The position numbers were made by a program, and so were the translations under genes. Of a stretch of 35,890 nucleotides of DNA, positions 1 to 35,890 are shown piece after piece (position 1 is the stretch's first letter; each line of letters opens with the position of its first letter). The notes under the pieces are model-generated. The model saw nothing but the letters and a program-made list of their open reading frames with translations. It searched no databases and was not told the origin of the DNA. This stretch comes from Actinomycetota bacterium (GTDB lineage Bacteria > Actinomycetota > Acidimicrobiia > Acidimicrobiales > Ilumatobacteraceae): assembly GCA_030685215.1 (NCBI GenBank), contig JAUXQB010000219.1:1-35890 (forward strand). The letters run 5' to 3'.

Positions 1-839
1 GTCTCGCGCAGCACCGGGAGCCGCATGCCGCTCACCGCCGGCGCCAGGCCCGGCACCGAACGCAACGCTTCGGCGATCAGTTCGGCCAGCTCGCGCCCGC
101 CGACGGACTCGAAGCTGGGCACCTGGTAGTAGTGGGCGATCGCACTCGCCTCGGGGTGCGCCTCGAACCCGATGTAGACATGGGCGCCGAAGTGGTTGGC
201 GGCGATGGCCTGCGCCTGCGCGTCGGGCTCGTCGAGTGGCATCACGGTGGCGCCGCGCTGGCGCAGTTCCCGGGCGAGCGTGCGGGTGAGTGCGCTCAAC
301 CCGCCGAACTGGCCGAGCACGACGCGGCAGTTGGCCACCGACTCGAAGCCGGCGCGCAGCCGCTCGCGCTCGCGCACCGCGGCCACGCCCGGCCCGCTGC
401 CGGTCTGACTGCTGACGCGCAGCAGCACACGCAGGGTCTCCGTGCCCGCCACGCCGTCGGCGGTGATGCCGCAGTTCGACTGCAGGTCTTCCACCGCCCG
501 AGCGGTACGCGGGCCGAAGATGCCGTCGACACGGCCACAGTCGAAGCCCAGGCGCGCCAAACGTGACTGGAGCTCGCCGACGTCGTCGCCGCGCATGTTC
601 GGCGAGGTGAGCAGCAGCACTCGATCACCGAGCTTCCACGAGGCTTCGACCAGCGCGGTCCACGCGTGCTCGTCGCACACGCCGTCGGCGCGCAGGCCGC
701 GCGCCTGCTGGAAGCCGCGCATGGCGTGTTGCGTCGCAGCGCAGAACACACCCGCCTCGGCACCGGCGAGTGAGAACCCGGCGGCACCGAGGCGGCGTTG
801 GAGATCGCGTATGGCCTCGCCGCGCTGCCCCGGGGTCAG
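1..839 (-). CDS. cwlM: CwlM-like peptidoglycan-binding / degenerate amidase protein (3' part outside window)
   Basis: Translating the minus strand from the trxA stop gives about 279 residues before the window edge. Two PG_binding_1 repeats come first (around GEAIRDLQRRLG and then GDDVGELQSRLARLGFD with VDGIFGPRTARAVEDLQ). An Amidase_3-like domain follows. Mycobacteria have trxB-trxA-cwlM in the same order, which supports the name. The amidase domain reads VVLGQFGG where active enzymes have the zinc-ligand GHGG, and IGFEAHP where they have SIHAN, so it looks catalytically dead. Mycobacterial CwlM is known as a cytoplasmic, non-enzymatic regulator of MurA; the same role here is inference. The start is unclear: after the in-frame stop at 918-920 there is no ATG, GTG or TTG before the first domain. 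I used CTG at 839, which overlaps the trxA stop as CTGA; ATT at 857, 8 nt after an AGGAG, is the alternative. The C-terminus is not in the window. Confidence 0.85.
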   Translation of the reverse strand, partial: MTPGQRGEAIRDLQRRLGAAGFSLAGAEAGVFCAATQHAMRGFQQARGLRADGVCDEHAWTALVEASWKLGDRVLLLTSPNMRGDDVGELQSRLARLGFDCGRVDGIFGPRTARAVEDLQSNCGITADGVAGTETLRVLLRVSSQTGSGPGVAAVRERERLRAGFESVANCRVVLGQFGGLSALTRTLARELRQRGATVMPLDEPDAQAQAIAANHFGAHVYIGFEAHPEASAIAHYYQVPSFESVGGRELAELIAEALRSVPGLAPAVSGMRLPVLRE

Positions 840-1171
840 CGGGAAGTAGGCAGGAATTCGTTCAGCTCCTGGAGGAGTTGGCCCTTGCCCTTGGCGCCGA
901 CCAGGCGCTTCTGCACTTCACCCATGTTGAAGACCAGCAGCGTGGGGATGCTCATCACATTGAACCGCATCGCGATGTCGGGGTTCTCGTCGACGTTCAG
1001 CTTGGCGACCATGATGCCGGGCTGCTCGGTGGCGATCTCGGCGAGGATGGGAGCGATCATCTTGCAGGGACCGCACCACTCGGCCCAGAAGTCGACGATG
1101 ATGGGCCGTTCGCTGGAGGCGACGGTCTCGTCGAAGGTGGATGTGGTGAGGGTGACGATGCCATCGGCCAT
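836..1171 (-). CDS. trxA: Thioredoxin
   Basis: This is a 111-residue cytoplasmic thioredoxin that reduces protein disulfides and is recycled by the TrxB encoded upstream. The active site WCGPC lies at residues 32-36 and the conserved cis-proline loop (SIPT) near residue 76. The length is typical. I chose ATG at 1171 because it gives the family-standard N-terminus and follows AAAGGA with good spacing. An in-frame start 20 codons upstream would add a sequence foreign to the family. It lies 69 bp after trxB, and a -10-like TAGCAT at 1198-1203 suggests an additional promoter of its own. The stop overlaps the presumed start of cwlM. Confidence 0.97.
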   Translation of the reverse strand: MADGIVTLTTSTFDETVASSERPIIVDFWAEWCGPCKMIAPILAEIATEQPGIMVAKLNVDENPDIAMRFNVMSIPTLLVFNMGEVQKRLVGAKGKGQLLQELNEFLPTSR

Positions 1172-1197
1172 GGCGGGTCCTTTCGATCGGGATCGTG

Positions 1198-1203
1198 ATG
1201 CTA
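1198..1203 (-). promoter_or_regulatory. -10-like box for trxA
   Basis: TAGCAT on the minus strand lies between trxB and trxA. It would give a leader of about 20 nt containing the AAAGGA ribosome-binding site of trxA. No convincing -35 is visible. Confidence 0.4.
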
Positions 1204-1240
1204 CCGGGGTGCAACCGGCATGACCGGTCACCCATTCCGG

Positions 1241-2188
1241 TCAGGAGTGGTGGTTCGCTTCGAGCCAGCGCTCGGTGTCGATGGCCGCCATGCAGCCCGA
1301 GCCGGCGGCGGTGATGGCCTGGCGATAGGTGTGGTCCTGCACGTCGCCGCAGGCGAAGACGCCATCGATGTCGGTGTACGACGTGCCGGGGCGAGTGATG
1401 AGGTAGCCGTTGTCCTCCATGGCCAGCACGCCCTTGAACAGGTCGGTGTTGGGCCGGTGACCGATGGCGACGAACAGACCGGTGACCGGCAGTGTGCGGA
1501 CGTCGCCGGTGACCACGTTGCGCACGACGGCACCATCGAGCTTGTCGGTGCCGAGCAGGTCGTCGACCACCGTGTTCCACACCAGTTCGATCTTCGGATT
1601 GGCCAGCGCCCGCTCCTGCATGATCTTGCTGGCGCGCAGCTCGTCGCGGCGCACGATGAGGCTCACCTTCGACGCGAACTTGGTGAGGAAGGTGGCTTCC
1701 TCGACCGCACTGTCGCCGCCTCCGACGACGGCGATCTCCTGGTTGCGGAAGAAGAAGCCGTCGCACGTGGCGCAGGTGGACAGGCCGTGACCCAGCAGCC
1801 GCGACTCGGCCTCGAGGCCGAGCATCAGGCTCTGCGCGCCGGTGGACACGATGATGGCATCGGCGGTGTGCAGCGTCTCGCGCACCCACACCTTGAACGG
1901 CCGCTCGCTGAAGTCGATGGCGGTGGCCTTCTCGGTGAGGAACTCGGCACCGAACCGTGCGGCCTGCTCGCGCATGCGGATCATCAGTTCGGGCCCCATG
2001 ATGCCGTCGGGGAAGCCGGGGAAGTTCTCCACCTCGGTGGTGAGCATCAGCTGGCCGCCCGGCTGGTCGCTGGTGCTGCTCGGCTCGCCCTCGATGACGA
2101 GCGGGGCGAGGTTGGCGCGAGCGCTGTAGATGGCGGCGGTGAGCCCGGCGGGCCCGGAACCGATGATGACGACCTGGTGGTGGCTCAT
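1241..2188 (-). CDS. trxB: Thioredoxin reductase (NADPH)
   Basis: This is a 315-residue FAD/NADPH disulfide reductase that transfers electrons to TrxA. The FAD-binding GSGPAG is at residues 10-15, the redox-active CATC at 139-142 followed by D143, the NADP-binding GGGDSA at 156-161, and a C-terminal FAD motif reads FACGDVQD. Length and domain order match low-molecular-weight TrxB. Its ATG overlaps the stop of the upstream small membrane-protein gene by 4 nt (ATGA), so the two are probably translationally coupled. It is co-directional with trxA. Confidence 0.97.
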   Translation of the reverse strand: MSHHQVVIIGSGPAGLTAAIYSARANLAPLVIEGEPSSTSDQPGGQLMLTTEVENFPGFPDGIMGPELMIRMREQAARFGAEFLTEKATAIDFSERPFKVWVRETLHTADAIIVSTGAQSLMLGLEAESRLLGHGLSTCATCDGFFFRNQEIAVVGGGDSAVEEATFLTKFASKVSLIVRRDELRASKIMQERALANPKIELVWNTVVDDLLGTDKLDGAVVRNVVTGDVRTLPVTGLFVAIGHRPNTDLFKGVLAMEDNGYLITRPGTSYTDIDGVFACGDVQDHTYRQAITAAGSGCMAAIDTERWLEANHHS

Positions 2189-2511
2189 GCCATCTCCTTG
2201 GTGTGGCGCTTGCGCAGCGCGACGAACCCGCCGAGCATGAGGATGCTGCCGAGGAGCAGGTACGACATCCAGACCGCGCGCTCGTGGCTGACGAAGAAGC
2301 CGAGCAGTTCACGCAGCGCGCCCAGCGCCAGGATGACCAGCAGCGGCAGGGCGATGAGCACCGAGATGAGGATGAGCACACCGAAGACGATGCCGCGCGA
2401 AGCCTTGACGGCGTTGTCGGTGGCGACGGTGCGAACCTTGCCGACCACGCGTTCGACGGTGTCGGCGAGATCGGGGGCCCATTGTGGATCGGTGAACGGA
2501 TTACCCGGCAT
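2185..2511 (-). CDS. Small two-helix membrane protein of unknown function
   Basis: The 108-residue product has a soluble N-terminus of about 35 residues. Two hydrophobic segments follow (about 40-66 and 80-100), the second starting near AVWMSYLLLGSILMLGG, and then a short basic tail. I do not recognise the family. The position, ATGA-overlapping trxB, suggests co-expression with the thioredoxin system. The first gene of this unit has a -10-like TAGGCT ending 7 nt before its ATG and no Shine-Dalgarno, so it may be leaderless. Confidence 0.8.
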   Translation of the reverse strand: MPGNPFTDPQWAPDLADTVERVVGKVRTVATDNAVKASRGIVFGVLILISVLIALPLLVILALGALRELLGFFVSHERAVWMSYLLLGSILMLGGFVALRKRHTKEMA

Positions 2512-2518
2512 GCGCTGG

Positions 2519-2524
2519 AGCCTA
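2519..2524 (-). promoter_or_regulatory. -10-like box, leaderless start of the trxB unit
   Basis: TAGGCT on the minus strand ends 7 nt before the ATG at 2511. Transcription would start at or next to the start codon. Confidence 0.5.
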
Positions 2525-2565
2525 TCCGGCCTCGTGGTCGCCTGCGGAGGGCCTCGCGGGCCGTG

Positions 2566-3204
2566 CTACCAGAGGCTGAGCGCGAGCGAGATGATGGCGC
2601 CGTGGTATGTGACCATCACCGCGACGCTCGTCGTCGTGTCGCTGAACCGGGTCGGTGTGCGCACGAACTGGCGCCATCCGAGCAGCGAGTCGCTGATGAC
2701 GAACAGCGTGGTGCCGGCGATGACCCAGCCACGACCGGTGGCCCAGCCGCACACCGCCATCGCGGAGATGACGACCAGGTACGCGATGACCGGGAGCCGC
2801 AGCTTCGGTTGCTCGGCCGCTGCAGCGGCGACGACCCGGCGCCCCACCGTGGCCGCCAGCGCCAGGACGAGCGCGAGGGCGATGGCGCCGAGCCACAGCT
2901 CGGGCATCTCGTACTGCACGAACAGGTAGATGAACACCAGGTGCCCGAGCAGGAACGACGCCAGCCCGAGCACGAAGTTGTCGACGGCCGACATCAGCGC
3001 GATGTCGCCCTCCAGGCAGAGCACCAGGGCGATGACGGCGGTGGCCACCTGGCCGGTGGGCGACGAGTTGGCGATGGCCAGGCCGATGACCAGCATGGTG
3101 GTGAGTGGCTTGGCCCACAGCTCGACGCGGTCGGCCCCGCGCAGGCGCGACCACCAGTTGGTGAGCGCGGCGAGACCGGTGGCGACCAGTAGAACTACCT
3201 GCAC
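2566..3204 (-). CDS. YhhN / TMEM86-family membrane protein (lysoplasmalogenase-like)
   Basis: The 212-residue product is almost entirely hydrophobic, with about seven or eight membrane helices. It has a YhhN-type pattern: a cluster near the middle reading LCLEGDIALM, then a helix ending HLVFIYLF, and near the C-terminus FVISDSLLGWRQF and MVTYHGAIISL. TMEM86 proteins hydrolyse the vinyl-ether bond of lysoplasmalogens; whether this one does is unknown. I chose GTG at 3204 because GAGGGA lies just upstream and the gene then begins 10 nt after the anti-sigma-like stop. It probably belongs to the sigma-factor operon, which would make membrane lipid change one possible output of that sigma factor. 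Confidence 0.8.
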   Translation of the reverse strand: MQVVLLVATGLAALTNWWSRLRGADRVELWAKPLTTMLVIGLAIANSSPTGQVATAVIALVLCLEGDIALMSAVDNFVLGLASFLLGHLVFIYLFVQYEMPELWLGAIALALVLALAATVGRRVVAAAAAEQPKLRLPVIAYLVVISAMAVCGWATGRGWVIAGTTLFVISDSLLGWRQFVRTPTRFSDTTTSVAVMVTYHGAIISLALSLW

Positions 3205-3214
3205 GTGAACTCCC

Positions 3215-4024
3215 TCAGGGGCCGACGGTGGCGAGGATGCTGCAATCGTCGGCGATGGCAACGGTGTAACCCGTGACCGTATCGCGAGCCGCGATGGCGA
3301 ACTGGCCTTGGTACAGGATGTCGGCCAGGTAGACCTGGTCGGGAGTGAGGCAGGCGATGGCCGGCCGCGAGGAGAGCGGTTGCGCGACAGCCGGCGCGCC
3401 CGCGGCGGTGGTGTCGGGCGATGCGCCACTCGGTGCGGTGGTGCTCGCCTCCGTGCCGCCGCCGGTGTCGTCGCCGTCGGCGACCGGGGGCAACGTGAGG
3501 AGCTGCTCGGGCTGATCGATGACGTAGGCGACGTCGCCGGCGGAGAACACCGAGCCGATGGTGCTCGCCGGTGCGGCACTGTCGGCGCTCTCGGTGCTGG
3601 GATCCTGGGTGGCCACTTCGCTGAGGCGTTCCTTGCCCGACGTGTCGGCGCTGCTCATCTCGTCGTCGCCGCTCGGGCCGAACACGGCGATGCCGGCCAC
3701 GCCGAGCAGCACGACTGCGGCAGCGGCCGACATGAGGGCGGCCGGCCAGCGACGACGAGAGGCGAGCGACACCACCGGCGCCGCGGCGCGCGGGGGCAGT
3801 CCGCGCTGGTCGAACTCGGCGAGGGCGGCCGCCAGTGCTGCGTCGCGGGCGGTGGCGGGCGCTGGTGGAACCTCGGCCAGTTGGGCTCGGACGAGGCGGA
3901 ACGACTCGACCAACTCGACCAGCTCGGGGCTGGCCTCCACCTGGGCGCGCTCGTCGGCGTCGAGCTGACCATCGAGGTAGCCGCTGGCCAGCTCGTGGGA
4001 GGGGGAGAGTTCGTCGTCGTTCAT
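3215..4024 (-). CDS. Membrane anti-sigma-factor-like protein
   Basis: The 269-residue protein has a cytoplasmic N-terminus (ELASGYLDGQLDADERAQVE, like the first helices of anti-sigma domains) and a single membrane helix at about 93-115. A Thr/Ser/Asp-rich outer region of about 150 residues has a Cys near each end of its last 47 residues. Overlap by 4 nt with the ECF sigma gene, and the same order as sigM/anti-sigma in mycobacteria, support the role. The zinc-binding HxxxCxxC of ZAS anti-sigma factors is absent, so inhibition would use a zinc-free fold. The trigger is unknown. The outer domain could be the sensor, with its two Cys possibly forming a disulfide. Confidence 0.75.
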   Translation of the reverse strand: MNDDELSPSHELASGYLDGQLDADERAQVEASPELVELVESFRLVRAQLAEVPPAPATARDAALAAALAEFDQRGLPPRAAAPVVSLASRRRWPAALMSAAAAVVLLGVAGIAVFGPSGDDEMSSADTSGKERLSEVATQDPSTESADSAAPASTIGSVFSAGDVAYVIDQPEQLLTLPPVADGDDTGGGTEASTTAPSGASPDTTAAGAPAVAQPLSSRPAIACLTPDQVYLADILYQGQFAIAARDTVTGYTVAIADDCSILATVGP

Positions 4025-4665
4025 CGGGAATCTTCGGTGCTGCCGGGAGAGGCGTTGGTTGGACGCTCGGTGACGGTGTGGTGGTTCCCGTCGACCCGAG
4101 AAATCGCGGCGGCGAGCTGGGCGCGACCGCGGGCGATGCGGCTCTTGACCGTGCCGATCGGCAGGTCGAGCACGTCGGCGATCTCGGCGTAGTCGAGGTC
4201 GCCCACGTCGCGCAGCACCACCGGGATGCGGAAGTCGTCGGGCAGCGCGGCGAGGGCCGCGTCGATCAGTTCACGGTCGCCGAGTTGATCGACGGACTGC
4301 CCCGCGGTGGGATCTGCCAGCTCGGCGTGGTCGCTGGTGTGTCGATCGCCGGTCACCGATTCGTGGTCGCGACCGGCCAGCATCGGGCGTCGGCGGCGTC
4401 GGCGGAGCTCGTCAAGGCTGGCATTGGTGGCGATGCGATAGGCCCAGGTGCCGAACGACGAGCGACCGTCGAAGCGGGCGAGACCGCGCACCATGGCGAT
4501 CATCGCTTCTTGGGCGGCGTCGGCGGCGTCGGCCTCGTTGCCGGTGATCCGCCGGCACACCGCGTGCACGCGGTCGTAGTGGCGTCGGAAGAGTTGGTCG
4601 AGCGCGCCACGATCGCCACCTTGGGCTGCGGTGACGAGCGCACGATCGTCGAGCGGCGCAGCCAT
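4021..4665 (-). CDS. sigM: ECF RNA polymerase sigma factor (SigM-like by synteny)
   Basis: The 214-residue ECF sigma factor has region 2 at about 24-92 (LFRRHYDRVHAVCRRI through SSFGTWAYRIATNASLDELRR) and region 4 at about 129-190 (LPDDFRIPVVLRDV, then IADVLDLPIGTVKSRIARGR). The linker of about 45 residues and the tail are polar. It lies beside an anti-sigma-like gene and the trxB-trxA-cwlM genes, as mycobacterial sigM does. The name rests on that synteny. The ATG at 4665 is preceded by TAACCT with a 7-nt gap and no Shine-Dalgarno, suggesting a leaderless transcript separate from the kinase gene 42 bp upstream. Confidence 0.93.
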   Translation of the reverse strand: MAAPLDDRALVTAAQGGDRGALDQLFRRHYDRVHAVCRRITGNEADAADAAQEAMIAMVRGLARFDGRSSFGTWAYRIATNASLDELRRRRRRPMLAGRDHESVTGDRHTSDHAELADPTAGQSVDQLGDRELIDAALAALPDDFRIPVVLRDVGDLDYAEIADVLDLPIGTVKSRIARGRAQLAAAISRVDGNHHTVTERPTNASPGSTEDSR

Positions 4666-4672
4666 GCCCGAG

Positions 4673-4678
4673 AGGTTA
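4673..4678 (-). promoter_or_regulatory. -10-like box, leaderless start of sigma-factor gene
   Basis: TAACCT on the minus strand ends 7 nt before the ATG at 4665. It lies in the 42-bp gap after the kinase gene. Confidence 0.5.
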
Positions 4679-4707
4679 GTGCCCGGCGCTTGTCGCGGAG
4701 CGCCACG

Positions 4708-6525
4708 TCAGGCGAACGTGATCTCCTGGATGGCGCCGCGATACGGGTTGTCGGTGCAGCTCGAGTCGGGTCCGAGTTCGTTGAACGACACGAGCACGTA
4801 ACGAGCGGGAGTGGAGATGTCGACGGTGACGGTCTGCGGTTCCTGACCGTTCGACGCGTCGATCTCCTGGCCCCATCCCGCGTAGCTGGTGGGCGGTTCA
4901 CCGTCGGCGGTGGCGAACACCTTCAGCTGGAACGGTGCGCTGCCGAGTGCGACCGACAGGGTGCCGGTGCGGGCGCTGCCGAGATCGGCGACGAGGCCGA
5001 CGCCGTTCTTGCCGCCGAGGAACTGCGACTGGTAGCAGACCGTGGTCCACGCGGTCGACGTGTCGTTGTCGATGACCAGCGACGCGAGCTCGTCGCGCTC
5101 CACGTTGTCGCCGTCGGGGTCGAACGTGCGCACCGACACGATGGACGCCGAGCTCGTGTTGTCGCCGGTGTTCTGCCCGTCGACCACCGAGGTGTCGGGT
5201 GCCGCCGTGCTGGCCGGGCTGAAACCCTGCGGGTCGTCGTTGCCCATGGTGACCCAGAGCACCAGCCCGACGATGAACGCCAGGAGCAGCAGCCCGCCGA
5301 CGACCAGCGACGAGGGTGTGCTCTTCTGTTCGAACTTGCGGTTCGGTTGCTGGCGCGGCCGGACCGTGGCCGGCGGCGTGCGGTCCGCACGCACGGGTGC
5401 ACCCGCCGCGCGACCGGGGCGGACGGGTTGGTAGCCGCTCACCGGCGTGGGGCTGCGGCCGGCGGTGACCGGGCTGCTGCGCCGCGCCGCCGGGCCGGTG
5501 CCGCTGGGCACCGTCGGCGTACTGCCCGTCGTTCGCGTGTCGGTTCGAGTGTCGGTGCGCGGGTTGTTCCGCGTCGTGGCCGGTGGGGTGCCGCGCGAGG
5601 GGGTGGCGTTGCGAGCGACATCGCGGCTGGTGTCGCCGGTGTAGTCGTTGCGCGGCTGGCCGGCGATGCGTTGCAGCTCGCCGCGCACCTCGGCGCCGGT
5701 GCTGTAGCGGTCGTCGGGCTTGCGGCACAGCAGCCGGTGGATGAGCGGCGCGAGCCCGTAGGGCAGTGTGGGGCGCAGGCGGGTGAGGTCGGTGGGGTCG
5801 CGGTTCAGGCGCGCCAACGCGGTGTCGGCGTCGGTCTCGCCGAGGAAGGGCACGCGGCCGGCGAGGCACTCGTAGAGCACGAGGCCCAGCGAGTAGAGGT
5901 CGGCGCGACCGTCGAGCTTGCGGCCGCGCACCTGCTCGGGCGACAGGTACTTGGCGGTGCCCATCATCACGTTGGGGCTGGTGAGGTCGTCGTCGCTGCT
6001 GCCGAGCCCCTTGGCGATGCCGAAGTCGGTGAGCAGCACGCGGCCGTCGGGAGTGATGAGGATGTTGCCCGGCTTCACGTCGCGGTGCACCAGGTTGGCG
6101 CGATGCGCGCAGTCGAGTGCGGAGGCCACGCACGCGCCGATGTGCATGGTGAGGTCGGGGCTCAGCCGCTTCTGCTCGTCGAGCAGCTGGCGCAGGCTCT
6201 TGCCGTTGACGAGCTGCATCACCACGGCCTGGCGAGTCTCGCCGCCGATGGTGTCGCCCACCGCGTCGTACACGGCCACGATGTTGGGGTGGCTCAGCTG
6301 CGCGACCGCGATGGCTTCGCGGCGGAAGCGCTCGGCCACGATCGGGTCGGCGGCGAGTGCGGGTTTCAGCAGCTTGACTGCCACCTGACGGCTCAGCGAC
6401 AGGTCGGTGCCGAGCCAGACTTCGGCCATGCCTCCTTGCGCGAGACGTCGCTCCAGCCGATAGCGCTGGGCGAGAATGGCGGGTGGCAGCGAGGTCGGGC
6501 TCGCGCCGGGAGAGGTGGCAGACAT
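4708..6525 (-). CDS. Receptor-type Ser/Thr kinase with extracellular discoidin-like domain (MviN C-terminal-half architecture)
   Basis: This is a 605-residue membrane protein. The kinase domain (about 20-285) is intact: glycine-loop AQGGMAEVW, VAVK with Lys51, HRDVKPGN with Asp149, DFG at 167-169, and YLSPEQV. A Pro/Arg/Thr-rich linker (about 300-400) leads to one membrane helix (about 405-427). The external part carries a discoidin/galactose-binding-like fold (about 460-605) with a Cys pair (497, 590). Mycobacterial MviN (Rv3910), at the equivalent locus, has MurJ flippase, pseudokinase, one membrane helix and a similar external domain. Here the flippase part is missing and the kinase is complete. 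It could phosphorylate the nearby CwlM-like protein; that is inference. A -10-like TATCGT lies 12 nt before the ATG. Confidence 0.93.
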   Translation of the reverse strand: MSATSPGASPTSLPPAILAQRYRLERRLAQGGMAEVWLGTDLSLSRQVAVKLLKPALAADPIVAERFRREAIAVAQLSHPNIVAVYDAVGDTIGGETRQAVVMQLVNGKSLRQLLDEQKRLSPDLTMHIGACVASALDCAHRANLVHRDVKPGNILITPDGRVLLTDFGIAKGLGSSDDDLTSPNVMMGTAKYLSPEQVRGRKLDGRADLYSLGLVLYECLAGRVPFLGETDADTALARLNRDPTDLTRLRPTLPYGLAPLIHRLLCRKPDDRYSTGAEVRGELQRIAGQPRNDYTGDTSRDVARNATPSRGTPPATTRNNPRTDTRTDTRTTGSTPTVPSGTGPAARRSSPVTAGRSPTPVSGYQPVRPGRAAGAPVRADRTPPATVRPRQQPNRKFEQKSTPSSLVVGGLLLLAFIVGLVLWVTMGNDDPQGFSPASTAAPDTSVVDGQNTGDNTSSASIVSVRTFDPDGDNVERDELASLVIDNDTSTAWTTVCYQSQFLGGKNGVGLVADLGSARTGTLSVALGSAPFQLKVFATADGEPPTSYAGWGQEIDASNGQEPQTVTVDISTPARYVLVSFNELGPDSSCTDNPYRGAIQEITFA

Positions 6526-6537
6526 GTCCGCACACCG

Positions 6538-6543
6538 ACGATA
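6538..6543 (-). promoter_or_regulatory. -10-like box upstream of kinase gene
   Basis: TATCGT on the minus strand lies 12 nt before the kinase ATG, in the 72-bp gap after the DegV gene. The leader would be very short and has no Shine-Dalgarno sequence. Confidence 0.35.
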
Positions 6544-6597
6544 GTGGCGTGGCGGTTCAGTTACCGGGCAATGCGGAACGAGTCGCGCCGGGTGGGG

Positions 6598-7443
6598 TCA
6601 CTTCGCGACGCAGAACGCGATGCCGATGGTGCCGCGACCGCTGTGGCTGCCGACCACCGGACCGATGTCGCCGACGACGATCTCGCCCGGGTAGTGCGGG
6701 CGCAACATGTCGACGAAGGCGTCGACGTCGCTGCAGTCGGCATTGAGCACCATCAGGTTCTCGACGGGCCCCGCCTTCGACAGCGTCTCGACCAGGAACG
6801 CGAGCGCCTTCGACCGCGTGCGCTGCTTGCCGCCTTCCTCCACCTTGCCGTCGCGGACCTCGATGATCGGCTTGATGGAGAGCACCGAGGCGAGCATCGC
6901 CTTCGCGCCGCCGATGCGACCACCCTTCTTCAGGTTCTCGAGCGTGTCGAGCGCACCCCACACCTTCGTGCGCGTGGCGAGGTCGTTGGCGCGGTCGACG
7001 ACCGCCTGATGGCTGGCACCGCCCGCGGCCAGGCGGGCGCAGTCCATCACGATGGCGCCGAGGCCGAGGGTGCACTGGCGGCTGTCGACGACGGTGACGG
7101 GGATGACATCGGCGACGCCACGCGCGCCGAGTTCGGCCGACTGCATGGTGGCCGAGAGCGCGGCGCTGAGGTTGATGGCAACGATGCTCGTGGCACCGTC
7201 GGCGGCGAGTTGCCGGTACGCGGCTTCGAACTGGCCCGGTGCCGGCGCCGCGGTCTCGGGCAGGTTCGCCGACGCCGCGCACTTCGCCCAGAACTCGGCG
7301 GGCGTGAGGTCGGCGCGGTCGACGTACTCGTGGCCGTCGATGCGGATGGTGAGAGGGACGATCTCGATGCCGAGCTCGTCGGCGACGTGCTGAGGCAGGT
7401 CGCACGCGGAGTCGGTGACGATGCGGACGCGGTTTGTGCTCAC
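6598..7443 (-). CDS. DegV family (fatty-acid-binding) protein
   Basis: The 281-residue product has the DegV N-terminal signature (IVTDSACDLP), the Ser-rich lipid-contact region (NLSAALSATMQSA) and the C-terminal ETLENLKKGGRI-type segment (here LDTLENLKKGGRIGG). DegV/FakB proteins bind a fatty acid and in Firmicutes present it to FakA for phosphorylation. No FakA is nearby, so the acceptor is unknown. GTG at 7443 overlaps the upstream DUF6049 stop as GTGA and gives a standard N-terminus. It is the last gene of a three-gene operon with the GNAT and DUF6049 genes. Confidence 0.93.
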   Translation of the reverse strand: MSTNRVRIVTDSACDLPQHVADELGIEIVPLTIRIDGHEYVDRADLTPAEFWAKCAASANLPETAAPAPGQFEAAYRQLAADGATSIVAINLSAALSATMQSAELGARGVADVIPVTVVDSRQCTLGLGAIVMDCARLAAGGASHQAVVDRANDLATRTKVWGALDTLENLKKGGRIGGAKAMLASVLSIKPIIEVRDGKVEEGGKQRTRSKALAFLVETLSKAGPVENLMVLNADCSDVDAFVDMLRPHYPGEIVVGDIGPVVGSHSGRGTIGIAFCVAK

Positions 7444-9566
7444 GAAGGGGGCAGGGTACTCGTTGCGGCGTCGGGCGACAGTTCGGTGTCGTCGGTGCGC
7501 ACCACACGACCGCCGGGGTGGCGGGTGGCGGCGATGGCGGCCGCACGCTTGCGCCGGTTCTGGCGCACGTGACGCACCCACCAGGTGAGCACCACCAGCA
7601 GCAGCGCGCCGGTGATGAGGTTGCCCAGCCCGCTGAGTGCGTTGACGTTGGCGACCAGCGGCACCGGTGGCGCCAGCTCGGAGTCGCCGATGGGGGTGAA
7701 CACCTGCAGGGTGACGGGGATGCTGCCGCGGGTGCGTGCTTCGATCCGCACGCGCACCTCGGTGAACGACTGCGGCGGCAGCAGCACGGTCTGGTCGCCG
7801 TCGGGGAACAGCAACTTCGACGAGCTCATCCGCACTCTCACGGTGAGCGGGTCGTCGCTGGTGTTGCGCAGCTTGATCGGCACGGTGGTACTGCGGCCGG
7901 TGAGGGTGAACGAGAAGCCGTCGGGCACCTCGATGGCGTCGCGCACCTCGGCGTACTGAGCGCGCAGATCGGTCGCGAGCTGCTGCACCTGATCGTCGGT
8001 CAACGCGCTGGTGGGCAGCACGGCGATGGTCTGGCTCCACTGCGTGGCCCGCGGGTCGCCGGGCGGCAACATGCTGCCCGCGCTCAGTGCCTGCAGGGAG
8101 AGCGAGGTGACCAGGTCGAGGCGTTGCGTCAGGTCGCCGCCGACCGACGTCGGCAGCCCGACGACGACCTCGTTGCTGTTGAGGATGGCGTGGTCGGTGC
8201 GCACGCCGAGCACGTCGAGCGTGGTGGGTTCGATGCCCTCGGTGCCGGAGAGCATGGTGGTGATGGCGGCATAGGTGGTGGTGTTCGGCAGCGACAGGTC
8301 GGGGGTGCCGAGCGTGACGCCATGGCGCCGTGGGTCGTCGTCGGCATCGACGATCTCCTGCCGGTAGGCGAGCAGATGGGTGACGGCCATGATGCCGGTG
8401 AGGGCGGGGCTGTTGGTGGCTCTCGCGAGGACCGGGCCGAGCACTCGTTCGGTGACGGCGGCGTCGACCGTGACGCCGGGAGCCACCTGCAGCTGCACGA
8501 GTTGGCTGAGGTCGGTGAAGATGCCGGTGGAGAGCGGCAGCGCATCGAAGACCTCGGGCGTGGTGACCATCAGTCGCGCACCCAGGTCGCGCAGAAGGGC
8601 TGCGCCGTCCTCGCTCAACGGTTGGTCGGCGAACACCATGGTGCGGCGCGACGGGTTGGCGACGGCTTGTGCGAGGTCGTCCTCACCGTCGCGCAACCAC
8701 TGCGTGTAGAGCGCGTCCTGGTCGGCCGCGGCGGCCAGCGACGGGTCGAGCGGCAATCGCGGCGACGAGAGCAGTTCGTTGCGGGCGAGTCCGGCCGCGA
8801 GGCGCGCGGCGAGCGCCTCCCCTTCGGACCCGAGGTCGGCGACGGCCAGCAGCAGTGCCGGCGGCACGCGAACGGCCACCGGGTGGTCGCCCACTTCCAG
8901 CAGGTCGGCCAAGTGCGTCAGCTCCGCGACGGTGGCGTCGTCGATCTGCACGTCGAGCGCGTCGCCGCCGAGCACGACGGGCGAGGTGGTGGTCATCGCG
9001 ATGGCCACCGGCAACGGCACCAGTGTCGGCTCGTCCTCGGTGGGCAGCCGATGGACGAAGGTGGTGAGCTCGGCGAGCACTTCGCCGCCGTCGATCACCT
9101 CCACCAGCACCGGGTACAACCCGGCCTGGGGCAGTTGCAGTGCCTCGGCCGTGCGCGCGGTGGTCTCGGTGGGCACGGTGACGGTGAGCTGCCCGGCCGC
9201 GGGTGACGGCACCGAGGCCAGTGGCAGCTCGACACTGTCGCCGCCGCGCACGAGCGTGCCCTGCTGCACGTCGGCCACCTCCAGCCGTGTGACCACCGGA
9301 CGGTAGGCGGTGACGACGATGGCCGCGTCGGCGTAGTTGGCGGCATCGAGTGGTGGCGTGAGGGTGGGGAGGTCGAGCACCATGGTGACCGTGCCGTCGG
9401 CGGCCAGGTCGAAGGGGGTCTGCGAGATCAGCCCGATGCGGATGGCCAACGCAGTCGGCGACCCGCTCGGGCGCGGCGCCTCTGCGCCGGTGGGCGACGC
9501 GACCGCGAGCACGACCGCGGCCGCAATGACCGCGCGCGTGGCTCGGACCAGCGCGGGGCGGCTCAT
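7440..9566 (-). CDS. DUF6049-family large secreted, membrane-anchored protein
   Basis: The 708-residue protein has an N-terminal signal peptide (about residues 1-28, RATRAVIAAAVVLAVASP then an AEA-like site). A long external region rich in beta-type sequence follows, then one membrane helix near the C-terminus (ITGALLLVVLTWWV) and a basic cytoplasmic tail of about 50 residues. Position between pcnA and the MviN-type gene matches mycobacterial Rv3909, and the layout agrees with DUF6049. The function is unknown; association with cell-wall synthesis is inferred from the neighbourhood. It overlaps both neighbours by 4 nt (ATGA and GTGA), indicating one operon. Confidence 0.8.
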   Translation of the reverse strand: MSRPALVRATRAVIAAAVVLAVASPTGAEAPRPSGSPTALAIRIGLISQTPFDLAADGTVTMVLDLPTLTPPLDAANYADAAIVVTAYRPVVTRLEVADVQQGTLVRGGDSVELPLASVPSPAAGQLTVTVPTETTARTAEALQLPQAGLYPVLVEVIDGGEVLAELTTFVHRLPTEDEPTLVPLPVAIAMTTTSPVVLGGDALDVQIDDATVAELTHLADLLEVGDHPVAVRVPPALLLAVADLGSEGEALAARLAAGLARNELLSSPRLPLDPSLAAAADQDALYTQWLRDGEDDLAQAVANPSRRTMVFADQPLSEDGAALLRDLGARLMVTTPEVFDALPLSTGIFTDLSQLVQLQVAPGVTVDAAVTERVLGPVLARATNSPALTGIMAVTHLLAYRQEIVDADDDPRRHGVTLGTPDLSLPNTTTYAAITTMLSGTEGIEPTTLDVLGVRTDHAILNSNEVVVGLPTSVGGDLTQRLDLVTSLSLQALSAGSMLPPGDPRATQWSQTIAVLPTSALTDDQVQQLATDLRAQYAEVRDAIEVPDGFSFTLTGRSTTVPIKLRNTSDDPLTVRVRMSSSKLLFPDGDQTVLLPPQSFTEVRVRIEARTRGSIPVTLQVFTPIGDSELAPPVPLVANVNALSGLGNLITGALLLVVLTWWVRHVRQNRRKRAAAIAATRHPGGRVVRTDDTELSPDAATSTLPPS

Positions 9567-10306
9567 CGGAGTTCCAGTTCGTACACGCGCAACTGCTCAC
9601 CGAGCCGCCGGAAACCGAACTGCTCGTACAACGCGAGGGCAGGCTCGTTGTCGACGGGCGTGTTGACGAGCACGCGCTGCACGCGCCACCGAGCGGCCCA
9701 CTGCAGGGAGTCGTGCACCAGCGCCCGTCCCAGTCCCTGCCGCTGCAGGGTCGGGTGCACCGCGAGGCGCTGCAGGAAGCCCTGCTTCGCGTCGCGTCCG
9801 CTGATGGCATACGCGCCCGACGGGCTGCCGGCGCTGCGCGCCCGATGTCGCGGGGTGGCCGTGCACACCCCGTCGATGGCGTGGGCGTCGAGGGCCCAGT
9901 CGGTGCCGAACGCGGCCAGATCGATCGCACTTGCGGCGACATGCTGATCGGTCGCCAACCGGTGAGTGGCGGCGAGGGGGCCGAGTCCTGCGATCCGCCT
10001 GCTGCGTGACGGCTCGACATGTGCGAGCAGCACCAGCTCCTGGATGCATCGGTAGCCGGCCGCCTCGGCGCGGTGTGCCGCCGTCGCGGCCAGTGCGGTG
10101 GTGCGCACTGTGGTGTAGCCGAGCGAACGGAGCCGGTCGCCCCACTGCTGCAGATCGGTGAGCGACGGCAGCTGTGCCTGCTGGTAGAGGACCAGTTGTG
10201 CGGTGGTGGGCTGGTACGACCACTGCTGCACGCGACAGGAGACGCCGGAGCCGCGCAGCACCAGCGTGGGGCGTTCCAGGTTGCGCTGGTCGGCCTCGCT
10301 CTTCAC
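9563..10306 (-). CDS. GNAT-family N-acetyltransferase (two-lobed)
   Basis: The 247-residue product carries a clear C-terminal GNAT fold: LQRLAVHPTLQRQGLGRALV (motif A with the acetyl-CoA loop RQGLGRA), then NTPVDNEPALALYEQFGF. The N-terminal 130 residues resemble a degenerate second lobe (WGDRLRSLGYTTVRTTAL, HRAEAAGYRCIQELVLL). The substrate is unknown. In mycobacteria a MutT-like gene holds this place. GTG at 10306 is preceded by TACCGT with a 7-nt gap, fitting a leaderless transcript. It is divergent from the HDAC-like gene and heads the operon with DUF6049 and DegV. Confidence 0.85.
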   Translation of the reverse strand: MKSEADQRNLERPTLVLRGSGVSCRVQQWSYQPTTAQLVLYQQAQLPSLTDLQQWGDRLRSLGYTTVRTTALAATAAHRAEAAGYRCIQELVLLAHVEPSRSRRIAGLGPLAATHRLATDQHVAASAIDLAAFGTDWALDAHAIDGVCTATPRHRARSAGSPSGAYAISGRDAKQGFLQRLAVHPTLQRQGLGRALVHDSLQWAARWRVQRVLVNTPVDNEPALALYEQFGFRRLGEQLRVYELELR

Positions 10307-10313
10307 GCTCGTG

Positions 10314-10319
10314 ACGGTA
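10314..10319 (-). promoter_or_regulatory. -10-like box, leaderless start of GNAT-DUF6049-DegV operon
   Basis: TACCGT on the minus strand ends 7 nt before GTG 10306. The same hexamer and spacing recur before the genes starting at 18049 and 24969. Confidence 0.55.
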
Positions 10320-10391
10320 GCTGCTCGCCGACCCGCAGGTACCTCGCCGGCCGTGTCGGTTTCGGACGGAGACGGGTGCAGGTCGGGCCGA

Positions 10392-10397
10392 TAGCGT
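10392..10397 (+). promoter_or_regulatory. -10-like box, leaderless start of HDAC-pcnA unit
   Basis: TAGCGT ends 7 nt before GTG 10405, in the 98-bp divergent gap. Confidence 0.5.
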
Positions 10398-10404
10398 CGC
10401 GAGA

Positions 10405-11421
10405 GTGACCGTGCTGTTCGCCACTCATACTGCGTATCTCGACCACCTGGCCGGGCCGCGCCACCCGGAACGCCCGGAGCGGTTGCAGGCGGTGCTCGAC
10501 GGAGTGCAGCTGGCCGGTCTCGTCGACGCCATCGAGCCGCTCGAGCCGGTGGCGGCCACGCGTGCCGAGCTCGAGCTGGTGCACCCGACGGCGTACCTCG
10601 ATCGCATCGAGGGCATCTCTGCGGCAGGCGGTGGCCGGCTCGATGCCGACACCTACGCGAGCCCCGGCTCGTGGACCGCGGCAACCTTGGCGGCCGGCGC
10701 GGGGCTCACCGCGGTGCGCGCACTGCAGCAGGGTCGCGGCGACGCGGCCTTCTGTGCCGTGCGCCCTCCGGGGCACCACGCCACTCGCGACGAATCGATG
10801 GGCTTCTGCTTCGTCAACAACGTTGCGGTCGCCGCTGCGGTGCTGGCCGAGCAGGGCGAGCGAGTGCTCATCTTCGACTACGACGCGCATCACGGCAACG
10901 GCACGCAGGCGGTGTTCTACCACGACCCGCGCGTGCTGTTCGTGAGCCTGCACCAGTGGCCGCTCTATCCCGGCACGGGGCGTCACACCGAGGTCGGCGA
11001 GGGTCCCGCCCGCGGGCGCACGGTCAACATCCCGCTCCCGCCCGGTGCCACCGGCGACGTCTACCTCTACGCCTTCGACCAGCTGGTGGCCCCGATCGCG
11101 GAACGGTTCGCGCCCACGTGGGTCATCGTGTCGGCCGGGTTCGATGCACATCGCAACGACCCCATCACCGAGCTCGCGCTGGCCGCCGGCGACTACGCAC
11201 CGCTCACGAAGCGCGTGCTCTCGCTGGTGCCACCCGGTCGCCGGCTGGTGATGCTCGAGGGCGGCTACGACCTCGATGCGCTCACGTTCTCGTCGGCCAC
11301 GGTCATGCGTGAACTGGCCGACGAGCCGGGTACGCCGTTCGAGCACGCCACGTCGGGTGGGCCGGGTGGTGGCGCCGTGCGCCAGGCGCTCGACTACTGG
11401 CTCGTCGAAGACCTGCTGTGA
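10405..11421 (+). CDS. Histone-deacetylase-like amidohydrolase (class II HDAC/acetoin-utilisation family)
   Basis: This is a 338-residue zinc hydrolase with family landmarks in order: HPERPERLQAV (20-30), RPPGHHA with His124/125, FDYDAHHGNGT with metal ligands Asp160 and His162, the third ligand Asp247 in AGFDAHR, and the catalytic-tyrosine loop GGYD at 286-289. Bacterial members deacetylate small amines (polyamines) or proteins; the substrate here is not predictable. The start GTG follows a leaderless-type -10. Its stop overlaps the pcnA start (GTGA), so the two are co-transcribed. Confidence 0.95.
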   Translation: MTVLFATHTAYLDHLAGPRHPERPERLQAVLDGVQLAGLVDAIEPLEPVAATRAELELVHPTAYLDRIEGISAAGGGRLDADTYASPGSWTAATLAAGAGLTAVRALQQGRGDAAFCAVRPPGHHATRDESMGFCFVNNVAVAAAVLAEQGERVLIFDYDAHHGNGTQAVFYHDPRVLFVSLHQWPLYPGTGRHTEVGEGPARGRTVNIPLPPGATGDVYLYAFDQLVAPIAERFAPTWVIVSAGFDAHRNDPITELALAAGDYAPLTKRVLSLVPPGRRLVMLEGGYDLDALTFSSATVMRELADEPGTPFEHATSGGPGGGAVRQALDYWLVEDLL

Positions 11422-12896
11422 TCCCCGCACGCTTCCAGCCGGTGCTCGCCGAGCTGGCTCCGCTCGGTCAACGGTTCCGCGACGCAGGCCACCGCCTCTA
11501 CCTCGTCGGCGGCACCGTGCGCGACCTGTTGGCCGGCAACGAGTCGTCCGCGGCCGATCTGCTCACCGGCAACGATCCGGCGAGTGGCGAGCTCTACGAC
11601 TTCGATGCCACCACCGACGCGCATCCCGACGAGGTGAAGCGCCTGCTGCAGGGCTGGGCCGACGCCATCTGGACCCAGGGCGAGCGCTTCGGCACCATCG
11701 GCGCGAAGAAGCACGGCCCCAATGGCGACCGCATCTACGAGATCACCACGCATCGTGCGGAGGCCTACACCGACGACTCGCGCAAGCCCGACGTGCAGTT
11801 CAGTGACCGCATCGAGACCGACCTGTCGCGCCGCGACTTCACCATCAACGCGATGGCCCTCGAGCTCACCACCGACTCACCCACGCTGGTGGACCCGTAC
11901 GGCGGCGCGGTCGATCTGCTCACGCGCACGCTGCGCACCCCGCTGCCGCCGGAGGTGAGCTTCAGCGACGACCCGTTGCGCATGCTTCGTGCCGCCCGCT
12001 TCATCGCGCGCTTGCAGTGCACGCCGGTGCCCGAATTGGTCGAGGCGGTCAAGGCATTGAAGGGCCGGCTGGAGATCGTGTCGGCAGAGCGAGTGCGCGA
12101 CGAGCTCGACAAGCTCATCACCGTGCCGCACCCGACGGCCGGGCTGTGGTTCCTCATCGAGACGGGCCTGGCCGACGAGTTCCTGCCGGAGCTGCCGATG
12201 ATGCAGCTCGAGCAGGACCCCATCCATCGCCACAAGGACGTGCTCACGCACACGTTGGCGGTGGTCGAGAACGTGCGGCCGCCGGCCGAGCATCCCGAGG
12301 GTAGCCTGCCGTTCGACTTCCGCCGCACTCGTCTCGCGGCGTTGTTCCACGACGTGGGCAAGCCGCGCACTCGCGGCTATCAGAAGGGCAAGGGCGTCAC
12401 CTTCCACCACCACGACGCGGTGGGGGCACGTCTCACCCGCAAGCGCCTCGAGGCGTTGCGGTACAGCAACGACGACGTGCAGGCCATCAGCGAACTGGTG
12501 GCGCTGCACTTGCGGTTCCACACGTACGCGATGGGGTGGACCGACTCGGCGGTGCGCCGCTACGTGCGCGACGCGGGTCCGCTGTTGCAGGAGCTGAACG
12601 TGTTGACCCGCTGCGACTGCACCACCCGCAACGAGAAGAAGGCGTTGGTGCTGGCGCGGCGGATGGACGATCTGGAGGTGCGCATCGCGGAGTTGGCCTC
12701 GAAGGAGGAGCTCGCGTCCATCCGTCCGGAGTTGAACGGCGCCGAGGTGATGGCGCACCTCGACCTGACGCCCGGCCCGATGGTCGGCAAGGCATTGAAC
12801 CACCTGCTCGAGATCCGTCTCGACGAAGGGGTGCTGGGCGACGACGCGATTCGCGCCCGTCTCGACGAATGGTGGCGATCCGAACACTCGGAGTGA
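11418..12896 (+). CDS. pcnA: CCA tRNA nucleotidyltransferase
   Basis: The 492-residue protein builds or repairs the 3' CCA end of tRNAs. The class II nucleotidyltransferase core is clear: GGTVRDLL (31-38), DFDATTD with metal ligands Asp61 and Asp63, RRDFTINAMA (138-147) and the RNA-binding helix domain (DPLRMLRAARFIARL). A C-terminal HD phosphohydrolase domain follows (DVLTHTLAVVE, LFHDVGK near 309-315, HHHDAVGARL). A polar insertion of about 15 residues separates GGTVRDLL from the DxD motif. It begins by GTGA overlap with the deacetylase gene. It sits on the distal side of the DUF6049/MviN-type genes, as in mycobacteria. Confidence 0.96.
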   Translation: MIPARFQPVLAELAPLGQRFRDAGHRLYLVGGTVRDLLAGNESSAADLLTGNDPASGELYDFDATTDAHPDEVKRLLQGWADAIWTQGERFGTIGAKKHGPNGDRIYEITTHRAEAYTDDSRKPDVQFSDRIETDLSRRDFTINAMALELTTDSPTLVDPYGGAVDLLTRTLRTPLPPEVSFSDDPLRMLRAARFIARLQCTPVPELVEAVKALKGRLEIVSAERVRDELDKLITVPHPTAGLWFLIETGLADEFLPELPMMQLEQDPIHRHKDVLTHTLAVVENVRPPAEHPEGSLPFDFRRTRLAALFHDVGKPRTRGYQKGKGVTFHHHDAVGARLTRKRLEALRYSNDDVQAISELVALHLRFHTYAMGWTDSAVRRYVRDAGPLLQELNVLTRCDCTTRNEKKALVLARRMDDLEVRIAELASKEELASIRPELNGAEVMAHLDLTPGPMVGKALNHLLEIRLDEGVLGDDAIRARLDEWWRSEHSE

Positions 12897-12902
12897 TATT
12901 CT
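12897..12902 (+). promoter_or_regulatory. -10-like box for the GGDEF-EAL gene
   Basis: TATTCT directly follows the pcnA stop and would give a leader of about 30 nt before ATG 12940. No firm -35 is visible because that region is pcnA coding sequence. Confidence 0.4.
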
Positions 12903-12939
12903 TCACACATTCACATGAGACGAGAGGCGGCGGGACGCA

Positions 12940-15900
12940 ATGCTGGGTGAGGGGGGCGAGCAACGCCGCGTGCCGTGGCAACCCAGCCGCGCGTGGGGCG
13001 TAAGTGCTGCGGGCGTCTCCGTCGCAGTGATCGCGCTGCAGGACCTTGCCGCGCTGGTGGCGGGCACCAGCGGTGTCGACGAGTGGGCTCGCTGGATGCA
13101 CCTGACGCTGCTGGCCCTGTCGCTGCTCGCGCTGGGCGTGTCGTGGGCTCGATCGCAGGTGGAGTCGCGCGGGCACTGGTGGCTGGTCACGGCTGCGCTC
13201 GCCGGCAGCGTCTTCTCCCATCTGGTGCTCAGCCTCGGCTGGGCCGAGTGGCGTGGCGACGGGGTCACCGTGGCCGACGCCGGCATGCTCGTGTTCTACG
13301 GCTGCTTCCTCGCGTTCATGGTGCGCCATCTTCGCGGCACCACTCCGTCGGCTGCGCTCGTGCACGTCATCGACGGCGCGCTGCTGGGCCTGGCCATCAC
13401 GTTCTTCCTGTGGGAGCTGGTCATCGCGCCATCGGGGCGCGATCTCGCCGGCTACTCGTTCGTCGGGCACCTCGAGCTGCTCGTGTACCCGGCGCTCGAC
13501 GTGTTCCTGGCCTCCGTGCTGTTCATGATGTTGATGGTCGACCGTTCTCCGGCGCGGCTGCTGTTCTTCCTCTCCATGGCGTCGCTGGCGGTGAGCCACG
13601 TGGTGGCCGGAGCGTCGCGCGGCGTCGAGAGTCCGGGCAGCATCGCGGCCACGGCGACGGCATGGATGCTCTCTACGGTGCTGCTCGTCTGCGCGCTGGC
13701 GGTGCCCGCCGGCGGGCGTCTCGTGGCGCGACGACCCACGCTCGGACGACTGGTCATCGTGCACGGGCTGTGCGCCGCAGCCGTGTGGTTGGCCACCGTC
13801 CGCTACATCATCGGCGACGAGGAGGCCGACCGCGGCACGGCCGTGCTCGGGTTGATGGTGGGCACGCTGTGGGCGGTCAGCCAGCTCGCCGGCTACCGCC
13901 AGTCGGCGCGGTGGGCGCAGCAGCTGAACGACAACATCGACGAGTTGCAGCACGCGCAGGACGAGCTCCGCCGTCTGCTCGACGACTTGCCAGACGCAGT
14001 GGTGGTGCTGGGCCAGGGTGGCCGCATCCGCGACGTGAACGCCAACACCGAGTCGCTCACCGGCCGCACGCGCGACGAGCTGTTGGGCCACTTCCTCACC
14101 GACCTGTTCCACGAGGACGATCGGCCGCGCCTGGTCGAGCTGTGGCGTCAGGTGCACGCCGGCGGCAGCATGGTCACGCCGACCCTGCCGTTCCAACGAC
14201 CCGACGGATCGCTGGTGCTGCTGGAGGCCGACGCCAACGTGCCGTTGCGCGATCCCGACCGTGTGGTGATCGCGCTGCGCGACGTCACCTTCCGCGAGGC
14301 AGAGGCGCGCCGGCTGGAGAAGGCCCGCGAGCGCTTCCGTCTCGCGTTCCACGGCGCGCCCACCGGCATGGCGCTGTCCACCGCGCCCGGCGGTGTGCTG
14401 ATCGACGTGAACGAGTCGCTGGTGGCGATGCTCGGGCGATCGCGCGACGAGCTCATCGGCCAGACCGTGGAGGACATCAGCCACCCCGACGACTGGCAGC
14501 GCAACCGCAACCTGCTGGTGCAAGCGGCCACCGACGACGCCGACAGCTACCGCATGGAGAAGCGATACATCCGTGGCGACGGCGGGGTTGTGTGGGCGCG
14601 CACCTGGGTGTCGATCATGGACGACGGCGAAGGCGAGTCGCTCGCCATCGCACACATCGAGGACGTGACCGAACAACGTCACAACGCGGAACGCCTCGAA
14701 TGGGCGGCCACTCACGACGGCCTCACCGGGCTGCCCAACCGCTTCCGTTTCCTCGAGCGGCTCGGCGCGTATCTGGAAGCCGCCGAGCCCGGCTCCATCG
14801 CGGTGCTCTTCATCGACATCGACAACTTCAAGGTCATCAACGACAGCCTCGGTCACGATGCCGGTGACCAGCTGCTGCAGGCGATGAGCGAGCGGCTGCG
14901 ATCGGTGGTGCGCGACCGCGACCTGTTGGGCCGCTTCGGTGGCGACGAGTTCATCGTCATGCTGCGCGACGTGAGCGGCAGCTACGACCCGTTCGAGGTG
15001 GCCGAGCGGTTGCGCGCCGAGATCGCCCAGCCGTTGGTGCTCGACGGAGCCGAGCTGTTCGTCACCGCCAGCATCGGCATCACCGTGTCGGACCGCGAGG
15101 GGGTCACCACCACCGAGATGCTCCGCGACGCCGACGCCGCGATGTACCGCGCGAAGGCGCGTGGCCGCGATCGCGTGGAGGTGTTCGCCCCCGGCAGCCA
15201 CGACGCGACGGTGCTCACGCTACGCACCACCAACGAGCTGCGCCGCGGCCTCGAGCGCGGCGAGATCGTGCCCTACTACCAACCGATCGTGCAGCTCGGC
15301 AACGGCCACCTGGTCGGCTTCGAGGTGCTCGCACGCTGGCGTCACCCGGATCGCGGTCTGCTCGGGCCCGATCAGTTCCTGCCGATGGCGGAGGAGACCG
15401 GGCTCATCGGGGAAGTGGGCGCGGCCGTGCTGCGCGAGTCGCTCGCGCAGCTCGGTCAGTGGCGCAACAACTCGCAACGCTTCGGCGACCTCTCCGTGTC
15501 GGTGAACGTCAGCGTGCGCCAGCTGATGAGCAGCCAGCTCGTCGACATCGTCGCCGATGCGTTGGCGGAGGCCGGCGTGTCGGCCGGCGCGCTGTGGCTG
15601 GAGATCACCGAGACGGCCCTGATGGCCGACGTGAAGGCAGCCACCGTGGCGTTGCGCGAGTTGCGCAGCCTGGGCCTGCACCTCGCCGTCGACGACTTCG
15701 GCACCGGCTACTCGTCGCTCACCTACCTGAAGCGGTTCCCGGTGGAGGCCATCAAGGTCGACCGCACGTTCGTGAACGGGCTGGGCATCGATCAGGAGGA
15801 CTCCACCATCGTGGAGGCGGTGGTGAACCTCGGGCACTCGCTCGGCCTGTCGGTGGTCGCCGAAGGCGTGGAGACCCCGCTGCAGCTCACCCGCCTGCGC

Positions 15901-15987
15901 GAGATCGGCTGCGATCGTGGCCAGGGCTACCTGTTCGGCCGCCCGCGCCCCGCGGAACTGGTGGAAGCCGAGTACTCCCTGGCCTGA
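12940..15987 (+). CDS. Membrane PAS-PAS-GGDEF-EAL cyclic-di-GMP enzyme
   Basis: The 1015-residue protein begins with about nine membrane helices (20-315) of no family I can name, then a short coiled coil (about 325-348), PAS 1 (340-450), PAS 2 (463-578), GGDEF (590-745) and EAL (765-1015). The cyclase site GGDEF (667-671) is intact. An RxxD inhibitory site (RDRD, 658-661) lies five residues upstream, so product inhibition is expected. The EAL site reads EVLAR at 795-799, and the DDFGTGYSS loop and metal-ligand-type segments (SVNVS, LEITET) are present, so phosphodiesterase activity is also plausible. Membrane segments and PAS domains suggest a redox or ligand sensor. It ends 19 bp from a convergent gene. 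Confidence 0.95.
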   Translation: MLGEGGEQRRVPWQPSRAWGVSAAGVSVAVIALQDLAALVAGTSGVDEWARWMHLTLLALSLLALGVSWARSQVESRGHWWLVTAALAGSVFSHLVLSLGWAEWRGDGVTVADAGMLVFYGCFLAFMVRHLRGTTPSAALVHVIDGALLGLAITFFLWELVIAPSGRDLAGYSFVGHLELLVYPALDVFLASVLFMMLMVDRSPARLLFFLSMASLAVSHVVAGASRGVESPGSIAATATAWMLSTVLLVCALAVPAGGRLVARRPTLGRLVIVHGLCAAAVWLATVRYIIGDEEADRGTAVLGLMVGTLWAVSQLAGYRQSARWAQQLNDNIDELQHAQDELRRLLDDLPDAVVVLGQGGRIRDVNANTESLTGRTRDELLGHFLTDLFHEDDRPRLVELWRQVHAGGSMVTPTLPFQRPDGSLVLLEADANVPLRDPDRVVIALRDVTFREAEARRLEKARERFRLAFHGAPTGMALSTAPGGVLIDVNESLVAMLGRSRDELIGQTVEDISHPDDWQRNRNLLVQAATDDADSYRMEKRYIRGDGGVVWARTWVSIMDDGEGESLAIAHIEDVTEQRHNAERLEWAATHDGLTGLPNRFRFLERLGAYLEAAEPGSIAVLFIDIDNFKVINDSLGHDAGDQLLQAMSERLRSVVRDRDLLGRFGGDEFIVMLRDVSGSYDPFEVAERLRAEIAQPLVLDGAELFVTASIGITVSDREGVTTTEMLRDADAAMYRAKARGRDRVEVFAPGSHDATVLTLRTTNELRRGLERGEIVPYYQPIVQLGNGHLVGFEVLARWRHPDRGLLGPDQFLPMAEETGLIGEVGAAVLRESLAQLGQWRNNSQRFGDLSVSVNVSVRQLMSSQLVDIVADALAEAGVSAGALWLEITETALMADVKAATVALRELRSLGLHLAVDDFGTGYSSLTYLKRFPVEAIKVDRTFVNGLGIDQEDSTIVEAVVNLGHSLGLSVVAEGVETPLQLTRLREIGCDRGQGYLFGRPRPAELVEAEYSLA

Positions 15988-16006
15988 CGCACCGTTCGCT
16001 GGTGGC

Positions 16007-16600
16007 TCAGACGCCTTGCTTGCGAGCGCGCACCACCAGCACCGACGGGTACAGCGGGTCGCGCACGCGTCGGTCGTTCAACTCGTGCACCACGTCGAGG
16101 CGGAAGTTACTGCGCTCGAATGCCATGTACAGCTCGGTGAAGGTGGTGCCGTTGGCCCCGTAGGCGTAGGTGGCGGTGGCGTCGGACCCGAACATTGCCG
16201 CCACCGGGTGCTTGAGTGCCACCACGAACGGCGCGCCCGGCTTCAGCACGCGGTGCACCTGGCGCAGCAGGCGCGGCAGGTCGTCGACGGAACCGAGCGA
16301 ATGTGCGGCAACCACCAGGTCGACCGACGCGCTGGTGGCGAACCCGAGGTCGGCGAGGTCGGCGTGATGGCACTGCACCGTGACCTCGGCGCGCTCGGCC
16401 GCGGCGCGCACGCCGGCGATGGCCTGCGCGTCGGGATCGAGGGCGATGGCGCGTGCGCCGGCCTGTGCCATGACCACCGAGTTGGGGATGACGGGTGGTG
16501 CGCCGCTGATGCCCAGTTCGATGACTCGCTTGCCGGCCACGTCGCCGCACAGACGCAACTCGGACTCGTCGGCCACGTGGGCGCCGTACCAGATGCTCAT
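16007..16600 (-). CDS. Class I SAM-dependent methyltransferase
   Basis: The 197-residue protein has a Rossmann-type methyltransferase core: VIELGISGAPP (motif I, SAM glycine loop), AIALDPDAQAI (acidic residue binding the ribose), CHHADLADLGF, and VDLVVAAHSLGSVDDLPRLL followed by VHRVLKPGAPFVVAL. A methyltransferase-11-like family fits. The substrate is unknown. ATG 16600 is preceded by CACACT with a 7-nt gap; a GTG two codons earlier is possible. It is convergent with the cyclic-di-GMP gene and divergent from the DUF5318 gene. Confidence 0.88.
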   Translation of the reverse strand: MSIWYGAHVADESELRLCGDVAGKRVIELGISGAPPVIPNSVVMAQAGARAIALDPDAQAIAGVRAAAERAEVTVQCHHADLADLGFATSASVDLVVAAHSLGSVDDLPRLLRQVHRVLKPGAPFVVALKHPVAAMFGSDATATYAYGANGTTFTELYMAFERSNFRLDVVHELNDRRVRDPLYPSVLVVRARKQGV

Positions 16601-16607
16601 GCGCACC

Positions 16608-16613
16608 AGTGTG
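16608..16613 (-). promoter_or_regulatory. -10-like box for methyltransferase gene
   Basis: CACACT on the minus strand ends 7 nt before ATG 16600. It is weaker than TANNNT but the spacing matches the other leaderless candidates. Confidence 0.35.
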
Positions 16614-16652
16614 CCCCTTCGCCGAGGAACCGTGGCGGATGTCCGTCGCCGG

Positions 16653-16658
16653 TAGCCT
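16653..16658 (+). promoter_or_regulatory. -10-like box for DUF5318 gene
   Basis: TAGCCT ends 8 nt before ATG 16667, with no Shine-Dalgarno between. Confidence 0.5.
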
Positions 16659-16666
16659 TGCCGACC

Positions 16667-17089
16667 ATGACGTTCGGTGCCGGTTCGTTCAGTGCAGGAG
16701 CTCTGCGCGGCGCCGGCGGGGTGGTCGATCACCGGCTCTCGCGACGGCACCTCATCAACGAGTACCGGCGCGGTCGCCTCCGTCTCGATCAGGTCTGCGA
16801 CGCGCATCCCGAGCTCATCCGAGCCGCGAAGAACCTGGGCACGCCTGCCACCATCGCGTGCCCCATCTGCAGCGAGCAGGAGCTGCGGCTGGTCACCTAC
16901 GTGTTCGGGTCGCGTCTTCCGGCACATGGTCGCTGCGTCAGCACCGCCGCCGAGCTCGCCAAGCTCAACGCTCGACCCGACGAGCTCACCGCGTACGTGG
17001 TGGAGGCGTGCGTGTCGTGCCGTTGGCACCACCTGTTGCGCGTGCTGCCGGTGGGGCGTCGCCCACCGCGTGCTCGCGCCAGCTCATGA
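16667..17089 (+). CDS. DUF5318-family zinc-ribbon-like protein
   Basis: The 140-residue product matches the actinobacterial DUF5318 pattern: VVDHRLSRRHLINEYRRGRL, VCDAHPELIRAAKNLG, CPIC (65-68), LVTYVFG, and a second CxxC in CVSCRWHHLLR (115-118). The four cysteines could hold one zinc. The family has no known function. In mycobacteria a member (Rv0049) lies just before the ponA1-rpsF region, so its place upstream of rpsF is conserved, although ponA is absent here. Its stop overlaps the next gene by ATGA. Confidence 0.88.
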   Translation: MTFGAGSFSAGALRGAGGVVDHRLSRRHLINEYRRGRLRLDQVCDAHPELIRAAKNLGTPATIACPICSEQELRLVTYVFGSRLPAHGRCVSTAAELAKLNARPDELTAYVVEACVSCRWHHLLRVLPVGRRPPRARASS

Positions 17090-17466
17090 CCGGCGCCTCG
17101 CCCACGCACCTGTTCGTCTACGGCACGTTGCGTCCGGGCGAAGTGCGGTGGCAGCACCTGGCGCCGTTCGTGGTCGGCGACGGTGTGCACACCACCACCT
17201 CCGGCGACGTGTACGACACCGGCCTCGAGTACCCAGCGGCGACGTTCGGCGGGCCCCGCTCCATCCACGGTCGCGTGTACGAGCTGCACCCGGCGCGCAT
17301 CGTCGACGCGCTGTCGCACCTCGACGAGGTGGAGGGCGCCGTGCGCGGGCTGTACCACCGCGTCACGGTGGTCACCGATTCGGGTCACACCGCCTGGGCC
17401 TACCAGTGCGGTGAGGAGGCGTTGCTGGTGCGCCGCATCGAGGGTGGCGACTGGCTGCTGAGGTAG
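17086..17466 (+). CDS. Gamma-glutamylcyclotransferase-like (AIG2/GGCT fold) protein
   Basis: The 126-residue protein has the GGCT signature FVYGTLRPGE near the N-terminus, GDVYDTGLEYPAA, HGRVYEL, and LDEVEG, whose acidic residues correspond to the catalytic Glu region. YHRVTV and a C-terminal AWAYQ strand complete the barrel. Members release 5-oxoproline from gamma-glutamyl compounds or act on related amide adducts; the substrate is unknown. It begins inside the DUF5318 stop (ATGA), so the two genes are coupled. Confidence 0.9.
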   Translation: MTGASPTHLFVYGTLRPGEVRWQHLAPFVVGDGVHTTTSGDVYDTGLEYPAATFGGPRSIHGRVYELHPARIVDALSHLDEVEGAVRGLYHRVTVVTDSGHTAWAYQCGEEALLVRRIEGGDWLLR

Positions 17467-17476
17467 CCGCCGCAGG

Positions 17477-18049
17477 TCAGAACGGGCTGAGGCCCATCCG
17501 GTTGCGCACGCTGATCGCTTCACCGACGTGTGCGTGCCCGTGGCCGATGACCGGCCACTGCACGAACCACCACAGCGCCTTGCCCTCCCACATCGAGTAG
17601 AGCCATGGCACCAGGTCGGCGTCGAGGCCGGCACGGTGGGTGAGGCGGTAGGCGGTGTTCGGTTCGATGTCGAGCGCCAGCGAGCCCAGCGGAGCCAGCC
17701 ACTCGGCGGTGCGGTCGAACACCGCGGTGAGGTACTCCTGCAGCGGCATCGGCGCGACGAGCTCGGTGGCGTCGCGCTGCTCGCGCTCGGCGAGGCCCAC
17801 CTCGGGTCCGAAGGCGGCGAGGCCGAGCGCCTCGCAGTGCTCGGCGAACAGCGGCTCGTGGTTGCGGATGACGGCGTTGACCGCCAGGTCCTGGTGGCGG
17901 GCCAGGTGCAGCAGCAAACCGGTGATGGTGCTGCCACCGCCGTCGGCTTGGTCGTGCCACGCGCTGGTGGGCACCATGCGGATGACCGAGTCGAACAGCT
18001 TCGAGCGCATCGAGGCGAGGTCGGCGATCATCCATGCATGCAGGTCCAC
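17477..18049 (-). CDS. DinB-like / mycothiol-dependent-enzyme-like four-helix protein
   Basis: The 190-residue, mostly helical product has DinB-superfamily features: an N-terminal LHAWMIADLASMRSKLFDSV helix, STITGLLLHLARHQDLAVNA with a candidate metal-ligand His, and a C-terminal GHGHAHVGEAISVRNRMG with more His ligands. Such proteins are metal-dependent transferases or isomerases, several of them thiol-dependent. The exact role is unknown. I chose GTG 18049 because TACCGT ends exactly 7 nt upstream; GTG at 18055 is two codons earlier and would sit only 1 nt from that box. It is divergent from the rpsF cluster. Confidence 0.75.
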   Translation of the reverse strand: MDLHAWMIADLASMRSKLFDSVIRMVPTSAWHDQADGGGSTITGLLLHLARHQDLAVNAVIRNHEPLFAEHCEALGLAAFGPEVGLAEREQRDATELVAPMPLQEYLTAVFDRTAEWLAPLGSLALDIEPNTAYRLTHRAGLDADLVPWLYSMWEGKALWWFVQWPVIGHGHAHVGEAISVRNRMGLSPF

Positions 18050-18056
18050 GGGCACG

Positions 18057-18062
18057 ACGGTA
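18057..18062 (-). promoter_or_regulatory. -10-like box for DinB-like gene
   Basis: TACCGT on the minus strand ends 7 nt before GTG 18049. Hexamer and gap are identical to those before 10306 and 24969. Confidence 0.5.
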
Positions 18063-18191
18063 GCCCAGCCCGCAAACTCTGTGAGACCCCTCAGGCATGC
18101 TGCCGACATGACTCGCACCGCATCGCTCGCCGCCTCCCGGAGCCGTGCAGCTGCCCTGCCGCGCCCCGGCCGGGTCGCCGCGAATCGCCGC

Positions 18192-18197
18192 TACACT
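18192..18197 (+). promoter_or_regulatory. -10-like box of rpsF cluster
   Basis: TACACT would start a leader of about 68 nt before rpsF, unlike the leaderless genes around it. The -35 is not clear. Confidence 0.45.
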
Positions 18198-18218
18198 CAC
18201 CAGGTCATATTGGCCCTG

Positions 18219-18249
18219 CCCCATCGTGGGGCCCCGGGAAACCCCCGGG
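18219..18249 (+). promoter_or_regulatory. Two-hairpin rpsF leader, possible S6:S18 autoregulatory element
   Basis: The leader holds two adjacent perfect stems: CCCCA(TCG)TGGGG at 18219-18231 and CCCGGG(AAACC)CCCGGG at 18233-18249. The rpsF Shine-Dalgarno GGGAGG follows at about 18256-18261. Ribosomal protein leaders bound by the S6:S18 complex are known upstream of rpsF in several phyla. Assignment here is by position and structure only. Confidence 0.4.
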
Positions 18250-18271
18250 TCCGAAGGGAGGAAGAACACGC

Positions 18272-18601
18272 ATGACGCGTGCCTACGAATTCATGATCAT
18301 CCTCGATGGTGATCTCGACGAAACAGCAGCGCAAGGTTGGGTGAAGACCGTCACCGACGGCATCACCAAGGCCGGCGGCACTGTTCACGGCAAGCCCGAG
18401 TGGTGGGGCCGGCGCCAGTTCGCCTACCTCATCAACAAGAAGGAGTACGGCTACTACGCCGTCATGAACGTGCTGGCGCCCGGTGGTGCCCTCGACGAGT
18501 TCGAGCGTTCGCTCCGCATCGCTGACGATGTCGTCCGCCACAAGTTGCTGCGTCTGCCCGATGCCGAGGCGGCTCGCCGCGGCATGACGGTCGCGGCCTG
18601 A
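18272..18601 (+). CDS. rpsF: 30S ribosomal protein S6
   Basis: The 109-residue protein has the S6 fold: YEFMIILDGDLDE, VHGKPEWWGRRQFAYLINKKEYGYY (typical RRLAYxIxKxxxGxY region) and FERSLRIADDVVRHKLLR. It binds 16S rRNA with S18 in the 30S platform. The ATG follows GAAGGGAGG. It is the first gene of rpsF-ssb-rpsR-rplI, the conserved bacterial order. Confidence 0.98.
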   Translation: MTRAYEFMIILDGDLDETAAQGWVKTVTDGITKAGGTVHGKPEWWGRRQFAYLINKKEYGYYAVMNVLAPGGALDEFERSLRIADDVVRHKLLRLPDAEAARRGMTVAA

Positions 18602-18630
18602 CCTTCCGTCCTCCACAAGGAGCCACCACC

Positions 18631-19086
18631 ATGGACAGCACCGTCACCATCGTCGGCAACCTCACACGCGATCCCGAGCTGCGCTTCACCGCCGGCGGAA
18701 AGGGCGTCGCCAGTTTCGGTGTCGCCGTCGGCCGTCGTTTCCAGCAGAACGGCGAGTGGCAGGAGAAGACCTCCTTCTTCAACGTCACCGCGTGGGACAC
18801 GTTGGGCGAGAACATCGCGGCGTCCCTCACCAAGGGCACGCGTGTCGTCGTCACCGGTCGTCTCGAGCAGCGTGAGTACGAGACCAAAGAGGGCGAGAAG
18901 CGCAACGTGGTCGAGATCGTGGCCGACGAGGTCGGCCCGTCGCTGCGTTGGGCACGTGCCGAGGTCGAGCGCATCAGCCGCGACGGTGGCGGCAACTCCG
19001 GTGGGGGCAACTCCGGCGGCGGCGGTGCGTCCAGCAGTGGCACCCGCGCTCCCGACCCTGTGTACGGCGACGAAGAGCCCTTCTGA
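18631..19086 (+). CDS. ssb: Single-stranded DNA-binding protein
   Basis: The 151-residue protein has an N-terminal OB fold (about 1-108: VTIVGNLTRDPELRFTAGGK, FFNVTAWDTLGENIAASLTKG, VVTGRLEQREYETKEGEKR) and a Gly/Asn/Ser linker containing a repeated GGGNS unit. The acidic tip DEEPF recruits replication and repair partners. It coats single-stranded DNA at forks and works with the DnaB encoded downstream. The spacing from rpsF is 29 bp, with AAGGAG before the ATG. Confidence 0.98.
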   Translation: MDSTVTIVGNLTRDPELRFTAGGKGVASFGVAVGRRFQQNGEWQEKTSFFNVTAWDTLGENIAASLTKGTRVVVTGRLEQREYETKEGEKRNVVEIVADEVGPSLRWARAEVERISRDGGGNSGGGNSGGGGASSSGTRAPDPVYGDEEPF

Positions 19087-19137
19087 TCCGTCGAGATCAT
19101 TCGAGATTCCTGACATCCTCCTGAAAGACCCTGAGCA

Positions 19138-19566
19138 ATGAGCAAAGACAACAACAACAAGAAGTCCAAGCCGAGGGCGCCCAAAGATGGGGCCAACCCG
19201 AAGAAGTTCAAGAAGAAGACCAGCGTCCTGGTCACCGACAAGATCGAGTACATCGACTACAAGGACGTCAACCTGCTCACCCGTTTCGTGAGCGACCGGT
19301 CCAAGATCCGCAACCGTCGCGTCACCGGCAACACGGTGCAGCAGCAGCGCGAGATCGCCAACGCCATCAAGAACTCGCGTGAGATGGCCCTCATCCCGTA
19401 CACGAAGCGCGTGGCCCAGACCCGCACCTCGCGTCCGCCTCGCGACGGCGACAACCGTCGCGGTCGCGACGAGGATCAGGTGAAGGAGAGCCAGGTCGCT
19501 GCCGCCGAGGTCGAGACCGAAGAGATCGACGATGTCGAGACCGAGGCCGCTGAGGTGGACGCCTGA
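19138..19566 (+). CDS. rpsR: 30S ribosomal protein S18, cysteine-free and tail-extended
   Basis: The 142-residue product has the S18 core at about 33-95 ([48 protein letters not shown]). It has no cysteine: the positions that hold CxxC in zinc-type S18 read TSVLV, and the usual GNC reads GNT. It is therefore a C-minus, zinc-independent form. The length is well above the usual 75-85 residues because of a Lys/Asn-rich N-terminus and an acidic C-terminal tail of about 45 residues (Glu/Asp/Val). It overlaps rplI by one base (TGATG). Confidence 0.97.
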
Positions 19567-20009
19567 TGAAACTCATCCTTCGTTCCGATCACAAGGGCAT
19601 CGGCAAGCGCGGCGACGTCGTCGAAGTTGCCGACGGCTACGCCCGCAACTTCCTGTTGCCCAAGGGCCATGCCATCAAGGCCACCGACGGTGCCGCCTCG
19701 CAGGCCGTCGCCATGCGTCGTGCTCGCGACCTGCGCGATGCGCACGACCGTGAGAGCGCGCAGACCGTCGCGTCGGCACTCGTCGCCAAGACCATCACCA
19801 TTCCGGTGAAGGCCGGCGCCGAAGGGCGTCTGTTCGGCTCGGTCACGGCTGCCGATGTGGCCGCCGCTGTCGAGGCGCAGGCGGGCATCGTGCTCGACCG
19901 CAGGAAGCTGCACGTCGATCACGTGAAGACCACCGGCACCTACCAGGTGGCCGCGAAGTTGCACCACGACGTCGAGTTCCCGATCACCATCGACGTGGTC
20001 GCCAAGTAG
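19566..20009 (+). CDS. rplI: 50S ribosomal protein L9
   Basis: The 147-residue protein has the N-terminal RNA-binding domain ([37 protein letters not shown]), a long connecting helix (about 45-75) and a C-terminal domain ([29 protein letters not shown]). The length is normal. It starts within the rpsR stop and is followed by hairpins, so the ribosomal unit probably ends here. Confidence 0.98.
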
Positions 20010-20015
20010 CTCGTC

Positions 20016-20036
20016 GCCGAGCGCACGTCGCTCGGC
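20016..20036 (+). terminator. Hairpin after rplI, probable terminator
   Basis: GCCGAGCG(CACGT)CGCTCGGC forms a perfect 8-bp stem 7 nt after the rplI stop. There is no T-run, as is common in GC-rich actinobacteria. Confidence 0.5.
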
Positions 20037-20044
20037 CCATTCGT

Positions 20045-20062
20045 GTCGCTGCCAGCAGCGAC
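20045..20062 (+). repeat. Inverted repeat in rplI-dnaB gap
   Basis: GTCGCTG(CCAG)CAGCGAC is a perfect 7-bp stem immediately before the first DnaA-box-like sequence. It may be a second terminator arm or a structural element. Confidence 0.4.
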
Positions 20063-20065
20063 GCG

Positions 20066-20074
20066 TTGTCCACA
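20066..20074 (+). promoter_or_regulatory. DnaA box (TTGTCCACA)
   Basis: TTGTCCACA equals the GC-rich actinobacterial form of the DnaA box (E. coli TTATCCACA). It is one of two such copies between rplI and dnaB. Confidence 0.6.
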
Positions 20075-20077
20075 GAC

Positions 20078-20086
20078 TTTCCCACA
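20078..20086 (+). promoter_or_regulatory. Weak DnaA-box-like site
   Basis: TTTCCCACA differs from TTGTCCACA at two positions and lies 3 nt after a full box in the same orientation. Confidence 0.3.
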
Positions 20087-20126
20087 GCCCCGGTGGCACC
20101 GGTCACGGTTGCTTGCCGGGGCTGTG
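20083..20126 (+). repeat. Long inverted repeat in rplI-dnaB gap
   Basis: CACAGCCCCGG at 20083-20093 pairs perfectly over 11 bp with CCGGGGCTGTG at 20116-20126. The loop is 22 nt. The left arm begins inside the weak DnaA-like site. Confidence 0.5.
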
Positions 20127-20146
20127 CTGTCGACCACCCATAGCGG

Positions 20147-20155
20147 TTGTCCACA
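20147..20155 (+). promoter_or_regulatory. DnaA box (TTGTCCACA)
   Basis: This is the second exact TTGTCCACA, about 63 nt before the dnaB start, in the same orientation as the first. Confidence 0.6.
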
Positions 20156-20157
20156 GC

Positions 20158-20166
20158 CAATCCACA
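20158..20166 (+). promoter_or_regulatory. Weak DnaA-box-like site
   Basis: CAATCCACA lies 2 nt after a full box and keeps the TCCACA core. Confidence 0.3.
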
Positions 20167-20217
20167 GGATGAACCCCCTAGCGATCCCCAGGGCCAGTCA
20201 GGCAAGGTAGGTGCACC

Positions 20218-23196
20218 ATGACGGACTTCCGCCGAGATTCGGGCAACTCCCGCGATTCCGGCCGCGATCGCCCGGCGCCACGGCGCGGCGACGGTCGCGT
20301 GCCACCACACAACTTGAGTGCAGAGGAGAGCCTGCTCGGCGCACTGCTGCTGTCGCGTGAGGTGGTGGGCCAGGTCGCGGAGCTCGGCGTGCAGGTCGAG
20401 CACTTCTACAAGCCGTCGCACCAGCACATCTACTCGGCGATCCGCGGGCTGATGGCCAGCGGTCAACCGGTCGACGTGGTCACCGTCGCCGACGAGTTGC
20501 GCCGCAACGGGCTGATCGAGGAGATCGGTGGTTCGCAGGCGTTGCTCGAGCTGCAGAACGCCACGCCGGCCATCTCCAACGCGAGCCGCTACGCGAAGAT
20601 CGTGCAGGACACGGCGGTGCTGCGCCGGCTGATCAGCGTCGCCGGCGAGATCACCGAGATCGCCTACCTGGAACCCGACGACGTCACCAAGGCGCTCGAC
20701 GAAGCCGAGACCAAGGTGTTCGAGGTCGCCGAGGATCGCGTCATCGACTCGACTCGTCCGCTCAGCGACCTGCTGCCGCTGGCGATGGACAAGCTGCAGG
20801 AGACGTTCGAGCGCGGCGACACCATCACCGGCACCGCCACCGGCTTCAACGACCTCGACGAGATCCTGTCCGGCTTGCAGCCGAGCACCCTCAACATCAT
20901 CGGCGCCCGCCCCGCGATGGGCAAGTGCGTCGCGTGGGACACTCCTATCGCCGACCCGCGCACCGGGGTCATCCGCACCGCGGCAGAGTTGCTCGACTCG
21001 GCGTTGCTGATGCCAGAAGTGCCGCTGGTGTCGCTGGCCGACGACGGCTCGCTGGTCGAGATGATGGTGAGCACCCTCATCGACGACGGGGTGAAGCCGC
21101 TCTACCTGGTCGAAACCGAGTCGGGTCGACGCATCCGCATCACTGCCGTTCACCCGCTGCTGTCGCAGCACGGTTGGCGTCCGCTCGAGCACCTGGCCCC
21201 GGGCGACTTCATCGCAGCACCGGCCATCCTGCCGGTGTTCGGCGACAGCGAGTTGACGCCCACGCAGCTCGGCGACCTCATCGGTCAGGCGCGTGCCTGC
21301 GCGGTGGTTCCGGGCGAGGTGTTCACTGCACCCGAGGCGCAGATCGAGCAGTTCCTCTCCGGCTGGTTCGGCGCCGCACCGTCCGAGGCTCGTGGCCGCT
21401 CGGTGCGCTGCGCCGACTGGAGCGCGGCCGGCCAGGTCGCCCACCTGCTGCTGCGCCTCGGCGTCGGATGCACTCGTCGCGAGGTCACCGACGGGGTGAT
21501 GGTCACGGTGGCAGCTCCCGTGCTCACGTTGCCGATGGAGGCGTGGGACGACGTCGTCAAGGCGAAGGGCGAACGCTCATGGGCGTCCATCAGCGAGGCG
21601 GCCGGGAAGTCGAGGCACCACAACTGGCATCCGTATCGCCGTCGCCTGCAGCGCGACACCGTGGCACTGCTGGCCGACGTGCTCGACGACGATCGCCTGC
21701 GGTGGTGGGCGTCGCCCGCGGTCACCTGGGACCGCATCACGTCCATCACGCCCGTGGGCGACGACCGCGTCATCGACTTCACGGTGCCGCAGTTGCACAA
21801 CTTCGTGGCTGCCGACCTGTTCGTGCACAACACGGCGCTGGGTCTCGGCATCGCCACGCACGTCGCGAAGAACACGTCGAAGCCGGTGCTGGTGTTCTCC
21901 CTGGAAATGGGCCACGCCGAGCTCACCCAACGTGTGCTGTCGAGCGAGGCCGAGGTCGAGTCGCAGAAGCTGCGCAGCGGTCGTCTGGTCGAGGCCGACT
22001 GGACCAAGATCGGTCGCGCGATCAACCGCATCGACAACGTGCCGCTGTACCTCGACGACAACCCGCGGGTCACGGTCATGGAGATCCGCGCCAAGGCTCG
22101 CCGGCTGAAGGCTCGCCACGGTGGCCTCGCCCTCATCATGATCGACTACCTGCAGCTGATGAGCGGCGGCATGAACAGCGAGAACCGCCAGCTCGAGGTC
22201 AGCGAGATCAGTCGTGGCCTGAAGATCCTCGCTCGCGAGCTCGACGTGCCCATCATCGCCCTCAGCCAGCTCAGCCGTAACTTGGAGAGCCGCGCCGACA
22301 AGCGCCCGATGCTCGCCGACCTCCGCGAGTCCGGCTGTCTCACCGCCTCCACGCAGCTGGTGAGGGCCGACACCAACCAGCCGGTCACGCTGGGCGAACT
22401 GGTCGAACAGGGTGCCACCGACGTGCCGGTGTGGTCGCTCGACGAGCACTACCGGCTGGTGCAGGGCACGGTCACCAACGCATTCAGCAGTGGCGTGAAG
22501 GAAGTCTTCCGGTTGCGCTTCGCGTCGGGCCGGGTCATCGAAGCCAGCGGCAACCACCCGTTCCTGTCGCTCGACGGCTGGGTGCGCGTCGAGGCCATGC
22601 TGGTCGGCGACCGCTTCGCCGGTGCCCGCCGCCTGCCGACTGCTGCGGCCCCGCATACTGCGTCGATGCTCGACACGACGTCGAACCTGGACGTCGACAG
22701 CGTTCCTTCGGCGGTGTGGGCGCACGTGCTCCACAAGGCGTTACCAGATGCCGGCATGAAAGAGAGCGAGCTCTCGACAGCGCTGGAGATGCCGCACGGT
22801 GGTTCGGCGCTGTACGAGTCCGATGTGTCACGGGCCTGGTTGGGCCGCGTGGCCCAGGCAACCGGCGACCAGTGGTTGACCGACCTCGCCACCTCCGACG
22901 TGCTGTGGGATCGCCTGGTCGAGATCGAGTCGATCGGCGAGATCGAGGTGTTCGACGCCACGGTCAAGCCGCATCACAACTTCGTGGCCAACGGGCTGGT
23001 GGCGCACAACTCGCTCGAGCAGGACGCCGACGTGGTGATGTTCCTGTACCGCGACGAGGTGTACAACCGCGACTCGCCCGACAAGGCCAGCGCTGAGCTC
23101 ATCATCGCCAAGCACCGCTCCGGCCCCACCGGCGTCGCCCGACTCGTGTTCCGAGGCCAGTACACCAAGTTCGGCAACGCCGCCCGCGGGGTGTAG
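20218..23196 (+). CDS. dnaB: Replicative DNA helicase DnaB with two inteins
   Basis: The 992-residue precursor is expected to splice to about 465 residues, a normal DnaB length. The N-terminal domain starts at PPHNLSAEESLLGALLL. The RecA-like helicase has Walker A GARPAMGK/TALG, SLEMGHAELTQRVLS, Walker B LALIMIDYLQLMSG, and LADLRESG/SLEQDADVVMFLYRDE with a C-terminal KHRSGPTG. Intein 1 interrupts Walker A after GK (residues 237-538). Intein 2 interrupts RESG/S (707-931). Neither half of the ATPase can work before splicing, so helicase activity depends on both. The host reading frame is continuous across all junctions. The upstream gap carries DnaA-box-like sites. Mycobacterial DnaB is also known to carry inteins. 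Confidence 0.97.
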   Translation: MTDFRRDSGNSRDSGRDRPAPRRGDGRVPPHNLSAEESLLGALLLSREVVGQVAELGVQVEHFYKPSHQHIYSAIRGLMASGQPVDVVTVADELRRNGLIEEIGGSQALLELQNATPAISNASRYAKIVQDTAVLRRLISVAGEITEIAYLEPDDVTKALDEAETKVFEVAEDRVIDSTRPLSDLLPLAMDKLQETFERGDTITGTATGFNDLDEILSGLQPSTLNIIGARPAMGKCVAWDTPIADPRTGVIRTAAELLDSALLMPEVPLVSLADDGSLVEMMVSTLIDDGVKPLYLVETESGRRIRITAVHPLLSQHGWRPLEHLAPGDFIAAPAILPVFGDSELTPTQLGDLIGQARACAVVPGEVFTAPEAQIEQFLSGWFGAAPSEARGRSVRCADWSAAGQVAHLLLRLGVGCTRREVTDGVMVTVAAPVLTLPMEAWDDVVKAKGERSWASISEAAGKSRHHNWHPYRRRLQRDTVALLADVLDDDRLRWWASPAVTWDRITSITPVGDDRVIDFTVPQLHNFVAADLFVHNTALGLGIATHVAKNTSKPVLVFSLEMGHAELTQRVLSSEAEVESQKLRSGRLVEADWTKIGRAINRIDNVPLYLDDNPRVTVMEIRAKARRLKARHGGLALIMIDYLQLMSGGMNSENRQLEVSEISRGLKILARELDVPIIALSQLSRNLESRADKRPMLADLRESGCLTASTQLVRADTNQPVTLGELVEQGATDVPVWSLDEHYRLVQGTVTNAFSSGVKEVFRLRFASGRVIEASGNHPFLSLDGWVRVEAMLVGDRFAGARRLPTAAAPHTASMLDTTSNLDVDSVPSAVWAHVLHKALPDAGMKESELSTALEMPHGGSALYESDVSRAWLGRVAQATGDQWLTDLATSDVLWDRLVEIESIGEIEVFDATVKPHHNFVANGLVAHNSLEQDADVVMFLYRDEVYNRDSPDKASAELIIAKHRSGPTGVARLVFRGQYTKFGNAARGV
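20926..21831 (+). other. Intein 1 in DnaB Walker A loop
   Basis: This is a 302-residue intein. Block A begins CVAWDTPI. Block B is RITAVHPLL with the TxxH motif. Block F is VIDFTVPQLHNFVAADL and block G ends VHN. The downstream nucleophile is Thr, which is also the Walker A Thr of the host, so all splicing residues are present. The central part of about 150 residues keeps stretches resembling the second half of a LAGLIDADG homing endonuclease (VPGEVFTAPEAQIEQFLSG then AGQVAHLLLRLGVG). The acidic catalytic DG pair is missing and the first motif survives only as LGDLIGQ. The nuclease is probably dead. Confidence 0.93.
22336..23010 (+). other. Intein 2 in DnaB RESG/S site (mini-intein)
   Basis: This is a 225-residue intein. 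It begins CLTASTQL, has block B VIEASGNHPFLSLDGW (Ser in place of the usual Thr, His kept), block F EVFDATVKPHHNFVANG and block G LVAHN, with Ser as the downstream nucleophile. The site is the one used by the cyanobacterial Ssp DnaB intein. Only about 100 residues lie between the splicing halves, with no LAGLIDADG motif, so this is a mini-intein. Confidence 0.93.
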
Positions 23197-23210
23197 TGCG
23201 TCCTGAGTGT

Positions 23211-23231
23211 GCGCTGCGGTGCGCCCAGCGC
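23211..23231 (+). terminator. Hairpin after dnaB, possible terminator
   Basis: GCGCTG and CAGCGC form a 6-bp stem (7 with the flanking T-A pair), starting 14 nt after the dnaB stop. The 198-bp gap to the convergent GNAT gene shows nothing else I can assign. Confidence 0.35.
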
Positions 23232-23394
23232 AACACATCGCGCAATTTGACAACAGTGCCGTGAACGCGTCCTGCACCACGCCCTCGGCGGCGACTCGGT
23301 CGGGGTCAACAACCATGCAGGTCGGATGGCCCCTTCCCGGCTCGACTCGTAGAAGCCGTGCGGAACGCTGCACGGTGAACCGATTCGCCGGGCG

Positions 23395-23886
23395 TCAGGA
23401 CGAGGGCGTGAGCCAGCGACTGAGGATGACGATGTCCTGCAGGTGGCCGGTGTCGTCGCGCACCTGGCCCTGCATCGTCGCCTCCACCTGGAAGCCGAGG
23501 CTTAGGAACGTTGCCTGCCCGCCGGCGTTGGCGGCCATCGTCTCGACGGTGAGCTTCTCGATGCCCATGCTCGCGGCCAGTTCCACGCCTGCCTCGGCCA
23601 ACGCCCGCCCCACACCGCGACCACGGTGACTGCTGCGCACCAGCACGCGCACGTCGGCGGTGTGTGCCGACCACCCCACGCCGCGCGACACCGTCACCAG
23701 GCCGCCCACCGATCCGTCGTCGTCGACCGCCACGAGTCGTCGTTCGGGCACGGCCTGGGTCCAGCCGGCGACCTTCACCTGCGAGATGAGGGTGCGATCC
23801 ACGAACACGCGGTCCTGCTCGGAGATGGACTCGACGAACGCCGCCAACGCGTTCCGGTGATCCGCGGCCAGCGGCTCGATCCTCAC
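23395..23886 (-). CDS. GNAT-family N-acetyltransferase
   Basis: The 163-residue protein has GNAT motif A as ADVRVLVRSSHRGRGVGRALAE, motif B as EKLTVETMAANAGGQATFLSLGF, and an N-terminal VRIEPLAADHRNALAAFVES. The substrate is unknown. I chose GTG 23886 because TAATGT ends 7 nt upstream; GTG 23895 (VPAVRIEP) is the alternative. Its first nine codons and promoter lie in a 47-bp sequence repeated exactly at 28022-28068, which marks the edge of an inserted block. Confidence 0.85.
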   Translation of the reverse strand: MRIEPLAADHRNALAAFVESISEQDRVFVDRTLISQVKVAGWTQAVPERRLVAVDDDGSVGGLVTVSRGVGWSAHTADVRVLVRSSHRGRGVGRALAEAGVELAASMGIEKLTVETMAANAGGQATFLSLGFQVEATMQGQVRDDTGHLQDIVILSRWLTPSS

Positions 23887-23904
23887 CGCCGGCACATTAG
23901 CGCC
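23858..23904. repeat. 47-bp direct repeat, left copy (5' end and promoter of GNAT gene)
   Basis: All 47 bases are identical to 28022-28068, in the same orientation, 4.16 kb apart. This copy contains the GTG start, the -10-like box and the first codons of the GNAT gene, so it is attached to the intact gene. Confidence 0.95.
23894..23899 (-). promoter_or_regulatory. -10-like box for GNAT gene (inside repeat)
   Basis: TAATGT on the minus strand ends 7 nt before GTG 23886. Confidence 0.5.
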
Positions 23905-23914
23905 ACCCCATCGG

Positions 23915-24883
23915 TCAGTCCGACGGCACCGAGCCGAGCATGATGGTGGCTTCGTCGGCGACCCGGCCCGCGGTGTCGACGGCACGGATCACGAGCTGGT
24001 CGTCGAAGACGGCGACATCGGTGAAGTGGATGAACGAGTACGCGACCGCCGTGAAGTCGTCCTCACCCGTGCGCCGAGTGCCGGAACCGGCGCCCGACAC
24101 CACGTACGTGACACCGTTGATGGGCTCGCTGCGCTGGTAGTCGTGGTCGTGTCCGGAGAGCACGAGCTGCACGCCGTAGCGCTCGAAGATGGGCGAGAAC
24201 GTCCGGCGGGCGTCCTTGCTCGACCCCTGGTAGCCGGCCGAGTACGGAGGATGGTGCAACGCCACGATCTTCCAGTTCGCCTCGCTGTTCGCCAGTGTCG
24301 ACTCGAGGAAGGTGAGCTGCGCGGCGTCGTCCATCTCGGTGGAGTCCAGGCCGACGACGAGCACCTCGCCAAACGTGCGCGCCCAGTATCGACCGGGCAT
24401 TCCGAGGTCGTGCATGATCTGGTCGCCCTGATCGCTCTTCACGTCGTGGTTGCCCAGGATCGCCAACAGCTCCGCCCCCTGGTCGAGCACGCCGGCGAAC
24501 GGCTCGTCGACCAGTGACTGCAGCTTCGAGGGGTCACCCGATGGGTAGACGAGGTCGCCCAGCAGGAGCAGTGCGTCGAACGGGTACTGCTCGCCGATCC
24601 GTTCGATTGCCACGCCCGTGCTGTCCAGCCGCGAACCAGCGTCGCCCGTGTCGCCGGCGGCAGCGATGTGGAAGTTCGGCTGCTCCGGGAACGGGAGGTA
24701 CGGCTCGGTCGAGCTCGGCCCGCCCTTCCAGTGGGTCAGGTACGAGATGATCTGACGGCGGTACTCGATGAACGCGATCGCGCCTGCGGTGATCACCACC
24801 ACGGAGATCACCGAGATCACTCTTCGAATCCTCCGCCTGGGGCGGCGTGGACGTGACTCGACGATGATCGACGCATCGTCCAT
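23915..24883 (-). CDS. Membrane-anchored metallophosphatase (purple-acid-phosphatase-like)
   Basis: The 322-residue product has a very basic N-terminus (RPRRPRRRIRR), one signal-anchor helix (about residues 23-43) and an external calcineurin-type phosphatase domain. All five metal-site blocks are visible in purple-acid-phosphatase style: AAGDTGDAG, LGDLVYPSG, LGNHD, HHPPYSAG and GHDHDYQR. It should hydrolyse phosphoesters outside the membrane; the substrate is unknown. ATG 24883 gives the N-terminal basic segment directly before the helix and follows GACGAT by 6 nt. It is divergent from the phosphotransferase-like gene (85 bp apart) inside the inserted block, which suggests a linked kinase/phosphatase function. 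Confidence 0.88.
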   Translation of the reverse strand: MDDASIIVESRPRRPRRRIRRVISVISVVVITAGAIAFIEYRRQIISYLTHWKGGPSSTEPYLPFPEQPNFHIAAAGDTGDAGSRLDSTGVAIERIGEQYPFDALLLLGDLVYPSGDPSKLQSLVDEPFAGVLDQGAELLAILGNHDVKSDQGDQIMHDLGMPGRYWARTFGEVLVVGLDSTEMDDAAQLTFLESTLANSEANWKIVALHHPPYSAGYQGSSKDARRTFSPIFERYGVQLVLSGHDHDYQRSEPINGVTYVVSGAGSGTRRTGEDDFTAVAYSFIHFTDVAVFDDQLVIRAVDTAGRVADEATIMLGSVPSD

Positions 24884-24889
24884 GACTGC

Positions 24890-24895
24890 ATCGTC
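24890..24895 (-). promoter_or_regulatory. -10-like box for metallophosphatase gene
   Basis: GACGAT on the minus strand ends 6 nt before ATG 24883. It is a weak hexamer, supported mainly by spacing. Confidence 0.3.
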
Positions 24896-24955
24896 AGCCC
24901 GGAGCGATGCGCCGCACAGGGACTTACGTCCCGAGACACGGGCCTCGGATGCACG

Positions 24956-24961
24956 TACCGT
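24956..24961 (+). promoter_or_regulatory. -10-like box, leaderless start of phosphotransferase-like gene
   Basis: TACCGT ends 7 nt before GTG 24969. GAGACA at 24933-24938 is a possible -35 with a 17-nt spacer. Confidence 0.5.
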
Positions 24962-24968
24962 GCGAAGT

Positions 24969-27098
24969 GTGAGAGACCACGCGTTGGTGGTGGAGCTTTC
25001 GGACCCGGTCGCGACCACGTTGGGCCTGACCGGTGCGAAGGCCGCGAACCTCGGACGCTGCGCGGGAGCAGGCATGCCCACGTTGCCTGGATTCGTCGTC
25101 ACCACGGAAGGGGTGGCGCGAGGGTGGAGCGATCAGGAGTTGCTCGACCAGCTGCACGCGGGATGGCAGCACATCGGGGGTGCGTCGGCGGCGCTCGTCG
25201 TGCGCTCCTCGTCGACGATCGAGGATGCCGGACGGTCCTCCATGGCCGGCCGGTTCGTCTCCGTCCTCGACGTTCGTGGGTGGGACGCGTTGCTGGCCGC
25301 CGTCGTTCGTGTGGTCGCATCCGCCGACGACGTGCGCGACGCGGACGGCGTCGCGAGACCGATTGCGGTGCTCGTCCAGCCGCAGCTCGACGCGGTGATC
25401 AGTGGTGTCATGTTCGCGGTCGACCCGGTGACCGGGGCGCGTGACCGCGTCGTGGTGGAGGTCGTGGCCGGGCAGCCCGCCGCCCTCGTCGGCGGAGTCG
25501 CGACGGCGGACCACTACGTGCTGTCGGCGCGTGGACGAACCCTCGAGCACACCACTGCCGCAGGCGCAGTGCCACTCGCCGGGCGAGTGCGCCGGGATCT
25601 CGTCCGCCTCGCCGAACGGGCGAGCCGCCTCTTCGGCGTGCCACAGGACCTCGAGTGGGCGGTGGATGAGGCCGGTCGCCTGTGGTTGCTGCAGAGCCGG
25701 CCGGTCACGGCGATCGCCGAGACGGGCACCGGTCCGCAGCCGATCCTCGGCCCGGGCCCTCTCGCCGAGACGTTCCCGGAGCCGCTCAGCCGGCTGTCGG
25801 TCGATCTCTGGCTCGATCCGCTGCGTGACGGCATGGTGCGTGCGCTGTCGGCGACCAGAGCGGCCTCGCAGGAGTCCATCGCGCGGTCGCCGGTGGTGTC
25901 GGCCGTCAACGGCCGCGCTGCCGTCGACCTCGAACTGATCGGGATGACCGCGCCGCATCGATCGTGGCGTCGACGGATCTCGCCGAGCGCCACGGCTCGG
26001 CGGCTCGCGACCGCGTGGCGAGTGGGGCGGCTCCGGGTCGCCCTGCCGCGGTTGGCCGAGGCCATCCTTACCACCGTCGACGCACACCTCAGTGATCTCG
26101 GAGCGCTGACGACGCGCTCCGACGACGATCTGGTCGACCTGCTCGTCCGTTCACGCGCGGAGCTGGCCACGGTGCACTCGTACGAGATCCTGTGCGGCAT
26201 GCTCGCCCGGCCCGGCGATGTCGCACCGCCGGCGCCGCTCGTCGCGTTGGAGGCGCTCGGTCGCGGGCGGGATGCAGGACTCGACGACGCCGAGATCGTC
26301 GCCGCCGAGCCGGTGGTGCTGACGCTGTCGCCCCCGTCGTTGGTCCATTCCGTTGTGCTCCCCGTCGTTGCTCCGCGCCCGTCGACCGGTGAACGGTCGG
26401 TCGACGAGCTGTCCGATCGGGACGGCCTGCGTGTGCGCATTCGCTGGTTGCACGAGCTGCAGACCCGGATCGTGCTCTTGCTCGATCGCCGGTGGAGTCA
26501 CCACACCCGGCTCGGCGCTGCCGGGCTGGTGGCGCATCTCTCGCTGGCCGAACTGCAACGCGTCGCTGCCGGTGGTTCGCCACCGCCCGACCTGCTCTCG
26601 CGGCTCGACGAACCGACGTCGGCGCCGTTGCCGCCGGCCTTCCGGTTGAGCTCCTCCGGCGCGATTCGCGCGGTGCACCATCGTCATCGCGGACGGGACG
26701 GCGATGGCCTGGCTGCCGGTGGAGGGCGCGGGATGGGTGTCGTGACGTCGCGACCCCTCATCGGGGTGTCGATGCGCGCGGGCGAGCCGAGCGCGGGATC
26801 GGTCCTCGTGATCGAGCACCTGGAGCCGCAACTGGCGGGCGTGCTGCCGCACCTGGCGGGTCTGGTCGGTGAGACGGGAAGCGCGCTCTCCCATCTCGCG
26901 ATCCTCGCCCGCGAGATGGGAGTGCCGACGGTGGTCGGTGTCACCGACGCACGTCGCCGATTCCCACCGGGTACGAGCGTGGTCGTCGACGGCGATGCCG
27001 GCACGGTCGACATCGTCGATCCCGTCGGCCCGATGCCGAGTCATCCGCAGGTACCCGAGAGCGATGCCGTCGTCGCCCGGGCGGGGCGGCCGTCGTGA
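24969..27098 (+). CDS. PEP-synthase-like dikinase phosphotransferase without PEP barrel (rifampin-phosphotransferase-like layout)
   Basis: The 709-residue protein starts with a PPDK_N ATP-grasp region: LTGAKAANLGRCAGAGMP with Lys24, VRSSSTIEDA with Arg79, DLEWAVDE and LWLLQSRPV with Gln242 and Arg244. A helical middle part of about 370 residues follows that I do not recognise. The C-terminus is a swivelling phosphohistidine domain (TGSALSHLAILARE, His642; VPTVVGV). The PEP/pyruvate TIM barrel is missing, so it cannot be a normal PEP synthase. ATP-grasp, substrate domain and His domain is the layout of rifampin phosphotransferase, so phosphorylation of a small molecule is a reasonable guess. 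GTG 24969 is chosen by TACCGT plus 7 nt; longer starts would run into the divergent gene. Confidence 0.82.
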   Translation: MRDHALVVELSDPVATTLGLTGAKAANLGRCAGAGMPTLPGFVVTTEGVARGWSDQELLDQLHAGWQHIGGASAALVVRSSSTIEDAGRSSMAGRFVSVLDVRGWDALLAAVVRVVASADDVRDADGVARPIAVLVQPQLDAVISGVMFAVDPVTGARDRVVVEVVAGQPAALVGGVATADHYVLSARGRTLEHTTAAGAVPLAGRVRRDLVRLAERASRLFGVPQDLEWAVDEAGRLWLLQSRPVTAIAETGTGPQPILGPGPLAETFPEPLSRLSVDLWLDPLRDGMVRALSATRAASQESIARSPVVSAVNGRAAVDLELIGMTAPHRSWRRRISPSATARRLATAWRVGRLRVALPRLAEAILTTVDAHLSDLGALTTRSDDDLVDLLVRSRAELATVHSYEILCGMLARPGDVAPPAPLVALEALGRGRDAGLDDAEIVAAEPVVLTLSPPSLVHSVVLPVVAPRPSTGERSVDELSDRDGLRVRIRWLHELQTRIVLLLDRRWSHHTRLGAAGLVAHLSLAELQRVAAGGSPPPDLLSRLDEPTSAPLPPAFRLSSSGAIRAVHHRHRGRDGDGLAAGGGRGMGVVTSRPLIGVSMRAGEPSAGSVLVIEHLEPQLAGVLPHLAGLVGETGSALSHLAILAREMGVPTVVGVTDARRRFPPGTSVVVDGDAGTVDIVDPVGPMPSHPQVPESDAVVARAGRPS

Positions 27099-28024
27099 AC
27101 CGGCGCCTGGCCCGCGGGTTGGCACTCGCGGTCGCGGCGTTCGTGCTCGCCTTCTCCGGCCTGTACGTCCTCATCTACCTGGCTCGCTGGGAGTGGAACC
27201 GAGCGATCATGTCGGGGTTCATCTTCCTCGCGATGCTCACCGTCGTGTCGACGGTGACGATCCTGCGTCGCCTGCGAGAGCTGTCCGAGCTGTGGTCGTC
27301 ACAGCACGCCGAGCCGGACGAGACCGTGCACGCAGCGCTGGGTTCGGCGGGGCGCGATGTGGCCTCGCGCCGATTCGAGTGGCTCCGTCCCGATCGGCCA
27401 TCGGTGTTCGTCCCCATCCTGCTCGGCACCGGCATCGTCCTGTCGGCGTTGGCGTATCTCATCGAACGCATCGCCGGCCTCGTGGCCAGTGCGACGACCG
27501 ATCGGCGAACGGCGGCCCTCCTGCCGCTGCACCTTCCCCTCGCGACGCCGACCGCGCCGGCACGCCTGCCCGATCCATCGGTTGGACTGCGTGCCCCCGG
27601 TTCGACGGTACTTGGGCGGTCGGACTCGGCCGAGCGCCGGCGGGCTCGGCGTCGGAGCCTCGCGTTGCTGGTGGTCATCGTGCTCGCGGTGGGGGCTGGC
27701 ACCGAAACCATCCGCCGGCTCACCCAGTCCGGCACCGGCGACATCGTCAGCCCCGGTGCGACCACCATGACGATCGAGATCCGCACGACCGGTGAGCGGA
27801 CACCGGAGACGCTGATGTCGGCGCTGTGGACGGTCTGTGCCGGCCGGCTGTCGAGCGAGGTGCGGATCACGTCGATGCGATCGGACGGCCCGACCGTGAC
27901 GATCACCATCGATCACGCGCTGGGCGAGACCGGTCGTCGTCGCCTGGTCGGTTGCCTGGAGGACCTCACCATCGAGCGCGTCCTGGCCGAGGTGACGCAC
28001 GTCCACTCGGAGACGACGAACTGA
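27095..28024 (+). CDS. Four-helix membrane protein of unknown function
   Basis: The 309-residue protein has predicted helices at about 8-31, 37-57, 104-130 and 188-206. A soluble loop of about 45 residues lies between helices 2 and 3, a Pro/Arg-rich loop between 3 and 4, and a C-terminal soluble region of about 100 residues contains two Cys. I do not recognise a family. It starts by GTGA overlap with the phosphotransferase-like gene, so the two are surely co-translated and perhaps physically linked. Its stop codon is the first three bases of the right repeat copy, so the natural C-terminus may have been set by the insertion junction. Confidence 0.75.
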   Translation: MNRRLARGLALAVAAFVLAFSGLYVLIYLARWEWNRAIMSGFIFLAMLTVVSTVTILRRLRELSELWSSQHAEPDETVHAALGSAGRDVASRRFEWLRPDRPSVFVPILLGTGIVLSALAYLIERIAGLVASATTDRRTAALLPLHLPLATPTAPARLPDPSVGLRAPGSTVLGRSDSAERRRARRRSLALLVVIVLAVGAGTETIRRLTQSGTGDIVSPGATTMTIEIRTTGERTPETLMSALWTVCAGRLSSEVRITSMRSDGPTVTITIDHALGETGRRRLVGCLEDLTIERVLAEVTHVHSETTN

Positions 28025-28068
28025 TCCGCGGCCAGCGGCTCGATCCTCACCGCCGGCACATTAGCGCC
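28022..28068. repeat. 47-bp direct repeat, right copy (orphan GNAT 5' fragment)
   Basis: This is an exact copy of 23858-23904. On the minus strand it carries TAATGT (28058-28063), GTG at 28050-28048 and about nine GNAT codons, then runs into the 3' end of the membrane-protein gene in antisense. It therefore holds a promoter and start with no gene behind them. Confidence 0.95.
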
Positions 28069-28095
28069 GGCATCCGCAGGGCTCCGACGACCTGG

Positions 28096-28101
28096 CAGGA
28101 T
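28096..28101 (+). promoter_or_regulatory. -10-like box for second GNAT gene
   Basis: CAGGAT ends 7 nt before ATG 28109. It is a weak hexamer with good spacing. Confidence 0.35.
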
Positions 28102-28108
28102 CGAGTGG

Positions 28109-28534
28109 ATGACACCCGGCTATCGACTCGAGATGACCACACCACCGGTGGAGGCATACCTCCGGCTGCGCAAGGAGTCGGGACTCACACCGAAGACGGA
28201 GGCGCAGGCGGTGGCCGGGCTGCCGGGCAGCTGGGCGGCGTGCCACGTGGTGCACGAGGCCACCGGTGAGGTGGTGGGCATGGGTCGCGTGCTCGGCGAC
28301 GGCGGCTGGTACTTCCACGTCGTCGACATGGCCGTGCTGCCCGAGCACCAGCGCCGCGGCCTCGGCGACGCGATCCTGCAGGCGTTGCTCGACCGCATCC
28401 GCGAGGTGGCGCCACCCGGCGCGTGGGTGAACTTGCTCGCCGACCCGCCCGGCCGAGCGCTCTACGCACGGCACGGCTTCACCGACACCGCGCCGCGGTC
28501 GGTCGGCATGGCGCGCTTCATCGACGCTCCGTAG
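28109..28534 (+). CDS. GNAT-family N-acetyltransferase (small)
   Basis: The 141-residue single-domain GNAT has VVGMGRVLGDGGWYFHVVDM, motif A AVLPEHQRRGLGDAILQALL with the acetyl-CoA loop QRRGLGD, and a C-terminal GRALYARHGF. The substrate is unknown. It lies just outside the inserted block. Before the insertion it would have been the divergent neighbour of the GNAT gene at 23395-23886. It ends 3 bp before the convergent DUF305 gene. Confidence 0.92.
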   Translation: MTPGYRLEMTTPPVEAYLRLRKESGLTPKTEAQAVAGLPGSWAACHVVHEATGEVVGMGRVLGDGGWYFHVVDMAVLPEHQRRGLGDAILQALLDRIREVAPPGAWVNLLADPPGRALYARHGFTDTAPRSVGMARFIDAP

Positions 28535-28537
28535 CGA

Positions 28538-29143
28538 TCAGGCGTCGAGCAGCGCCGTCATCTCGTCGATCTCCGCCTGCTGACCGGCGATGATGGCGTC
28601 GGCCAACGCGATGACCTCGGCGTTGCTGCTGTCGGCCTTCACGTCGTCGGCCATCGCGATGGCGCCTTCGTGGTGCTGCACCATCATCTCCAGCCACAGC
28701 CGGTCGAACTCGGCGCCGGTGCTGGCGGCGAGCGCCTCCATCTCCTCGGCGCTCATCATCCCGTCCATCGACGACATGTCGTGGCCATCGCTCGTGTCCA
28801 TCTGCAACGGCATGCCCCACGCGGTGAGCCAGCCGGTCATCAACTCGATCTCCGGATCCTGCGCGCCCTTGATGCGGCCCGCCAGATCGAGCACTTCGGC
28901 ACCTGCGCCGACGGTGGGGTCGAGTGCCATGTCGGCCATCTCGATGGCCTGCTCGTGGTGCGGGATCATGCTCTGCGCGAAGAGCACGTCGGCATCACCG
29001 AAGTCGGCGCCGGCCGGCGCACCGGCGGTGGTGCCTGCCGGGTTGCGGGTGTCGTCGGACGAGTCGTCGCCGCATGCGGCGAGGCCCGCCGTGAGCGCGA
29101 GCGCAGCGAGTGCGGAGACGAGGGTGAGCGAGCGACGGGACAT
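28538..29143 (-). CDS. DUF305 lipoprotein, His/Met-rich, probable copper-handling protein
   Basis: The 201-residue protein has a lipoprotein signal (LALTAGLAAC, Cys24) and two DUF305 half-repeats, each with a His-His-Glu unit (MIPHHEQAIEMADMAL and MMVQHHEGAIAMADDV). A Met/His-rich loop lies between them (DGHDMSSMDGMMSAEEM). Such residues fit copper binding outside the membrane; DUF305 genes commonly sit with copper genes. ATG 29143 follows GAAAGG. A CTACAC-A-GTGTAG operator lies at 29185-29197, matching the one at the copCD/repressor promoter, so both are probably controlled by the BlaI/CopY-type protein. Confidence 0.9.
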   Translation of the reverse strand: MSRRSLTLVSALAALALTAGLAACGDDSSDDTRNPAGTTAGAPAGADFGDADVLFAQSMIPHHEQAIEMADMALDPTVGAGAEVLDLAGRIKGAQDPEIELMTGWLTAWGMPLQMDTSDGHDMSSMDGMMSAEEMEALAASTGAEFDRLWLEMMVQHHEGAIAMADDVKADSSNAEVIALADAIIAGQQAEIDEMTALLDA

Positions 29144-29184
29144 GGGGGCCTTTCGGGAACACGAGACCAACGAACGAGTAGCTA

Positions 29185-29197
29185 CTACACAGTGTAG
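29185..29197. promoter_or_regulatory. BlaI/CopY-type operator upstream of DUF305 gene
   Basis: CTACAC-A-GTGTAG is a perfect 6+1+6 dyad 41 bp upstream of the DUF305 ATG. It differs only in the centre base from the site at 30921-30933. BlaI/CopY repressors bind TACA/TGTA dyads. Confidence 0.7.
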
Positions 29198-29220
29198 AGA
29201 CGGGCGGTCCGGATGTCAGT

Positions 29221-30891
29221 TCAGGGCGGCCAGATTCCGAGCGCGGTGGCGGTGACGCGGCCGACGATGCCGTCGACCAGCAGCCCCTGCTGCTCCTGGA
29301 ACGTGCGCACGGCGGCATCGGTGGCCTCGTCGAAGATGCCCGGCGTGGCTGCTCCGTACTGCAGCACACCGACGCGGCGCAGCGCCTGCTGCAGGCACTC
29401 GACGTCGTAGCCGACGTCGTCGAACTGGACGCTGGCCGCTTCGATGGTGCAGTCCAGTGGCACGGACGGCAGCGTGCCGACGGTCGGCGCGACGGTTGCG
29501 GTGGGCACGGTCGTCACCGTGGTGCTCGGCGCGGCGCTCGATCCGCTCGCCGACTCGGCGCTGGCAGGCGTCGACGCGACCAGACCGGCGGTGACGCCGA
29601 TGATGACCACGCCGATCGCGAGCTCGGTGATCATCGCCCTGCGCAGGTTCGCGAGCACTCGCGGCTGCACCTGGTCGCGCTCGGTGATGCGGGCCGCGAC
29701 CCGTCGCCGGTTCACGTCGGCCGCCAGCAGCATCGCCGCCAGCAGCACCACCTTCAGGAGCACGAGCCGGCCGTGGCCGGTGGTGAACAGCGCACCGGGG
29801 CCACCGTCGAGGCGCAGGCTCTGCAACGCGCCCGTCACCACCAGCGTGATGACCGCCGCACGCGCCACGGTGCCGAAGCGACCGACCGCCTGGGCGACCT
29901 CACGCTCGTCGGCAACCCGCGTGGCCCACACGCCGACGACGGCCAGCCCGCCCAACCAAGCGGCGGCCGCGAGGTGGTGTGCGACGTCGAGCGGCACGCC
30001 GAGCCACGGCCACCGCAACGACTTCGCGTGGCCGGCCCATGCCCAGGTGGCGAGTGCGCACACCACGAGTGCGGCGATCGCCCGCCACCTCAGCTGGTCG
30101 TTGCGCGCCGGGCCTGCCAGCAGTGCGGCGATCGCAGTGACGATGACGAGACGGGCGAGCATCGCCACTCCGACGTCGGTGTCCAGCGCCGTGGAGAGAG
30201 AACCCCATGCGCTCCACGGCGCGGACGCGGCGAGGTCGCCGGCGACCACGAGCCACTGCGCGAGCGCGGTGGCCGCACTCACCGCGAGGCCCCACCACAT
30301 CAGTCGACGCATGGTGCCGTCGGTCGCCGCGGCCGGCCAGACGAACACCGCCGCCAGCACGACTCCCGCCACCATCAGCACTGCGAGGTAGGCGGCGACG
30401 CGCAGCAACCAACGAATCGCACTCGGAGTGCTCCACGGCTCGGAGAAGGCGGCGGGCGCGGGAGCGTCGGCGGCGACCGTGGTGGGAGTCGCGCCCGCGC
30501 CGATGGTCGTCGGCACCTCCGAGGCCGCGATGGTGAACTCGACGCGTCCGCTGATGACGTGCCCGTCCGGGCCGACCAGGCGCCACCGGAGCGTCACCGG
30601 ACCAGGGGCCAGCGCCGGCAGTGCGGCCACCACTTCCGTATCGCCACTGGGGCCGTGCGCGAAGCCGGTGAGTTCGTTGCGCACGGCGCTGGAGTCGATG
30701 ACTTCCACCGACACCGACTCGAGCGGCACGGCACCGGTGTACACCAGCGAGACCTCGGTGGGTGCCGTCGCCAGCGTTGCGCCGTCGGCAGGAGTGCTCG
30801 AGCTGAGCGTGTTGTGCGCGTTCGCCTGGCCGCTCGGAACGAGCGCGGCCACGACGAGCACGGGGAGGAGCAGCAGGAAACGTCGGATCAT
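29221..30891 (-). CDS. CopC-CopD copper resistance protein fused to a peptidoglycan-binding domain
   Basis: The 556-residue protein has a signal peptide (1-25, ending QANA) and a mature N-terminus beginning HNTLSSSTPADGA, the CopC start whose His1 binds copper. The second CopC site is PDGHVISG (Asp109, His111). A CopD/YcnJ membrane domain of about eight helices follows (about 155-440), including HAKSLRWPWLGVPLDVAHHLAAAAWLGG. A Ser/Thr/Pro-rich linker leads to a PG_binding_1 domain (about 485-556: DVECLQQALRRVG, TPGIFDEATDAAVRTFQEQQG). CopC-CopD fusions are common; the cell-wall-binding tail is unusual. It should bind and import or sequester copper. The operator 29 bp before the ATG suggests repression by the divergent regulator. 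Confidence 0.92.
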   Translation of the reverse strand: MIRRFLLLLPVLVVAALVPSGQANAHNTLSSSTPADGATLATAPTEVSLVYTGAVPLESVSVEVIDSSAVRNELTGFAHGPSGDTEVVAALPALAPGPVTLRWRLVGPDGHVISGRVEFTIAASEVPTTIGAGATPTTVAADAPAPAAFSEPWSTPSAIRWLLRVAAYLAVLMVAGVVLAAVFVWPAAATDGTMRRLMWWGLAVSAATALAQWLVVAGDLAASAPWSAWGSLSTALDTDVGVAMLARLVIVTAIAALLAGPARNDQLRWRAIAALVVCALATWAWAGHAKSLRWPWLGVPLDVAHHLAAAAWLGGLAVVGVWATRVADEREVAQAVGRFGTVARAAVITLVVTGALQSLRLDGGPGALFTTGHGRLVLLKVVLLAAMLLAADVNRRRVAARITERDQVQPRVLANLRRAMITELAIGVVIIGVTAGLVASTPASAESASGSSAAPSTTVTTVPTATVAPTVGTLPSVPLDCTIEAASVQFDDVGYDVECLQQALRRVGVLQYGAATPGIFDEATDAAVRTFQEQQGLLVDGIVGRVTATALGIWPP

Positions 30892-30920
30892 GGCGGAACG
30901 TGCGTGCTGCCCGATGACAA

Positions 30921-30933
30921 CTACACCGTGTAG
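30921..30933. promoter_or_regulatory. BlaI/CopY-type operator between copCD and its regulator
   Basis: CTACAC-C-GTGTAG is a dyad in the 91-bp divergent gap, placed to block both promoters. An extra TGTAG half-site lies at 30937-30941. Confidence 0.7.
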
Positions 30934-30956
30934 GAATGTAGTGCAGTGGTCGTTGT

Positions 30957-30962
30957 TAGTCT
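30957..30962 (+). promoter_or_regulatory. -10-like box for BlaI-type regulator
   Basis: TAGTCT precedes GGAGG and the GTG at 30983. The operator sits just upstream of the expected -35 position. Confidence 0.4.
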
Positions 30963-30982
30963 GTGCGCCCGGAGGTGGAGGC

Positions 30983-31339
30983 GTGGGAAAACGTGCTGAC
31001 GGTGCACTCGAGCTCGACGTGATGCGGGTGTTGTGGGCGGCCACGGCGCCGCTCACGCCCGGCGACGTGCGCGAGCAGTTGCCCCACCCACTCGCGTACA
31101 CGAGCGTTGCCACCGTGCTCGGACGGCTGCAGTCGAAGGGGCTCGCGCGCAGGATGGACGCGGGCAGAGCGTTCGGCTACGAGGCGGCCATCGACGAAGC
31201 ACAGTGGGCGGTGCAACGGATGACCGAGGTGCTGTCGTCCACCAACGATCGTGCCGGGGTGCTGGCCGGCTTCGTCGGCTCGCTCTCGGCGAAGGAAGCG
31301 ACGGCATTGCGCGCGCTGCTCGGCGAGTCGTCGCGATGA
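30983..31339 (+). CDS. BlaI/MecI/CopY-family transcriptional repressor
   Basis: The 118-residue protein has the family's winged helix: ALELDVMRVLWAATAPLTPGDVREQL, YTSVATVLGRLQSKGLARRM, then AFGYEAAIDEAQ. The C-terminal dimerisation helices end SLSAKEATALRALL. GTG 30983 has GGAGGTGGAG upstream. Such repressors bind TACA/TGTA dyads and are removed by proteolysis by an M56 partner (BlaR type) or by copper binding (CopY type). No CopY-type Cys pairs are present, and an M56 gene overlaps downstream (ATGA), so proteolytic control is more likely. The targets are predicted to be copCD, DUF305 and itself. Confidence 0.92.
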   Translation: MGKRADGALELDVMRVLWAATAPLTPGDVREQLPHPLAYTSVATVLGRLQSKGLARRMDAGRAFGYEAAIDEAQWAVQRMTEVLSSTNDRAGVLAGFVGSLSAKEATALRALLGESSR

Positions 31340-32211
31340 CCGTCACCTCGGCGCTCGTGCCGCTCGCGCTGTCGCTGGTGCTGGCCATGGTGGTCGGGTC
31401 CACGCATCGCTGGTTCCCGCCCGCGCTCGCCGCGCGCGCCCTGCTGGTCACGATCGCGGTGGTGGTCGTGGCGGCGGCACCCACGGTGTGGTTGGTGGCC
31501 GCCGGCTTCGTCGCGCACTTGCCACCGGTGCGCGGCGCGCTCACGTGGTGGGGCGACCCGTTCGGGCACCATCAACCGATCTCCGCCTGGTTCGGTGTGC
31601 CCGCGCTGCTCGCCGCCGTGATCGGGCTGCACCGTGCACGCGCCGTGCTGCGCACGTACCGCTCGCTCTGCACGCACGCCGGCGGCGACGTGGAGGTCGT
31701 GGTGCACGACGCACCGTTCGCGTACACGGTTCCCGGCCGCGGTGGCCAGGTGGTGCTGTCGAGTGGACTGCTGGCGCTGCTCGACGACGCCGAACAGTCG
31801 GTGGTCATCGCTCACGAGCGCGCGCATGCGCATCACCGGCACGATCGCCTCATGCTCGCCTCCGAGCTGGCAGTCAGCGTGGTGCCGGTGCTGCTCCCGC
31901 TGTCGCGTCGGGTGCTGTTCGCGCTCGAGCGATGGGCCGACGAGTCGGCGGTGCGCGTGTGTGGCGACCGAGCATTCGTCGCTCGCACGCTGGGCAAGGT
32001 GGCGCTGCGTCGCATGGCGCCGGCCGGCGCGCTGGCCGTGGGAGGTCTCGGAGTGCCCGGCAGGGTGGCGGCGCTGCTGGGACCGGAGCCGGCGGCGCCC
32101 CGCCCCTCCGATCGCGTCGCGCTGTACGGCACCATCGCCATCACCGCGGCGCTCGCCGCGTACCAGCTGCACCACCTCGGACTGCTGCTGCTCGAGATCT
32201 GTCGTCACTGA
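31336..32211 (+). CDS. M56-family membrane metallopeptidase (BlaR1-like, no sensor domain)
   Basis: The 291-residue protein has N-terminal helices (about 5-22, 35-60, 84-100), the zinc site HERAH (160-164) with a candidate third ligand Glu203 in ERWADESAV, and a C-terminal helix (about 265-285). It lacks the penicillin-binding sensor domain of BlaR1. It overlaps the repressor gene by 4 nt, as in BlaI-BlaR pairs, and probably cleaves the repressor in response to a signal. The link to copper rests on the neighbouring copCD and DUF305 genes and the shared operators. Confidence 0.9.
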   Translation: MTVTSALVPLALSLVLAMVVGSTHRWFPPALAARALLVTIAVVVVAAAPTVWLVAAGFVAHLPPVRGALTWWGDPFGHHQPISAWFGVPALLAAVIGLHRARAVLRTYRSLCTHAGGDVEVVVHDAPFAYTVPGRGGQVVLSSGLLALLDDAEQSVVIAHERAHAHHRHDRLMLASELAVSVVPVLLPLSRRVLFALERWADESAVRVCGDRAFVARTLGKVALRRMAPAGALAVGGLGVPGRVAALLGPEPAAPRPSDRVALYGTIAITAALAAYQLHHLGLLLLEICRH

Positions 32212-32214
32212 ACG

Positions 32215-32232
32215 GCCGGCGACGTCGCCGGC
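32215..32232. terminator. Perfect 18-bp palindrome, probable two-way terminator
   Basis: GCCGGCGACGTCGCCGGC lies in the 28-bp gap between the convergent M56 and VOC genes, starting 4 nt after the M56 stop. It would form a strong hairpin on either transcript. Confidence 0.5.
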
Positions 32233-32239
32233 GGTGACG

Positions 32240-32809
32240 TCAGCCGACGGGTTCCTCGACCAGCGGCTTCCACACGCTGATGGTGGGCGGGTCGGTCTCC
32301 AGCTCGGGCGCCGGGTTGCTCACCGTGGCAGCGGCGTGTGCGCGCTCGTCGTCGGTGAACGGTCGGGTGCTGTGGCAGAACTCCACCATGTTGCCGCTCG
32401 GGTCGGTGATGTAGATGCTCACGCAGAACTCGTGGTCCACTTCCAGCACGGTGTGCCCATGGCTGCGCCAGCGGTCGCGGTGGCGGTGCAGCTCGTCCAT
32501 CGACGGCGCGTCGAACGCGATGTGGTTCACCCACACCGGCAAGCCGTGCGACACGTTGACGTCGACCGGGAAGTCGTCGCCGATGGCCGGGTCGTGGATC
32601 TCCCAGAACGCCATCATGCCGGTCTCGCCGTTGGGTGACTCGTCGGTGGCGTAGAAGAAGTGCTTGCTGAACCCGGTGCTGACGCCCTCGGCGTTGGGAG
32701 GTGTGGGCGTGGCCACCACCTTCACCAGGTGGAAGCCCATCACCTCGGTGTAGAAGCGGTGCGTCTCGGCAGCATCGCGGGTGGCAAGTGCAACGTGGTG
32801 GAAGCCCAT
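32240..32809 (-). CDS. VOC-superfamily (glyoxalase/dioxygenase-fold) protein
   Basis: The 189-residue protein has two VOC half-folds. The first begins FHHVALATRDAAETHRFYTEVMGFHLV. The second has VNHIAFDAPSMDELHRHRDRW and ends DPSGNMVEFCHSTRPF. Metal ligands expected from the family are an N-terminal His, the His of VNHIAF and the Glu of GNMVEF. The reaction is unknown (ring-cleavage dioxygenase, glyoxalase or resistance protein are all possible). GAGAAT ends 6 nt before ATG 32809. It is divergent from a small membrane-protein gene. Confidence 0.88.
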   Translation of the reverse strand: MGFHHVALATRDAAETHRFYTEVMGFHLVKVVATPTPPNAEGVSTGFSKHFFYATDESPNGETGMMAFWEIHDPAIGDDFPVDVNVSHGLPVWVNHIAFDAPSMDELHRHRDRWRSHGHTVLEVDHEFCVSIYITDPSGNMVEFCHSTRPFTDDERAHAAATVSNPAPELETDPPTISVWKPLVEEPVG

Positions 32810-32815
32810 CGCAGA

Positions 32816-32821
32816 ATTCTC
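32816..32821 (-). promoter_or_regulatory. -10-like box for VOC gene
   Basis: GAGAAT on the minus strand ends 6 nt before ATG 32809. Confidence 0.35.
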
Positions 32822-32854
32822 GCGCTGTCGCGCAACCCGGCTCGCACCGAACGG

Positions 32855-32860
32855 CACACT
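32855..32860 (+). promoter_or_regulatory. -10-like box for small membrane protein gene
   Basis: CACACT ends 6 nt before ATG 32867. Confidence 0.3.
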
Positions 32861-32866
32861 GTGCGC

Positions 32867-33076
32867 ATGTTCTTCGGCAAGGACCTCATTGTCTGGTTGT
32901 TGCTCGCGCTCGGCGGCGCGCTGTTCGCGGGCAACCTGATGGCCGTCATCCGCCCGCCGGAGGCGCCCCGCGCCGACACCGACCTCGAGCAGGCGCCGCG
33001 TGCTCGCAGCCTGGCGATGGCCGCGCTCGGCCTGGTGGTGGCGGTCGCCGCGCTCGCGGCCCTCGTCACCCGTTAG
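32867..33076 (+). CDS. Small two-helix membrane protein, unknown function
   Basis: The 69-residue product has helices at about 7-28 (DLIVWLLLALGGALFAGNLM) and 49-66 (LAMAALGLVVAVAALAAL), joined by a Pro/Glu/Arg-rich loop. I do not recognise a family. The hydrophobic pattern, a -10-like CACACT 6 nt upstream and tail-to-tail packing 4 bp from the next gene support a real gene. GTG 32861, two codons earlier, is an alternative start. Confidence 0.65.
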   Translation: MFFGKDLIVWLLLALGGALFAGNLMAVIRPPEAPRADTDLEQAPRARSLAMAALGLVVAVAALAALVTR

Positions 33077-33080
33077 CGCC

Positions 33081-33314
33081 TCAGCCGATGCCGACCAGCG
33101 CGACCGCTGCGACACCGAGGAACGCCAGGCCCGCGAGCACGGCCAGCAGTGCGACGAGGTGCCGCCGATGGTTGGGATGCGGAATCGCGTCGTAGGACAC
33201 GCGCAGGTGCTCGGCGCCGTTGCGCATCGCGGCATCGTGGAACTGTTGCGCCTGCGCCGAGGATGCCGCGCCGAGGTTGCCGAGCTCGGAACCGGGGATC
33301 ATGCTGCCGTCCAT
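33081..33314 (-). CDS. Small single-helix membrane protein, unknown function
   Basis: The 77-residue product has a polar N-terminus (SSAQAQQFHDAAMRNGAEHL) and one C-terminal helix (about 52-76). I do not recognise a family. TAGGGT ends 7 nt before the ATG. It ends 4 bp from the convergent small membrane-protein gene. Confidence 0.65.
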   Translation of the reverse strand: MDGSMIPGSELGNLGAASSAQAQQFHDAAMRNGAEHLRVSYDAIPHPNHRRHLVALLAVLAGLAFLGVAAVALVGIG

Positions 33315-33321
33315 CGCGCGG

Positions 33322-33327
33322 ACCCTA
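33322..33327 (-). promoter_or_regulatory. -10-like box for single-helix protein gene
   Basis: TAGGGT on the minus strand ends 7 nt before ATG 33314. Confidence 0.45.
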
Positions 33328-33337
33328 GACGACACGC

Positions 33338-34294
33338 TCAGGGCATCGCGGCGGCCAGACGTGTCACGTCGTCGAGCTGGCCGCGTGCCACTTCGAGTTC
33401 GGGGGCGGGGAACAGCGCCACGTCGTGCGCTCCAGCGTCGGCCAGCGCGGTGACGTGCTCGACCGCGTCGTCGAACGTGCCGATCGCGCCCAGCTGCAGC
33501 CACCACTCGCGAGGCATCGAGACCAGGGCGTCGGCGCCGCCGTCGGCGAAGCGGGCGCGTACCTCGTCGGCGTGGCTGTGCGCGTCGATGGCCGGGTTCG
33601 GCGCGCTCAACCAGCCGGCCACCACGGGTGCCATCCACTCGTACGCCGTGCGTCGGTCGGCCTCGATGCACAGTGCGCTGAACGCGCTCACCCGGAACGC
33701 GCCGGCCGGTGCTGCCTGCTGCAACACGGCGCGCACGTACGCCGGGCCGGCGCCTTCGGCGAGCACCACCCCGTCGGCCACTCGACCTGCCATCGCCATC
33801 GACTTCGGGCCGCGCACGCCGGCGCACACGGGCGGCGCCTGTGCGGGCGGCTGGTCGAGGCGTACCGCGTCGAGATGCACCTCGCGACCGTGGAACGTGA
33901 CCTCCTCGCCGCGCAGCAGGCGGCGCACCACGGTGATCACTTCCTCCAACGTGGTGAGCGGACTCGGCGTGCGCGCACCCATCTGCTCCATCCAGCTCTG
34001 CACCCCGTGGCCGATGCCGGCGATCAGCCTGCCGGGTGCCAGGTTGGCCAAAGTGGCCACCTCCATCGCGGTGATGGCCGGGTTGCGCGCCACCGCCGGC
34101 AGGATGCCGAGGCCCACCTGCAGGCGCTCCGTGCGGGCCAGCGCCGTTGCCGCCAGCGAGATGCCGGCGGTGTAGAAGCAGTCTTCGATCACCCACAGCT
34201 GGTCGACCCCGCCGGTCTCCAACCGTGTGGCGAACTCGACGATGGCCGCAGGCGGGTACGAGCGGTCGAAGCACATGCCGATGGACGGGCGCAT
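33338..34294 (-). CDS. LLM-class F420-dependent oxidoreductase-like protein
   Basis: The 318-residue protein has a luciferase-like TIM barrel: VDQLWVIEDCFYTAG near the N-terminus, ALARTERLQVGLGILPAVARNPAITAMEVATLANLAPGR (the hallmark region of the family), RLIAGIGHGVQSWMEQMGA, and RRLLRGEEVTFHGRE. Actinobacterial members mostly use coenzyme F420; the substrate is unknown. ATG 34294 follows TACAGT by 6 nt and gives a standard N-terminus (RPSIGMCFDRSYPP). It lies 19 bp after the beta-lactamase-like gene in the same direction. Confidence 0.9.
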   Translation of the reverse strand: MRPSIGMCFDRSYPPAAIVEFATRLETGGVDQLWVIEDCFYTAGISLAATALARTERLQVGLGILPAVARNPAITAMEVATLANLAPGRLIAGIGHGVQSWMEQMGARTPSPLTTLEEVITVVRRLLRGEEVTFHGREVHLDAVRLDQPPAQAPPVCAGVRGPKSMAMAGRVADGVVLAEGAGPAYVRAVLQQAAPAGAFRVSAFSALCIEADRRTAYEWMAPVVAGWLSAPNPAIDAHSHADEVRARFADGGADALVSMPREWWLQLGAIGTFDDAVEHVTALADAGAHDVALFPAPELEVARGQLDDVTRLAAAMP

Positions 34295-34300
34295 GCCCGA

Positions 34301-34306
34301 ACTGTA
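34301..34306 (-). promoter_or_regulatory. -10-like box for LLM oxidoreductase gene
   Basis: TACAGT on the minus strand ends 6 nt before ATG 34294, in the 19-bp gap after the upstream stop. Confidence 0.5.
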
Positions 34307-34313
34307 TGCCGCC

Positions 34314-35546
34314 TCAGTCGACGATGGCGCTGTACACCAGGCTGCGCAGCTGACCACGGAAGTCGAACGACATCGATGGCATCAGCTGGGTCATGAACAC
34401 CACCCACATGTCCTCGATCGCGTCGACCCAGAACACGGTGGAGGCGGCACCGCCCCAGTAGTAGTCGCCGCGGGTGAGCGCGCCGGTCGCCACCTGGTCG
34501 ATGGTGGAAGCGAAGCCGAGGCCGAACCCGACGCCGACGTTGCCGTACTGCGTCAGCAGGTCGACGTCGTGCGTCGCCAGGTCGCCGCCACCGGGCAGGT
34601 GGTTCAGTCGCATCAGGTCGAGCGTGCGCGGCCCGATGATGCGATGGCCGTCGAGCTCGCCACCGCGGCGCAACATCTCGCAGAACCGGGTGTAGTCGGC
34701 CATCGTGCCGGTGAGTCCGCCGCCGCCGGAGACGAACGTGGGCGGCCGCGTGTACGCGCTGGTGGTCGGGTCGTCGAGCAGGGTGGTGGTCTTGTCGGGG
34801 TTGCGGGCGTAGTTGGCGGCGAACCGGGGCAACTCGGAGGGCGCCACCTGGAACGACGTGTCGACCATGCCCAGTGGCCCGGTGATGTGGTGCTGCAGGT
34901 ACTCGGCGAACGGCACGCCGGAGATGCGCTCGACCAGCGCACCGCACGCATCGGTGGCCAGCGAGTACATGTAGGCGGTGCCGGGCTGGAAGCGCAGCGG
35001 CACCTGCGCCAGCTTCTCCATGAACTCCGTCATCGTCGACTGCACGCCGGCGCTGCGGATCTTCAACGAGCGGTAGATCGTGTCGACCGGATGCTGGTCG
35101 CCCATGCCGGGCAGCACGCCGCCGTAGGTGAGTCCGCTGGTGTGGGAGAGCAGGTCGCGGAACGACACGGGTCGGTGCGCGGGCTCGGTGACCATGTCGT
35201 CGCCCGCGCCGGAGACCCACACTCGGTGCTCGCGCCACGAGGGGAAGAAACGAGCGACCGGGTCGTCGAGCTGGAACATGCCCTGCTCGAACAGCTGCAT
35301 CAGGGCGATGGAGGTGAGTGGCTTGGTCATCGAGTAGATGCGGAAGATGGTGTCGTCGCCGAGTGGCACCTGTCGCTCGCGGTCGCGCAGCCCGAGCGAG
35401 GCCGCGTACGCGAGGTGTCCGTGCCGCCCGACCGCCACCTGGCAGCCGGCGATCTTGCCCGGCTCCACGTAGTGGCGCTGCAGGTGTGCGGCGATGCGGT
35501 CGAGTCGAGTCGGGTCGAAACCGGCTGCGACAGGATCGTGGTTCAT
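34314..35546 (-). CDS. Serine hydrolase of the beta-lactamase / class C esterase family
   Basis: The 410-residue protein carries the SxxK nucleophile as SMTK (Ser72, Lys75). The second motif is YSL within TAYMYSLATDACGAL, and a Gly-rich WGGAAS near the C-terminus sits where the KTG-type third motif is expected. FRDLLSHTSGL is typical of the family. No signal peptide is seen, so it is probably a cytoplasmic esterase or amidase rather than a resistance beta-lactamase. It begins by ATGA overlap with the dioxygenase gene, so the two are co-translated and may act in one catabolic route. Confidence 0.92.
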   Translation of the reverse strand: MNHDPVAAGFDPTRLDRIAAHLQRHYVEPGKIAGCQVAVGRHGHLAYAASLGLRDRERQVPLGDDTIFRIYSMTKPLTSIALMQLFEQGMFQLDDPVARFFPSWREHRVWVSGAGDDMVTEPAHRPVSFRDLLSHTSGLTYGGVLPGMGDQHPVDTIYRSLKIRSAGVQSTMTEFMEKLAQVPLRFQPGTAYMYSLATDACGALVERISGVPFAEYLQHHITGPLGMVDTSFQVAPSELPRFAANYARNPDKTTTLLDDPTTSAYTRPPTFVSGGGGLTGTMADYTRFCEMLRRGGELDGHRIIGPRTLDLMRLNHLPGGGDLATHDVDLLTQYGNVGVGFGLGFASTIDQVATGALTRGDYYWGGAASTVFWVDAIEDMWVVFMTQLMPSMSFDFRGQLRSLVYSAIVD

Positions 35547-35890
35547 GTGTCCTCCGAGGTACCGAGCATGCGGATGCGGCTGAGCCACTCGTCGACGTCG
35601 ACGTAGGCGCCGTGCAGGGAACGTCGGCCACCGCCGGGGTCGAACGCGGTGCGGCCGTGCAGCACGCGCCGGTTGTGGAACACCATCACGTCGCCCGCCT
35701 GCAGGTGCACGGTCACACGCGCTCGCTCGCTGCGGCACAGCTCCTCGAACGCGTGCAGCGCGCGGTGCATCGGCTCGATCAGGGCGTTGGCGACGTCGAG
35801 CGGCTCACGCAGCGCCGTGTGGAACCGCACCTCCCGAACCGCGCCGTCGTCCGTGAGGCCGATGACCGGTGCGCGCCAGCGCAGGTCGTG
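35543..35890 (-). CDS. TauD/TfdA-family (gamma-butyrobetaine-hydroxylase-like) Fe/2-oxoglutarate dioxygenase, N-terminal part outside window
   Basis: The last 115 residues are visible and the frame is open to the edge. They contain the C-terminal iron/2-oxoglutarate region: LQAGDVMVFHNRRVLHGRTAF with the distal His ligand (VLHGR) and the following Arg-type contacts, then GAYVDVDEWLSRIRML. The NRRVLHGR wording resembles gamma-butyrobetaine and trimethyllysine hydroxylases. The first HxD half is not in the window. It overlaps the serine hydrolase gene by 4 nt. Confidence 0.88.
   Translation of the reverse strand, partial: HDLRWRAPVIGLTDDGAVREVRFHTALREPLDVANALIEPMHRALHAFEELCRSERARVTVHLQAGDVMVFHNRRVLHGRTAFDPGGGRRSLHGAYVDVDEWLSRIRMLGTSEDT

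Follow-up and report, generated by a model that had tools for sequence, protein, structure and literature searches.

A 47-bp direct repeat framing a conserved three-gene module in an Ilumatobacteraceae genome may reflect a small copying accident rather than a mobile cassette

We analyzed a 35,890-nt stretch of DNA from an Actinomycetota bacterium of the Ilumatobacteraceae (GCA_030685215.1, contig JAUXQB010000219.1, positions 1-35,890 of the forward strand; hereafter the window) for the structure of a three-gene block. An exact direct repeat on the forward strand, with copies at 23858-23904 and 28022-28068, surrounds three complete open reading frames, as a preliminary description of this DNA had noted. 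The copies were identical at 47 of 47 positions and lay 4164 bp apart from start to start, while the 60-bp flanks showed identities of 0.32 and 0.25, indicating that the repeat ends at 47 bp. BLAST of positions 23600-24000 against the genome bin located the 47 bp nowhere but at these two sites, and a search with a 20-bp core, allowing up to 3 mismatches, gave 2 matches in the window as compared to a mean of 0.00 in 100 shuffles. In 632 kb sampled from the same genome this was the sole spaced exact repeat of at least 26 bp with both flanks unrelated, and a 25-bp exact piece of it had 0 matches in genome_contigs and viral_contigs, from which near records may be omitted. The repeat is real, and its origin looks recent. 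A repeat search of the window found no inverted repeat joining the two block ends, and a scan of the window found no tRNA and no Rfam match. The repeat folded no better than its shuffles (z of 0.49 and -0.86).

The leftmost gene of the block, on the reverse strand at 23915-24883, encodes a calcineurin-like (purple-acid-phosphatase-like) metallophosphatase (Pfam Metallophos, E 2.4e-16; PDB purple acid phosphatases, E 1.2e-10). Its start was picked by eye among candidate starts, and its stop codon at 23915-23917 lies 10 bp inside the block. The main gene, on the forward strand at 24969-27098, has a TACCGT 13 nt upstream of its GTG start and encodes a putative PEP-synthase/Rph-like phosphotransferase. 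It resembles the PEP synthase, Rph and RedH-PigC ligase superfamily in having PPDK_N and swivelling PEP-utilizers mobile domains (Pfam), and its PDB relatives are named phosphoenolpyruvate synthase. However, Pfam gave no match to a C-terminal PEP barrel, all NCBIfam matches fell far below the curated cut-offs (111 of 999 bits for Rph and 142 of 1350 for RedH), and the gene has a membrane-protein partner at all loci seen. This partner, at 27095-28024 on the forward strand, overlaps the phosphotransferase-like gene by 4 bp; it carries the motif RWEWNRA, had no Pfam match and was recognized by alignment to its relatives and by their loci. The membrane gene is full-length, with a tail of 22 aa after a conserved GC as compared to 19-24 aa in eight relatives, and the right repeat copy begins with its TGA stop codon. 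The outer stop codons thus meet the borders as had been described. No recombinase was found among the three genes, for which Pfam returned only phosphatase and PEP-synthase-type domains. A defence role was considered and dropped, since five proteins had no PADLOC match at E <= 0.01.

The left repeat copy overlaps the 5' end of a GNAT-family acetyltransferase gene on the reverse strand (GNAT1, 23395-23886; Pfam Acetyltransf_1, E 2.1e-11), which the open reading frame list extends to 23395-23985. A second one, GNAT2, lies to the right of the block on the forward strand (28109-28534; Acetyltransf_7, E 4e-13). A -10-like TAATGT occurs 13 nt upstream of GTG 23886, which is probably the start of a leaderless GNAT1, although homologues disagree, one (L234) aligning with GTG 23895 and another (L235) with 23886. 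With this start the repeat would probably carry the -10 element, the start codon and about nine codons of GNAT1, in agreement with the proposal that it duplicates the promoter, start and first codons; the start itself is refined to GTG 23886. A Shine-Dalgarno-like stretch before GTG 23895 exists in the present arrangement only (-9.2 vs -3.3 kcal/mol), but we gave it no weight because calibration showed next to no enrichment of stretches of this kind in this genome (9% of 47 single-start genes vs a 6.4% null; 12% vs 9%), and the corresponding case for a native phosphatase-GNAT1 junction was dropped. We likewise dropped the lack of a -10 element before GNAT2 as an argument, since TANNNT occurred within 150 bp for just 34% of 110 divergent genes.

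Comparison with its relatives shows the block to be a conserved module. The phosphotransferase-like gene lay directly upstream of the membrane gene at 39 of 39 named loci, the pair being present in Acidimicrobiia, Nocardia and Frankia among others, and the same divergent trio with the phosphatase was found at two of the 39. The 4-bp overlap is shared by the window and six relatives, while in many relatives the membrane gene is two separate genes. The distribution of the module appears sporadic: the membrane protein had matches, several of them weak, in 14 of 395 genomes of the class, including its own. A flanking repeat above shuffle level was detected at none of 20 other module loci, and a GNAT gene adjoined the module in 2 of 41 sequences; in L174 it comes after the module. 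Carriage on viruses or plasmids was considered and not adopted, as no relative was found in viral contigs and 72,556 plasmids gave one partial match to the membrane protein. That match lies on a 3.1-Mb Embleya replicon, where a phosphotransferase-like match is also found 138 bp away.

The composition of the block is unusual, with only 2 of 211 background windows lower (lowest 1%; 5 of 93 with a smaller background), and this is driven by the phosphotransferase-like gene (4 of 487 windows lower). The composition of the phosphatase gene (995 of 1127 lower) and of the membrane gene (603 of 1131) appears native. At some of their own loci, too, phosphotransferase-like genes stand out in composition, the counts of lower windows at ten loci being 0/15, 1/33, 4/33, 12/32, 18/33, 4/32, 6/33, 17/32, 7/32 and 7/32. 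With such mixed results we did not take composition as proof of recent gain.

The module as a whole was absent from the 14 genus-mates searched. Behind dnaB, 11 of the 14 genus-mate loci (at least 2.6 kb each) lacked GNAT1, the three genes, GNAT2, DUF305 and CopCD. The genus-mates carry other, unrelated DNA there, and no empty site with one 47-bp copy was found. A DNA search of the 14 genus-mates gave short, chance-like matches only (best E 1.9e-5). The closest GNAT1 homologue in 81 relatives had 41% protein identity, and matches at E <= 1e-9 occurred in 7 of 395 class genomes, its own included. GNAT1 and GNAT2 were rejected as locus anchors since most of their matches were at superfamily level; at E <= 0.001, and counting the genome itself, GNAT1 had matches in 58 of 81 genomes and GNAT2 in 32. 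Neither a divergent GNAT1-GNAT2 pair (10 GNAT loci) nor, among the loci examined, a relative with the order GNAT1, module, GNAT2 was seen. A literature search found no description of this locus.

We slightly and tentatively prefer, at somewhat under even chances, the explanation that only 47 bp were copied, from the 5' end of GNAT1 to a site just after the membrane gene, the module being in place beforehand. It would have been resident as two compact divergent units, phosphatase then GNAT1 on the left and phosphotransferase-like gene, membrane gene and GNAT2 on the right. We infer that the 47 bp, with the leaderless promoter, start and first codons of GNAT1, then entered the intergenic stretch that separates the membrane gene from GNAT2, possibly by template switching or as a short intragenomic fragment captured at a break. 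The block itself, between source and copy, would never have moved. Copying is preferred because it explains both borders at stop codons: on the left the copied stretch would end in the short gap before GNAT1, and on the right the insertion point would fall in a short intergenic gap, where the TGA shared with the right copy makes a 3-bp microhomology possible. It would also require 47 bp to move rather than 4.1 kb. The intact tail of the membrane gene, the native look of two of the three genes and a Ku encoded in the genome count for it, as do the 20 repeat-free module loci and the GNAT gene after the module in L174. Against it, the predicted state, with the module between GNAT1 and GNAT2 and the right copy absent, was seen in no genome; unusual composition and absence in genus-mates are what a recent gain would predict; a GNAT gene is rarely beside the module; and no second dispersed duplication of at least 26 bp with unrelated flanks on both sides occurred in the sample, which gives no hint that copying of this kind is frequent. 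The structure resembles short dispersed duplications, arising by template switching or double illegitimate recombination, in being a short, exact, nearby direct copy with unrelated flanks and without mobile-element genes; it differs in that 47 bp would have been placed across 4.1 kb, exactly at a stop codon. Short-patch events in Acinetobacter baylyi are an example of such duplication. Illegitimate recombination is named in reference-list passages of PMC8116780 and PMC5312590.

The main rival to copying is that the module inserted here and duplicated its target, although mobility of the module via the repeat is unproven. The preliminary description had favoured insertion with target regeneration, possibly of a mobilisable cassette. 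In partial agreement, the same trio is present at other loci beside different neighbours, the 14 genus-mates lack the module as a whole, and the -10 element and start of GNAT1 are kept; no empty site and no repeats at the 20 other module loci were found, and a duplicated 47 bp is also expected if it alone moved and the block stayed static. One possible but unlikely route is that linear module DNA was captured at a staggered break in a promoter region shared by GNAT1 and GNAT2, where 47-nt overhangs were filled in and the ends joined to yield the duplication. Such capture would need no recombinase, would make identical copies automatically, and fits the Ku gene, the sporadic distribution and the block's composition, but a random fragment would need both of its ends to lie no more than ~10 bp from the outer stop codons, only the phosphotransferase-like gene does not look native, and genes of its type are atypical at some of their own loci too. 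We consider it rather doubtful that a module circle recombined through a 47-bp att-like core with the GNAT1 5' end, a recombinase acting in trans and GNAT1 being regenerated, the route that corresponds to the cassette of the preliminary description. The preserved -10 element and start suit this route, and stop-codon borders would be natural if the core lay between convergent membrane and phosphatase gene ends in the circle. However, the block encodes no recombinase, the core occurs at no further place searched, other module loci lack flanking repeats, viral and plasmid searches gave next to nothing, and an identical donor core would need near-identical GNAT1 DNA where the best homologue reaches 41% in protein. 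A general ~4.1-kb, stop-to-stop, recombinase-free cassette that moves as a circle, inserts at a leaderless promoter and start and regenerates both through a 47-bp core is improbable.

Ordinary recombination events could yield the same structure if repeat and block were duplicated in tandem and the second block was then deleted, leaving a 47-bp remnant. This is very unlikely, since two events would be needed, the second ending exactly at the repeat edge, and the duplicated block left no remnant past 47 bp (flank identity 0.25). A contig misjoined over a 47-bp overlap is slightly less probable still. The bin is split into 340 contigs, of which the window is one, and contig ends do overlap, but the exact overlaps measured are 60, 81, 141 and 141 bp (another is 224 bp at 97%) and one contig starts with a repeated 99-mer, a pattern we take to be that of a multi-k, MEGAHIT-like assembly. 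These overlaps argue against a k-mer artefact: 47 is no k in the pattern, the assembly k-mers would be longer than the repeat, and both borders are biologically sensible.

Known mobile elements share only part of this structure. As in integrative islands with att-type repeats, direct repeats of tens of bp surround a gene block and the target 5' end would be regenerated, but here no integrase, tRNA target, second site or empty site was found and the block is 4.1 kb only. A transposon with target-site duplication would also leave an exact direct repeat on either side, whereas this block has neither terminal inverted repeats nor a transposase, and 47 bp is far above the usual transposon target duplication length. 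The attC site of an integron gene cassette has the core motif GTTRRRY and a strong hairpin; by reading, the repeat has no GTT on either strand, and its folding does not exceed that of shuffles, so it does not look like an attC site.

If the module moved, the locus would be a rare clean case of cargo without its own recombinase that kept the promoter and start of its target gene. If only the 47 bp moved, one short copying event would mimic the footprint of a mobile cassette, which advises caution in repeat-based island detection. The framing repeat could thus have arisen through a minor copying error and need not mark a mobile cassette. Whichever reading of the repeat holds, the phosphotransferase-like gene and its membrane-protein partner form an uncharacterised functional unit.

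Comparison of positions 23858-23904 with 28022-28068 bore out the preliminary description of an exact 47-bp direct repeat on both sides of the three-gene block: the two copies were identical and the identity ended abruptly at both sides. The sequence was present at these two places only in the genome bin to which the window belongs as contig C131 (340 contigs, 4.32 Mb, 92% complete, 3.7% contamination). We counted spaced exact repeats (at least 26 bp long, copies at least 300 bp apart) in 48 unmasked stretches of this genome together with the window, a total of 631,931 bp; another 12 stretches, reading N, were excluded. The 47-bp repeat was the sole one of at least 26 bp with random-looking flanks on both sides, while the others were flanked by related sequence on at least one side (L281, L222, L217) or, in L243, formed a 99-bp repeat from the contig's first base. 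The same list also contained some 20-bp repeats with unrelated flanks.

In a sample of the genome, TANNNT occurred 12 or 13 nt upstream of 64 of 998 candidate starts (364 coding-like ORFs) as against 1 of 2184 internal positions, and leaderless messages thus seem common; Shine-Dalgarno stretches were hardly enriched. The repeat had been said to hold the promoter and start of the left acetyltransferase gene, GNAT1 (23395-23886, minus strand), and indeed TAATGT lies 13 nt before GTG 23886, entirely within the repeat. The right copy therefore bears a spare -10 element and start, directed at the end of the membrane gene. For the phosphotransferase-like gene, TACCGT is found 13 nt upstream of GTG 24969. 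The apparent GNAT1 start varies among homologues, that of L235 fitting 23886 and that of L234 fitting 23895. Two arguments, a Shine-Dalgarno-like stretch and a missing -10 before the right acetyltransferase gene, GNAT2 (28109-28534, plus strand), were dropped after calibration.

The block consists of a Metallophos phosphatase gene (23915-24883, minus strand; closest solved structures, purple acid phosphatases), a phosphotransferase-like gene (24969-27098, plus strand) with PPDK_N and PEP-utilizers domains and a membrane gene (27095-28024, plus strand) without any Pfam or NCBIfam match. For the phosphotransferase-like protein, the closest solved structures were named phosphoenolpyruvate synthase and every NCBIfam match was under cut-off. 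When the alignment of the membrane protein was used as a scanning pattern, 65 stretches matched and 39 loci in named genomes were obtained. Since a phosphotransferase-like match stood directly upstream of the membrane gene in 39/39 loci (some cut by contig ends) and the phosphatase in 4/39 (short contigs may hide more), the block is a conserved module with other neighbours elsewhere. L168 and L174 share the window's divergent orientation of the phosphatase gene; L196 and L203 have it downstream. The expectation that the three genes recur with other flanks held for L168 (62, 54 and 41% identity to the three proteins), where the neighbours, by eye, are a PAP2-like and an acyltransferase-like gene. 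In L174, from another Acidimicrobiia genome, two GNAT-like genes (9922-11213) directly follow the same divergent trio. Many loci among L168-L206 have the membrane protein split into two genes.

Same-class relatives named in the searches were Acidimicrobiia. The membrane protein was matched in 14 of 395 class genomes, our own included, several matches being weak. Among 14 genus-mates (63-99% complete) we found no phosphatase, one weak partial membrane-protein match (G003, E 2e-4) and only partial superfamily matches to the phosphotransferase. The left flank of the locus carries the chromosomal core genes ssb-rplI-dnaB, with dnaB (20218-23196) interrupted by two inteins (Intein_splicing, two stretches); several genus-mates have an unbroken dnaB frame of ~470-490 aa and others a longer one. 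Minus-strand positions 9563-10684 encode another double-GNAT protein. We compared the DNA behind dnaB in 14 genus-mate loci (L154-L167), and it offered no empty site. The 11 loci reaching at least 2.6 kb contained no GNAT1, module, GNAT2, DUF305 or CopCD, so the whole stretch behind dnaB is lineage-specific; one locus had a glyoxalase-like gene there. This suggests that the region from 23197 onwards is a turnover region whose DNA differs between genus-mates.

Tetranucleotide usage was ranked against background windows of the own genome or, for other loci, of the locus itself. The whole block fell in the lowest 1% (2/211 windows lower; 5/93 against an earlier, smaller background) because of the phosphotransferase gene (4/487), the phosphatase (995/1127) and membrane gene (603/1131) being ordinary. 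Phosphotransferase genes of this kind elsewhere also ranked low at several of their loci, with 0/15 (L168) and 1/33 (L174) windows lower, but not at L178 (18/33) or L187 (17/32). Composition does not settle whether the block is a recent gain.

A recent event is certain for the 47 bp only. The block's stops do meet the repeat, as first described: the right copy opens with the three bases of the membrane gene's stop, and 10 bp separate the end of the phosphatase gene from the left copy. The membrane protein has 22 aa after a conserved GC (19-24 aa in eight relatives) and thus ends at its expected place. We tentatively favor, at slightly under an even chance, a short templated copy, in which the 47 bp would have been copied from the start of GNAT1 into the gap before GNAT2. 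Because GNAT1 closely follows the phosphatase, the left border would then be accounted for, and the right border alone would be a chance position, which the TGA there, a possible microhomology, may have helped to place. Insertion of the module by any route is possible but doubtful, and as a random fragment it would make coincidences of both borders. Capture at a break is rather unlikely. Ku is encoded in the genome and end joining is therefore available. Site-specific movement as a circle with a 47-bp core would make the borders natural, but the donor core would need to be identical, the core was seen nowhere else (own genome; 25-bp exact pattern in genome_contigs and viral_contigs) and 20 other module loci had no boundary repeat; we consider it unlikely. 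Duplication plus deletion is improbable.

A contig wrongly joined over the 47 bp is improbable. Contig ends overlapped exactly by 60 bp at the start of the window and by 141 bp at its end; two more exact overlaps were 81 and 141 bp long, and another was 224 bp at 97%. In L243 (contig C5) bases 1-99 recur exactly at 628-726, probably an assembly k-mer signature. These lengths, with the 99-mer, suggest a multi-k, MEGAHIT-like assembler; 47 is no k and the repeat is shorter than the k-mers, which argues against a false join.

In several Actinomycetota, a phosphotransferase-like gene and a small RWEWNRA membrane protein (24969-28024 in the window) are coupled in a conserved, uncharacterised pair.
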